NCBI RefSeq assembly: GCF_004684775.1
Contig: NZ_SRIC01000028.1
Coordinates: 1-50,503 of the forward strand
DNA length: 50,503 nucleotides
Reading direction: 5' to 3'
Source: Streptomyces sp. MZ04
Lineage (GTDB): Bacteria > Actinomycetota > Actinomycetes > Streptomycetales > Streptomycetaceae
Of the stretch, positions 1-50,503 are shown in pieces. The position numbers and the translations under genes are program-made. Below the pieces are notes generated by a model. That model did not search any database. It was not told where the DNA came from and saw nothing but the letters and a program-made list of their open reading frames with translations. How positions within the stretch are numbered: position 1 is the first letter of the stretch; each line of letters opens with the position of its first letter.

Positions 1-12
1 TATAAGAGACAC
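1..12. other. Nextera mosaic-end remnant at the contig start
   Basis: The first 12 bases read TATAAGAGACAC. This is the inner end of the Tn5/Nextera mosaic end (TATAAGAGACAG) with one mismatch. Together with the clear adapter at the other end of the window, it shows the contig was not adapter-trimmed and that these bases are not genomic. Confidence 0.75.
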
Positions 13-28
13 ACTCACCCTGCCCCGC

Positions 29-937
29 TCACTCCTCCTCGCCGACCGGCACCACGGCCACCGCACCCTCCGCGTGCAACAGCACCGCGTTGGTCACCGA
101 GCCGACAAGACGTCCGGCCAGCATCCGCCGGTGGTGCCGTCCCACCACCACGAGTTCCGCGTCCAGCGACGCCTCCACCAGGACCCCGGCCGCGTCACCC
201 GGCAGGACAAGGAGCTCGACGCTCACCTTCGGATGGCGCTCCTTGAAGGGCGCGAGCCGCACGTCCGCGCGTTCCGTGTGATCGGCAGCGGCCGCCGCGT
301 CCGCGCTCGCCGAGGTCACGAAGTCGCCGGTGGCGGTGTAGACGAGGGTGGGCGATGCGTAGGCGCAGATGACGCGGAGCGCGACGCCCCGCATCTGCGC
401 TTCGGCGAAGGCGAAGCCGATGACGCCGTCGTCCGGGGTCAGCGCGTCGAGGCCGAGCACCACGTACGTCTCTTCGTCCGCCGACGGCTCCGCACCGGGC
501 CGCACGACCACGACGGGGCACGCCGCCTCGCGCGCACACGCCAGACCGTTCGAGCCGAGCAGCAGGCTCCTGAACCCGCCACGCCCCCGCGACCCGAGCA
601 CAAGCATCTGCGCCCCGTCGCCGAGCCGTGGAATGTCCTTGCCCGGCGCGCCGTTCACGACCTCCAACGTCAGCGGAGGCAGGTCCGCCCGCCCTTCCAG
701 GAGCCCGCGCGTACGGTCGATGACCGGGTCGGCGTCGTGGCGGTGGTCGATGGTCGGCATGCGCGGCCCGTCGGCCAGCGGCATCGCGTACTGCCGTACA
801 TGCGCGATCCGCAGCGGCGCACGGCGCAGCCGCGCGGCGGTCAGCGCCCAGTCCAGGGCGTGATCGCTGCCGGCCGATCCGTCCACGGCGACGACAACGG
901 GCTGGACGGTGGCATCGCCGTTCACGGCGTCGCTCAT
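29..937 (-). CDS. Universal stress protein, tandem UspA domains
   Basis: A 302-residue cytoplasmic protein made of two UspA domains, about residues 10-145 and 160-300. Domain 1 keeps the ATP-binding glycine pattern (GSRGRGGFRSLLLGSNG). In domain 2 the equivalent stretch (GRHHRRMLAGRLVGSVT) has lost a glycine, so it may not bind nucleotide normally. Tandem Usp proteins of about 300 residues are common in actinobacteria and act in stress and dormancy responses; the exact role here is unknown. The ATG at 937 was chosen because a GAGGAAG ribosome-binding site precedes it by about five bases. An in-frame extension to 1033 is possible but low-complexity. Its stop lies 28 bases from the contig end, so downstream genes cannot be seen. 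Confidence 0.9.
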   Translation of the reverse strand: MSDAVNGDATVQPVVVAVDGSAGSDHALDWALTAARLRRAPLRIAHVRQYAMPLADGPRMPTIDHRHDADPVIDRTRGLLEGRADLPPLTLEVVNGAPGKDIPRLGDGAQMLVLGSRGRGGFRSLLLGSNGLACAREAACPVVVVRPGAEPSADEETYVVLGLDALTPDDGVIGFAFAEAQMRGVALRVICAYASPTLVYTATGDFVTSASADAAAAADHTERADVRLAPFKERHPKVSVELLVLPGDAAGVLVEASLDAELVVVGRHHRRMLAGRLVGSVTNAVLLHAEGAVAVVPVGEEE

Positions 938-1098
938 GGCTTCCTCGTCTCCGGCGCAAGGCCAAGGTCGACCGGCTCCGCTTCCAGGCCCGGCCCCGCG
1001 CGGCGGCGGGTCCGGGGCAGAGTCCAAAGTCACCAGGTCAGCACGGCCGGCGGCGCGGCCGGCCGCGACAGCCGGAGACGAGGGCGCACAACGCCCGT

Positions 1099-1134
1099 AC
1101 GGCCTACGTCAGATCGACGGCCTACGTCAGATCG
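1099..1134. repeat. 18-bp perfect tandem duplication over a stop codon
   Basis: ACGGCCTACGTCAGATCG occurs twice head to tail (1099-1116 and 1117-1134). The TAG stop of the DUF397 gene (1122-1124) lies in the second copy, so the first copy duplicates the end of the gene beyond its stop. Confidence 0.9.
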
Positions 1135-1364
1135 AACTCGCCCTCGCGCGCGCCGTGCACGAAGGCACCCCACTCCGCCGGGGTGAAGATCAGGGACGGG
1201 CTCTCGGGGCGGCCCGCGTTGCGCATCGCGATGAACCCTTCGACAAAGGCGATCTCCACGTCTCCCCGCCCCTCGCTGCTCGATCGCCAGTCCGCGGTGC
1301 TGAGGTCGAGCTCCGGCTTGTCCCAGCCTGCGAGCGGATGCTGCTGAATGGTGCCTTCGGCCAC
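1122..1364 (-). CDS. DUF397 domain protein
   Basis: An 80-residue protein of the DUF397 family. It is recognised by the pattern DLSTADWRSSSEG, then VEIAFVEGFIAMRN, and the closing FTPAEWGAFVHGAREGEFD. DUF397 proteins are small actinobacterial proteins usually paired with an XRE-type regulator and a membrane or secreted partner, and some belong to development-linked regulatory pairs. No XRE partner is visible next to it here. The GTG at 1364 was chosen because GGAGGAG stands nine bases upstream. The 3' end is duplicated (see 1099-1134). Confidence 0.85.
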   Translation of the reverse strand: MAEGTIQQHPLAGWDKPELDLSTADWRSSSEGRGDVEIAFVEGFIAMRNAGRPESPSLIFTPAEWGAFVHGAREGEFDLT

Positions 1365-1471
1365 GTCCGTGCTCCTCCCGATGCGTCGTCCGCCCGCCAG
1401 CCTAGCTTTCGCTTCCGGTGCCGGACAGGCCGCGGAAGGAGGACGAACGCCTGCCCGGCACGACGGAGCGG

Positions 1472-2634
<1,163 letters not shown>

Positions 2635-2638
<4 letters not shown>

Positions 2639-3702
2639 CGGGCGTCTCCTTCGAGGACGGCGACCAGGTTCTGCTGCAGGCAGGGGCCGGACGTGGCGTG
2701 GGCGAGCGCGCGGTCCGAGGCGCCCCGGTGGATGCGGGCGGCCGCCTCGCCGAGCCGGATCAGGCCTGCGGCCATCACGGGGTTGGCGGCGAGCGCGCCG
2801 CCGGACGGGTTGACCGCGACGTCGTCGCCGAGCTTCAGCGCCTTGCGCAGGACGACTTCCTGCGAGGTGAACGGTGCGTGCAACTCGGCGGTGTCGACGG
2901 GCCGTTCAAAGGCCCCGGCCCGCTCGGCGGCGAGTCGGCTGGACGGTGAGTCGGTGAGGTCGCGCACGCCGAGGCTGTGCGCCTCGATGCGGTGATCGAT
3001 CCCCCGGATCCACGCGGGCCGCTCGCACAGCTCGCGGGCCCGGTCCCCCGCGGCGAGGATCACGGCGGCGGCGCCGTCGCCGACGGGCGGGCAGTCGCCG
3101 GTGCGGAGGGGACGTACGACGTACTCGCCCTGCGGCACCGAACCCCTCACCTGCGCATGGGAGTTGGCGGACGCGTCCCGGCGGCTGCGCGACGCCACCC
3201 CGGTGAGCGCGGGTTCGTCGGCGTCCCCCGCGTCGATCAGGGCCTGTGCCTGAAGGGCGGCGAGCGCGACCGAGTCGGGCCACAGCGGGGCCACGTAGTA
3301 GGGGTCGAGCTGCCGGGTCAGTACGTCGCGCACCGAGCCCGGTGACGACTTGCCGTACGCGTACACGAGCGCGGTGTCGGCCTCGCCGGTGAGCAGCTTC
3401 GTCCACGCCTCGTACAGCGCCCACGCCCCGTCCATCTCGACGTGCGACTCGGAGATGGGCGGCCAGGCACCCACCCCGTCGAGCGCCATCGTGAAGGAGA
3501 AGGCGCGGCCCGCGAGATAGTCGGACGAGCCCGAGCAGGTGAAGCCGATGTCGCTGGTCTTCAGGCCGGTGGCGTCGAGGACCTGGTGCAGGACCGGCAT
3601 GAGCATCTCCACCTCGGAGAGCTCGTCGGTGGAGCGCCGGTGGTCGGTCTGCCCGAAGGCGACGATGGCGATGTCGCGGCCGGGCCGCATGACGGACGGC
3701 AT
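2635..3702 (-). CDS. Second thiolase-fold protein, catalytic Cys absent
   Basis: A 355-residue thiolase-fold protein (N-terminal IAIVAFGQTDHRRSTDEL; C-terminal NPSGGALAANPVMAAG). The region that carries the nucleophilic Cys in thiolases reads SHVEMDGAWALYEAW, with no Cys. The C-terminal His is also replaced (NPVMAAG). It may be a non-catalytic partner or an aldolase subunit for the neighbouring Ltp-like protein. Paired thiolase-like genes with a DUF35 gene are typical of actinobacterial steroid or aromatic acyl-CoA degradation. Its ATG directly follows the stop of the DUF35 gene (TAGATG), and its own stop overlaps the next start, so three genes are tightly coupled. Confidence 0.82.
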
Positions 3703-4674
3703 CTACACCAGCTCCTTGTACGTGTCGTAATCGGCGTCCGGTTCCCCGGTGGGCCGGTAGTGATCGGGGAAGCGGCCGCCGTCGCTCCACACGGGTTCGA
3801 CGCGCAGCCCCATCCGCACCTGGTCGTACGGGATCCCCGCGATGCGCGCGTGCAGGGCGAGATCGGCGCCGTCGAGCGCGATGTGCGCGTAGACGTAGGG
3901 CACTTCGATGGCGTCGTTCATTGCGTTCTTTGCCTTGATGTTGACGATGCAGTACGTGGTGACGGTGCCGCGCGGCCCGACCTCGACCGCTTCCGTCGTG
4001 GCCACGCCGCAGGTGGGGCAGGCGCCTCGGGGCGGGACGTAGACCTTGTGGCAGGAGGGGCAGCGTTCGCCGACGACCTTCCGGTCGGCGAGGGCGCCCA
4101 GGTAGTCGCTCTGGGCGCGGCCGGGCGAGTAGGTGTAGTCGAGGCGTGCGGGCGCGACGATCCCGGTCACGGGGTCGCTGAACTCGCCGCCGTGCGGGGC
4201 ACTTTCGACGCCGCCCGACTCCCCTTCGTACGCCTCGAAGCAGGCGATGTCGGTGATGGCGCCGTTCCGTTCGGCGGCCCAGCGGATCCGGACGCGCATG
4301 CCGGTCGTCACGGCGTCCGGTCCTGGCGCGTCCAGGGCGTGCAGGAGCGCGGTGTCGGCGCCGTCGAGCTTCACCAGGACCCAGGCGAAGGGCGTTTCGA
4401 GGGGCTGACCGCGGCGGGGTTCGTGGTTCCAGGCCCAGGTGGTGACGGTGCCGGTGGGGGCGACCTCCACCAGCTCGCGTATCTCCTCGGCGGTGACGGG
4501 GTCGTACTCGACGGGCGGCACGAGCGTGCGCCCGTCGCCGGCCTTCACTCCGAGTACGGTCCGCTCACGCAGCCCGGTGAGGAAGGCGCTCTGCACGGGT
4601 CCGAGGGACCGCGTGAACGGGAACTCGACGACCAGAGGCGCACGCAGCACTTCCGGCGAGGGAACGGTTGCCAT
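3703..4674 (-). CDS. DUF35 OB-fold/Zn-ribbon acyl-CoA-associated protein, duplicated module
   Basis: A 323-residue protein with two DUF35-like OB-fold modules, about residues 1-150 and 185-323. Only the second module keeps the zinc ribbon (C205, C208, C219, C222 in CPSCHKVYVPPRGACPTC). DUF35 proteins bind acyl-CoA and partner thiolase-fold enzymes; in steroid side-chain degradation they form the aldolase complex with Ltp2-type proteins. Its position directly upstream of two Cys-less thiolase-like genes supports such a complex here. The ATG at 4674 was chosen for its GGAG eight bases upstream. An upstream in-frame extension would run into the repeat at 4706-4744 and is rejected. Confidence 0.85.
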   Translation of the reverse strand: MATVPSPEVLRAPLVVEFPFTRSLGPVQSAFLTGLRERTVLGVKAGDGRTLVPPVEYDPVTAEEIRELVEVAPTGTVTTWAWNHEPRRGQPLETPFAWVLVKLDGADTALLHALDAPGPDAVTTGMRVRIRWAAERNGAITDIACFEAYEGESGGVESAPHGGEFSDPVTGIVAPARLDYTYSPGRAQSDYLGALADRKVVGERCPSCHKVYVPPRGACPTCGVATTEAVEVGPRGTVTTYCIVNIKAKNAMNDAIEVPYVYAHIALDGADLALHARIAGIPYDQVRMGLRVEPVWSDGGRFPDHYRPTGEPDADYDTYKELV

Positions 4675-4705
4675 CAGCAGAACTCCGTTTCTCGGCGATG
4701 GGGGA

Positions 4706-4744
4706 GCGCCCCGAAGGGGCGCGGGGAACTGCGCGCCCAGCCAC
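4706..4744. repeat. Streptomyces intergenic hairpin repeat, short form
   Basis: Begins with the perfect hairpin GCGCCCC-GAA-GGGGCGC (4706-4722) and ends with GCGCGCCCAGCCAC. The same terminal pieces bound the longer repeats at 19964-20026 (reverse orientation) and 26452-26550. It sits between the enoyl-CoA hydratase and DUF35 genes, where it could act as an attenuator or processing site. Confidence 0.75.
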
Positions 4745-4769
4745 GGCGGACCCGCAGACAAAGAGCGAC

Positions 4770-5570
4770 CTAAGCGCGCCGAAACACCGGGTCCCGCTTC
4801 TCCGCAAACGCTCGGGAGCCCTCCTTCGCATCGGCGGTGTCAAAGATCGGCCACCCCCGCTTCAACTCCGCGGCAAGGCCGTCCGCCTCGGACATCTCAG
4901 CGGTCTCGTACACCGAAGCCTTGACCGCCTCCACGGCGAGTGGCCCGCACGCGTTGATCTGCTCGGCGATGGCGAGGGCCTTCTCCAGCGCGGTCCCGTC
5001 CGGGACGACCTGGCCGACGAGACCGATCGACGCGGCCTCGGCCGCAGAGTAGGCGCGCCCGGTGAGCAGCATCTCCAGCGCATGCGTACGCGGAATCTGG
5101 CGTGGAAGCCGAACCGTCGAGCCCCCGATCGGGAAGAGCCCGCGCTTGACCTCGAAGAGCCCGAACGTGGCGGACTCGCCCGCCACGCGGATGTCGGTGC
5201 CCTGGAGGATCTCCGTGCCGCCGGCGACGCAGTGGCCCTCGACAGCGGCGATGACGGGTTTGCGCGGGCGGTAGTGGCGCAGCATCGCCTTCCAGTGCAG
5301 ATCGGGGTCGGCCTCAAGGCGGCCCCGGTACTGCTCGCCGTCCATGCCCTTGCCCGCGAGGGCCTTGAGGTCCATTCCGGCGCAGAACACGCCACCCGCG
5401 CCGGTGAGCACGATCGAGCGGATCGTGTCGTCCTCGTCGGCGGCCACCCACCCGTCGTAGAGGCCCACCAGCATCGGCAGCGAGAGCGCGTTCTTCGCCT
5501 CGGGCCGGTTGAGCGTGAGTACCAGTGTGGCGCCTTCGCGCTGCACAGCGAGATGTTCCGTCCCACCCAT
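4770..5570 (-). CDS. Enoyl-CoA hydratase/isomerase (crotonase), EchA19-like
   Basis: A 266-residue crotonase. The oxyanion-hole segment GVFCAGMDLKAL and the second segment EGHCVAGGTEIL are intact. Both catalytic glutamates are present (GGTEIL and FGLFEVKRGLFP), so hydratase activity is expected. It would hydrate an alpha,beta-unsaturated acyl-CoA in beta-oxidation. The GAGG(V)FCAGMDLK signature resembles the steroid-side-chain enzyme EchA19. It is the first gene of the leftward operon with the DUF35 and two thiolase-like genes, and is divergent from the acyl-CoA synthetase gene. An AGGGAG precedes the ATG. A KstR-type box lies about 45 bases upstream of the start. Confidence 0.9.
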   Translation of the reverse strand: MGGTEHLAVQREGATLVLTLNRPEAKNALSLPMLVGLYDGWVAADEDDTIRSIVLTGAGGVFCAGMDLKALAGKGMDGEQYRGRLEADPDLHWKAMLRHYRPRKPVIAAVEGHCVAGGTEILQGTDIRVAGESATFGLFEVKRGLFPIGGSTVRLPRQIPRTHALEMLLTGRAYSAAEAASIGLVGQVVPDGTALEKALAIAEQINACGPLAVEAVKASVYETAEMSEADGLAAELKRGWPIFDTADAKEGSRAFAEKRDPVFRRA

Positions 5571-5614
5571 AGCCGTGCTCCCTCTCGTGACAACCGGCCT
5601 GTCGGCTTCGGACC

Positions 5615-5628
5615 TGGAACAGGTTGCA
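5615..5628. promoter_or_regulatory. KstR-type operator
   Basis: TGGAACAGGTTGCA fits the actinobacterial KstR consensus TnnAACnnGTTnnA at every fixed position. It lies between the divergent enoyl-CoA hydratase and acyl-CoA synthetase genes, where a steroid-catabolism repressor would control both. A second match is at 43359-43372. Confidence 0.55.
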
Positions 5629-5655
5629 GTAGGCGGGGAGCCAGTTCAATAGTTT

Positions 5656-5672
5656 TCTGACAGTCAGTCAGA
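5656..5672. promoter_or_regulatory. Palindromic operator TCTGAC-N5-GTCAGA, copy 1
   Basis: A perfect 6-bp inverted repeat with a 5-bp spacer (TCTGACAGTCAGTCAGA). It recurs with one change in the promoter region at 22751-22767, with shared flanks (TTTTCTGA...GTCAGATT). Its size and symmetry are those of a TetR-family site; the regulator is not in the window. Confidence 0.6.
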
Positions 5673-5764
5673 TTTCTTGTACGAGGACCCTTCCCAGTTG
5701 TGGGCGCCTCTGCTCTGATGACCGCCACGAGCCAGAAGAGATGGCGCCGGGGTCAGGAGGAGCG

Positions 5765-7390
5765 GTGGAGTACAACCTTGCCGACCTGTTCGAGTCGGTC
5801 GTCGACGTGATCCCCGACCGCGAGGCGCTCGTGTACATCGATCACCCCGGCACGGGGGCGGAACGCAGGCTGACGTACGCCGAGCTCGACGCCGCCGCCA
5901 ACCGCCTCGCCCACCATCTGATCGACAGCGGCATCAAGCCGGGCGAACATCTGGGGCTCCATCTCTACAACGGCGTCGAGTACCTGCAGACGGTGCTCGC
6001 CTGCCTCAAGGCACGGGTCGTACCGGTGAACGTCAACTACCGTTATGTGGAAGAGGAGTTGGTCTACCTCTACCGCGACGCGGATCTCGCGGCGCTCGTC
6101 TTCGACGGGGAGTTCACCGCGCGGGTCGCGGCCGCACTGCCGAGGACGGAGAAGCTGCGGCATCTGGTGCGGGTGGGGACCCCGCCCGCCGGGGCTCCCT
6201 CGCTCGACGCGGTGTCGTACGCGGATGCGGAGGCGGCCGGGTCACCGGAGCGGGGCTTTACGGGTGACCGGTCGCCCGACGACCTGTTCATCATCTACAC
6301 CGGCGGCACGACCGGCATGCCCAAGGGGGTGATGTGGCGCCAGGAGGATCTGTTCTTCTCGGGACTCGGCGGCGGCGCCCCCACCGGTGAGCCGGTCGAG
6401 CGCCCGGAGGAGATCGCCGAGCGGGTCGCCGCGGGCGGCGACGGGATCACCTTCTTCCCCACTCCCCCGCTGATGCACGGCACGTCCACCCTGACGGCGT
6501 TCATCTGCTTCAACTTCGGCCAACGCCTCGTCATCCACCGCAAGTTCGCGCCCGAGGAGGTCCTGCGCACGATCGAGCGGGAGAAGGTCACCAGCATGTC
6601 GCTGGTGGGCGACGCGATGCTGCGGCCGCTGATAGACGCGCTGAACGGGCCCTGCAAGGGTACGGACCTCTCGGCCATGTTCAGCGTGTCCTCGTCCGGC
6701 GCGATCATGTCGGAGACGGTGCGGGCGCAGTTCGCCGCGCTCGCCCCGAACGTGATGCTCCTGAACAACTTCGGCTCCTCCGAGTCCGGCTTCAACGGCA
6801 CGGCGACGGACGACTCGGGCCCCGACAAGGGGTTCAGGCTGCGGGTCAACGCCCGTACGCAGGTGGTGGATCCAGGGACGTACGACCCGGTGCCGGTCGG
6901 CGAACCGGGACGCATCGCCCAGCGCGGACACGTACCGCTCGGCTACTACAACGACCCCAAGAAGACCGCCGAGACCTTCTTCCAGCGGGGCGACGAGCGG
7001 TGGGTGCTGCTCGGCGACATGGCGACGGTGGACGGCGAGGGCATCGTCACGGTGCTCGGCCGGGGCTCGCAGTGCATCAACACCGGTGGCGAGAAGGTGT
7101 ATCCGGAGGAGGTCGAACAGGCGCTGAAGTCCCATCCGGACGTGTACGACGCGCTGGTCGCCGGGGTGCCCGACGAGCGCTGGGGCAACCGTGTCGCCGC
7201 GGTCGTCCAACTCCGTGACGGCGCGCCCGCGTTGGACCTGGCCACCATCCAGACCCACTGCCGCACCCGCCTCGCCGGATACAAGATCCCCCGAGCCGTG
7301 GTCTTCACCGACCACATCCAGCGCTCCCCCAGCGGCAAGGCGGACTATCGCTGGGCGAAGGCGGTGGCGGCGGGAGGCCGAGTCACATGA
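5765..7390 (+). CDS. Acyl-CoA synthetase, FadD19-like
   Basis: A 541-residue member of the ANL superfamily. It activates a carboxylic acid to acyl-AMP and then acyl-CoA. The phosphate-binding motif reads TGGTTGMPKGVMWRQED; the MWRQED extension is characteristic of FadD17/FadD19-type synthetases of sterol side-chain degradation. NNFGSSESG, LLGDMATVD and the C-terminal SPSGKADYRW (catalytic Lys) are all present. GTG at 5765 is preferred over ATG at 5741, because AGGAGG lies just upstream of the GTG while the ATG has no convincing site. It is divergent from the enoyl-CoA hydratase operon and shares its operators. The stop codon lies inside a 22-bp tandem array. Confidence 0.88.
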   Translation: MEYNLADLFESVVDVIPDREALVYIDHPGTGAERRLTYAELDAAANRLAHHLIDSGIKPGEHLGLHLYNGVEYLQTVLACLKARVVPVNVNYRYVEEELVYLYRDADLAALVFDGEFTARVAAALPRTEKLRHLVRVGTPPAGAPSLDAVSYADAEAAGSPERGFTGDRSPDDLFIIYTGGTTGMPKGVMWRQEDLFFSGLGGGAPTGEPVERPEEIAERVAAGGDGITFFPTPPLMHGTSTLTAFICFNFGQRLVIHRKFAPEEVLRTIEREKVTSMSLVGDAMLRPLIDALNGPCKGTDLSAMFSVSSSGAIMSETVRAQFAALAPNVMLLNNFGSSESGFNGTATDDSGPDKGFRLRVNARTQVVDPGTYDPVPVGEPGRIAQRGHVPLGYYNDPKKTAETFFQRGDERWVLLGDMATVDGEGIVTVLGRGSQCINTGGEKVYPEEVEQALKSHPDVYDALVAGVPDERWGNRVAAVVQLRDGAPALDLATIQTHCRTRLAGYKIPRAVVFTDHIQRSPSGKADYRWAKAVAAGGRVT

Positions 7391-7452
7391 GGCGCGAGGC
7401 CGAGTCACATGAGGCGCGAGGCCGAGTCACATGAGGCGCGAGGCCGAGTCAC
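7374..7452. repeat. 22-bp tandem array across the acyl-CoA synthetase stop
   Basis: The unit GAGGCCGAGTCACATGAGGC plus GC occurs three times in full (7374-7395, 7396-7417, 7418-7439), followed by a 13-bp partial copy. The TGA stop of the upstream gene (7388-7390) is in the first copy, so the gene end has been multiplied downstream. Confidence 0.95.
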
Positions 7453-7480
7453 ACGATCGGCCGACCAGTAGCCTTCGGCC

Positions 7481-8071
7481 ATGCCCGATCCCTCCCCCTT
7501 CGCCGTCCCCACCCGCTTCGACGGCGCCCGTGACCGTGTCGCGGTCATCGTTCCCGGTGTCGGCTACTCGCCCGCCAGGCCGCTGCTGCACTTCGCCCGT
7601 GGCGTGCTGCTCCAGCACGGCTGGACGGTTCAGGAGCTGTGGTGGCAGATCCCCGACGCCTTCGGGCAGTTCACCGTGGACGAGCGGATCGCGTGGGTGG
7701 AGCGGCAAGTAGCCGAGGCCGTCGACTCCGAGGAAGGGGCCTGTCGCCTCGTCGTCGGCAAGTCCCTCGGGTCGCTCGCCTGCGGCGTAGCGGCGGACCG
7801 GAACCTCGCGGCCGCCTGGCTCACCCCTCTTCTGACGTACGACCAGGTGGCCCGCTCGCTCCGACGGGCCAAGGCGCCGACGCTCCTCGTCGGCGGGAGC
7901 ACCGACGCGCTGTGGGACACCAAGGTCGCCGAGTCGCTGCATCACGACGTCCTGGAGATCCCGTCAGCTGATCACGCCCTGGAGCTCGCGGAGGACACCG
8001 TGGGATCCGTCGACGTACTGCGGCAGGTCGTCGCACGGTTGCACCGCTTCATCGGCTCACTCGACCACTGA
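7481..8071 (+). CDS. Small alpha/beta hydrolase
   Basis: A 196-residue cytoplasmic alpha/beta-hydrolase-fold protein. The likely catalytic triad is Ser95 in the nucleophile elbow GKSLGS, Asp142 in GGSTDALWD and His165 in SADHALE. The protein is short for the family, with little or no lid domain, resembling KANL3/Tex30-like or dienelactone-hydrolase-like small hydrolases. The substrate is unknown. No strong ribosome-binding site precedes the ATG. It follows the 22-bp array and could be co-transcribed with the acyl-CoA synthetase gene. Confidence 0.8.
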   Translation: MPDPSPFAVPTRFDGARDRVAVIVPGVGYSPARPLLHFARGVLLQHGWTVQELWWQIPDAFGQFTVDERIAWVERQVAEAVDSEEGACRLVVGKSLGSLACGVAADRNLAAAWLTPLLTYDQVARSLRRAKAPTLLVGGSTDALWDTKVAESLHHDVLEIPSADHALELAEDTVGSVDVLRQVVARLHRFIGSLDH

Positions 8072-8094
8072 GCGCTCTGGCTCTTGGCCAGGCC

Positions 8095-8433
8095 CTAGGC
8101 CAGCGCCACCCCCAGCAGCAGCGCGAACAGGACGGGAAGCAACACGCACCCGAGCGCGAGCGAAGCCGCCACCATGCGGAGCGTCCGCATGGACCGACGG
8201 TGGGGCAGGACCCAGGCGACAGCGAACAGGGCCAGAGCCCAATAGATCACAGCTCCGTATTGGTCCATGCCGTCGTGGGCCCGGACGACGCCGTACTCCA
8301 TCGCGAGGAGCGGCAGACCGAGCGAGGAGGCCACAAGAGGCGCTCTCCACCAGGTCTTGTGGAAGGTGGGGGGCTGCGTCACATGGTTCTGCGTCACATG
8401 GTTCTGAGTCACATGGCTCTCCGTCGTCGTCAT
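8095..8433 (-). CDS. Small membrane protein with N-terminal pentapeptide repeats
   Basis: A 112-residue protein of unknown function. After a polar N-terminus with an (S/N)HVTQ pentapeptide repeated three times (encoded by a 15-bp tandem repeat), it has three hydrophobic segments: about residues 30-48, 59-76 and 84-112. This predicts an integral membrane protein with three spans. No family was recognised. It converges with the alpha/beta hydrolase gene. The reading frame is supported by the hydrophobic pattern and good third-position GC; the ribosome-binding site is weak. Confidence 0.6.
   Translation of the reverse strand: MTTTESHVTQNHVTQNHVTQPPTFHKTWWRAPLVASSLGLPLLAMEYGVVRAHDGMDQYGAVIYWALALFAVAWVLPHRRSMRTLRMVAASLALGCVLLPVLFALLLGVALA
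8376..8420. repeat. 15-bp in-frame tandem repeat (3 copies)
   Basis: GCGTCACATGGTTCT at 8376-8390 and 8391-8405, then GAGTCACATGGCTCT at 8406-8420. It encodes the HVTQ(N/S) repeats at the N-terminus of the small membrane protein. It shares GTCACATG with the 22-bp array at 7374. Confidence 0.9.
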
Positions 8434-8831
8434 GAACCCACCCCATCAACATCGGCCGCCCGAGGCATCGGTAGTCCTACTCATCTGGCCCTGGTGACCA
8501 GGTAACCCTGGTGACCATATGACCCTGGTGACCAACCATCCGCCGGCGGGCCGGCGCGTGGACGTGCGGAGAGAACGCTGCGCTTCAAGGGGCGACTTGA
8601 GCGCCCTCGGCAGGAGCCGACGCGGACTCCGATTGGGGCGTGCGCACGTCAAGCGCCCCTGGACACGCCTTTGCAACCTCGGCGAAGCGGACCAAGATTT
8701 TCAGGGCAGGCCGGCACCGGCAGCCGCCCTTGCAGCTCATCCACCGACCCCGCCCATTTCCTTGCTCGTTGAGCCCGCTGGATTCGTATCGGCCGTGTAT
8801 GCCCCGGTCCCAGGCGATAAGGAAGTGCCCG
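8434..8831. other. Intergenic region with a 17-bp tandem repeat
   Basis: About 400 bp before the terpenoid cluster. CCCTGGTGACCA occurs at 8489, 8506 and 8523, a 17-bp period, and the first copy lies in the palindrome CTGGTGACCAG. The rest (8535-8831) has no supported gene; overlapping open frames lack family features. It presumably contains the cluster promoter, but no clear -35/-10 pair was identified. Confidence 0.7.
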
Positions 8832-9572
8832 ATGAGTACTCCTCCGCGCGACCTCCCCCAACAGAGGGACAACCACCGCGACCTCGGCCCGGGCACGGGG
8901 CCACGCCACGTCGCCTTCATAGTGGACGGAAACCGTCGTTGGGCGCAGGCCCATGGCCACCCCGTCGAGCAGGGCCACCGAGAGGGCGCGGACAACGTCT
9001 GGCGGGCCGTTCACTGGTGTGAGGACGTAGGCATAGAGACCACTACATGGTGGCTGCTCTCGACCGACAACCTCAACCGCGCTGCGGGTGAGCTCCACGA
9101 ACTCCTGGACATCATCTCCGAACTGACCGACCATCTGGCGGCGACCGGGCACTGGAGAATGCGTCACCTCGGGGATCCTCGGCTGCTCCCCAGCTCTCTG
9201 GCAACCGCGCTGCGCGAGGCGGAGACCACCACCTGTCGCAATCAGGGCCCTCAGATCAACTTCGCGGTCGGCTACAGCGGCCGGGAGGACATCCTCGCCG
9301 CAGCACGCCGCATCGCCCACCAGGCGGTCAAGTCCGCCGGTTTCGCCGTGTCCGAGAGGTCGTTCGCCCAGGCCCTGTCGACCAGCGGGCTACCCGACCC
9401 GGACCTGGTGATCCGCACCTCCGGCGAACAACGGCTGTCCGGGTTCATGCTCTGGCAGGCAGCACTCTCCGAGCTCTATTTCTGCCCTGTCCTGTGGCCC
9501 GACTTCACCCAATCCGATCTCCACGGCGCCCTCGCCTTCTACGGCGCCCGTCAGCGACGTTTCGGAAAGTAG
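8832..9572 (+). CDS. Cis-prenyltransferase (isoprenyl transferase) of a terpenoid cluster
   Basis: A 246-residue UppS-family cis-prenyl diphosphate synthase, condensing isopentenyl diphosphate (or another small prenyl diphosphate) with an allylic primer. Motifs in order: FIVDGNRRWA (catalytic Asp), GHREGADN, LLSTDNLNRAAGEL, and the C-terminal LVIRTSGEQRLSGFMLWQ with ELYFCPVLWPDF. The STDNLNR form is usual for actinobacterial short-chain Z-prenyl synthases. Here the usual NRP is NRA. Its place directly before a terpene synthase and a P450 suggests it supplies a Z-configured or otherwise unusual prenyl diphosphate rather than cell-wall undecaprenyl diphosphate. The ATG at 8832 has AAGGAAG six bases upstream; an in-frame extension to 8640 lacks support. 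Confidence 0.9.
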   Translation: MSTPPRDLPQQRDNHRDLGPGTGPRHVAFIVDGNRRWAQAHGHPVEQGHREGADNVWRAVHWCEDVGIETTTWWLLSTDNLNRAAGELHELLDIISELTDHLAATGHWRMRHLGDPRLLPSSLATALREAETTTCRNQGPQINFAVGYSGREDILAAARRIAHQAVKSAGFAVSERSFAQALSTSGLPDPDLVIRTSGEQRLSGFMLWQAALSELYFCPVLWPDFTQSDLHGALAFYGARQRRFGK

Positions 9573-9591
9573 AGCAGGAAGGAACTGCACC

Positions 9592-10641
9592 ATGCCTCCT
9601 CAGATGCCCCTTCTGTTCCCTGACGCCAAGACGACCGACGACATCTCCGGTTCCTACCGTCCCCTGAAACCCTGGCTTCTCTCCCACCTGGGAAAGGGAC
9701 GTGAGACATACCCTGCGCACCCGCAGACCGAACAACTGGAGTCCTCCATTCTCTCCTGGGCGGCAGACCTTGGAATGAGCGAGGACCATATCGAGATAGC
9801 GGCTGAGGCAACCCCCGGGCACCTGGTGGGGCTTTTCGCCCCAGAAGCCCCCTGGAATGTGCTGCTCCCGCTGGCCAAACTGCAGATGATCCTGTTCTGG
9901 CTCAACACCGTCGACCTCGGCAGTGATCAGCCGGTCGGTCATCTCGTAGAGCCCGTGAGGGAAACCTTGGAGCGGGGGCATTCGCCGTCTGACGGGCCGG
10001 ACATCCTGCGGCCGCTGGCCAGTCTGCGCGACGACATCGTCGCGGCGGAAGGTGCCGAACTGATACCCGGCTTCACGGACCTGCTGCTGGGATTCCTGCA
10101 TGAGTACACGGCCCGGCAAGCGTGGGAGAACGGGGAACCTCTCCCGAGCCTGGACCGGTACTTGAGGCACCGGACCCGCACGGCGGGGATCGTTCTCGGC
10201 ATGTGGGTACAGAGACTTCAGCCGGGTCTCATCGGGCCGGGAGAGCGGCTTCCAGGACCGCTGCTTCAGCTCATGAAACAGGGAAGTCTGCTCGTCGGTC
10301 TCGACAATGACCTGCACAGTTGCCACGTGGCCGCCGAATCAGGAGAAAGGCTCAGCCTCGTCGGCGTCATCTGCCAGGAATATGGAATTCCGGTGGACGT
10401 GGCCTTCTCCGGCGCGCTCACCCTCAACGCGGTCATGCGCTTCGAGAACGCCAACACTGTCGCCTCGATCTGCGCGGACACCTCCCTGTCCGACGCGGTC
10501 AGGAACCATGCCCAGGCGATTTTTCACTGGGTCGACTCCGTCTACACGTGGTCGTTGGAGACGCCCCGCTATGGGCTGCAGAGCGCCGATTCCCCAGGGC
10601 TCGTCACTCGCCCCTGCCTGAACGGGAGTGAGTGGACATGA
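9592..10641 (+). CDS. Class I terpene synthase-like protein with degenerate metal motif
   Basis: A 349-residue all-helical class I terpene synthase-like protein. The expected first aspartate-rich motif (DDxxD/E) is degenerate: LFWLNTVDLGSDQ gives only D108 and D112. The second motif is recognisable but altered: N239, D240 and S243 in LDNDLHSCHVAAE, with Ala at the usual Glu position (247) and the Glu displaced to 249. The pyrophosphate-sensing Arg region (YLRHRTRTAG, 190-199) and the C-terminal Arg-Tyr pair (ETPRY, 326-327) are present. AGGAAGGA precedes the ATG by eight bases. It lies 19 bases after the cis-prenyltransferase gene and its stop overlaps the P450 start. It may cyclise an unusual Z-prenyl diphosphate, or be a non-canonical prenyl-transferring synthase. 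Confidence 0.78.
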   Translation: MPPQMPLLFPDAKTTDDISGSYRPLKPWLLSHLGKGRETYPAHPQTEQLESSILSWAADLGMSEDHIEIAAEATPGHLVGLFAPEAPWNVLLPLAKLQMILFWLNTVDLGSDQPVGHLVEPVRETLERGHSPSDGPDILRPLASLRDDIVAAEGAELIPGFTDLLLGFLHEYTARQAWENGEPLPSLDRYLRHRTRTAGIVLGMWVQRLQPGLIGPGERLPGPLLQLMKQGSLLVGLDNDLHSCHVAAESGERLSLVGVICQEYGIPVDVAFSGALTLNAVMRFENANTVASICADTSLSDAVRNHAQAIFHWVDSVYTWSLETPRYGLQSADSPGLVTRPCLNGSEWT

Positions 10642-11978
10642 CGAGCCTGCGTTCGGTACCCGTTGCCCCCAAGGCACTGCCCCTCGTCGGTCATCTGATC
10701 CCGCTGTTGCGGAACCCGCTGGAGTTCATCAGCTCCCTTCCCGCGCACGGGGAGCTCGTCCGCATCCGCCTCGGCCCCTTCACGCTGGTGATGATCTGCG
10801 ATCCAGAACTGACCCGGCAGGCCTTGGTCGATGACCGCGTCTTCGACAAAGGCGGCCCCATCTTCGACCGGGTGCGGGAGGTTGTGGGGGACGACAGTCT
10901 TGCCAGCTGTCCGTACGGTGCGCACCGGCGGCTGCGCCGACTGGCCCAGCCCGCCTTCCACCCGGCACGGTTCCCCGGCTACGCGAAGGCCATGAGCGCC
11001 TGCGTCGAGGAGGCGGCCGGTTCCTGGCGTGCCGGGCAAGTCCTGGACGTACCCACCGAGATGATGGCCATCACGTCCAGGATCACGGCCACCACCCTGT
11101 TCTCCGGTGCGTTGCCTCCCGGCGAACTCGGCCCGGTCCTCAACGACGTAAAGACCTTCTTCGACGGCTTCTACCAGCGCATGTTCATGGTCCCCCCGCT
11201 GGACCGGCTCCCCACCTCGGGCAACCGCTCCCATGTGCGTGCGCGCACCCGCCTGCGCGACGCCTTCGACCAGATCATCGCCAAGCACCGCACCGAGGGC
11301 GTCGACCACCACGACTTGCTCTCGGCCCTGATCGTGGCCCATCACCCCGAGGACGACAGCCCCGGCATGACCGACGCGGAGATCAGCGACACGATCGTCA
11401 CGTTCTTCCTCGCCGGCACGGAGACCACTGCCGCCCTCCTGGCCTGGGCCCTTGACCTGCTGGCCCGGCACCCCCAGATGGAGCGGCGGCTGCACGCCGA
11501 GGTCGATGCCGTCCTGGACGGAGCCAGGGCCACCCACGCCGACCTGCCACGCCTGGAACTGACCCACCGCGTCATCACCGAAACCCTCCGGCTTCGCCCG
11601 CCAGGCTGGATCTTCACCCGCACCGTCACCGCCGACACCCGCCTGGGCGGGCACCTGCTGCCCGCCGGGAGCAGCGTCGCCTACAGCCCCTACCTCATCC
11701 ACCACCGGCCGGACCTCTACGACAACTCCGAAACCTTCGACCCCGACCGCTGGGACCCGAGGCGCCCTCAGCCGCCCCGCCACGCTCTCCTGCCCTTCGC
11801 CGCAGGCGCCCGTAAATGCATCGGCGACACCTTCGGCATGACGGAGGCCGTCCTCGCCCTCGCGACCATCACCGCCCGATGGCGCCTGGAACACCTGCCG
11901 GGCCAACAACAAGTCCGTCCCGCACTGGGGTTGGCGTTGCGGCCCCGCAGGCTGCACATGCAGGCAAAGCCCCGCTGA
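10638..11978 (+). CDS. Cytochrome P450 of the terpenoid cluster
   Basis: A 446-residue cytochrome P450. The I-helix oxygen-activation motif is AGTETT (about 259-264), the K-helix ExxR is ETLR (315-318), and the haem loop is FAAGARKCIG with Cys394. The loop has Ala-Ala in place of the common Gly-Gly, seen in other bacterial terpene oxidases. It probably oxidises the product of the preceding terpene synthase. The start is ATG 10638, overlapping the terpene synthase stop (ATGA), with GGGAG nine bases upstream, so translational coupling is likely. No dedicated ferredoxin is encoded nearby. Confidence 0.9.
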   Translation: MTSLRSVPVAPKALPLVGHLIPLLRNPLEFISSLPAHGELVRIRLGPFTLVMICDPELTRQALVDDRVFDKGGPIFDRVREVVGDDSLASCPYGAHRRLRRLAQPAFHPARFPGYAKAMSACVEEAAGSWRAGQVLDVPTEMMAITSRITATTLFSGALPPGELGPVLNDVKTFFDGFYQRMFMVPPLDRLPTSGNRSHVRARTRLRDAFDQIIAKHRTEGVDHHDLLSALIVAHHPEDDSPGMTDAEISDTIVTFFLAGTETTAALLAWALDLLARHPQMERRLHAEVDAVLDGARATHADLPRLELTHRVITETLRLRPPGWIFTRTVTADTRLGGHLLPAGSSVAYSPYLIHHRPDLYDNSETFDPDRWDPRRPQPPRHALLPFAAGARKCIGDTFGMTEAVLALATITARWRLEHLPGQQQVRPALGLALRPRRLHMQAKPR

Positions 11979-12019
11979 GGGGAGATGCGCGAGACGGGTC
12001 GTCCCTACTGGCCGCGCGC

Positions 12020-12646
12020 TCAAGCCCCGCAGACAGACCGCAGAGCCCGCTCCAAGGCGACGGTGTGCAGCGCGTCGAGCTGACGGTCGTGCCGTACGTG
12101 CACGGCCGCCGCGGTCAGCAGTCCGCCGCAGTAGGGGGCCGTGCGCGCGGACGGCGAGGCGGCGATGGCGCGTACGAGTTCGCCGTTCACGCGGTTGATC
12201 TCCTTGCGGACCTCCGCGAGGTCCGGCCGCTCGGTCGGCGCCTGGGACGGGTCGGCGTCCCACCGGTGGTGCAGCGCGCGCTGCACCACCTTGTTCGCCT
12301 CGATCTGGTCGCGGAAGATCCGCACCGTCACCTCGGGGTCAGCACCCACCTCCCGCGCCTGCCGCGCGACGTCGTCGAGGACCTGCTTCTCGCGGGCCGG
12401 GTCGTCGATGGGGCTGCCCGTGCCGTACTTGGCGGCGGCGACGAGGTCGGCGGTGGCCAGGCGCTGGGCGGAGAGATCGGCCAGCGGGTGGAGCAGGTCG
12501 TACGGGGTGCCGTGCGCGACAGCGGTCCGCTGAGCGGGAACGGCAGCGGGAGCCGCGGCCGCCTGCCCGGCACCGGCTCCTCCCAGCAGTACGGCCGTGA
12601 GAGCGCCGGCGGTCAGGAAGCGGACTGCGGACGAGGTGCGCTGCAC
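12020..12646 (-). CDS. Secreted AroQ-gamma chorismate mutase
   Basis: A 208-residue exported chorismate mutase (chorismate to prephenate). A Sec signal peptide covers about residues 1-33 (hydrophobic core AVRFLTAGALTAVLLGGAGAG, Ala-rich cleavage region). The mature part has the all-alpha AroQ-gamma pattern: LADLSAQRLATADLVAAAK, then RIFRDQIEANKVVQRAL and a C-terminal region with Cys in APYCGG and LRSVCG that may form a disulfide. M. tuberculosis Rv1885c is the best-known relative. GTG 12646 was chosen for the AGGGGGA upstream. It converges with the P450 gene and is divergent from paaK. The physiological role of the exported enzyme is unclear. Confidence 0.85.
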   Translation of the reverse strand: MQRTSSAVRFLTAGALTAVLLGGAGAGQAAAAPAAVPAQRTAVAHGTPYDLLHPLADLSAQRLATADLVAAAKYGTGSPIDDPAREKQVLDDVARQAREVGADPEVTVRIFRDQIEANKVVQRALHHRWDADPSQAPTERPDLAEVRKEINRVNGELVRAIAASPSARTAPYCGGLLTAAAVHVRHDRQLDALHTVALERALRSVCGA

Positions 12647-12829
12647 GGGATGTCCCCCTGGAGATGGCCGTGTCGGTCGTTTTCGGTGGCCGCCATCGTA
12701 CGGCCCGGCGGCGCGGGCGCCACGGACGGCGGGGCACGCGGTGCCCGGGTGCAGCTGCCCCCGGCAAAAGCCGTCCACGCAGCTCACACCGTGGGAAGGG
12801 CGGCGCGGGAAGCCGTCGTGCGCGATCTC

Positions 12830-12858
12830 TTGACGGCCGCCCCCACGACTGGATTACT
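12830..12858 (+). promoter_or_regulatory. Possible promoter upstream of paaK
   Basis: TTGACG (12830-12835) is followed after 17 bases by ATTACT (12853-12858). The -35 is good and the -10 weak. It lies 20 bases upstream of the palindromic operator at 12878, so a repressor there would sit just downstream of the transcription start. Confidence 0.35.
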
Positions 12859-12877
12859 GAGCTCGACAGAAGATCCA

Positions 12878-12895
12878 CGACCGAATGATCGGTCG
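12878..12895. promoter_or_regulatory. PaaR-like palindromic operator
   Basis: CGACCGAATGATCGGTCG has perfect 7-bp arms around ATGA. The core ACCG-N6-CGGT matches the published actinobacterial PaaR half-sites as I recall them. It is 27 bases upstream of the phenylacetate-CoA ligase start. No paaR gene is in the window. Confidence 0.55.
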
Positions 12896-12921
12896 CCCGT
12901 TTGGGACGGGAGAAACTCCAT

Positions 12922-14204
<1,283 letters not shown>

Positions 14205-14208
<4 letters not shown>

Positions 14209-14287
14209 CCCCTACGACGCGTGCGGGACACGTAGCGCCTACGACACGTGCGGGACACGTAGCGCCTACGACACGTGCGGGACACGT
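14205..14287. repeat. 27-bp tandem array starting at the paaK stop
   Basis: Three 27-bp copies begin at the paaK TAG (14206, 14233, 14260), with a partial fourth from 14287. Each copy contains a TAG in the paaK frame and a GTGCGGGACACGTAG segment resembling the last codons of paaK (CTGCGGGACAAGTAG). It fills the gap to the convergent ligase gene. Confidence 0.95.
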
Positions 14288-14292
14288 AGCCC

Positions 14293-15795
14293 CTAGGGCG
14301 CGTCGCTGAACCGGTCCCGCAGCTCCCGCTTGAGGATCTTTCCGCTCGCGTTGCGCGGCAGCTCGTCCACGAACAGGATCCGCTTGGGTGCCTTGAAGTG
14401 GGCGAGCTTCTCACGTGCGTGGGCGATCAGTTCGTCCTCCGTGACCTCGCCCTTGCGTACGACGACGGCGGTGACCGCCTCGATCCAGCGCTCGTCCGGC
14501 AGGCCGATCACGGCGGTCTCCGCGACCCGCTGGTGGGTGTAGAGCGCGTCCTCGACCTGGCGCGACGCGACGAGCACTCCCCCGGAGTTGATGACGTCCT
14601 TGACCCGGTCGACGACCGTGAAGTAGCCCTCGTCGTCCCGCACGGCCAGGTCCCCGGAGTGGAACCATCCGTCGCGGAACGCCTCCTTGGTCTCCTCGGG
14701 CTTGTCCCAGTAGCCCTCGCACAACTGCGGTGAGCGGTAGACGACTTCACCCTGTGTGCCGTCGGGCACCTCCTGGCCCCGCTCGTCCACGACGCGTGCC
14801 TCGACGAAGAGGACGGGGCGCCCGCAGGAGTCCATCCGCCCCTCGTGCTCGTCGGGCCCGAGGACCGTGGCGAGCGGGCCGATCTCGCTCTGCCCGAAGC
14901 AGTTGTAGAAGCCGAGCGACGGGAGGCGTTCGCGCAGCCGTTCAAGGACGGGTACGGGCATGATCGACGCCCCGTAGTAGGCCTTGCGCAGGGCGCCGAG
15001 GTCGCGGGTCGCGAAGCCGGGGTGGTTCGACAGGCCGATCCACACCGTGGGCGGCGCGAAGAGGCTGTCGGCGCGGCCCGCCTCGACCAGGTCGAAGATC
15101 CGCTCGGCCTCGGGCGCGTCGAGGATCGTGTTCTCGGCGCCCACCGCGAGATAGGGCAGCAGGAAGACGTGCATCTGCGCCGAGTGATAGAGCGGCAGCG
15201 AGTGGACGGGCCTGTCCGTCTCCTTGAGGTCAAGGGCGGTGATGGCGCTGACGTATTCGTGCACGAGGGCGCGGTGGCTCATCATGGCGCCCTTGGGGAG
15301 GGCGGTCGTGCCGGAGGTGTAGAGCAGCTGCGCCAAGTCGTCCGTGCCGGGCTCGTCCCCGTCGTACGCCGGTGCCGACGCGAGCCGTGCGAGCAGGGAG
15401 TCGTCCGCGTCGCGCAGGGCGATGACGCGTACGTCGCCGGGAAGGCGCGGCACGAGATCCGTGTCGGCGAGGACGAGGGAGCTGCCCGACTGGCCCACGA
15501 TGTACGCCAGGTCGTCGCCGACGAGGTTCTGATTGACCGGCACATGGACCAGGCCCGCCCGCGAGCAGGCCAGGAAGCCGATGAGATAGGCGTCGGAGTT
15601 GTGGGCGTAGGCGCCTACGCGGTCCCCTTGGCCAAGACCCGCGTCGCGCAGCACCCGCGCCGCGCGCGAGACGGCATCGTCCAGTTCCGCGTACGTCCAT
15701 GACCGCTCGCCGTAGCGCAGCGCCACTCGCCCCGGCACGCGCCGCGCGCTGCGCCGAAGGACCCCGTCGACCGTGTTTCCGCGTACACCCGTCAT
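14293..15795 (-). CDS. Long-chain-type acyl-CoA synthetase (AMP-forming)
   Basis: A 500-residue ANL-superfamily ligase. Motifs: LYTSGTTALPKGAMMSH (P-loop), FYNCFGQSEIGPL, DGWFHSGDLAVRDDEGY and the hinge VDRVKDVINSGG, with the catalytic Lys in PRNASGKILKRELRD. It would activate a fatty or aromatic acid; the substrate cannot be read from sequence. ATG 15795 was chosen (AGGA about eight bases upstream) over TTG 15831. It converges with paaK across the 27-bp array and stands next to the tnpB element. Confidence 0.88.
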   Translation of the reverse strand: MTGVRGNTVDGVLRRSARRVPGRVALRYGERSWTYAELDDAVSRAARVLRDAGLGQGDRVGAYAHNSDAYLIGFLACSRAGLVHVPVNQNLVGDDLAYIVGQSGSSLVLADTDLVPRLPGDVRVIALRDADDSLLARLASAPAYDGDEPGTDDLAQLLYTSGTTALPKGAMMSHRALVHEYVSAITALDLKETDRPVHSLPLYHSAQMHVFLLPYLAVGAENTILDAPEAERIFDLVEAGRADSLFAPPTVWIGLSNHPGFATRDLGALRKAYYGASIMPVPVLERLRERLPSLGFYNCFGQSEIGPLATVLGPDEHEGRMDSCGRPVLFVEARVVDERGQEVPDGTQGEVVYRSPQLCEGYWDKPEETKEAFRDGWFHSGDLAVRDDEGYFTVVDRVKDVINSGGVLVASRQVEDALYTHQRVAETAVIGLPDERWIEAVTAVVVRKGEVTEDELIAHAREKLAHFKAPKRILFVDELPRNASGKILKRELRDRFSDAP

Positions 15796-16067
15796 GGCGT
15801 GATCCTGTGCCCCGCCCGTCACGGCGGTCAAGGCTCCGGACGGGGCGCGAACAAGGCCGGTTGTGTACCGGGGTTCATTCGCAGTGCTCCGGCCTTTAGG
15901 CCGGGGGTGAAACGGATCTCGTGACCGTGTCGCGGAGCGACTGCACGCGTTCCCCGGCGGAACCGGGCAATGCTCCAGCCCCGGCTGGGGCCCAGGGGGC
16001 CGGGATGAAGCGGGGAACGCATGTTCCTCATTCCCGTGTGCGTGCCCCCGCTCGTACGATCAGCGCC

Positions 16068-17330
16068 ATGCAGCTCCGGTACGCGTTTCGCTTGTACCCG
16101 GAGCCCGGCCAGGCGAGCGCGCTGGCGCGGGCGTTCGGGTGCGCCCGCGTCGTCCACAACGACGCCGTGCGCGCCCGCCGCGACGCCCACGCCGAGCATC
16201 GTCCCTACCCTTCACTCGGTCTGCTGTCCCGCGCTTTGATCACCGGGGCGAAAAGGCGCCCGGAACGCGCCTGGCTCGCGGAGGTCTCCTCTGTAGTGCT
16301 CCAGCAATCCCTGCGCGACGTCGAGTCTGCGTACCGCAACTTCTTCGCCTCACTGAAGGGGGAGCGCAAGGGAGCGAGAGTCGCCGAGCCGCGGATGAAG
16401 TCGCGCAAGGACACCCGGGCCTCGATCCGGTTCACCGCGAACGCCCGCTGGTCGATCACACCTGGTGGGCGATTGAGCCTACCGAAGATCGGAGCGGTGA
16501 AGGTCGCCTGGTCCCGCGCCCTGCCGACCGTGCCGTCCAGCGTCACGGTGATCCAGGACAGCGCGGGCCGCATCTTCGCGTCCTTCGTCATCGACACCGA
16601 CCCGGACGCCGACGCGGCCCGGATGCCCGCCACCGACCAGACCGTCGGCATCGACCTCGGCCTGACACACTTCGCGGTCCTCTCCGACGGCACGAAAATC
16701 GACTCGCCGCGGTTTCTGCGGCGCGCGGAGAAGAAGCTCAAGAAGGCCCAGCAAGACCTGTCCCGCAAGCAGAAGGGATCCAAGAACCGGGCCAAGGCCC
16801 GTGTGAAAGTCGCCCGCGCCCATGCCCAGGTGGCCGACGCCCGCCGCGAGTTCCTTCCCCAAGCTCTCAACTTCGGTCGAGCAGGGGAGACCCCATCCCA
16901 GTTGTCCACCCAGCTGATTCGCGAGAACCAAGCGATCGCGGTGGAGGACCTGGCCGTGAACGGACTCGCGCGCACGAAGCTGGCGAAATCGGTGCACGAC
17001 GCGGGCTGGGGCGCCTTCCTCGCGATGCTCGACTACAAAGCCCGCCGGTACGGACGGACCCTCATCACCATCGGCCGGTTCGAGCCGACCAGCCAGGTCT
17101 GCTCCGCCTGTGGCCACCGTGACGTGCCCAAACCCCTCCACGTCCGTGAATGGACCTGCCCGGCCTGCGGCACCGTCCACCACCGGGACGTGAACGCCGC
17201 TCGCAACGTCAAAACGGCCGCCGGACTGGCGGTAGCAGCCTGCGGAGCGCCGGTAAGACCAGAACCCGTTCTGGCACAGCGCGAAGAAACAGGAAGCCGC
17301 GGAATCCCCACCGGTGATCGTGCCGCATAG
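16068..17330 (+). CDS. tnpB: TnpB RNA-guided nuclease, with an in-frame repeat insertion
   Basis: A 420-residue TnpB (OrfB). The N-terminal YAFRLYPEPGQASALARAFG is typical. The three RuvC acids are present: D196 (GIDLGLTHFAVLSDG), E293 (AVEDLAVNG) and D374 (HHRDVNAARN). The zinc finger CSACGH...CPAC lies between the second and third. TnpB proteins are omega-RNA-guided DNA nucleases related to Cas12. Residues about 263-277 (LPQALNFGRAGETPS) replace the usual two residues of REFHHQLSTQLIREN and are encoded by a Streptomyces mini-repeat (16857-16894). This may disturb folding between RuvC-I and RuvC-II. ATG 16068 is the conventional start; the ribosome-binding site is weak. Confidence 0.88.
   Translation: MQLRYAFRLYPEPGQASALARAFGCARVVHNDAVRARRDAHAEHRPYPSLGLLSRALITGAKRRPERAWLAEVSSVVLQQSLRDVESAYRNFFASLKGERKGARVAEPRMKSRKDTRASIRFTANARWSITPGGRLSLPKIGAVKVAWSRALPTVPSSVTVIQDSAGRIFASFVIDTDPDADAARMPATDQTVGIDLGLTHFAVLSDGTKIDSPRFLRRAEKKLKKAQQDLSRKQKGSKNRAKARVKVARAHAQVADARREFLPQALNFGRAGETPSQLSTQLIRENQAIAVEDLAVNGLARTKLAKSVHDAGWGAFLAMLDYKARRYGRTLITIGRFEPTSQVCSACGHRDVPKPLHVREWTCPACGTVHHRDVNAARNVKTAAGLAVAACGAPVRPEPVLAQREETGSRGIPTGDRAA
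16857..16894. repeat. 38-bp mini-repeat module inside tnpB
   Basis: Begins CCCCAAGCTCTC and ends GCAGGGGAGACCCC. It matches the reverse complement of 26499-26536 at 32 of 38 positions. In tnpB it adds a net 13 codons without breaking the frame. Confidence 0.8.
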
Positions 17331-17389
17331 GGCACCGCACCCAGCAGGGACGGCCAGAATCCCCACCTTCAAGGTGGAGAGCGAGTCAA
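17230..17389 (+). ncRNA. Predicted omega-RNA scaffold (3' end of tnpB to right end)
   Basis: In TnpB systems the guide RNA scaffold overlaps the 3' end of tnpB and runs to the element's right end, and the guide is the flanking sequence. By analogy the scaffold here ends near 17389 after the CCACCTT-C-AAGGTGG hairpin. The guide would start with TCGATCAAGTGACATACCGG (17390-17409). The 5' limit is arbitrary; expression cannot be judged from sequence. Confidence 0.35.
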
Positions 17390-17456
17390 TCGATCAAGTG
17401 ACATACCGGCTGGTACGCTCAACCGCCCCTTCCCGCCATACCAGTTGGGAGGCACC

Positions 17457-19889
17457 ATGCGTACCCGCACGAGACGCCTGACAGCCCTCGGCATCAGCCT
17501 GTTGACCGCCACGGCCCTTCTGCCGTCGTCCGCCGGCGTGGCCGACGAGCGCGGCGCCCGACCGTCGGGCGGCGGCCTGTCCGCCACCGTCCGCTACACC
17601 CAGTACGGCATTCCGCACATCCTCGCCAAGGACTACGAGAACCTCGGCTTCGGCACCGGCTGGGCGCAGGCCGCCGACCAGGTGTGCATCCTCGCCGAGG
17701 GATACGTGACCGTGCGCGGGGAGCGGTCACGCTTCTTCGGCCCTGACGGCAAGCCCGACGGCTCGCTGTCGTCGGCGACCACCAACCTCTCCAGTGACCT
17801 TTACTTCGGCGGTGTCCGCGACACGCGCACGGTCGAGAAGCTCCTCGATCAGCCCGCCCCCGCCGGGCCGAGCGCCACGTCGAAGAAGCTGATGCGCGGC
17901 TTCGCGGCGGGCTACAACGCCTGGCTGAAGCAGAACCGCGTCACCGACCCGGCCTGCAAGGGCGCCGAGTGGCTGCGCCCGATCACCTCCCTCGACGTGG
18001 CCCGGCAGGGCTTCGCCGTCCAGGTACTCGGCGGCCAGGGGCGCGGCATCGACGGCATCACCGCCGCGCAGCCGCCGACCGCGAAGACCGCGAAGACCGC
18101 GAAGACCACAGGCCGGGGCGCGCCCGACCCGGAGCGCACGGCGAAGGCCGCACGCGAGATGTTCTCGGCGGACGACGCCGACATGGGCTCCAACGCCGTG
18201 GCGTTCAGCGGGAAGACCACCGCGAACGGCAAGGGCCTGCTGCTCGGCAATCCGCACTACCCCTGGCAGGGCGGCCGCCGCTTCTGGCAGTCGCAGCAGA
18301 CCATCCCGGGCGAGCTGAACGTCTCGGGCGGCTCGCTGCTCGGCACGAGTGTGGTCAACATCGGCTTCAACGGCGATGTCGCCTGGAGCCACACGGTGGC
18401 CACCGGCGTCACCCTCAATCTGCACCAGCTGACACTCGATCCGGCCGACCCGACCACCTATCTGGTGGACGGCAAGCCGGAGAAGATGACGAAGCGGACG
18501 GTCGAAGTGCCGGTCAAGGACGGCGCACCGGTGACCCGTACCCAGTGGTGGACCCGGTACGGCCCGGTCACCACCGGTCTCGGCGCGCAGCTCCCGCTGC
18601 CCTGGACGGCGAAGACGGCGTACGCGCTGAACGACCCCAACGCGGTGAATCTGCGCGGCAGCGACACCGACCTCGGCTTCGGCAAGGCCCGCTCCACCGA
18701 CGGCATCCTGAAGTCCCTGCGCGACACGCAGGGGCTCCCGTGGGTGAACACGGTGGCCGCGGACCGCGACGGGCACTCGCTGCTCACCCAGTCGCAGGTG
18801 CTGCCCCGCATCACCGACGATCTGGCCCAGCGCTGCTCCACCGATCTGGGCAAGGTGACGTATCCGGCATCGGGTGTGGCCGTGCTCGACGGCTCGCGTG
18901 GCGACTGCGCGCTCGGCTCGGACAAGGACGCGGTACAGCCGGGCGTCTTCGGCCCGTCGAAGATGCCGACCCTCAAGGACGCCCCGTACGCCGAGAACTC
19001 CAACGACAGCGCCTGGCTCACCCATGCGGACCGCCCGATCACCGGCTACGAGCGGGTCTTCGGGACGATCGGCACGCAGCGCTCCATGCGGACGCGCGGC
19101 GCGATCGAGGACGTCGCGGCGATGGCGAAGAAGGGCGGCCTGACGGTCAAGGACCTTCAGGAGCAGCAGTTCGCCAACCGTGCGCCCGCCGGTGACCTGG
19201 CGGCCGACGACGCGGCACGCGCCTGCGCGGCCCTGCCCGGAGGTACGGCAACGGGCAGCGACGGCACGGCAGTTGACGTACGCAAGGCCTGTGCCGCCCT
19301 CAAGGGCTGGGACCACACCATGAACACGGACAGCAGGGGCGCGCTGCTCTTCGACCGGTTCTGGCGCAAGCTCGTCGCCGCCGTGCCCAACGCCAGGCTG
19401 TGGCAGGTGCCGTTCTCGGCCACCGACCCGGTGCGCACCCCGAACACGCTGAACACGGACGCGCCGGGCTTCGCGACCGCGCTCGCCGACGCGGTGTCCG
19501 AGCTGGACGGGGCGGGGATCGCGGTCGACGCGCCGCTGGGGCAGCACCAGTTCGTCGTACGCGGTGGAGAGCGCATCCCGATCCACGGCGGCACGGAGTC
19601 CATCGGCGTGTGGAACAAGGTGGAGCCGGTCTGGGACGTGGGGGCCGGCGGCTACACCGAGGTCGCGCACGGATCGAGCCACATCCAGGCGGTGGGCTGG
19701 ACCAAGGGCCGCTGCCCCGAGGCCCGCACGCTCCTGACGTACGCGCAGTCGTCGAACCCCAACTCGCCGCACTTCAGCGATCAGACGCGGCTGTACACCG
19801 ATGAGCGCTGGGTGACGTCGCGGTTCTGCGAGAAGGACATCCTGAGCGACCCGAAGCTGAAGGTGGTGAAGGTGCGCGAGCGGCGTTGA
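17457..19889 (+). CDS. Secreted penicillin-acylase-family amidase (Ntn hydrolase)
   Basis: An 810-residue precursor of the penicillin acylase/aculeacin A acylase/AHL acylase family. A signal peptide covers about residues 1-29. The alpha-chain region starts at TVRYTQYGIPHI, and the predicted autocleavage site is DMG|SNAVAFSG with Ser245 as N-terminal nucleophile of the beta chain. The spacer before it contains TAK repeats from a 9-bp tandem repeat. The family hydrolyses amide bonds of acylated compounds such as lipopeptides, acyl-homoserine lactones and beta-lactams; the substrate here is unknown. ATG 17457 has GGGAGG upstream. The tnpB element ends only about 65 bases before the start, so its promoter lies in or beside the element end. 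A stem-loop at 19908 is its likely terminator. Confidence 0.9.
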   Translation: MRTRTRRLTALGISLLTATALLPSSAGVADERGARPSGGGLSATVRYTQYGIPHILAKDYENLGFGTGWAQAADQVCILAEGYVTVRGERSRFFGPDGKPDGSLSSATTNLSSDLYFGGVRDTRTVEKLLDQPAPAGPSATSKKLMRGFAAGYNAWLKQNRVTDPACKGAEWLRPITSLDVARQGFAVQVLGGQGRGIDGITAAQPPTAKTAKTAKTTGRGAPDPERTAKAAREMFSADDADMGSNAVAFSGKTTANGKGLLLGNPHYPWQGGRRFWQSQQTIPGELNVSGGSLLGTSVVNIGFNGDVAWSHTVATGVTLNLHQLTLDPADPTTYLVDGKPEKMTKRTVEVPVKDGAPVTRTQWWTRYGPVTTGLGAQLPLPWTAKTAYALNDPNAVNLRGSDTDLGFGKARSTDGILKSLRDTQGLPWVNTVAADRDGHSLLTQSQVLPRITDDLAQRCSTDLGKVTYPASGVAVLDGSRGDCALGSDKDAVQPGVFGPSKMPTLKDAPYAENSNDSAWLTHADRPITGYERVFGTIGTQRSMRTRGAIEDVAAMAKKGGLTVKDLQEQQFANRAPAGDLAADDAARACAALPGGTATGSDGTAVDVRKACAALKGWDHTMNTDSRGALLFDRFWRKLVAAVPNARLWQVPFSATDPVRTPNTLNTDAPGFATALADAVSELDGAGIAVDAPLGQHQFVVRGGERIPIHGGTESIGVWNKVEPVWDVGAGGYTEVAHGSSHIQAVGWTKGRCPEARTLLTYAQSSNPNSPHFSDQTRLYTDERWVTSRFCEKDILSDPKLKVVKVRERR
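18081..18107. repeat. 9-bp tandem repeat in the acylase linker
   Basis: GCGAAGACC three times in frame (18081, 18090, 18099), encoding a run of (T)AK(T) repeats in the spacer removed during autoprocessing. Length change here would be tolerated. Confidence 0.9.
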
Positions 19890-19907
19890 GGCCACCCTCG
19901 CCGACCG

Positions 19908-19952
19908 GAGCCGGGTCACACCGCGTCTTTGCAGCGCGGTGCGGCCCGGCTC
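19908..19952 (+). terminator. Stem-loop terminator after the acylase gene
   Basis: GAGCCGGG (19908-19915) pairs with CCCGGCTC (19945-19952), and CACCGCG (19919-19925) with CGCGGTG (19935-19941). The stem is 15 bp interrupted by one small internal loop, followed by TGTTGTGTGT. Confidence 0.75.
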
Positions 19953-19963
19953 TGTTGTGTGTC

Positions 19964-20026
19964 GTGGCTGGTCGCGCCCACGCGGCGGAGCCGCACATGT
20001 CACGGCCCCGCGCCCCTTCGGGGCGC
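19964..20026 (-). repeat. Streptomyces intergenic hairpin repeat, medium form
   Basis: Read on the minus strand it starts with GCGCCCC-GAA-GGGGCGC and ends GCGACCAGCCAC, with GCGGCTCCGCCGCG in the middle. It has the same ends as 4706-4744 and the same middle as 26452-26550. It lies between convergent genes, where its 5' hairpin could serve as a terminator for the leftward ligase. Confidence 0.75.
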
Positions 20027-20030
20027 GCTC

Positions 20031-21584
20031 TCAGAGCACGCGCTCCCGCCCCTCCCAATACGGCTCGCGCAGTCGTCGCTTGTAGAGCTTGCCGTTCGGG
20101 TCTCGCGGCATCACCTCGATGAAGTCGACGCTCTTCGGCCGCTTGTAGCCCGCCAGTCGGCGTTCGCAGTGGCCGAGGATCTCGGCGGCCAGTGCGTCGC
20201 CCGCCGTGTGGCCCTCTGCCACTTCCACGACCGCCTTCACCTGCTCGCCCCACTCGTCGTGCGGGATGCCGAACGCGGCCGCGTCCGCGACGGCGGGGTG
20301 GGTGAGCAGTGCGGACTCGATCTCTGCGGGGTAGATGTTGACGCCGCCCGAGATGATCATGTCGATCTTGCGGTCGCGGAGGTAGAGGTAGCCGTCCTCG
20401 TCGAGTACGCCGAGGTCGCCGACGGTGAAGAAGTCGCCGATGCGGTTCTTCTTCGTCTTGGACTCGTCCTTGTGGTACGAGAATCCGCCGGTGCTCATCT
20501 TCATGTAGACGGTGCCGAGTTCACCGGGCGGCAGCCGGTTGCCGTCGTCGTCGAAGACCGCCAGTTCGCTGATCGGCCAGGCCTTGCCGACCGTGCCGGG
20601 CCGCTTCAGCCAGTCCTGGGCGGTGGCGAAGGCGCCGCCGCCCTCGCTCGCCGCGTAGTACTCCTCGACGCACTCGCCCCACCACTCGATCATCGCCCGT
20701 TTGACGTGGTCGGGGCAGGGTGCGGCGCCGTGGATGGCGTGCCGCATCGATGACACGTCGTACGCCGCCTTCGTCGCGTCCGGCAGGGCGAGGAGGCGGT
20801 GGAACTGGGTCGGCACCATGTGGGTGTGCGTGCACTTGTAGGTGTCGATGAGGCGGAGCATCTCCTCGGGCGTCCACTTGTCCATCAGGACCAGTGGGTG
20901 GCCGATGTGCAGGGCGGCGCCCGCGAATTGGAGGACGGCGGTGTGGTAGAGCGGCGAGCAGACGAGGTGCACGTTGCCCTCGAAGGGCTTCACCCCGAAG
21001 ATGCCGAGGAAGCCGCCGAGGTATGACTCCTCGGGGAGCTTCCCGGACAGCGGGCGGCGGATGCCGCGCGGGCGTCCCGTCGTGCCGGATGTGTAGTTCA
21101 TGACCCAGCCGAGCGTGCGGCCGTCGGGGGCCGACTCCGGTTGCCCGGCGAGGAGTTCGGCGTACGGGCGGAAGCCGGGCACGTCGCCCACGGCGTGGCG
21201 GTGGGTGGCCGGGAGCTTCGCCTCGTCGGCTGCCGCGGTCGCCGCTTCCGCGAACCGCTCGTGGGCGATGAGCACCTTCGCGCCCGAGTCGGCGACGATC
21301 CAGGCGATCTCGGGGCCGACGAGATGGTGGTTGACGGGTACGAGGTAGAGGCCGGCCTGGGAGGCCGCGAGGTAGGCGGTGAGGAACTCGACGCCGTTGG
21401 GAAGGACCACGGCGAACGCGCCGCCGCGCTCGAGGCCCGCGGCGCGCAGTCCGTGGACGAGCTGATTGGCCGCCGCGTGCAGGCGCCGGGCGGTCCATTC
21501 CGCTCCGTCGGGTGCGATCAGGACGGTGCGGCCTGGGTCCGCCGCGGCCTGTGCCCAGAAGCCATTGGGGGGCGTGCTGCTCAT
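20031..21584 (-). CDS. Acyl-CoA synthetase (AMP-forming)
   Basis: A 517-residue ANL-superfamily ligase. Motifs: NYTSGTTGRPRGIRRPL, YYAASEGGGAF, FTVGDLGVLDEDGYLYL and DRKIDMIISGGVNIYPAEIE, with the C-terminal catalytic Lys in PRDPNGKLYKRRLRE. It would form acyl-CoA from an unidentified carboxylic acid. ATG 21584 has GGAGGAG about eight bases upstream. It lies 20 bases after the nitronate-monooxygenase-like gene in the same operon, behind the palindromic operator at 22751 that also occurs next to the FadD19-like gene. This suggests co-regulated acyl-CoA catabolism. Confidence 0.88.
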   Translation of the reverse strand: MSSTPPNGFWAQAAADPGRTVLIAPDGAEWTARRLHAAANQLVHGLRAAGLERGGAFAVVLPNGVEFLTAYLAASQAGLYLVPVNHHLVGPEIAWIVADSGAKVLIAHERFAEAATAAADEAKLPATHRHAVGDVPGFRPYAELLAGQPESAPDGRTLGWVMNYTSGTTGRPRGIRRPLSGKLPEESYLGGFLGIFGVKPFEGNVHLVCSPLYHTAVLQFAGAALHIGHPLVLMDKWTPEEMLRLIDTYKCTHTHMVPTQFHRLLALPDATKAAYDVSSMRHAIHGAAPCPDHVKRAMIEWWGECVEEYYAASEGGGAFATAQDWLKRPGTVGKAWPISELAVFDDDGNRLPPGELGTVYMKMSTGGFSYHKDESKTKKNRIGDFFTVGDLGVLDEDGYLYLRDRKIDMIISGGVNIYPAEIESALLTHPAVADAAAFGIPHDEWGEQVKAVVEVAEGHTAGDALAAEILGHCERRLAGYKRPKSVDFIEVMPRDPNGKLYKRRLREPYWEGRERVL

Positions 21585-21604
21585 GGGGCCTCTCCTCCGT
21601 CGGG

Positions 21605-22708
21605 TCAGTCGCGTCCGGCGATGCGGTTCACGCGGTCGATGGCCTGCTCGAAGCCTCGGGTCAGATCGTCGAAGACGGCCTGGACACTGCGTTCGCTGTT
21701 CATCCGGCCGACGATCTGCCCGACGGGCGTGCCGAGCAGCGGCTGCACCTCGTACTTCTGGATGCGCGAGACGGCCTCGGCGACCAGCAGGCCCTGCAGG
21801 GGCATGGGCAGGGTGCCGGGTCCCTCCGGGTCGTCCCAGGCGTCGGTCCAGTCGGTGCGCAGCTGGCGCGCGGGCTTGCCGGTCAGCGCCCGCGAGCGGA
21901 CCGTGTCGCCCGAACCGGCCGCCAGGAGTTTCTGGGTGAGGGCGCGCGAGTGCAGGTCGGCCTCGGTCGTGGTGAGCCAGAGGGAGCCGAGCCACACGCC
22001 CTGCGCGCCGAGCGCGAACGCCGCGGCGATCTGCTGCCCGCTGCCGATGCCGCCCGCGGCGAGCACCGGCAGCGGCGCGACGGCCTCGACGGCCTCCGGG
22101 GTGAGCACCATCGAGGCGATCTCGCCGGTGTGGCCGCCCGCCTCGTAGCCCTGCGCGACGACGATGTCGATGCCCGCCTCGGCGTGCTTGCGCGCGTGCC
22201 GGGCGCTGCCCGCGAGCGCCGCGACGAGTACGTCCTGGTCGTGGGCGCGCTGGATCACGTCGGCAGGCGGTGAGCCGAGGGCGTTGGCGAGCAGCTTGAT
22301 CGGGTAGCCGAAGGCGACGTCCAGCTGATTGCGGGCGACCTGCTCCATCCATCCGGTGATGCGCCAGCCGGACGCCTCGCCTTCGGCGAGTTCGGGTACG
22401 CCGTACTTGCCGAGGGTGTCCTTGACGAACTGCCGGTGGCCTTCGGGGATCATCGCCTCCACGTCGGCCTCGGTCACCCCCTCGACCTTCTTCGCGGGCA
22501 TGACGACATCGAGGCCGTAGGGCCGGTCGTCGACGTGTTCCTGCATCCAGTCGAGGTCGCGGGCCAGTTCGTCGGGGGCCGTGTAGCGGACCGCGCCGAG
22601 CACACCGAATCCGCCCGCCCTGCTGATGGCGGCCGCCACCGCCGGGAAGGGCGTGAAGCCGAAAATGGCGTGCTCGACTCCCAGTTTCTTGCTCAGCTCT
22701 GTCTGCAT
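21605..22708 (-). CDS. Nitronate monooxygenase / IpdC-like flavin oxidoreductase
   Basis: A 367-residue TIM-barrel FMN protein of the nitronate monooxygenase (2-nitropropane dioxygenase) family. Recognisable parts are FGFTPFPAVAAAISRAGGFG near the N-terminus, VVAQGYEAGGHTGEIAS with the conserved His, and the FMN-phosphate region LAAGGIGSGQQIAAAFALGAQG. In mycobacteria a relative (IpdC) acts in steroid C/D-ring degradation, which fits the neighbouring acyl-CoA synthetase and the shared operator. The sequence alone does not separate these roles. It is first in its operon; no clear ribosome-binding site precedes the ATG. Confidence 0.82.
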   Translation of the reverse strand: MQTELSKKLGVEHAIFGFTPFPAVAAAISRAGGFGVLGAVRYTAPDELARDLDWMQEHVDDRPYGLDVVMPAKKVEGVTEADVEAMIPEGHRQFVKDTLGKYGVPELAEGEASGWRITGWMEQVARNQLDVAFGYPIKLLANALGSPPADVIQRAHDQDVLVAALAGSARHARKHAEAGIDIVVAQGYEAGGHTGEIASMVLTPEAVEAVAPLPVLAAGGIGSGQQIAAAFALGAQGVWLGSLWLTTTEADLHSRALTQKLLAAGSGDTVRSRALTGKPARQLRTDWTDAWDDPEGPGTLPMPLQGLLVAEAVSRIQKYEVQPLLGTPVGQIVGRMNSERSVQAVFDDLTRGFEQAIDRVNRIAGRD

Positions 22709-22750
22709 GCGCGCAGGATGCCGCAGCGGTGCGGACGACGGAAGAGATTT

Positions 22751-22767
22751 TCTGATGCTGTGTCAGA
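22751..22767. promoter_or_regulatory. Palindromic operator TCTGAY-N5-GTCAGA, copy 2
   Basis: TCTGATGCTGTGTCAGA has the same arms (one mismatch) and same 5-bp spacer as 5656-5672, with similar flanks (GATTT before, TTCTTG after). It is 43 bases upstream of the nitronate-monooxygenase-like gene. Confidence 0.6.
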
Positions 22768-22860
22768 TTCTTGCTCCGTACGCATGGTTGACAGGAATCG
22801 CCCCTGACATGAAAGTTTCAGCAGTCTCTGGCGATCTCGAAAGATAGTTTCAGTGCGGGA

Positions 22861-22885
22861 GCTCGGTTCAGGGGCTCGGTTCAGG
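22861..22885. repeat. 13-bp tandem duplication upstream of the serine hydrolase
   Basis: GCTCGGTTCAGGG (22861-22873) is followed directly by GCTCGGTTCAGG (22874-22885), with related GTTTCAGG at 22889. It lies in the 5' leader of the next gene. Confidence 0.8.
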
Positions 22886-22909
22886 AGCGTTTCAGGAGGG
22901 GGCACGGTC

Positions 22910-24733
22910 ATGACCGAGGACGGCGGGTCGGCGGACAGAGCCGGTGGCGGGCTGAGCCGACGCCAACTGGGCACGCGCGCCCTGGCCTTGGGCGGGGCCC
23001 TCGCCCTGGTGCCGTTCCCTGCGGGGCCTGCGGCAGCGGCGACCACCGGTTCGGCCACCGGGGCCGGCGGCGGTGACGGGCATCCGACGCTGCGCCCCGG
23101 CACCCCCGAGCGCGCCGGGCTGCTCACCGGACATCTGCGGCAACTGGTCGTCGACGCCGAGCGGTTCCTCGACCCCTCCCCCAAACACCCGTGGTACGCG
23201 GGCGCCGTCCTGCTCGCGGGCCGCGGCGGCACCGTCGCCCTGCACCAGCCCATCGGCAAGGCCGTGCGCTACGCGGCGTACGACGAGAAGACCGACACCG
23301 GCGTCGAGTTCCCCGCCGACCGGCAGATCGCCATGGCGAAGGACACGGTCTTCGATCTCGCGTCCGTCTCCAAGCTGTTCACCTCGCTGCTCGCCGTACA
23401 GCAGATCGAGCGGGGCAAGCTGGAGCTCGAGGCCGAAGTCGCCTCGTACCTCCCCGACTTCGCAGGCGCGGGCAAGCAGGACGTCACCATCCGCCAACTG
23501 CTCACGCACACCTCGGGGTTCCGCGCCTGGATCCCCCTCTACAAGGAACCCACCCGCGAGGGGCAGCTGCGCCTCATCTGGAACGAGGCGCCGCTGAACC
23601 CGCCGGGCACCAAGTACCTCTACTCGGACCTGAATCTGATCTCGCTCCAGCTGGTCCTTGAGAAGATCACGGGTCGTCAGCTGGATGCACTGCTCCACGA
23701 CGAGATCACTGCTCCACTCGGGATGCACCGCACTCGCTACAACCCGCCCGCCTCCTGGCAGCCGAAGATCGCCGCCACCGAGGACGCCCGGCTGCCCTGG
23801 TCGGGCCTGGACCGCGGGCTCGTCTGGGGCGAGGTGCACGACGAGAACGCGTTCGGGTTCGGCGGCGTCGCCGGACACGCGGGCGTCTTCTCCTGCGCCT
23901 GGGACCTCGCGATCCTCGGCCGTACGCTGCTCAACGGCGGGGCCTACGGCCGCTCCCGCATCCTCACCGCCGACTCCGTGAAGCTGATGTTCACCGACTT
24001 CAACACCGCCTTCCCCGGCGACGAGCACGGCCTGGGCTTCGAGCTCTACCAGCACTGGTACATGGGCGCGATGGCCACCCCGCGCACCGCGGGCCACACC
24101 GGCTTCACCGGCACCTCGCTCGTCCTCGACCCGACGACCGACTCCTTCCTGGTAGTACTCGGCAACTCCGTCCACCCGGTGCGCAGTTGGCGCTCGGGCT
24201 CGGCCCCCAGAGTGGCGGCCGCGAACCGCATGGCCCGCGCCGTCCCGGTGCGGCCCGCGCGCGGCCGCACCGCCTGGTTCTCCGGCATGGCGAGCGCGAC
24301 ATCGGCCACGCTGGCCCTGCCGCCGCTCACGCTCACCACCGACCGGGCGCGGCTGCGCTGCGCGCTGTGGTGGGACACCGAGCCCGGCTCGGACCTGCTG
24401 CGCCTGGAGGCGTCGCGCGACGACGGCGGGACCTGGCAGGCGGTGCCCTTCACCACCGCGCGCGAGGGCGCGGACCCGCTCCGGCACCCCGACGGAACGG
24501 CCACCGGCTGGTCCGGGCGCGTCTGGCACCACCTCACCGCGGACCTCGCGGCCTTGCGGGGCGAGCGGGTACGGCTGCGCTGGCGCTACACGACGGACCA
24601 GCTGTACGTGGGGCGCGGCGCGTACGCCGACGGACTGCGGGTCGAGGACGGCGACCGTACGGCCTTCGACGAGGCACGGCCCGCCGACGCCGCGCGCATC
24701 GAGGCGGTGGGCTGGGCCGCTTCGGCGGACTGA
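22910..24733 (+). CDS. Tat-exported serine hydrolase (class C beta-lactamase/PBP-like)
   Basis: A 607-residue exported protein. The N-terminus has a twin-arginine signal (SRRQLGTRALALGGALALV, Ala-rich cleavage region near residue 45). The serine hydrolase domain (about 60-430) carries SVSK (Ser152, Lys155), YSD (Tyr238) and HTG (His396), the beta-lactamase/DD-peptidase/esterase EstB pattern. A C-terminal beta-rich region (about 450-600; LRLEASRDDGGTWQAV) resembles an extracellular beta-sandwich accessory domain. The function could be esterase, D-amino-acid amidase or PBP-like. ATG 22910 has AGGAGG ten bases upstream. The stop is followed by 9-bp tandem repeats. Confidence 0.87.
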   Translation: MTEDGGSADRAGGGLSRRQLGTRALALGGALALVPFPAGPAAAATTGSATGAGGGDGHPTLRPGTPERAGLLTGHLRQLVVDAERFLDPSPKHPWYAGAVLLAGRGGTVALHQPIGKAVRYAAYDEKTDTGVEFPADRQIAMAKDTVFDLASVSKLFTSLLAVQQIERGKLELEAEVASYLPDFAGAGKQDVTIRQLLTHTSGFRAWIPLYKEPTREGQLRLIWNEAPLNPPGTKYLYSDLNLISLQLVLEKITGRQLDALLHDEITAPLGMHRTRYNPPASWQPKIAATEDARLPWSGLDRGLVWGEVHDENAFGFGGVAGHAGVFSCAWDLAILGRTLLNGGAYGRSRILTADSVKLMFTDFNTAFPGDEHGLGFELYQHWYMGAMATPRTAGHTGFTGTSLVLDPTTDSFLVVLGNSVHPVRSWRSGSAPRVAAANRMARAVPVRPARGRTAWFSGMASATSATLALPPLTLTTDRARLRCALWWDTEPGSDLLRLEASRDDGGTWQAVPFTTAREGADPLRHPDGTATGWSGRVWHHLTADLAALRGERVRLRWRYTTDQLYVGRGAYADGLRVEDGDRTAFDEARPADAARIEAVGWAASAD

Positions 24734-24800
24734 GGAACCTCAGGAACCTCAGGAACGGCCCGATCGGGATGATCGGGATGATCGGGATGATCGGGATGAT
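24733..24800. repeat. Two 9-bp tandem arrays after a stop codon
   Basis: AGGAACCTC occurs twice plus a part from 24733. Then GATCGGGAT occurs four times (24762-24797). They begin at the serine hydrolase TGA and fill the gap to the convergent CrtI-like gene. Confidence 0.95.
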
Positions 24801-24804
24801 CAGC

Positions 24805-26355
24805 CTATTCGCCCATCGCGGCCATGGCGGCGTTGTGCCCGGGGACGCCGCTCACCCCGCCGCCGCGCACCGCGCCCGCGCCGCACAGCAGGACGTTCGC
24901 GTGCCGCGTCTCCACACCCCAGCGGCCGGTGTCGCCCTGGGCGTAGGGGAAGGCGAGGTCCCGGTGGAAGATGTTGCCGCCGGGCAGCCGCAGGTCCCGT
25001 TCCAGATCGAGCGGGGTCTTGGCCTCGATGCAGGGGCGCCCTTCGGCGTCGGTGGCCAGGCAGTCCGCGATCGGCTCGGCCAGATGGCCGTCCAGCTGGG
25101 CCAGGGTCGACTTCAGCAGCTCTTCCCGTACGGCATCGTTGTCCCGCTCGAAGAGACGCGCGGGGGTGTGCAGTCCGAACAGGGTGAGCGTCTGGTAGCC
25201 GCGCTCCACGAGGTCGGGGGCGAGGATGCTGGGGTCGGTCAGGGAGTGGCAGTAGATCTCGGAGGGCGGTGCGGCGGGCAGCTCACCGGACGCGGCCTGG
25301 GCGTACGCGGTCGCCAACTCCCCATATCCCTCCGCGATGTGGAAGGTTCCGGCGAAGGCCTCGTGCGGGTCGACCGAGGTGTCGCGCAGCCTGGGCAGCC
25401 GTTCGAGGAGCATGTTGACCTTGAGCTGGGCGCCTTCGGCGGGGGTGGGCGGCGCGTCGCCGAGGAGCGCGGCGAGTTCCTGCGGGGATGCGTTGACCAG
25501 GACGTGGCGGGCGGCGACGGTGGCTTCGCGGTCGGCCGTCCGGTACGTGACCTCGGCGGTCGTTCCGTCCGTGTCGATGCGGGTGGCCTCGTGGTCGGTG
25601 GCGAGCTCGGCGCCCGCCGCGCGGGCCGCCGCCGCGAGGGCGCCGGTGAGCGCGCCCATGCCGCCGACGGGCACGTTCCAGTCGCCGGTGCCGCCGCCGA
25701 TGACGTGGTAGAGGAAGCAGCGGTTCTGGCGCAGGGACGGGTCGTGGGCGTCGGCGAAGGTCCCGATGAGGGCGTCGGTGAGGACGACACCGCGTACGAG
25801 GTCGTCGGCGAAGCGCTCCTCGACGGCGGCGCCGATCGGCTCCTCGAAGAGGACCCGCCAGGCCTCGTCGTCGCCGACCCGCTCGCGCAGCGCCTCGCGG
25901 GTCGGCAGCGGTTCGGTGAGCGTGGGGAAGACCCGCTGGGCCACCCGCCCCGTCATCCCGTAGAACTCACGCCACGCCTCGTACTCCCCCGGCCCTCCGG
26001 TGAGCCGCGCGAAGGCCTCCTTCGTACGCGCCTCGCCGCCACCGACGAGCAGCCCCGTCGGTACGCCGTCGCGCTCGACGGGGGTGTACGAGGAGACGGT
26101 GCGGGTGCGCACCCGGAAGTCCAGGTCGAGCTCCCGGACGATCTTCCGCGGCAGGAGGCTGACCAGATACGAGTAGCGGGACAGCCGGGCGTCCACCCCG
26201 GCGAAGGGCCTGCTGGACACGGCGGCGCCGCCGGTCGTGGGGAGCCGCTCCAGGAGCAGGACGGTGCGTCCGGCGCGGGCCAGATAGGCGGCGGCGACGA
26301 GTCCGTTGTGACCACCGCCGACGATGACGGCGTCGTATCGATCGCGAGGAGGCAT
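24805..26355 (-). CDS. CrtI/PYROXD2-like FAD-dependent oxidoreductase
   Basis: A 516-residue flavoprotein with the N-terminal dinucleotide-binding motif AVIVGGGHNGLVAAAYLARA and the C-terminal GAGAVRGGGVSGVPGHNAA that closes the FAD site in phytoene-desaturase-like proteins. It resembles the PYROXD2 branch more than the carotenoid desaturases. No crtB, crtE or other carotenoid genes are nearby, so a carotenoid role is not indicated. ATG 26355 has a weak GAAGAG upstream. It converges with the serine hydrolase gene. Confidence 0.85.
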   Translation of the reverse strand: MPPRDRYDAVIVGGGHNGLVAAAYLARAGRTVLLLERLPTTGGAAVSSRPFAGVDARLSRYSYLVSLLPRKIVRELDLDFRVRTRTVSSYTPVERDGVPTGLLVGGGEARTKEAFARLTGGPGEYEAWREFYGMTGRVAQRVFPTLTEPLPTREALRERVGDDEAWRVLFEEPIGAAVEERFADDLVRGVVLTDALIGTFADAHDPSLRQNRCFLYHVIGGGTGDWNVPVGGMGALTGALAAAARAAGAELATDHEATRIDTDGTTAEVTYRTADREATVAARHVLVNASPQELAALLGDAPPTPAEGAQLKVNMLLERLPRLRDTSVDPHEAFAGTFHIAEGYGELATAYAQAASGELPAAPPSEIYCHSLTDPSILAPDLVERGYQTLTLFGLHTPARLFERDNDAVREELLKSTLAQLDGHLAEPIADCLATDAEGRPCIEAKTPLDLERDLRLPGGNIFHRDLAFPYAQGDTGRWGVETRHANVLLCGAGAVRGGGVSGVPGHNAAMAAMGE

Positions 26356-26451
26356 AGCTCTTCGTAGCACGAGCCAGCCCCAAACGGGGCTCTGGAGGGC
26401 CCCGAAGGGTGTGGGCGACTGCGGGCACGCCCACGAAGCGGCGCGGGAGGG

Positions 26452-26550
26452 CCCCGAAGGGGCGCGGGGCTATGACACTATGCGGCTCCGCCGCGGAGGG
26501 GGTCCCCCCTGTTCGAGCGAAGCCGAGAACTTGGGGGAGCGACCAGCCAC
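26452..26550 (+). repeat. Composite Streptomyces repeat, long form
   Basis: Starts CCCCGAAGGGGCGCGGGGC, continues with GCGGCTCCGCCGCG, and ends GCGACCAGCCAC, as in 19964-20026. Between the last two parts it carries the 38-bp module 26499-26536, which is absent at 19964. The module thus appears inserted into, or lost from, the repeat. Confidence 0.75.
26499..26536 (-). repeat. 38-bp mini-repeat module, second copy
   Basis: The reverse complement runs from CCCCAAGTTCTCGG to AACAGGGGGGACCCC and matches the segment inserted in tnpB (16857-16894). Its ends are C-runs and G-runs able to pair, giving an imperfect hairpin. Confidence 0.8.
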
Positions 26551-26652
26551 AAAGCGCCCGCGGACGACCCGCCGCGGCAGCGCACATCGCACTGCCGCGG
26601 CGAGCAGACACAGCCCAGCAGCACAAACGACCGCTCGACGCGCCCCCGCGAG

Positions 26653-28890
26653 TCAATGCCCCCCAGAAGCCCGCTGCTGCCGCAAGGCGGCAACCCGCCG
26701 GTACAACTCCACCGCCTCCGTCCCACGGCCCAACTGCTCCAGGCAATGCGCCTCGTCATTACGACTGGCCAGCGCATCAGGGTGGTCACCGCCAAGCACC
26801 TGCTCCCGCGCGGCAGCGACCCGGCGGTACTCGGTCAGCGCGTCGGCCCAGCGGCCGAGCCAGCCGAGGCCCACGGCGACCTCGCGGCGGCTGACCAGGG
26901 TGTCCGGGTGGTCGCCGCCGAGCACCCGCTCGCGGATCGCGCAGACGTCGCGCGCCTCGGCCAGGGCCTCCTCCCAGCGGCCCTGACGGCCCAGGTTCAC
27001 GCCGAGGCCGTGCCGGGCGCGCAGGGTCTCCGGGTGGGACGGGCCGTTCACCCGCATGCGGTCGTCGATCAGGTCGCGGTACAGCTCGAGTGCCTCGCCG
27101 CTGCGGCCGAGGCGGCCGAGGCTGATGCCCACCTCGTAGCGGGCGGCGAGCGTGTCCGGGTGGTCGGCGCCGAGGGCCCGGACCCGCGCGTCGGCGACCT
27201 CGCGGTACGTCTGGAGCGCCTCGGGCCAGCGGCCCAACTGACCGAGCGCGTAAGCGACTTCGTAGCGGGTGACGAGCGTGTCGGGGTGCGTGTCGCCGAG
27301 GACGCGCGCGCGGGCCGTCGCGACCTGCCGGGCAAGCCGGTAGGAGTCCTCGAGGCGGCCGAGTCTGCTGAGGTTGTACGCCAGGTTGTGCCGGCAGCGC
27401 AGGGTGTCGGGATGGTCGGGGCCCGCCGTCCGCTCCCGTACGGCGAGCACCGATGTGTACAGCTGGTGCGCCTCGAAGTGCCGCCCCAACTGCCCCATCA
27501 CGTACGCCATTTCCTGCCGCGCGGCGAGCGTGTCCGGATGGTCGGGGCCGAGCGTGCGCTCCCTGCCCTGCGCGACGCGGCCGTACTCGCGCAGCGCGTC
27601 GGCGGCCCGCCCGGTGCGGCTGAGCGTGAAGCCGACCTCATAGCGGCTGGCGAGCGTGTCGGGGTGGTCGGGGCCCAGGGCGTGCTCGCGCTCCGCCGCC
27701 ACCGCGCGGTGCACCTCGCCGGCCTCGGTCCAGCGCCCGAGCCGCCCCAGGCTCAGGCCCGCGTTGTGCCTGCTGGTGAGGGTGGCCACCAACTCCGGGG
27801 GCGGCGTGGGCCGTTCGGGCCGGTGAGGTGCGGCGGCCCGGCGCGCGTCGGCACGCGGGATCCACTCGCCGGTCAGGCCCGCCGCCGCGTCGGGCGGCGT
27901 GGTGCGCAGCTCGGACGCGCCGTTCGCCTTGTGTCCCGTCGTCATGCCGCGCGTCCAGGAGGGCAGCCGGGGCTCCCGCGACGGCGGCTGCTCGGGGCGG
28001 TGCACGGGCGGGGTGACGACCGTCGGTACGTACGTGGGGACGGCGCGCCCCGCGGTGATGCGGCGGCCCAGCTCCCGTGCGTCCCGCGGCCGTTCGTCGG
28101 GCTCCTTGGCGAGCAGGTCCAGGACGATCTTGTCGAAGTACTCGGGCAGTTCGTCGCGGTGGCTGCGCGGCGGCTCGGGCTGGGTGTCGCGGTGTCCGAC
28201 GAGGACCGCCCAGGCGTCCTCCAGGTCGAACGGCGGGGCGCCGGTGGCGATCTCGTACAGCACGCACCCGAAGGAGTAGAGGTCGCTGCGCTGGTCGACC
28301 TGGACGCCGCTGATCTGCTCGGGCGACATGTAGTGCGGGGTACCCATCGCGATGCCCGTGCCGGTCAGGCGGGATGTGAAGCCGATGTCGGCGCCGAGCC
28401 TGGCGATCCCGAAGTCGCAGATCTTCACGGTGCCGTCGGTCAGCCGCATGATGTTGGCGGGCTTCAGGTCGCGGTGCACGATGCCCTGTTCATGGGTGTA
28501 CGCGAGCGCGGCGGCGACCTGGTCGGCGATCTCCACGACGTCCGCGACGGGCAGCGGATGCTGTTTGTTGTCCTCCAGGAGCTGGCTGAGGTTGCGCCCC
28601 TCGAGGAGTTCCATGACCAGATACAGGACGCCGTCGTGCTCCCCGAAGTCATGGACGACGGTGACGCCTCTGTGCTGGAGCGCCGCCGCGACGCGGGCCT
28701 CGCGCCGGAACCGCTCGCGCAGCACCCGGGTGAAGGACTGGTCGTGCTGGGGCCCGAGAGGCTTGAGGCACTTGACGGCGACTCTGCGTCCCAAGGACTC
28801 GTCGCGCGCCCGCCACACCTCGCCCATGCCGCCGCGCCCGATGAGATCGAGCAGCCGGTACCGGCCCTGGATCAGCCTGGTTTCCGCCAT
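26653..28890 (-). CDS. Ser/Thr protein kinase fused to tetratricopeptide repeats
   Basis: A 745-residue soluble protein. An N-terminal Hanks-type kinase domain (about 8-280) has the glycine loop GRGGMG, Lys40, HRDLKPAN with catalytic Asp141, DFG (159-161) and activation-loop MGTPHYMSPEQ. After a Pro-rich linker (about 280-365), eight copies of a 42-residue TPR_10/kinesin-light-chain-like repeat run to the end, each marked by G(P)DHPDTL. There is no transmembrane segment. It may phosphorylate proteins docked on the TPR array. The ATG at 28890 lies inside the 3' end of the DUF2236 gene (19-bp overlap). The ribosome-binding site is weak. Confidence 0.92.
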   Translation of the reverse strand: MAETRLIQGRYRLLDLIGRGGMGEVWRARDESLGRRVAVKCLKPLGPQHDQSFTRVLRERFRREARVAAALQHRGVTVVHDFGEHDGVLYLVMELLEGRNLSQLLEDNKQHPLPVADVVEIADQVAAALAYTHEQGIVHRDLKPANIMRLTDGTVKICDFGIARLGADIGFTSRLTGTGIAMGTPHYMSPEQISGVQVDQRSDLYSFGCVLYEIATGAPPFDLEDAWAVLVGHRDTQPEPPRSHRDELPEYFDKIVLDLLAKEPDERPRDARELGRRITAGRAVPTYVPTVVTPPVHRPEQPPSREPRLPSWTRGMTTGHKANGASELRTTPPDAAAGLTGEWIPRADARRAAAPHRPERPTPPPELVATLTSRHNAGLSLGRLGRWTEAGEVHRAVAAEREHALGPDHPDTLASRYEVGFTLSRTGRAADALREYGRVAQGRERTLGPDHPDTLAARQEMAYVMGQLGRHFEAHQLYTSVLAVRERTAGPDHPDTLRCRHNLAYNLSRLGRLEDSYRLARQVATARARVLGDTHPDTLVTRYEVAYALGQLGRWPEALQTYREVADARVRALGADHPDTLAARYEVGISLGRLGRSGEALELYRDLIDDRMRVNGPSHPETLRARHGLGVNLGRQGRWEEALAEARDVCAIRERVLGGDHPDTLVSRREVAVGLGWLGRWADALTEYRRVAAAREQVLGGDHPDALASRNDEAHCLEQLGRGTEAVELYRRVAALRQQRASGGH

Positions 28891-29825
28891 CTCGTGCCGT
28901 CGCCCCCGTTGCCTCGCTGCGCCCTCCCCGGCCCGTCCAGTATGGCTGCCCGGCTGTCGAGTTTGTACGGGGCAGGGCGGCTGCCGGGCCCGAGTCGGGC
29001 CATGGCGCGCAGGATGTGCTTCGGGGGAAGTTGCCAGCGTATACGGGCGGGGACGGTGCGCAGGATGGTGCCTGTGGTGACGAGCCGGCGGGTCACCGTC
29101 GCGGGCGGCGGGGCCGTTCGGCCGTACAGCTCATGGGCGTACGGAGGCAGCGAGGCGTACGCCAGGTTCGCCACCCGCCGCCACAGCAGGGCGCGCGCCG
29201 GGACCAACAGCGGGTGGATCGGCGGGCGTTGGAGGAAGTCGTCGACCTCGCGCGCCTCGGGTCCTGCGGCGAGTTCGGGCCTGACGCGCTCGAAGTACGC
29301 GGCGAGTTCGGCCGTCGTCCCCGGTACGTCGGCGGGGTCGAGGCCGACGAGGCGGGCACTCTCGCGGTGCTCGTCGACGTAGTGGTCGGCCAGCTCGTCG
29401 GTGAGCCGGAACCCGGACCGGCGTGCGACGTGGAGATAGGAGTCGATCTCCGCGCAGTGCACCCAGAGCAGCAGCTCGGGCTCGTCGACGCGGTACTTCT
29501 CCCCCGTTTCGGGGTCGGTGGCCTTGAGCATCGTGTGGATCTTGCGGACGCGCGCGCCCGCGTGCTCGGCCGCCTCGGTGGTGCCGTACGTGATGGTGCC
29601 GACGAAGTTCGCGGTGCGCATGAGGCGGCCCCAGGCGTCCCTGTGGAAGTCCGAGTTCTGCATGACGCCGCGGACGGCGCGCGGATGCAGGGCCTGCAGA
29701 TACAGGGCGCGCACCCCGGCGACCCACATCATCGGGTCGCCGTGCATCTGCCAGGTCACCGACGAGGGCCCGAAGAGCCCCGGGTCGCCCGGCGGCGGGT
29801 GCCCCGATGAGGATGTCTCGCGCAT
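28872..29825 (-). CDS. DUF2236 (oxygenase MpaB/latex-clearing-like) protein
   Basis: A 317-residue protein of the DUF2236 family, related to latex-clearing protein and MpaB-type haem b oxygenases. Typical segments are MMWVAGVRALYLQALHPRAV near the N-terminus, the central GTITYGTTEAA and LLLWVHCAEIDSYL with His (a candidate haem ligand region), and FLQRPPIHPLL. The substrate is unknown. ATG 29825 has AGGAGG nine bases upstream. It overlaps the kinase gene by 19 bp on the same strand, so the two are probably co-transcribed. Confidence 0.82.
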   Translation of the reverse strand: MRETSSSGHPPPGDPGLFGPSSVTWQMHGDPMMWVAGVRALYLQALHPRAVRGVMQNSDFHRDAWGRLMRTANFVGTITYGTTEAAEHAGARVRKIHTMLKATDPETGEKYRVDEPELLLWVHCAEIDSYLHVARRSGFRLTDELADHYVDEHRESARLVGLDPADVPGTTAELAAYFERVRPELAAGPEAREVDDFLQRPPIHPLLVPARALLWRRVANLAYASLPPYAHELYGRTAPPPATVTRRLVTTGTILRTVPARIRWQLPPKHILRAMARLGPGSRPAPYKLDSRAAILDGPGRAQRGNGGDGTRWRKPG

Positions 29826-29863
29826 ACAACCACCTCCTGCTCGCAGGCTACGCCGCCGCCCCC

Positions 29864-30907
29864 TCAACCCGCCTCGAACACCTCGGGGTTGGCGCAGTTG
29901 GCCAGGGGTTCACCGCGCAGGTAACGGCCGACCTCCGCGGCCACGATGTGCGCGGCCTTGTGCGCGACCTGCCGGCTGCCGCCCGCGATGTGCGGGGTGA
30001 GGACGGCACCGGGGGCGGTAAGGAGACGGGAGCCCACGGGAAGCGGCTCCTCGGGGAAGACGTCGAAGCCGGCGCCGGAGAGGTGCCCCGAGTCCAGCGC
30101 GTCGCAGGCGGCGTCGTAGTCGAGGAGCGCGCCGCGGGCGCAGTTGACCAGGACCGATCCGCGGGGCATGGCGGCGATCTGCGCGCGGCCGATCATGCCC
30201 TTGGTCTCGTCGGTGACCCGTGCGTGCAGGGAGACGATGCGCGAGCGGCGGAGCAGTTCGTCCAGGGTGACCTGCTGCGCGACACCGGCCAGCGTCTCGG
30301 GCCGTACGTACGGGTCGTGCACCAGGATCTCGGCGCCCATGGCACGCAGGACCTTGGCGACCCGGCTGCCGATGGCGCCGTAGCCGACCAGACCGACGGT
30401 CGCGCCTTCGATCTCGATGCCGCAGTTGTCGTAGTCGTAGTAGTCGCCGCGCCAGGTGCCCTTGCGCAGGTCGGTGTGGGTGTCGCCGACACCGCGGGCT
30501 GCGGCGAGCAGCAGGGTGAGGGTGTGTTCGGCGGTGGCGGTCGCGTTGCGGCCGGGGGCGTAGCAGACCGCCACGCCGTGCCGGGTCGCGGCTTCGAGGT
30601 TGGCGTTGACCGGACCGCCGCGGCTGGTGCAGAACAGCTTCAGATCGGGGCAGTCGGCGAGGATGCGCTCGGTGAGCGGGCCGTGCTCGGTGACACAGAT
30701 CCGCACACCCTGGAGCGCCTCGATCATCTCCTCCTCGCTGCCGGATGCCTCGATGACCTCGGCGACCGGGCCGAACGGGGTGTGCGGCCAGGGGAATTGG
30801 AGCTCGCGGACGTTCAGCGGCAGGTCCCCGGCGGCTGCGCGCACGGCCTCGGTGAACAGGCTCGGGCGGATGAAGTGGTTGCCGGCGGCGAGGACGGTGG
30901 TGCTCAT
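29864..30907 (-). CDS. D-2-hydroxyacid dehydrogenase
   Basis: A 347-residue NAD-dependent D-2-hydroxyacid dehydrogenase. The Rossmann motif is VGLVGYGAIGSRVA. The catalytic Arg is in NCARGALLD, the Glu in FPEEPL and the His in TPHIAGGS. Substrates of the family include D-glycerate, phosphoglycerate and other 2-hydroxyacids. It is the last gene of a leftward cluster with a histidine phosphatase, two FGGY kinases and a polyol-type transporter, suggesting a role late in sugar or polyol catabolism. AGGAGAG precedes ATG 30907. Confidence 0.9.
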   Translation of the reverse strand: MSTTVLAAGNHFIRPSLFTEAVRAAAGDLPLNVRELQFPWPHTPFGPVAEVIEASGSEEEMIEALQGVRICVTEHGPLTERILADCPDLKLFCTSRGGPVNANLEAATRHGVAVCYAPGRNATATAEHTLTLLLAAARGVGDTHTDLRKGTWRGDYYDYDNCGIEIEGATVGLVGYGAIGSRVAKVLRAMGAEILVHDPYVRPETLAGVAQQVTLDELLRRSRIVSLHARVTDETKGMIGRAQIAAMPRGSVLVNCARGALLDYDAACDALDSGHLSGAGFDVFPEEPLPVGSRLLTAPGAVLTPHIAGGSRQVAHKAAHIVAAEVGRYLRGEPLANCANPEVFEAG

Positions 30908-30951
30908 GGGAGGTCTCTCCTGAAGGGCGGTGCGGGCGGGTGGCCGGACGG

Positions 30952-31578
30952 TCAGCGGAAGGCGGGGGGCTGGGGCGACGCGGGGGTGTTGAGACGCAGC
31001 AGCGCGGTCTGCCCGTCCTCGATCCGGATCTCCGTGAGGGCGCCGTTGAGCAGCTGGGGGAAGACCCGGCGGTAGTCGGCGAGCGGGATCCGGATGAGAT
31101 GGCAGAGGAGGACCCGGACGAGGGTGGAGTGGGCGACGAGCAGGACCCTGCCGTGCGGCTGTTCGCGGGCGATGTCGGCCAGGCAGTCGGCGGCACGTGC
31201 GGCGGCCTTGCGCGGGTCCTCGCCACCGGGCAGGTGGTTCTCGACCGGGTCGTCGAGGAAGGCCGCCAGTTGCTCCGGGAAGCGCTGCCGCATCTCTTCC
31301 CTGGTCAGGCCGTCGCCTTGGCCGAAGTCGAGTTCGTAGAGACGCTCGTCCACGCGCGGGGTGAGGCCGCAGGCCGCGGCGGCGGGCGCGGCGGTGAGCC
31401 GGGCGCGGGCGAGCGGAGAGCTCCAGATGGCCGTGAGCCCCGCGGTGAGGGCCCAGTCGGCGAGCTCGGCGGCCTGCTGGACACCATGCTCGGTGAGGGG
31501 CACATCGGTGCGTCCCGCGTAGCGGTTCTCCGCGTGCCAGACGGTTTCGCCATGGCGTACGAGGATGAAGTCGGTCAC
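30952..31578 (-). CDS. Histidine phosphatase family protein
   Basis: A 208-residue phosphoglycerate-mutase-like histidine phosphatase. The catalytic His is in LVRHGETVWHAENR and the second His in LLVAHSTLVR; the Glu in YELDFGQGDG lies between. It probably dephosphorylates a sugar phosphate made by the two kinases encoded upstream. GTG 31578 overlaps the kinase stop (GTGA) and has AGGAGG upstream. It is translationally coupled to the preceding kinase gene. Confidence 0.88.
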   Translation of the reverse strand: MTDFILVRHGETVWHAENRYAGRTDVPLTEHGVQQAAELADWALTAGLTAIWSSPLARARLTAAPAAAACGLTPRVDERLYELDFGQGDGLTREEMRQRFPEQLAAFLDDPVENHLPGGEDPRKAAARAADCLADIAREQPHGRVLLVAHSTLVRVLLCHLIRIPLADYRRVFPQLLNGALTEIRIEDGQTALLRLNTPASPQPPAFR

Positions 31579-33083
31579 TGCGCTGCCCTCCTGCGGGCGT
31601 GGTCGGCCACGGCCTGGTCGAGCCAGCCGCGGCGGGTGAGTTCGTCGACGAAGCGGAGGTAGAGGGGGAGGTAGCGGGTGGTGCGGGCGGGCGACGGGTG
31701 GATCTCGCCGCCGATCCGGACCATGGCCGCGGCGGCTTCCTGGAGGCCGGCTCCGGAGGAGGTGGCGGCGAGCACCGCCATGCCGACGGCGCCCTCGGCC
31801 TGTTCCGGCAGGCGTACGGGACGTCCGAGGACCTCGGCGCGCAGCCGGCACCAGTAGCGGTTGCGGGCGCCGCCGCCGGTGAGGGTGAGCGGCCCGTCGA
31901 CGGGGGCGCCGAGGTGGTCGAGGTAGTCGAAGCAGAGCCGTTCCAGGCAGGCGACGCCGAGCAGCTGGGCATGGAACTCGGCGGCGCGGGTGGGGACTTG
32001 CCCGAGGGTGAAGGGCTCGGCTTCGGGGGCGCGGAAGGGGAAGCGTTCACCGCCGGTGGAGACCAGGGGGTAGGCGACCGCGTCCGGGTCGAGCGCGGCG
32101 GCCTGCTCGGTGAGCGCGTCCAGGTCCTCGCCGGGGAAGTGCTGGGAGAGGACACCCGCGCCGCTGCTGGAGGCGCCGCCCGGCAGCCAGTTCTCGCCAG
32201 GGCCGCGGTGGCAGTACACGACGCCCGCCGGGTCGCGGACCAGGTGCGGGCTGCTGCCCTTGAAGACGAGGGTGGTGCCGAGCACCGCGTTCCAGGCACC
32301 GGGTTCGAGGGCTCCGGCGGCGATCTGCGCGGCGCAGCCGTCGGTCATACCGGCGACGAGGGTGGTGCCCTCGGGGATGCCGGTGGCTTCCGCGGCCTCG
32401 GCGCATACGGTGCCGAGCACGCTGCCGGGGCGTACGACGTCGGGCAACAGGGCCTCGGGGACGCCGAGTTCGGCCATGACCTTGTGCGGCCAGCATTCAT
32501 CGACCAGGTGGTAGCCGGTCTTGAGGGCGTGGCTGGCGTCGGCGGCGACCTGATGTCCGGCAAGCCGCCAGGTGATCAGGTCGACCTGGTGAAGGAGCCG
32601 GACGCCCGCGCCGGACGCGGCGGGCTCATGGTCCAGGAGCCAGCGCAGCTTCGGCAGCGCCCAGGACGGCTGCATGCTGCGGTAGCCGAGCTCCCGCCAG
32701 GCCGCTCCGCCCGCCTCGTTGACGGTCGCGGCCTGCTCGGCGGCGCGCCCGTCGTCGTACATCAGGCCGGGGGTGAGCGGGTGTCCCGCGGCGTCGGCGA
32801 GCAGGATCGTCCCGGAGGTGCCGTCGATCGCGAGCCCGCGGATCCGCCGCGCGTCGAGTCCGTCCAGGGCCTCGCGGCAGGCGGCGGACAGGGCGGTCCA
32901 CCACTGCTCGGGGTCCTGCTCGTGGCGTACGCCGTCGCGCCGGCCGGCCAGCGGCCGCGATGCGGCGGCGAGGAGCTGCCCCGTGCCGTCGACGGCGACG
33001 CAGCGGGCACTCTGGGTGCCGAGGTCGAGGCCCAGCCAGATGCCGTCGAGGGGCGCGTGGCCGGCTGAATGGACGTCAGGCAC
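31575..33083 (-). CDS. FGGY-family carbohydrate kinase (A)
   Basis: A 502-residue FGGY kinase. The N-terminal ATPase phosphate loop is GLDLGTQSARCVAVD, the substrate-side aspartate region is GLAIDGTSGT, and the C-terminal nucleotide-binding part is LTGGGARNRYWCRL. It would phosphorylate a pentulose or related sugar or polyol, in the xylulokinase-like branch. GTG 33083 has AGGAGG six bases upstream and overlaps the second kinase gene by 8 bp. Two adjacent paralogous kinases suggest either two substrates or sequential steps. Confidence 0.88.
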   Translation of the reverse strand: MPDVHSAGHAPLDGIWLGLDLGTQSARCVAVDGTGQLLAAASRPLAGRRDGVRHEQDPEQWWTALSAACREALDGLDARRIRGLAIDGTSGTILLADAAGHPLTPGLMYDDGRAAEQAATVNEAGGAAWRELGYRSMQPSWALPKLRWLLDHEPAASGAGVRLLHQVDLITWRLAGHQVAADASHALKTGYHLVDECWPHKVMAELGVPEALLPDVVRPGSVLGTVCAEAAEATGIPEGTTLVAGMTDGCAAQIAAGALEPGAWNAVLGTTLVFKGSSPHLVRDPAGVVYCHRGPGENWLPGGASSSGAGVLSQHFPGEDLDALTEQAAALDPDAVAYPLVSTGGERFPFRAPEAEPFTLGQVPTRAAEFHAQLLGVACLERLCFDYLDHLGAPVDGPLTLTGGGARNRYWCRLRAEVLGRPVRLPEQAEGAVGMAVLAATSSGAGLQEAAAAMVRIGGEIHPSPARTTRYLPLYLRFVDELTRRGWLDQAVADHARRRAAQ

Positions 33084-34638
33084 GGATGCCTCCTGGGGTG
33101 GTGGGGATGCTGTCGCCGTCATGCGGGGTTCCGCCGGGCCCTGTGGCGCCGCTCCCCTGCCATACCGCGCCGCCCCGCCAGCCGGCCTCGCGGGCGATGG
33201 TCCGCCGGCCGATGAAGTCGTCGTACAGGGCGGCATAGAACTGTGCACGTTCCGGGTCGGGTTCCCAACTGCTCTGCATCCGGACGTACTTGGCGGCCGC
33301 GGTGTGCATGCTGCTCTCGGCGCCGGTGCGGACGAGGCCGGTGAGGAAGGCGCCCTTGGCGCCCAGTTCGGTGTCTGAGGAGCGGGCGGTGGGCACGCCC
33401 GTCGCGTCGGCGATCAGCGCGCACCACGCGTCGCTGTTGGCGCCGCCGCCGCACAGCCGCAGCTCGCTCACGTCCGTGCGGGCCGCGGCCAGCGAGTCGC
33501 GCAGGACCAGCGAGAGCCCGTCGAACACGGCGCGGGCCAGGTCGGCGCGCGAGTGCTCCAGGGACAGGCCCCAGAAGGAGCCGCGGGCGCGCGGGTCGAG
33601 GAACGGCGCGCGTTCGCCTGCCGGGGAGAGGTAGGGCAGGAACAGCAACCCGCGGGCGCCGGGCTCCGATTCGAAGGCGAGGCGGGCCAGTTCCGGTGGC
33701 CCGGAGAGTCCCAGCAGCTGCGCCGCCCAGCCGAGCACCTCGGCGCCGTTGAGGGTCGGGAAGGCGCGCAGCACCCGCTCGCGGCCGCGGTAGGCGATGT
33801 TGATGCCGGACGGTTCGCCGCTGGTGTCCACGTCCGTGCGGACGATCTCCGTGCACAGGGTGGTGCCGAGGATGCTGCACGCCTGGCCGGGGTTGACCAC
33901 GCCGACGCCTCGGGCGGTGGAGGCGATGTCGTACGGGGACATCACGACCGGAAGACCGGCGGGCAGCCCCAGTTGGCTCGCGGCGTCGCCGGTGATCTCG
34001 GCGATCCGCTCCGACTCCCCGAGGACGGTCGGAAGGAGCCGGTGATATGCGCTCAGGCCGAACAGGTCGAGGATCCGCGGGTCGTAGTCCCCGGTGGCGT
34101 GGTCGAGGAACGGGGCGGAGGCGTCGGACTCGTCGCACGCGCGGACGCCGGTGAGGCGCAGGAAGAGCCAGCCGGCGGCGGTGAGCGAGGTGTCGGAGCG
34201 GGCGAGGCGGTCCGGGTCATGAGCGGCGAGCCAGCTGAAGAGGGCGTTGGGCATACCGGCGCAGGTCAGCGAGCCGTTGCGGCGGAAGGCCGCTTCGAGG
34301 ACGCCCTCACGCTGCCAGGCGGTGAGCAGGTCCCCGGCCCGGCCGTCGGACCACAGGATCGCGGGCCCCGTGGGGCGGCCGTCCTCGTCGACGAGCCAGG
34401 CGCCGTCGCCCTGGGCGGTGAAGGAGACCAGCCGGACGGGGTCGGCCAGACCGGACAGCACGCTGCGCACGGTGTGGACGACGGCGTTCCAGACGGCGTC
34501 CATGTCCTGTTCCGCCCAGCCGGGGTGCGGCCGGAGGACTTCGGTGGCGAGCCGGGAGACCGCGATCTCCTGGCCCTGGTCGTCGAAGACGACCGACTTG
34601 ATCATCGTGGTGCCGACGTCAATGGTCAGTACGGACAT
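33076..34638 (-). CDS. FGGY-family carbohydrate kinase (B)
   Basis: A 520-residue FGGY kinase with LTIDVGTTMIKSVVFD at the N-terminus, SILGTTLCTEI in the middle and ELRLCGGGANSDAWC in the C-terminal domain. It is distinct from kinase A and closer to the erythritol/autoinducer-2/xylulose kinase group by motif style; the substrate is not decidable. AAAGGA precedes ATG 34638. It follows the MFS transporter gene by 32 bp. The C-terminal 40 residues are Gly/Pro-rich and overlap the start of kinase A. Confidence 0.87.
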   Translation of the reverse strand: MSVLTIDVGTTMIKSVVFDDQGQEIAVSRLATEVLRPHPGWAEQDMDAVWNAVVHTVRSVLSGLADPVRLVSFTAQGDGAWLVDEDGRPTGPAILWSDGRAGDLLTAWQREGVLEAAFRRNGSLTCAGMPNALFSWLAAHDPDRLARSDTSLTAAGWLFLRLTGVRACDESDASAPFLDHATGDYDPRILDLFGLSAYHRLLPTVLGESERIAEITGDAASQLGLPAGLPVVMSPYDIASTARGVGVVNPGQACSILGTTLCTEIVRTDVDTSGEPSGINIAYRGRERVLRAFPTLNGAEVLGWAAQLLGLSGPPELARLAFESEPGARGLLFLPYLSPAGERAPFLDPRARGSFWGLSLEHSRADLARAVFDGLSLVLRDSLAAARTDVSELRLCGGGANSDAWCALIADATGVPTARSSDTELGAKGAFLTGLVRTGAESSMHTAAAKYVRMQSSWEPDPERAQFYAALYDDFIGRRTIAREAGWRGGAVWQGSGATGPGGTPHDGDSIPTTPGGIRA

Positions 34639-34650
34639 CAGTGGGTCCTT

Positions 34651-34680
34651 TCACGCCAGGTCACGCCGGGTCACGCCGGG
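34651..34680. repeat. 10-bp tandem array over the MFS stop codon
   Basis: TCACGCCAGG, TCACGCCGGG, TCACGCCGGG at 34651, 34661 and 34671. The last copy begins with the reverse complement of the transporter's TGA. Confidence 0.85.
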
Positions 34681-35984
34681 GCCGAGGCGGTGGCGGGCGC
34701 GGTGCCCGGCGGGGCACCGGCCGCCTTCGCCGCGCCCGCGTCGTCCGGCAGCTTCAGGAAGAGTGCGAGCACGGTGCTCACCGCATGCATCCCCGCGAAA
34801 ATCCAGACCACCCCAGCGACACCGAGCGGCCCGACGAAGACCGCGACGACGGCGGGGCCGACGAAGGTGCTGGCTCCCGCGCCGAGGTTGAGCGCGGACA
34901 GGGCCTGCCCCTTGTGCCGCGGCTCCAGCGAGGGCACCAGCGCCGAAAGCGGTACATATCCGGCCAGCGTAGCCCCGTAGAAGGCGGCGACCAGCAGTGC
35001 CAGGGGGAAGTCGTCGCCCGCCGCGTTCGGGACGTAGAAGAGCAGCAGTGTGCTGACGGTGCAGCCTGCGCCGCCGAACCAGGCAATGGTCCTGCGCCAG
35101 CCGAAGCGGTCGCCCACCACCCCGAACAGCAGGTTGGCGAAGATGTTGGTCGCGAACATCACGCTGAGCAGGTGCAGCCACTCGGTGAGGCTGAAGCCGA
35201 CCGTCTTCGTGAAGTGGATCGGCAGGATGACGAAGAAGCCGAACTGCGAGGCCGTGTTGATGACCCGCGCGAGCGAGCCCGCGCCGACCCGGGGATTGCG
35301 CCACAGGATCGTGACGCTGCCGAGGAGCGTGGCGAGCGGCCCTTCGCCCTCGCCCCGCGCCCGCTTCCCGCCCTGGTCGTCACGGACGAGGAGCAGGGCG
35401 ACGAGACCGCCCGCGGCCACCAGCGCCAGTGCGGACCACAGGGTGGCGTACGCCCCGATCTGCGGGATGAGCCCGCCGGCGACCAGCGAACCGAGGGTGG
35501 GCAGACCGCCGGTGAAGGCGAACCAGAACCAGCCCATGGCCGTGCCGAGCCGGGCGCGCGGCGCCACGGAGGCGATCCAGACCAGGAACCCGTAGGCGAA
35601 CAGCGGGTAGCCAAGGCCACGCAGGCCGTACCCGAGCATCATCAGCGGATAGCTGGTCATGGGGATGGCCGCGACGAGGAAGAGGAGCTGGAAGACGCCC
35701 CAGATGCCCAGGCCGGTCCACATGACCCGGCGCGGGCCCCACAAGTCGCAGAGCACTCCGGAGAGCCAGGCGGCGATGGCCGCGGCGGCGCCGTAGACGG
35801 TGAACAGCAGGGCGACCCGGGGCTGCGAGACGCCCTCGTCGAGCAGGTACGGCGAGAGATAGCCGGATTCGACACCGTCTCCGATCATGAAAAGGAGCAG
35901 CCCGAGGTAGCCCCAGGCGAGGGTCGGCGGAATGCCCAGGCGTGTGATCAGCGTACGCGGAGGAGGGGGCGAAGATGTCGTCAT
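34671..35984 (-). CDS. MFS transporter, polyol permease (RbtT/DalT/CsbX)-like
   Basis: A 437-residue major facilitator with about 12 hydrophobic segments. The N-terminal LAWGYLGLLLFMIGDGVESG and the following YLSPYLL resemble the polyol permease family (ribitol, arabinitol). The A-loop motif between helices 2 and 3 is reduced (LCDLWGPRRV). As the first gene of the kinase/phosphatase/dehydrogenase cluster it probably imports the substrate. ATG 35984 has GGGGAAGAG upstream. It is divergent from the deoR-type gene, so its promoter lies in 35985-36237. Confidence 0.85.
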   Translation of the reverse strand: MTTSSPPPPRTLITRLGIPPTLAWGYLGLLLFMIGDGVESGYLSPYLLDEGVSQPRVALLFTVYGAAAAIAAWLSGVLCDLWGPRRVMWTGLGIWGVFQLLFLVAAIPMTSYPLMMLGYGLRGLGYPLFAYGFLVWIASVAPRARLGTAMGWFWFAFTGGLPTLGSLVAGGLIPQIGAYATLWSALALVAAGGLVALLLVRDDQGGKRARGEGEGPLATLLGSVTILWRNPRVGAGSLARVINTASQFGFFVILPIHFTKTVGFSLTEWLHLLSVMFATNIFANLLFGVVGDRFGWRRTIAWFGGAGCTVSTLLLFYVPNAAGDDFPLALLVAAFYGATLAGYVPLSALVPSLEPRHKGQALSALNLGAGASTFVGPAVVAVFVGPLGVAGVVWIFAGMHAVSTVLALFLKLPDDAGAAKAAGAPPGTAPATASAPA

Positions 35985-36152
35985 CGACTCTTCCCCTTTC
36001 TGCGGCGGGGGCAGGAGGGAGGGACGAGCTGATGGAACAGCTGGCCGGAAACGCGAGTCAATGGCGGCCGGAATCTTCCCATCAGGGCGGCGACCTGCCA
36101 TGTTGCGTCGCACCGGAGCCGCTCGAGGACGCCGTTCTCCTCGGGAGAGGTA

Positions 36153-36176
36153 CGTTAAATCCGTGCGAACATAACG
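36153..36176. promoter_or_regulatory. Possible DeoR operator
   Basis: CGTTA (36153-36157) and TAACG (36172-36176) form an inverted repeat spaced by 14 bases, in an AT-richer patch of the divergent transporter/deoR intergenic region. Binding by the adjacent DeoR protein is inferred from position only. Confidence 0.35.
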
Positions 36177-36237
36177 CGGCGAGTTCACACGCCTGCCCCG
36201 CGCAGCACGGGGCACGGCCACCGGAGGGAGCGCTGCG

Positions 36238-37023
36238 ATGGACCGGGTCGAGGCCCAGGATGAGCGGCGGCGGCAGATGCGCGAGGCCGTCATCGGCCGC
36301 GGCTTCGTGCGCACCGCGGACCTCGCCGCGGAGTTCGGCATCAGCCTGATGACCGCGCACCGCGATCTGGACGCCCTTCAGGCACAGGGCTGGCTGCGCA
36401 AGGTGCGCGGCGGTGCGACCGGGCTTCCGTCGGCGCAGTTCCACGGCAGCGTCGCGGAGCGGATGGCCACCATGGCGCAGACCAAGCAGCTCCTCGCGCG
36501 GGCCGCCGCGACACTGCTTGTGCCGGGTCAGACCGTGCTGCTCGACGACAGCACGACATGTCTGCTCCTTGCACACCAGGCCACCGAGCACACCCCGCTG
36601 ACCGTGATCACCAACTCGCTGCCGGCCATCACCACGCTCGCGAAGGAACCCGGCATCTCACTGATCACGCTGGGCGGTGCGTACTTCCCGGCGTACGACG
36701 CGTTCATGGGCCTGCACACCGCGGACGCGGTCCGCGCCTTTCGCGCCGACGTCCTGTTCATGTCCACGACGGCCGTCACCAACGGCCGTTGCTATCACAC
36801 CTCGCCGGAAACGGTGCAGGTCAAGCGGGCCATGATGGAGTGCGCTGCGCGTCGGGTGCTTGTCGCGGACCACACCAAGTTCTGCAAGGACGGGCTGTAC
36901 GCCCTTGCGCCGCTGACCGACTTCGATCTGCTGATCGTGGACGACGGCCTGGCGGCGGAGCAGGTGCGGGCGGTGCGCGCGGCCGGCACCGAGGTGATGG
37001 TGGTGCCGGCCCGCGAGCAGTGA
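36238..37023 (+). CDS. DeoR-family transcriptional regulator
   Basis: A 261-residue DeoR regulator. The N-terminal winged HTH (about 8-65) contains TADLAAEFGISLMTAHRDLD and the wing GWLRKVRGGA. The C-terminal sugar-phosphate sensor domain has DDSTTCLLLA, TVITNSLPAI and VADHTKF. It is divergent from the polyol-type transporter operon and probably represses it until a phosphorylated intermediate binds. ATG 36238 has GGAGGGAG seven bases upstream. The stop lies four bases from that of the convergent TetR gene. Confidence 0.92.
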   Translation: MDRVEAQDERRRQMREAVIGRGFVRTADLAAEFGISLMTAHRDLDALQAQGWLRKVRGGATGLPSAQFHGSVAERMATMAQTKQLLARAAATLLVPGQTVLLDDSTTCLLLAHQATEHTPLTVITNSLPAITTLAKEPGISLITLGGAYFPAYDAFMGLHTADAVRAFRADVLFMSTTAVTNGRCYHTSPETVQVKRAMMECAARRVLVADHTKFCKDGLYALAPLTDFDLLIVDDGLAAEQVRAVRAAGTEVMVVPAREQ

Positions 37024-37027
37024 GGGG

Positions 37028-37705
37028 TCAACTCCGGGCCGCGCCGGGGAGATCCGAGGTCAGATAGGCGATGACCATGTCCCCCAGCATCGTCCGGTAG
37101 TGCTCGCGGCGAGGCGCCTCGGTGAGGTCACGGCCGAAGAGCGCGCGGAAGGTGTGCCGGTTGGAGACGCGGAAGAAACAGAACGAGCTGATCATCGCGT
37201 GCAGGTCGACGGCGTCCACCTCGGCCGTGAACACGCCCTGCTCGCGCCCGGCTTCGAGGATGGAGGCGATGACGTCGATCGCCGGGGAGCTGAGCGATGC
37301 GAGACTCGGCGAGGCTCCGATGTGCTTCGCCTCGTGGATGTTCTCGATGCTGACGAGGCGGATGAAGTCCGGGTGTGCCTCATGGTGGTCGAAGGTGAGC
37401 TCGGCAAGGCGGCGGATGGCCGACACCGGGTCCAGATGCCCGACGTCGAGCTGCTGCTCCTCGTGCCGGATGACCGCGTACGCACGCTCGAGGACCGCGG
37501 TGAACAGCTGATCCTTGCTGCCGAAGTAGTAGTAGATCATCCGCTTCGTGGTGCGCATGCGGGCCGCGATCTCGTCGACCCTCGCCCCCGCGAAGCCCAT
37601 GCGGGCGAACTCCTCGGTGGCCACCTCGAGGATCTCCACCCGCGTACGGGCCGCGTCCCGGGTTCGCTTGGCGGGCGGGGACGGCGGGGGGACGGCGGCG
37701 GCCAT
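37028..37705 (-). CDS. TetR-family regulator of the quinate/shikimate module
   Basis: A 225-residue TetR regulator. The N-terminal HTH (about 20-65) reads EEFARMGFAGARVDEIAARM followed by RTTKRMIYYYFGSKDQLF; the MIYYYFGSKD form is typical. The C-terminal ligand domain is TetR_C-like. It is the last gene of the operon with shikimate dehydrogenase and QsuB-type genes, so it probably controls these through the ACTANNTAGT palindromes at 40458 and 41956. ATG 37705 has GAGGAG six bases upstream. Confidence 0.9.
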   Translation of the reverse strand: MAAAVPPPSPPAKRTRDAARTRVEILEVATEEFARMGFAGARVDEIAARMRTTKRMIYYYFGSKDQLFTAVLERAYAVIRHEEQQLDVGHLDPVSAIRRLAELTFDHHEAHPDFIRLVSIENIHEAKHIGASPSLASLSSPAIDVIASILEAGREQGVFTAEVDAVDLHAMISSFCFFRVSNRHTFRALFGRDLTEAPRREHYRTMLGDMVIAYLTSDLPGAARS

Positions 37706-37742
37706 GCAGCTCCTCAGGGCGGACTTTCCGGCGCCGGTCAGT

Positions 37743-39548
37743 CTAATGCTGGTGAAGATGCTGGGCGGCGAGCCGTACGGCGGCGTTCTGGGCCCCGTAT
37801 CCCCGGTAGCCGCCTGTGCGCTGCACCAGCTCGAAGAAGACCCGTCCGACCGTGGCGGTATAGCAGTGGAAGAACTCTCCGTGCTCGTCCCGGTCGTAGA
37901 GAATGCCGAGGTCCGCCAACGTGGCCAGGTCCTGGGGGTCCAGTTCGTGGCGGGCGTCGAGGTCGTCGTAGTAGTTGGCGGGGATCGGCAGCAGGGCCGC
38001 GCCCCGTTCCCGGACGCGCCGGGCGGCGCCGACGATGTCGTCCGTCGCCAGCGCGATGTGCTGAAGGCGGGTGGCATCGGCGTCCGGCGCCGGGGCGATG
38101 TTGAGGACGATGCGTACACCGCCGCCGGGGGACGCGACGGCCCGGCTGCGCACGAGTCCGTAGGGGTCGGCCAGATCGAGGCTGTCGTCCGCCTCAAGGC
38201 CCAACACGCCCCGGTGGAACAGAGATGCCTCGTCGAACTGGTGCCAGGGCTGGGTGAGGGCGATGTGGTCGATGTGGTGGATGAGCCCGGCCGGTTCGCT
38301 CCGCTCCCCCGACGTGGTGCGCGACGGTGCGCCGGTGAAGTCACCGGTCCAACTGGGGTGGTCGGACTGCTTCGTGCGGCAGAAGAAGACCTCTGTGCCG
38401 TCGGGTGCGGCTACCGCGTCCAGCGGTGCGTCATGCGGGGCGCGGCGACGCGGCACCACGGGTGCGAGCACCGCCTCGGCGCGCCGTGCCGCTTGGTCCG
38501 GGTCGGGGGTTTCCACGCCGATGGCGGTCAGCGCCGGGCCCTGACGGCGGCCGCTGACCCCGGTGTTGAGCAGGATCCGGGCCTGCCCCTGTTCCCAGAG
38601 TTCGACCGGCTTCCAGGTGTGCCGTGCGGTGTGGGCGAAGCCGATGGCTTCGAGCACTCCGCGCAGCGGCTCGGTGTCGGCCGCGGTCAGCTCGGCGAAG
38701 GTGAAGCCGGAGGGGGCGGCCGCGGCGGGGAGCGCGGACAGGCCGGCCGACTCCTCGAGGAGGAGCAGCGAGCGGAGCGCGTCGACGGCGGTGGAGGCCG
38801 CCCCCGCCTGCCGGAAGACGTCGTTGAACACTTCGAGCGACAGGGGCCCTTGGTATCCGGCCCGGACCGTTGCGGCCACCAGAGGGGCGAGGTCGAAGCC
38901 GCCCTGGCCGGGGAAGCAGCGGTAGTGCCGGCTCCACTGCAGGACGTCCATCGCCATCAGGGGTGCGTCCGCCAGCTGGAGGAAGAAGATCTTCTCGCCG
39001 GGGATGTCCGCGATGCCCTTGGGGTCGGAGCCGCGGGAGAGGATGTGGAAGCTGTCGAGGCAGGTGCCGAGGGCCGGGTGGTCCGCCTGTTCGACGATCC
39101 GCCAGGCGTGGTCGTACGTGCTGACGTGCCGGCCCCAGGCCAGCGCCTCGTAGGCGATGCGGATGCCATGGGCCGCTGCCCGGTCGGCGAGCAGCCGCAG
39201 TTGCTCGGCGGCGAGCGCGTCGTCGTCGACCGACTCGGGGGCGACGCTGGAGCAGACGAGGAGCAGGTCCGCGCCGAGCCGTTCCATCACGGCGAACTTG
39301 CGTTCCGCACGCCGCAGATTGCGGGCGAGCGTGTCGGCGGGGACGGCCTCGAAGTCGCGGAACGGCTGGTAGAGGTCGATGCCCAGGCCCAGGTCCGCAC
39401 AGCGAAGGCGCACCTCCTCGGGGCTGAGCGGGCCGCCGAGCAGATCGTTCTCGAAGATCTCCACGCCGTCGAATCCGGCGGTGGCGATGGCGGTGAGCTT
39501 CTCGGACAGCGGGCCGCTGAGCGAGACCGTGGCGATCGATGTGCGCAT
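37743..39548 (-). CDS. qsuB: Two-domain 3-dehydroshikimate dehydratase (QsuB type)
   Basis: A 601-residue fusion. The N-terminal TIM barrel (about 1-270) is a metal-dependent 3-dehydroshikimate dehydratase converting 3-dehydroshikimate to protocatechuate. The expected metal ligands E134, D165, Q191 and E239 and catalytic His168 are all present (AYEALAWGR, CLDSFHIL, FFLQLADA, LSLEVFND). The C-terminal part (about 285-601) is a VOC/HPPD-like domain with HHIDHIALT, LQHIALATDD and FFELVQRTGGY supplying H-H-E metal ligands; its role in this family is unresolved. GGAG precedes ATG 39548. It lies 18 bp after the shikimate dehydrogenase gene. Confidence 0.92.
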   Translation of the reverse strand: MRTSIATVSLSGPLSEKLTAIATAGFDGVEIFENDLLGGPLSPEEVRLRCADLGLGIDLYQPFRDFEAVPADTLARNLRRAERKFAVMERLGADLLLVCSSVAPESVDDDALAAEQLRLLADRAAAHGIRIAYEALAWGRHVSTYDHAWRIVEQADHPALGTCLDSFHILSRGSDPKGIADIPGEKIFFLQLADAPLMAMDVLQWSRHYRCFPGQGGFDLAPLVAATVRAGYQGPLSLEVFNDVFRQAGAASTAVDALRSLLLLEESAGLSALPAAAAPSGFTFAELTAADTEPLRGVLEAIGFAHTARHTWKPVELWEQGQARILLNTGVSGRRQGPALTAIGVETPDPDQAARRAEAVLAPVVPRRRAPHDAPLDAVAAPDGTEVFFCRTKQSDHPSWTGDFTGAPSRTTSGERSEPAGLIHHIDHIALTQPWHQFDEASLFHRGVLGLEADDSLDLADPYGLVRSRAVASPGGGVRIVLNIAPAPDADATRLQHIALATDDIVGAARRVRERGAALLPIPANYYDDLDARHELDPQDLATLADLGILYDRDEHGEFFHCYTATVGRVFFELVQRTGGYRGYGAQNAAVRLAAQHLHQH

Positions 39549-39566
39549 GGTGTTCTCCGTGAGGTG

Positions 39567-40427
39567 TCAGGCCGGGAAGGCGGCCAGATCGCCGAGGTCG
39601 GCGAGCATCGGTCCGGTGTGCGGTTCGAGTCCGGTGAAGAGCCGGAAGGCGTCGGCCGCCTGGAAGACGGCCATGCCGCCGCCGTCGAGGGTGCGGCAGC
39701 CGATGGCGCGGGCCTCGCGCAACAGCTCGGTCTCCAGCGGCCGGTAGACGACCTCGGCCACCCAGAGGCCGGGCCTGAGCAGGGCGGCCGGCAGGGGCAG
39801 GCCCGGGTGCGCGACCATGCCGGTCGGTGTGGCGTGCACGAGCCCGTCCGCGGCGGCGACGCGCTCGGGCGCCGCGTCGGTCGGCGCGGACATCGCGCGG
39901 CCGGGCCCGAAGCGCGCGTTCAGCGCGGCGGCGAGCGTGGCGGCGCGGGCCGGGTCGGTGTCGACCAGGGTGATCCGGTCGACGCCGAGGTTCAGCAGCG
40001 CGTGCGCCACCGCGGCACCCGCACCGCCCGCGCCGAGCTGCACGACGTCACCGGTCGGCGCGTCGGCCAGGCCGCGGGCGAAGGACTGGGCGAAGCCGGT
40101 GGCATCGGTGTTGTGCCCGATGGCGCGTCCGCCCCTGAAGACGACGGTGTTCACGGCGCCGAGCTCGGCGGCCTCCGGGGCGAGCTCGTCGAGGTGCTCG
40201 ATGACCAGCTGCTTGCAGGGGTGGGTGATGTTCAGCCCGTCGAAGCCGAGGCGGTGGGCGGCGCGGACAAGATCGCCGACGGCCTCGGGCGCGACGCCGA
40301 GGACGTCGATGTCGAGGGTGCGGTAGATGAGGCGAACACCGTGCCGGTCCGCCTCGCGCTCGTGCAGGGCGGGGCTCAGGGAGGGGCCGATTCCGGAGCC
40401 GATCAGGCCGGTGAGGTACGAGGTCAT
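39567..40427 (-). CDS. Shikimate/quinate dehydrogenase
   Basis: A 286-residue AroE-fold dehydrogenase. The N-terminal substrate part has GIGPSLSPALHE and FDGLNITHPCKQ (catalytic Lys), and the Rossmann motif is QLGAGGAGAAVAHALL with LVDTDPARA after it. The Asp in LVDTDP suggests NAD rather than NADP preference, as in catabolic quinate/shikimate dehydrogenases. It would produce 3-dehydroquinate or 3-dehydroshikimate for the QsuB-type dehydratase. ATG 40427 was chosen over TTG 40430, with GGGAA upstream. A palindromic operator stands 31 bases upstream. Confidence 0.9.
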   Translation of the reverse strand: MTSYLTGLIGSGIGPSLSPALHEREADRHGVRLIYRTLDIDVLGVAPEAVGDLVRAAHRLGFDGLNITHPCKQLVIEHLDELAPEAAELGAVNTVVFRGGRAIGHNTDATGFAQSFARGLADAPTGDVVQLGAGGAGAAVAHALLNLGVDRITLVDTDPARAATLAAALNARFGPGRAMSAPTDAAPERVAAADGLVHATPTGMVAHPGLPLPAALLRPGLWVAEVVYRPLETELLREARAIGCRTLDGGGMAVFQAADAFRLFTGLEPHTGPMLADLGDLAAFPA

Positions 40428-40457
40428 CAACAGTTCCCGTGGGTCGGCTTATGTACG

Positions 40458-40469
40458 AACTAGTTAGTT
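40458..40469. promoter_or_regulatory. Palindromic operator, shikimate dehydrogenase promoter
   Basis: AACTAGTTAGTT shares ACTAG(T/G)TAGTTAA with the site at 41956-41983. It lies in the AT-rich patch 40449-40475 upstream of the shikimate dehydrogenase/QsuB/TetR operon and is probably the TetR site. Confidence 0.55.
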
Positions 40470-40486
40470 AAGTATGGAGCCAGTAG

Positions 40487-40514
40487 GGCCCCTCGGGGAA
40501 GCCCCCGAGGGGCC
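40487..40514 (-). terminator. Stem-loop terminator after the MHS transporter
   Basis: GGCCCCTCGGGG (40487-40498) pairs perfectly with CCCCGAGGGGCC (40503-40514) around a 4-base loop, 14 bases past the transporter stop. It separates the transporter from the following operon. Confidence 0.75.
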
Positions 40515-40528
40515 TCGGCGTGGCGCGT

Positions 40529-41902
40529 TCAGAGGGTGGCGGCCTCGCGGACCGCTCCCGGCGCCTTCTCGTCGCCGGTGCGCAGGCCGAGATCGGCCGT
40601 GGGCACGCGGTGCGTCTCGCGCCCTGTGGCCACGGCGATCGCGCAGACCGCGCAGAAGGCGGCGGTGAAGATCGCGACGCCGAGCCAGCCGTCACCGTCG
40701 GGCCCGTCGATCTGTGCCGCGAAGGTCACCGCGAAGCCGGAGATGGCGAACCCGATCTGGGTACCGATGGCCATGCCGGAAAGGCGGACCCTGGCGGGGA
40801 ACATCTCGCCGTAGAACGAGGGCCAGATGCCGTTGGCCGCGCTGTAGACGACGCCGAACAGCAGCACTCCGGTCACGAAGACCAGCGGGTAGCTGCCGGT
40901 CGAGACCGCCCAGAGATAGACGAAGATCATCACGCCGCTGCCGAGGGCGCCGACGAGGAAGACGGGCTTGCGGCCGATCCGGTCCGAGAGCCCGGCCCAG
41001 AGCGGGATGGCGAGCAGGGCCACGGCGTTGGCGCTGCCGGCGACCCAGAGCATGCCCGTCTTGCCGAGGCCGACCGCGTCACTCGTGGCGTACGAGAGGG
41101 CCCAGACGGAGAAGATCGTGCTGACCGTGGCGATCAGCGCCGCCGCGACCACTCGCAGCACATCGGCCCAGTGGTTCCTGAGCAGATCCGCCAGCGGCAT
41201 CCTGGCCACTTCCTTGTCGGCCGAGACCTGCTGGAAGACAGGGGTCTCCTCGAGGGTGCGGCGGATGACGTATCCGGCGACCGCGACGAGGGCGCTGAGC
41301 AGGAAGGGAATGCGCCAGCCCCAGCCGTAAAGCTGCTCGTCCGGGAGAGCGGCGACCGGAAGGAACACCAGGGTCGCGAGGAGCTGACCGGCCTGGGTGC
41401 CGTTGAGGGTGAAGCTCGTGTAGTAGGCGCGCCGGTGTTCCGGTGCGTGCTCCAGCGTCATCGCGTTCGCGCTGGCCTGCTCGCCTGCCGCGGACAGCCC
41501 CTGGAACACCCGCATCAGCACAAGCAGCACCGGAGCGACGGTGCCGACCTGCGCGTACGTGGGCAGACAGCCGATGAGGAAGGTGGACAGACCCATGAGG
41601 ATCAGCGTCCAGACCATGATCTTCCGACGGCCGAGCCGGTCACCGAAGTGGCCGAGGACGAGGGCGCCGAGGGGACGGGCGGCGTAGGCGACGCCGAAGG
41701 TCGCCAGGGAGATCAGGGTGGCGGTGGCCGGGTCGTCCGGGTCGAAGAAGACCTTGGGGAAGACGAGGGCCGCCGCGCTGCCGTAGATGAAGAAGTCGTA
41801 GTACTCCAGCGCGCTGCCGATCCAGGCGGCGAAAGCGGCCTTGCGTGGCCTGCCCTGGGGCGGCTCGGCCGACGCGGCGTCGGCCTGCGGGTGAGCGGAC
41901 AC
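40529..41902 (-). CDS. MHS-family (ShiA-like) MFS transporter
   Basis: A 457-residue metabolite:H+ symporter. The N-terminal IGSALEYYDFFIYGSAAALV and the loop GHFGDRLGRRKIM are diagnostic of the MHS family (ShiA, KgtP, ProP). About 12 membrane segments follow. Given the adjacent shikimate dehydrogenase and dehydroshikimate dehydratase genes, shikimate, quinate or dehydroshikimate import is likely. GTG 41902 has GAGGAG five bases upstream. Its promoter region contains the 28-bp palindromic operator at 41956. Confidence 0.9.
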   Translation of the reverse strand: MSAHPQADAASAEPPQGRPRKAAFAAWIGSALEYYDFFIYGSAAALVFPKVFFDPDDPATATLISLATFGVAYAARPLGALVLGHFGDRLGRRKIMVWTLILMGLSTFLIGCLPTYAQVGTVAPVLLVLMRVFQGLSAAGEQASANAMTLEHAPEHRRAYYTSFTLNGTQAGQLLATLVFLPVAALPDEQLYGWGWRIPFLLSALVAVAGYVIRRTLEETPVFQQVSADKEVARMPLADLLRNHWADVLRVVAAALIATVSTIFSVWALSYATSDAVGLGKTGMLWVAGSANAVALLAIPLWAGLSDRIGRKPVFLVGALGSGVMIFVYLWAVSTGSYPLVFVTGVLLFGVVYSAANGIWPSFYGEMFPARVRLSGMAIGTQIGFAISGFAVTFAAQIDGPDGDGWLGVAIFTAAFCAVCAIAVATGRETHRVPTADLGLRTGDEKAPGAVREAATL

Positions 41903-41955
41903 GTGAACTCCTCGGGGACGGAACGGGTGGCGAGCGGTGCACACCCGGCACGTAC

Positions 41956-41983
41956 AGTTAACGTACTAGGTAGTTAATTAACT
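41956..41983. promoter_or_regulatory. 28-bp palindromic operator, transporter promoter
   Basis: Concentric inverted repeats: outer AGTTAA (41956-41961) with TTAACT (41978-41983), inner ACTA-GG-TAGT (41965-41974), sharing one centre. The inner part matches the site at 40458. It lies 54 bases upstream of the MHS transporter start. Confidence 0.65.
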
Positions 41984-42042
41984 TGGCAGTGATGTTCGCC
42001 CGCCCCTCAGGCCGTGTCAATACATCGGGCCGTAACACCCAT

Positions 42043-42092
42043 CCGGGGGTGGCCCCGAGAGCCTCAAGAGAGGTCCTCGGGGCCACCCCCGG
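42043..42092 (-). terminator. Strong stem-loop terminator after the acyl-CoA dehydrogenase gene
   Basis: CCGGGGGTGGCCCCGAG (42043-42059) pairs perfectly over 17 bp with CTCGGGGCCACCCCCGG (42076-42092), 12 bases past the stop. It also faces the transporter promoter. Confidence 0.85.
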
Positions 42093-42104
42093 AAACTGGC
42101 GACC

Positions 42105-43295
42105 TCAGCGACGCACCCGCGGCATCCCAAGGCCGATCCACGAGATGATCTCCCGCTGGATCTCGTTGTTGCCGCCGCCGAAGGTGAAGATGACGGCGCT
42201 GCGGTAGCCGCGCTCCAGTTCGCCGTGGAGCACGGCGCCCGCGGAGCCCTCCTTCAGGGCGCCGGCCGCGCCGACGACCTCCATGAGCCAGGCGTACGCG
42301 TCGCGGCGGGCCTCGGAGCCGTACACCTTGACGGCGGAGGCGTCCTGGGGGGTGAGGGTGCCCTCCTGGACGGCGTTCACCATCTGCCAGTTGAGGAGTT
42401 TCATCGCGTCCAGCTTGGCGTGGGTCCTGGCCAGGCGCTGGCGGACCCAGCCCAGGTCGATGACGCGGCGGCCGTCGGCGAGCTTGGTGTCGGCGGCCCA
42501 GCGCTGCACGTCGTGGAAGGCGCGGATGGCCATGGTGCCGTGGGCGGCGAGGGTGACGCGTTCGTGGTTGAGCTGGTTGGTGATGAGCCGCCAGCCCTTG
42601 TTCTCGTCGCCTACTCGGCGTGAGACCGGGACGCGGATGTTCTCGTAGTAGCTGGCCGTGGTGTCGTGCGAGGCAAGGGTGTTGATGATGGTGCAGGAGT
42701 AGCCGGGGTCGGACGTCGGGACGAGGAGCATGGTGATGCCCTTGTGCGGCGGGGCGTCCGGGTCGGTGCGGACGGCGAGCCAGACCCAGTCGGCGGTGTC
42801 GCCGTTGGTGGTCCAGATCTTCTGGCCGTTCACCGTGTAGTGGCCGGTGGCCTCGTCGCCCTCCCTGACCGCCTTGGTCTTCAGGGCGGCGAGGTCGGTC
42901 CCCGCGTCGGGCTCGCTGTAGCCGATCGCGAAGTCGAGTTCCCCGGAGAGGATCCTCGGCAGGAAGTACGCCTTCTGCTCCTCCGTACCGAACCGCATGA
43001 TCGTCGGCCCGACGGTGTTCAGGGCCATCAGCGGCAGCGGGACCCCGGCCTGGGCGGCCTCGTCGAAGAAGATGAACTGCTCCATGGGCGTGAGCCCGCG
43101 CCCGCCGTACTCCTCGGGCCAGCCGACGCCGAGCCAGCCGTCGGTGCCGAGGCGCCGGACGGTCTCCCGGTAGAACCGCTTCTGGGCGGCGGGGTCCTCG
43201 TACCGGGCATAGGCGTTGTCGGGCACGAGGTCGGCGAAGTAGGCGCGCAGCTCGGTGCGCAACTTCCGCTGCTCAGGCGTGTATTCGAGGTGCAC
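42105..43295 (-). CDS. Acyl-CoA dehydrogenase (FadE26-like)
   Basis: A 396-residue FAD acyl-CoA dehydrogenase. Features: GYSEPDAGTDLAALKTKA (flavin/substrate loop), KIWTTNGDTADW, RRVGDENKGWRLITNQLNHER, and C-terminal FTFGGGNNEIQREIISW. The motif style (EPDAGTD, GGGNNEIQR) is that of actinobacterial steroid-type enzymes such as FadE26/FadE17, which work as heteromeric pairs. No partner is adjacent. GTG 43295 has AGGAGG six bases upstream. A KstR-type box stands 64 bases upstream, matching the one at the enoyl-CoA hydratase/acyl-CoA synthetase promoter. Confidence 0.9.
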   Translation of the reverse strand: MHLEYTPEQRKLRTELRAYFADLVPDNAYARYEDPAAQKRFYRETVRRLGTDGWLGVGWPEEYGGRGLTPMEQFIFFDEAAQAGVPLPLMALNTVGPTIMRFGTEEQKAYFLPRILSGELDFAIGYSEPDAGTDLAALKTKAVREGDEATGHYTVNGQKIWTTNGDTADWVWLAVRTDPDAPPHKGITMLLVPTSDPGYSCTIINTLASHDTTASYYENIRVPVSRRVGDENKGWRLITNQLNHERVTLAAHGTMAIRAFHDVQRWAADTKLADGRRVIDLGWVRQRLARTHAKLDAMKLLNWQMVNAVQEGTLTPQDASAVKVYGSEARRDAYAWLMEVVGAAGALKEGSAGAVLHGELERGYRSAVIFTFGGGNNEIQREIISWIGLGMPRVRR

Positions 43296-43358
43296 GGCCC
43301 CTCCTGCGTTCGCTGGCCGACATGGCCTTGTACGGCCTCGACTTGACGGCGCACACAG

Positions 43359-43372
43359 TAGAACGCGTTTCA
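43359..43372. promoter_or_regulatory. KstR-type operator, copy 2
   Basis: TAGAACGCGTTTCA fits TnnAACnnGTTnnA at every fixed position and is nearly the full TAGAACnnGTTCTA palindrome. It lies upstream of the acyl-CoA dehydrogenase gene. Confidence 0.6.
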
Positions 43373-43419
43373 AAAATTGGGAATGGCGGCGGCACTCGCG
43401 CCCGGAGCATGGGCGGCGA

Positions 43420-44013
43420 TCAATCCGGAGCGCCGCCCGGTCGGGCCACCCCATCGGCGCTGTAGAGCACCTGTGCCGCGCCCCACTCCACGAAAGAGTC
43501 CGCCTGCCGCATGCCGATGACTTCGAGCAGCCGCCGCGAACGGACATTGGCCTGCTGCGTGACCGCGACCACCTCCGACCCCACGGGGGTGGTCGCCCCA
43601 TGCGCCCACGCCACCACGGCGGCGACCGCCTCACGCCCGTACCCGAACCCCCATTGCTCGGGCAGCAGTTGATACGACACCTCGATACGGTCGTCCCGGC
43701 GCCGATCGGGTTCCAGGAGTACGCCGCCGACCACCGCGCCGTCCCCGCGCGAGACCACGCAGAACGCGCCCCGCGCACCGACACAGTGCCGCTCGCGCAG
43801 CCGCACCGTTTCCTCGTCGACGGGACCGCCGAGATAGCGGCGGACCTCGGGGTCCGTCCAGAGCCGCGCGGTGGCGGGGACGTCGCTCTCCTCGATGGGG
43901 CGCAGGACCAGCCGGTCCGTGGTCAGGGTGGTCGGCCAGGGGAACGCACAAGGCGATGTCGGCATGCGGTTGATCATGCCCCACCGCTCGCACCGGCCGA
44001 TGCCGGGCCGCAC
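43420..44013 (-). CDS. GNAT-family acetyltransferase (RimJ/RimL-like)
   Basis: A protein of up to 197 residues with a GNAT fold of the RimJ/RimL type: [19 protein letters not shown] at the start of the domain, [19 protein letters not shown] as the acetyl-CoA-binding segment (R/Q-x-x-G-x-G/A region) and [13 protein letters not shown] near the end. It would acetylate a protein N-terminus or small amine; the substrate is unknown. The start is uncertain. GTG 44013 has GGAG upstream, but that site lies in the stem of the icd terminator. ATG 43977 is an alternative without a clear site. Confidence 0.78.
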
Positions 44014-44020
44014 GTAACAG

Positions 44021-44056
44021 CTCCGCCCCGGCAGGTCGAGGCCTGTCGGGGCGGAG
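44021..44056 (-). terminator. Stem-loop terminator after icd
   Basis: CTCCGCCCCGGCAGG (44021-44035) pairs with CCTGTCGGGGCGGAG (44042-44056), 15 bp with one G-T, loop of six. It begins 19 bases past the icd stop. Confidence 0.8.
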
Positions 44057-44075
44057 TCGGGTGTGCCGGGGTGGG

Positions 44076-46339
<2,264 letters not shown>

Positions 46340-46387
46340 TCTCCTGATCGCCCTCTTCCACGAAGCGGCCCTATTGTGCCGGTTTGC

Positions 46388-46816
46388 TCACAGTCCGTAG
46401 TGCTCGTGCAGCCAGTCGAAGAGCTCCAGGCACACGCTCAGCGCCCAGTCCATGATCTCGGAGAACTGCGCGGGGGTGACCTCCAGCACACCCGGCAGCG
46501 TCCAGCCGCCGTGCAGGTCGCTCTGCCCGCTGTCGTTCTCGTACACGTACGCCTTGGGCAGCAGGTGCTCCTGGTTGTACTGGTTCACCGCCGCCACGGC
46601 CAGCGGCACCTTGTCCTTGGGGATGAAGCCGCTGTCGGTCATCGAGAAGTGCACCATCTCGCCGATGTCCGCCACGAGGAGGGTGACACTGTCGCGGCCG
46701 GGGTTGTCGACGGAGAACTGCAGCAGGCGCGTGTCACCGCTGACCTGGTAGCGGTAGTCCTTCTCGCGCGCGTAGTCGTGCAGCAGCTGACGCCAGGTGT
46801 CGCTGAAGGTGGCCAT
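46388..46816 (-). CDS. YbjN-domain (type III chaperone-like) protein
   Basis: A 142-residue acidic protein of the YbjN family. It has the alternating strand pattern YQVSGDTRLLQFSVDNP and DSVTLLVADIGEMVHFSM, and a C-terminal amphipathic helix (QFSEIMDWALSVCLELFDWL). The fold resembles type III secretion chaperones; YbjN proteins are often linked to stress and motility regulation. The function here is unknown. ATG 46816 has AAGGAG eight bases upstream. The leader contains five tandem 13-14-bp repeats (46829-46895). It lies between the Hsp70-like gene and icd on the same strand. Confidence 0.78.
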   Translation of the reverse strand: MATFSDTWRQLLHDYAREKDYRYQVSGDTRLLQFSVDNPGRDSVTLLVADIGEMVHFSMTDSGFIPKDKVPLAVAAVNQYNQEHLLPKAYVYENDSGQSDLHGGWTLPGVLEVTPAQFSEIMDWALSVCLELFDWLHEHYGL

Positions 46817-46828
46817 GTGGACCACTCC

Positions 46829-46895
46829 TTCCGGGTTGAACTTCCGGGTTGAACTTTCCGGGTTGAACTTTCCGGGTCGGACTTCCGGGTGGGAC
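46829..46895. repeat. 13-14-bp tandem array in the YbjN leader (5 copies)
   Basis: TTCCGGGTTGAAC(T) or close variants at 46829, 46842, 46856, 46870 and 46883. On the coding strand each copy contains CCCGGAAGT or CCCGGAAAGT, and the last one becomes CCCGGAAGGAGT, the ribosome-binding site of the YbjN gene. Confidence 0.95.
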
Positions 46896-46910
46896 GGGAT
46901 GTTCGCTTCG

Positions 46911-48125
46911 CTAGCGCGCGTACCTGCGTACGCGCTCGATGAGGTCGTGGTCGAGTCCGTCGCGCAACAGCCGGGCCACCGGGTCGCCGGGCGCGAGCCC
47001 CGGCGGGAGCTCGCCCTCGGCCAGGACGCGCCGGGCGAGCAGCACCGCGCCGCCCGCCACCGCGAGGTCCGGGTCGGGCAGCAGCCGCACGGTCCGCCGC
47101 GACCGGTCCGACAGGGCCTCGCCCACCGCGCGCAGCCGGCTGCTGCCGCCGACGGGCACGACCGTGTCGACGTCCGTCCAGGTGAGCCCGGCGGCGGCGA
47201 GCGTGCGCTCGCACTCCGTGAGGGTGCGTTCGAGGAAGGGGCCGAGCAGCTCCGCCAGCTCGCCGCTGTCCATGGTCACCGGCACGAATCCGCCGTCGGC
47301 CGCGAAGTACTCGGTGTGGTCGTTCACCACGGAGAGCTGGTGCTTGAGCGTCTGGCACTGGGAGAGCATCTGGAGCCGCTCCAGGAGGGCGAATCCGTTC
47401 TGCGCGGGGGCCTCCAGGGCGGTGCGCACCACTTCGGGGAAGCGGGTGGAGAGCCTGCGCAGGATCTCCCGGTCGAAGGCACCGCCGCCGACGTCCGCGA
47501 GGCCGCCGGGCGCACCGGCCAGCTCGAACTCCGCTCCGGCGCTGCGCGCCACCGCCACGTCGAAGGTGCCGCCGCCCAGGTCGTACACGAGGAAGCACTG
47601 CCGGTCCGCGGGGCGGTGCTCCGCGAAGGCGTGCGCGAGCGCCGCCACCGGTTCGGTGACCAGGCGTACGGTCGACCGCTGATATCCGGCGGTCTCGGCG
47701 ACCTGAAGCATCAGCTCGCGGTTGCCCTCCTCCCAGCTCGCCGGGACGGTGATCACCACGGCCCGCGGCTCCTCGGGGACCTGCCTGAGCGCGCAGGAGC
47801 GCAGGAACGAGAGCATCTCGCCGGTCAGCTCGTGCGGCTGCCGCCCCCGGCCCGCCACAAGCAGCGGCACCGACTCACCGAAGTGCCGCTTGAACTCCGC
47901 GTGGTACTCCACAGGGTTGGCCATACGGATCGCGAACGCTGCCTGCCCGACGGCCAGTTCACCGCGCGGCGTGGGGCACACCGCGGTCCTGATCGACAGA
48001 CCGGCGTGCGGTGCGGCGGGGTCCTTGACCCCCGTCACCGTGCCGTCAGGACGCCCGATGAGGAGCGCGGACGTGGACGTACCGAAGTCGATCCCGTGCA
48101 CGGTCCCCGGCGCCGCGCCGCTCAT
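46911..48125 (-). CDS. Hsp70-family protein reduced to the ATPase domain
   Basis: A 404-residue Hsp70/actin-fold ATPase. Phosphate-1 GIDFGTSTSALLIG (11-24), phosphate-2 YDLGGGTFDVAV (181-192) and the adenosine motif VVPVGGSSRLRAVG (322-335) are intact. The connecting motif DPDLAVAGGAVLLA ends near 364. Only about 40 residues remain after the nucleotide-binding domain, so there is no substrate-binding domain or lid. It would act as an ATP-driven switch rather than a classical chaperone. The ATG overlaps the stop of the dynamin-like gene (ATGA). Together with the GrpE-like gene two positions upstream, this gives a nucleotide-exchange pair around a membrane GTPase. Confidence 0.9.
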   Translation of the reverse strand: MSGAAPGTVHGIDFGTSTSALLIGRPDGTVTGVKDPAAPHAGLSIRTAVCPTPRGELAVGQAAFAIRMANPVEYHAEFKRHFGESVPLLVAGRGRQPHELTGEMLSFLRSCALRQVPEEPRAVVITVPASWEEGNRELMLQVAETAGYQRSTVRLVTEPVAALAHAFAEHRPADRQCFLVYDLGGGTFDVAVARSAGAEFELAGAPGGLADVGGGAFDREILRRLSTRFPEVVRTALEAPAQNGFALLERLQMLSQCQTLKHQLSVVNDHTEYFAADGGFVPVTMDSGELAELLGPFLERTLTECERTLAAAGLTWTDVDTVVPVGGSSRLRAVGEALSDRSRRTVRLLPDPDLAVAGGAVLLARRVLAEGELPPGLAPGDPVARLLRDGLDHDLIERVRRYAR

Positions 48126-50023
48126 GGCACACCCGCCAGATCCGCCAACTCCCCTGCGGAGTCGATGAGTCGGGTGTAGCGGTCCCTGCGCTCCGTCAGC
48201 TCGGCCCGCCGCGCCTGCTGCTCGGCCTCGCTGCGCCTGCGCTCCTCCTCCACTTCCCGGCGGGAGCGTTCCAGGGACTCCCTCGCCTCTTCGATGCCGC
48301 GCTCGATGTCGGCGACGAGCAGCCGCGAGATCTCCCGCGCGGCGTCGTCGAACGCGGCGAGCGCGCGTGCCTCGTTGGCCCTGATCTGCGCCACCGTCCC
48401 GGAGGTGAGGGCGCGCACCGCCTCCCTGGACCACTCCTTGCGCTCACGCTCCGCGCGTTCGCGCTCGGCACGCCGCGAGTCGGACCAGCCGGTGATGGCG
48501 CCCACGACCTTGCCGAGAAGTCCGCCGCACGCCGCACCGATGGCGATGCCCGGCGGCCCGCCGACCACACCGATCAGCCCGCCGATCACTCCGCCGAGCC
48601 CGGCCCCGGCGATCGCCGACCGCCAGGTGTTGCTCAGGTGATGGGCCGGCTGCCCCGAACCCGCGTCGAGTCCCGGCGGCGCCGCGGTGACGCCGTGCAG
48701 GGCCGGCGTGAACCCGCCGACGGTGAAACTGGCAGGCTGGTAGGGGACTTGGGTCTGGGCGGCGAAAGCCTGCTGCACCTGGCTCGCGGCGTCGCGCAAC
48801 CGCTCCATCGCCACCTCGACCCCGTCCACCAGGAGCCGCCCGATCTCCCGTACGACGTCGTCGAGTTGACCGGGATCGGTCGCCATCGCGGCGGTCGCCG
48901 CGAACTCCTGGCAGGCCGCCTCGAAGATGCCCTGGAGCCCCTGCTCGATCCGCCGCGTCTCGTCGTGGAACACCCGGGGCAGTTCCGTGCGCCAGTGCGC
49001 GCTGCGGGCCTGGAGGTCCGCCGCCAGCTCGGCGCGGCGGGCCAGCTCCTGGTCGAACCGCTCGACCTCCGCGTCGGAGCGGCTCTCAAGCGCCAGGTCG
49101 ATGGGCGCGCGGGCCGCCGTCAGGGCCTCGGCGAGGCCCTCGGCGCAGCGCGCGACCCGCTGCCGGCCCACCCGCGTGGCCAGGCCGTCCCACAGCTCCT
49201 TCTCCAGGTCGGGGAAGCCGGAGTCGGCGAGCATCTCGGCGTCGCCGGACTGGCGCGCCGAGGCGCGCAGCGGCGATGACACGGGCAGGACGACGAGGTC
49301 GCCCTCGGCGCGCCCGGTCACATCGGCGATCTTGTGACGGGCGGCCCGCAGCGAGGGTTCCGGGTCGACCACCTGGTCGCTGCGGGTGAGCACCGTGATC
49401 ACGGTCGGGCACTTGGCCAACGCCCGTTTCAGAAAGGCGAGTTCGTCGGTGCTGAAGGTGACCACCAGGTCGCCGACGAAGATCAGCGCGTCGGCCTGCC
49501 CCAGGAAGGCGTGGGTCGCCGCGTCGTGGGCGAGGTTCATGCTGCCGACGCCCGGTGTGTCGACCATGACGAGACCGGTGCGCAGCTGGTCGAGCGGCAG
49601 CTGGATGCGGACGAGGTGGACGTTGCGTACGTTCTGCTCGTTCTTCTGCTCGGTGACGTAGTCGCGCAGTTCGGCCAACGGCACGTCCACCGCGATGAGT
49701 TCCTCGCCCTCCGCCTCCGGGGCGAGATAGGCGGTGGCCCGCTCGTCGGTGCCGTACTCCAGGGTGGAGACGGTGTTGGTCGCCACATGCACGTCGACGG
49801 GGAAAAGCCCCGGCCGTCCGATCAACGCGTTGAGCAGGCTCGACTTGCCGCGCTTGTACTCGCCGCAGACGACCACGTGGTACTGCAGGCCCTCCAGCGT
49901 GGCGCGGTACTCCGAGAGGCGTCGCGGCGGCTCCCGTCCCACCTCCGGGTCGGCGCTCAGGGCCTGTTCGGCGTCCGTGAAGAGGGTCCGGGCGCGGGTC
50001 CGCAGCGGCTCGAGGTCCGTCAT
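48122..50023 (-). CDS. Dynamin-like GTPase with a hydrophobic hairpin
   Basis: A 633-residue dynamin-superfamily GTPase. G1 is GEYKRGKS (54-61), the G2 Thr is in VATNTVST, G3 is DTPG (155-158) and G4 is TRSD (213-216). A helical middle region follows. Residues about 470-512 form a Gly-rich hydrophobic double segment (GLGGVIGGLIGVVGG and GIAIGAACGGLLGKVVGAI) that could insert in membranes. A highly charged coiled coil (about 515-620) closes the protein. Bacterial dynamin-like proteins remodel or protect membranes. Its ATG overlaps the stop of the GrpE-like gene and its stop overlaps the Hsp70-like start, so all three are translationally coupled. AAGGAG precedes the ATG. Confidence 0.9.
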   Translation of the reverse strand: MTDLEPLRTRARTLFTDAEQALSADPEVGREPPRRLSEYRATLEGLQYHVVVCGEYKRGKSSLLNALIGRPGLFPVDVHVATNTVSTLEYGTDERATAYLAPEAEGEELIAVDVPLAELRDYVTEQKNEQNVRNVHLVRIQLPLDQLRTGLVMVDTPGVGSMNLAHDAATHAFLGQADALIFVGDLVVTFSTDELAFLKRALAKCPTVITVLTRSDQVVDPEPSLRAARHKIADVTGRAEGDLVVLPVSSPLRASARQSGDAEMLADSGFPDLEKELWDGLATRVGRQRVARCAEGLAEALTAARAPIDLALESRSDAEVERFDQELARRAELAADLQARSAHWRTELPRVFHDETRRIEQGLQGIFEAACQEFAATAAMATDPGQLDDVVREIGRLLVDGVEVAMERLRDAASQVQQAFAAQTQVPYQPASFTVGGFTPALHGVTAAPPGLDAGSGQPAHHLSNTWRSAIAGAGLGGVIGGLIGVVGGPPGIAIGAACGGLLGKVVGAITGWSDSRRAERERAERERKEWSREAVRALTSGTVAQIRANEARALAAFDDAAREISRLLVADIERGIEEARESLERSRREVEEERRRSEAEQQARRAELTERRDRYTRLIDSAGELADLAGVP

Positions 50024-50447
50024 GGCCCGGCTCCTTCCTTCGCGGCCACGTAGACGCTGACCTGGGCAGGACGCACGGGTTCGGCGCGCCAGAGGTAGCC
50101 GGGGCGCAGATTGGTCGCGACGTGGTTGACCAGTTCGGGACGGGGTGCGGGCTCGGAGTCCACCGACTCGTGGCGCTGCGGGTCGAGTTCGCCCTCGCCT
50201 TCGTACGGCCGCACCTCGCAGTCGGCGAGCATCCGCAGGACGGACTGCTCCAGCCAGTCGAGTACGGAGGCGTCGAGAGGCACGCCTGCGGGCCGCCCGC
50301 GCAGGGTCGCCACGCGGTCCAGGATGTCGATCAGGCCGGACACGACGGGGAGGGGCCCCTCGCCGTCGGTCTCGGCGACCGGAGCGGTGACCGGAGTGAC
50401 GGCCGGAGCGGTGACCTGCACCGGTAGGGGCGGCGGCGGTTCGGGGG
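50020..50447 (-). CDS. GrpE-like nucleotide exchange factor, 5' end missing
   Basis: The C-terminal part of a GrpE-type protein. The pattern LRMLADCEVRPYEGEGELDP, then RHESVDSEP and TNLRPGYLWRAEPVRPAQVSVY is the GrpE beta-domain that contacts the Hsp70 ATPase lobe. The frame stays open into the adapter at 50448, and the last genomic codons encode a Pro-rich stretch, so the gene is truncated by the contig end. GTG 50421 could be a start, but nothing supports it. It is the first visible gene of the operon with the dynamin-like GTPase and Hsp70 ATPase genes; others may lie upstream. Confidence 0.8.
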
Positions 50448-50503
50448 CTGGCTCTTATACACATCTCCGAGCCCACGAGACGCTCATGAATCTCGTATGC
50501 CGT
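50448..50503. other. Illumina Nextera adapter read-through (not genomic)
   Basis: 50448-50466 matches the mosaic end with one mismatch (core CTCTTATACACATCT). 50467-50481 is CCGAGCCCACGAGAC. 50482-50489 (GCTCATGA) is an 8-base i7 index, and 50490-50503 (ATCTCGTATGCCGT) is P7 adapter. On the minus strand this gives the artefact peptide MGSEMCIR. Confidence 0.98.

Follow-up and report, generated by a model that had tools for sequence, protein, structure and literature searches.

The window analysed here, a stretch of 50,503 nucleotides from Streptomyces sp. MZ04, contains a gene cassette whose Hsp70 belongs to a distinct lineage: its ATPase domain is kept, the clamp is absent in every relative tested, receptor-type repeats stand in its place, and dynamin-like GTPases lie beside it in several phyla. 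In the usual view, the ATPase domain of Hsp70 drives a substrate clamp. Our tentative reading, to which we give a little less than an even chance, is that a sensor-fitted, GrpE-reset Hsp70 ATPase gates a dynamin pair for membrane remodelling. The features of the cassette are as follows:

50020..50447, minus strand: 3' portion of a GrpE-like gene, encoding a C-terminal GrpE domain, with the start beyond the contig end
50020..50023 (50023-50020), minus strand: ATGA overlap of the GrpE-like and GTPase genes, from the sequence
48122..50023, minus strand: dynB, a dynamin-like GTPase of 633 aa with a GTPase domain, long helices and a Gly-rich hydrophobic stretch
48122..48125 (48125-48122), minus strand: ATGA overlap of the GTPase and Hsp70 genes, from the sequence
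46911..48125, minus strand: Hsp70 of 404 aa, nucleotide-binding domain (NBD) only, without a substrate-binding domain (SBD)
46388..46816, minus strand: YbjN-like protein of 142 aa (PF10722), the last cassette gene, downstream of Hsp70

All genes point in one direction, in the order GrpE-like (3' part), dynB, Hsp70 and YbjN-like. The initial annotation had described three genes in a row with two ATGA junctions, and both overlaps can be read in the sequence; the cassette products may consequently be made in fixed proportion. It had also suspected a larger unit, which agrees with the YbjN-like gene downstream and a second dynamin upstream. The second dynamin-like gene of this genome is located at the end of another contig, so its adjacency to the cassette is inferred; in a close relative the corresponding gene lies directly upstream of GrpE. 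Positions 50448-50503 at the contig end are leftover sequencing adapter (Nextera i7, one mismatch). Within 43000-50503 no Rfam match to a structured RNA was obtained at gathering scores.

The GrpE-like frame is open to the contig end and matches PF01025 with 27.1 bits (Pfam cut-off 25.8) over profile positions 97-163 of 165 only, corresponding to the C-terminal beta domain of GrpE. Its intact counterpart in the relative L029 has 151 aa and scores 25.1 bits, slightly below the Pfam cut-off, and it begins with a Pro-rich stretch, at the end where GrpE factors have a long paired helix; in the window gene this start lies off the contig. The cassette GrpE model also recognised the genome's own canonical GrpE (1.9e-11).

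For dynB, the Dynamin_N profile (PF00350) was matched with E=1.4e-23 and the mycobacterial IniA structure 6j72 by profile with E=2.9e-70. The structure model (pLDDT 76, with residues 434-515 at low confidence) gave IniA as the top Foldseek match (TM 0.65/0.72) and is predicted to combine a dynamin GTPase domain with a long helical bundle. The absence of a dynamin fold had been named as a reason to abandon the initial annotation; the fold is predicted to be dynamin-like. The GTPase had been credited with intact nucleotide motifs, and G1, G3 and a TRSD-type G4 are indeed kept, their key columns being invariant over 25 homologues. As to the proposed Gly-rich hydrophobic hairpin, residues 465-509 form a hydrophobic stretch that resembles a Gly zipper, scoring 27.8 bits, below the Pfam cut-off of 28.9.

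The Hsp70 matches PF00012 with E=7.4e-36 over profile positions 105-372 of 599, compared with 1-598 for two full-length Hsp70s of the same genome. Its homology to the genome's own DnaK extends to DnaK residue 351, leaving 39 residues of the window protein beyond it. It retains the residues of the ATPase motifs and has no counterpart of the DnaK linker stretch. The view of an Hsp70 that retains its nucleotide-binding motifs and stops soon after the ATPase domain is therefore sustained. Loss of the SBD is general: DnaK homology is over by residue 381 in 57/57 relatives, counted as alignments reaching DnaK residue 300, some of which align only in part (L052, L066, L092), while fragments short of that residue (contig ends, split frames, L087, L042) fall outside the 57. 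In a tree calculated without L051, L053, L054, L082, L089 and short rows, a 98/97 branch separates the cassette Hsp70s from 11 control Hsp70s (DnaKs, GAP1-N2 type and others). Two further Hsp70 matches on another contig of the genome (C621) were rejected as parts of the system; one lies among genes that by eye resemble an mre/penicillin-binding-protein cluster, and the other scores alike.

At the position of the SBD the relatives carry tails that are unrelated to one another. WD40 and Sel1 tails were each found in 7/58 Hsp70s and a hydrophobic 19-mer in 22/58, TPR, LRR, beta-helix, DUF5050 and bPH tails occurred in one or few cases each, and 14/58 tails are short. When the 47 Hsp70s with long tails are clustered by BLASTP, their NBDs fall into a single cluster and their tails into 22. 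The window represents a subtype whose Hsp70 is nearly without a tail. Here and at all of L050-L056 a short tail is accompanied by a YbjN gene; short-tailed Hsp70s without YbjN occur at L059, L072, L086, L090, L103 and L115. The window YbjN-like protein matches PF10722 with E=4.9e-10 and 40.2 bits (Pfam cut-off 22), and its model superimposes on E. coli YbjN (6vu7) with TM 0.70, predicting a YbjN/type III secretion chaperone fold. YbjN homologues also lie 3' of Hsp70 in L029-L033 and L050-L056, with only 24-28% identity to the window protein; the one scanned stayed under the cut-off at 13.9 bits. With filters off, no other Hsp70 tail was found to contain a fused YbjN domain. Elsewhere, neither a dynamin nor an Hsp70 was located beside any of the four YbjN relatives opened (4/4). 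YbjN as a constant neighbour of isocitrate dehydrogenase was considered and rejected: in 20 other genomes with isocitrate dehydrogenase, YbjN, Hsp70 and dynB were present in 0/20 (1.5 kb flanks). A separate SBD gene next to Hsp70, which would have spoken against the initial annotation, was not found adjacent, but the YbjN-like neighbour with its protein-binding-type fold comes close.

Linkage was analysed in L050-L129, the best 80 of 104 relatives. All counts out of 47 refer to loci with full flanks (7.5 kb or more on each side), leaving aside 33/80 that fell short, and were obtained with score thresholds set by us on stop-to-stop frames. Two dynamins are present in 46/47, Hsp70 in 35/47, GrpE in 21/47 and a C39-type peptidase in 20/47; dynamins, Hsp70 and GrpE occur all together in 15/47. 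Hsp70 is encoded on the dynB strand in 30/35 loci and solely on the opposite strand in 5/35. Half of the 12/47 loci without a recognisable Hsp70 (6/12; L112, L120, L123, L124, L126 and L128, from Kutzneria and Amycolatopsis) contain a GrpE-like frame between the two dynamins, and L050-L053 are without GrpE and otherwise like the window. Some genomes appear under two handles (L051/L031, L053/L032, L054/L033, L082/L035), and L052, whose dynA and Hsp70 are split over several frames, was counted unmended. Of 21 dynB places, 17 were opened, 13 of them with Hsp70 and 4 without. The cassette is spread over Actinomycetota, Cyanobacteriota, Bacillota, Bacteroidota and others. Its close kind occupies 7 places in 6/295 genomes and is rare in the genus; the nine best places of the window Hsp70 in 291 Streptomyces genomes all adjoin dynamins. 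Unlinked homologues, which had been named as a refutation of the initial annotation, are not what was found: the genes are linked.

This conserved linkage supports the earlier notion that an ATPase switch is coupled to a GTPase that remodels membranes. In the mechanism that we tentatively propose, the Hsp70 tail, or the separate YbjN protein in the window subtype, would sense or dock a cue; ATP binding, hydrolysis and GrpE-driven exchange would switch the contact of Hsp70 with the dynamins; and the two dynamins would assemble into a hetero-oligomer able to seal, cut or open a membrane. From the accessory genes and the patchy occurrence we guess at envelope stress or phage or toxin attack as the setting. 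A related reading, possible if doubtful, is that in several phyla the Hsp70 frame serves as an NLR-like receptor: the SBD would have been discarded in favour of interchangeable sensors (WD40, TPR, Sel1, LRR, beta-helix, membrane anchors or YbjN in trans), with GrpE as reset and a dynamin pair as the output that attacks or reseals the membrane.

The analogy drawn initially, in which Hsp70 dismantles used dynamin polymers as Hsc70 does clathrin coats and GrpE recycles the Hsp70, is the part of the switch proposal that has lost ground. It is consistent with the intact ATPase motifs, with the presence of a GrpE-like partner next to a GTPase that self-assembles, and with the linkage of the genes. 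However, the SBD for gripping a coat is what all 57 relatives lack, the cassettes yielded no J-domain, the tails are swappable receptor-like repeats or hydrophobic segments, and many loci are without GrpE (26/47) or a recognisable Hsp70. Because of the swappable tails, the missing J-domain and these loci, uncoating of the Hsc70 type is less favoured, and we regard it as improbable. Plain membrane upkeep, with a dynamin pair for septation or membrane repair whose folding is merely aided by Hsp70 and GrpE, appears quite improbable. Dynamin pairs are the usual arrangement in bacteria according to the available text of PMC6104087, and the structure of dynB is IniA-like. Against this, the Hsp70 is unlike DnaK in domain content and place in the tree, and the rarity of the cassette in the genus argues that it is not a general division factor.

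An anti-phage or abortive-infection system, in which Hsp70, flipped by a cue from an invader, makes the dynamins damage the host membrane, is an unlikely explanation. It would fit the patchy occurrence, the match of LeoA/LeoBC defence models to dynB, the sensor-like Hsp70 tails and the C39-type peptidase of relatives with its conserved Cys (37/40), Gln (38/40), His (37/40) and Asp (39/40), but the peptidase gene is absent from the window's own kind (L029), and records with a dynB-like protein include one plasmid but no phage. Location in a defence island was rejected, as no clear signal emerged from 112 nearby proteins of 41 actinobacterial loci, a scan with no control set. These were 112 of 160 picked proteins, 48 having been left out by hand, and 3/112 proved GrpE-like. 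Among the 25 families listed of 46, matches comprised kinase models (5), mad6 (5), mad2 (3) and CARF (2), and single ones Pycsar, Csx1 and a Cas12f-type protein.

Should the switch reading hold, it would explain the on-off control of some bacterial dynamin pairs and turn Hsp70 into a signalling NTPase; should the receptor reading hold, several phyla would share a class of stress or immune receptor that is new. The window subtype is a small five-gene version and readily testable.

Among the matches listed in a search of the open-access literature, this gene set was not found beyond the papers cited here. Cyanobacterial dynamin-like proteins have been noted to include a 'chaperone clade', in which a DnaK-domain gene adjoins the dynamin-like gene (Front Plant Sci 2018, PMC5827413); the available text reports it without GrpE, SBD loss, repeat tails, a peptidase or phyla beyond cyanobacteria. 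Some of our cyanobacterial loci (e.g. L059, L062 and L069) hold dynB, dynA and Hsp70 and may belong to that clade.

GAP1-N2 GTPase systems share the logic of GTPase, HSP70 and GrpE, and in the accessible text some of their HSP70s are NBD-only (Kaur et al. 2020, PMC7159879). The Streptomyces examples L217 and L218 have the GrpE-Hsp70 pair in common with the cassette. In contrast, the window cassette has no GAP1-N2, double-GTPase or FN3 gene, none was found in the gene order and matches of the intact L029 cassette, and the L217 Hsp70 covers profile positions 1-510 and falls into the control clade of the tree. Membership was rejected, since the defining parts are absent. In the dynamin loci, BLASTP at 1e-4 detected none of the five L217 components (positive control L218, 5/5). 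This excludes close relatives only, because the search overlooked the double-GTPases that Pfam recognised in L038; in L038 and L039 two double-GTPase-like genes lie between an NBD-only Hsp70 and the dynamin pair.

IniA, whose structure is the closest match to dynB among those solved, performs GTP-dependent fission in vitro, and its iniBAC operon also holds a second dynamin; the operon description in the available text names no Hsp70 or GrpE (PMC6715688). The PADLOC models LeoA and LeoBC match dynB with E=2.4e-22 and 1.5e-19, respectively, but over partial length and with moderate scores, and the Hsp70 and GrpE of the cassette gave no PADLOC match. STAND/NLR-type receptors fuse a switch NTPase to interchangeable WD40, TPR, Sel1 or LRR repeats. 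In the cassette the NTPase is instead an Hsp70-fold domain and the output would be a separate dynamin pair, a resemblance to these receptors rather than membership among them.

Four genes, all on the minus strand, occupy the last 4 kb of the window:

50020-50447, minus strand, GrpE-like gene, 3' part
48122-50023, minus strand, dynB, gene of a dynamin-like GTPase
46911-48125, minus strand, Hsp70-family gene
46388-46816, minus strand, YbjN-like gene

As stated in the initial annotation, the first three overlap, the GrpE/dynB and dynB/Hsp70 junctions both being ATGA. The suspicion that the unit extends beyond the contig end was borne out by the closest intact relative, locus L029 of genome G280, in which dynamin A, a second, paired dynamin, directly precedes GrpE in the order dynamin A - GrpE - dynamin B - Hsp70 - YbjN - isocitrate dehydrogenase (identities to the window: dynB 92%, Hsp70 95%, YbjN 99%). 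In the window genome, contig C247 carries at its end a dynamin A with 95% identity to its L029 counterpart, and since both contig ends fall within the Pro-rich start of GrpE, these sequences indicate that C247 and the window very likely adjoin. The terminal stretch 50448-50503 is unremoved sequencing adapter (Nextera i7, one mismatch). Two other dynamin-family matches of this genome lie on contigs without an Hsp70 match (C232, C215). Between the Hsp70 stop and the YbjN start (~46820-46895) a CCGGGTTGAACTT-like unit recurs in short tandem copies.

Relatives were sought in named genomes with an alignment of 25 homologues and the best 80 of 104 were kept, belonging to Actinomycetota, Cyanobacteriota, Bacillota, Bacteroidota, gammaproteobacterial endosymbionts and others. 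In the 47 of these with at least 7.5 kb on each side the proposed linkage recurs, with two dynamins in 46, Hsp70 in 35, GrpE in 21 and all of these together in 15 loci; Hsp70 shares the strand of dynB in 30/35. Accessory genes encode a C39-type peptidase (20/47), a ~190-aa protein (20/47; no Pfam match in the single member scanned) and YbjN (7/47). The C39-like peptidase, in which Cys, Gln, His and Asp are conserved, stands beside the ~190-aa family, e.g. at L032:10711-11532 and L032:10136-10714. Both genes are missing in L029 and the window; G280 holds two diverged cassettes, the window-like L029 and L030, which carries both. Among Streptomyces, dynB has matches (E<=1e-10) in 20/295 genomes and its close kind (at least 297 bits) occupies 7 places in 6 of the 295, Hsp70 being present at 13 of 17 opened dynB places. 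The window Hsp70 matches in 291/291 Streptomyces genomes because DnaK-type proteins also exceed the limit; its nine best places there (at least 116 bits) are all beside dynamins. Next to the dynamin clusters of L034, L061 and further Streptomyces loci lie genes for a CRP-like cNMP-binding regulator and for a conserved protein of ~350 aa that has no Pfam match.

The Hsp70 was indeed found to lack the substrate-binding domain (SBD) while keeping its ATPase motif residues, as first described: it matches PF00012 only to position 372 of 599, compared with 1-598 for two full-length Hsp70s of the same genome, and the DnaK linker stretch is missing. SBD loss is the rule among cassette Hsp70s; DnaK homology is over by residue 381 in all 57 relatives whose alignment extends to DnaK residue 300. 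Beyond the ATPase domain (NBD), 14 of 58 Hsp70s have fewer than 60 residues, 22/58 tails contain a strongly hydrophobic 19-mer, and WD40 and Sel1 repeats occur in 7/58 each; single or few cases carry TPR (L069, L090), LRR (L092), beta-helix (L074), DUF5050 (L063) or bPH (L058). When 47 long-tailed Hsp70s were clustered by BLASTP, the NBDs formed one cluster and the tails 22. An NBD tree (65 rows) places the 11 control Hsp70s in a single clade (98/97) separate from the cassette Hsp70s; the L115 branch is very long, and the window's own clade (13 rows, support 100/100) unites short, hydrophobic, bPH and WD40 tails.

YbjN follows the short-tailed Hsp70 in the window and in all seven loci L050-L056. 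The C-terminal end of seven short-tailed Hsp70s (alignment A2) contains L..GL in 7/7 with final AR or ART in 6/7, and may be a docking helix. The YbjN-like model (pLDDT 79, built from 8 sequences) matched E. coli YbjN (TM 0.70, E=1.5e-4) and also AmyR, followed by DR_1245 and the type III secretion chaperones CesT and SycN-YscB at E-values slightly above 0.001. Family members occur in 32/291 Streptomyces genomes, the six best places (at least 218 bits) being cassettes. Four non-cassette places were opened, with neither dynamin nor Hsp70 near YbjN at any of them; its neighbours there include a gene resembling protein kinases and a vWA-PP2C-kinase-like triad, named by eye from likeness to L032 proteins, of which kinase and PP2C pass the Pfam cut-offs and vWA falls below. 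The same triad, which resembles TerY-P triads, also immediately precedes the dynamin cassette in L031, L032, L050-L053 and L055 (5/7 of L050-L056). In 20 other genomes the search found no YbjN within 1.5 kb on either side of the isocitrate dehydrogenase gene.

The dynamin fold assigned to the GTPase is corroborated by the AlphaFold2 model of dynB (pLDDT 76; residues 434-515 below 50), whose best structural match is IniA and second BDLP1; IniA is also a profile match over almost the full length (E=2.9e-70). IniA performs GTP-dependent fission (PMC6715688).

We read the window cassette as an Hsp70-ATPase switch acting on the dynamin pair, an interpretation that falls a little short of probable. 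The ATPase would bear a sensor or anchor, in the window probably YbjN; its nucleotide state would alter its contact with the dynamins, GrpE would reset it and the dynamin pair would give the membrane output. Against this switch, 12/47 loci contain no recognisable Hsp70, GrpE is missing in 26/47 (L050-L053 included), and Hsp70 lies solely on the other strand in 5/35. Six of the 12 (L112, L120, L123, L124, L126 and L128, from Kutzneria and Amycolatopsis) have a GrpE-like frame between two dynamins and no Hsp70 found in the flanks, leaving a GrpE domain with its customary partner missing from the vicinity.

The cassettes yielded no J-domain: of two matches, one came from a locus that has no Hsp70, and the other was marginal and lacked HPD. 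This weakens a chaperone cycle of the classic kind and with it the Hsc70-like uncoating originally suggested. An anti-phage role would be in keeping with PADLOC, where dynB matches the LeoA and LeoBC models; however, few of 112 nearby proteins match defence models, mostly generic kinases and counted with no control set alongside, and at the limits used a dynB-like protein turned up in a single plasmid record (Anabaena sp. 90) and in none from phages. We therefore rank defence below the general reading that the Hsp70 ATPase state gates the dynamin pair.

In the open-access literature nothing on this gene set was found beyond PMC5827413, PMC7159879, PMC6104087 and PMC6715688. A 'chaperone clade' of cyanobacterial dynamins is reported to have a DnaK-domain gene downstream (PMC5827413), operon pairs are the arrangement of most bacterial dynamins (PMC6104087), and HSP70 and GrpE are reported to accompany GAP1-N2 GTPases in systems of which some have an NBD-only HSP70 (PMC7159879). 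Two GAP1-N2-type loci, L217 and L218, were examined. L217 encodes GrpE, an Hsp70 that matches the profile over 1-510, DO-GTPase2, GAP1-N2 and a protein whose fn3 match stays below the cut-off; BLASTP at 1e-4 matched none of five L217 proteins to the dynamin loci and found 5/5 counterparts in L218, a null that excludes close relatives only, because the double-GTPases of L038 are visible to Pfam and were missed by BLASTP. In the dynamin loci L038 and L039 two double-GTPase-like genes lie between an NBD-only Hsp70 and a dynamin pair; these loci are possibly hybrids with GAP1-type systems, and they show that dynamin cassettes and GAP1-N2-type systems can meet.
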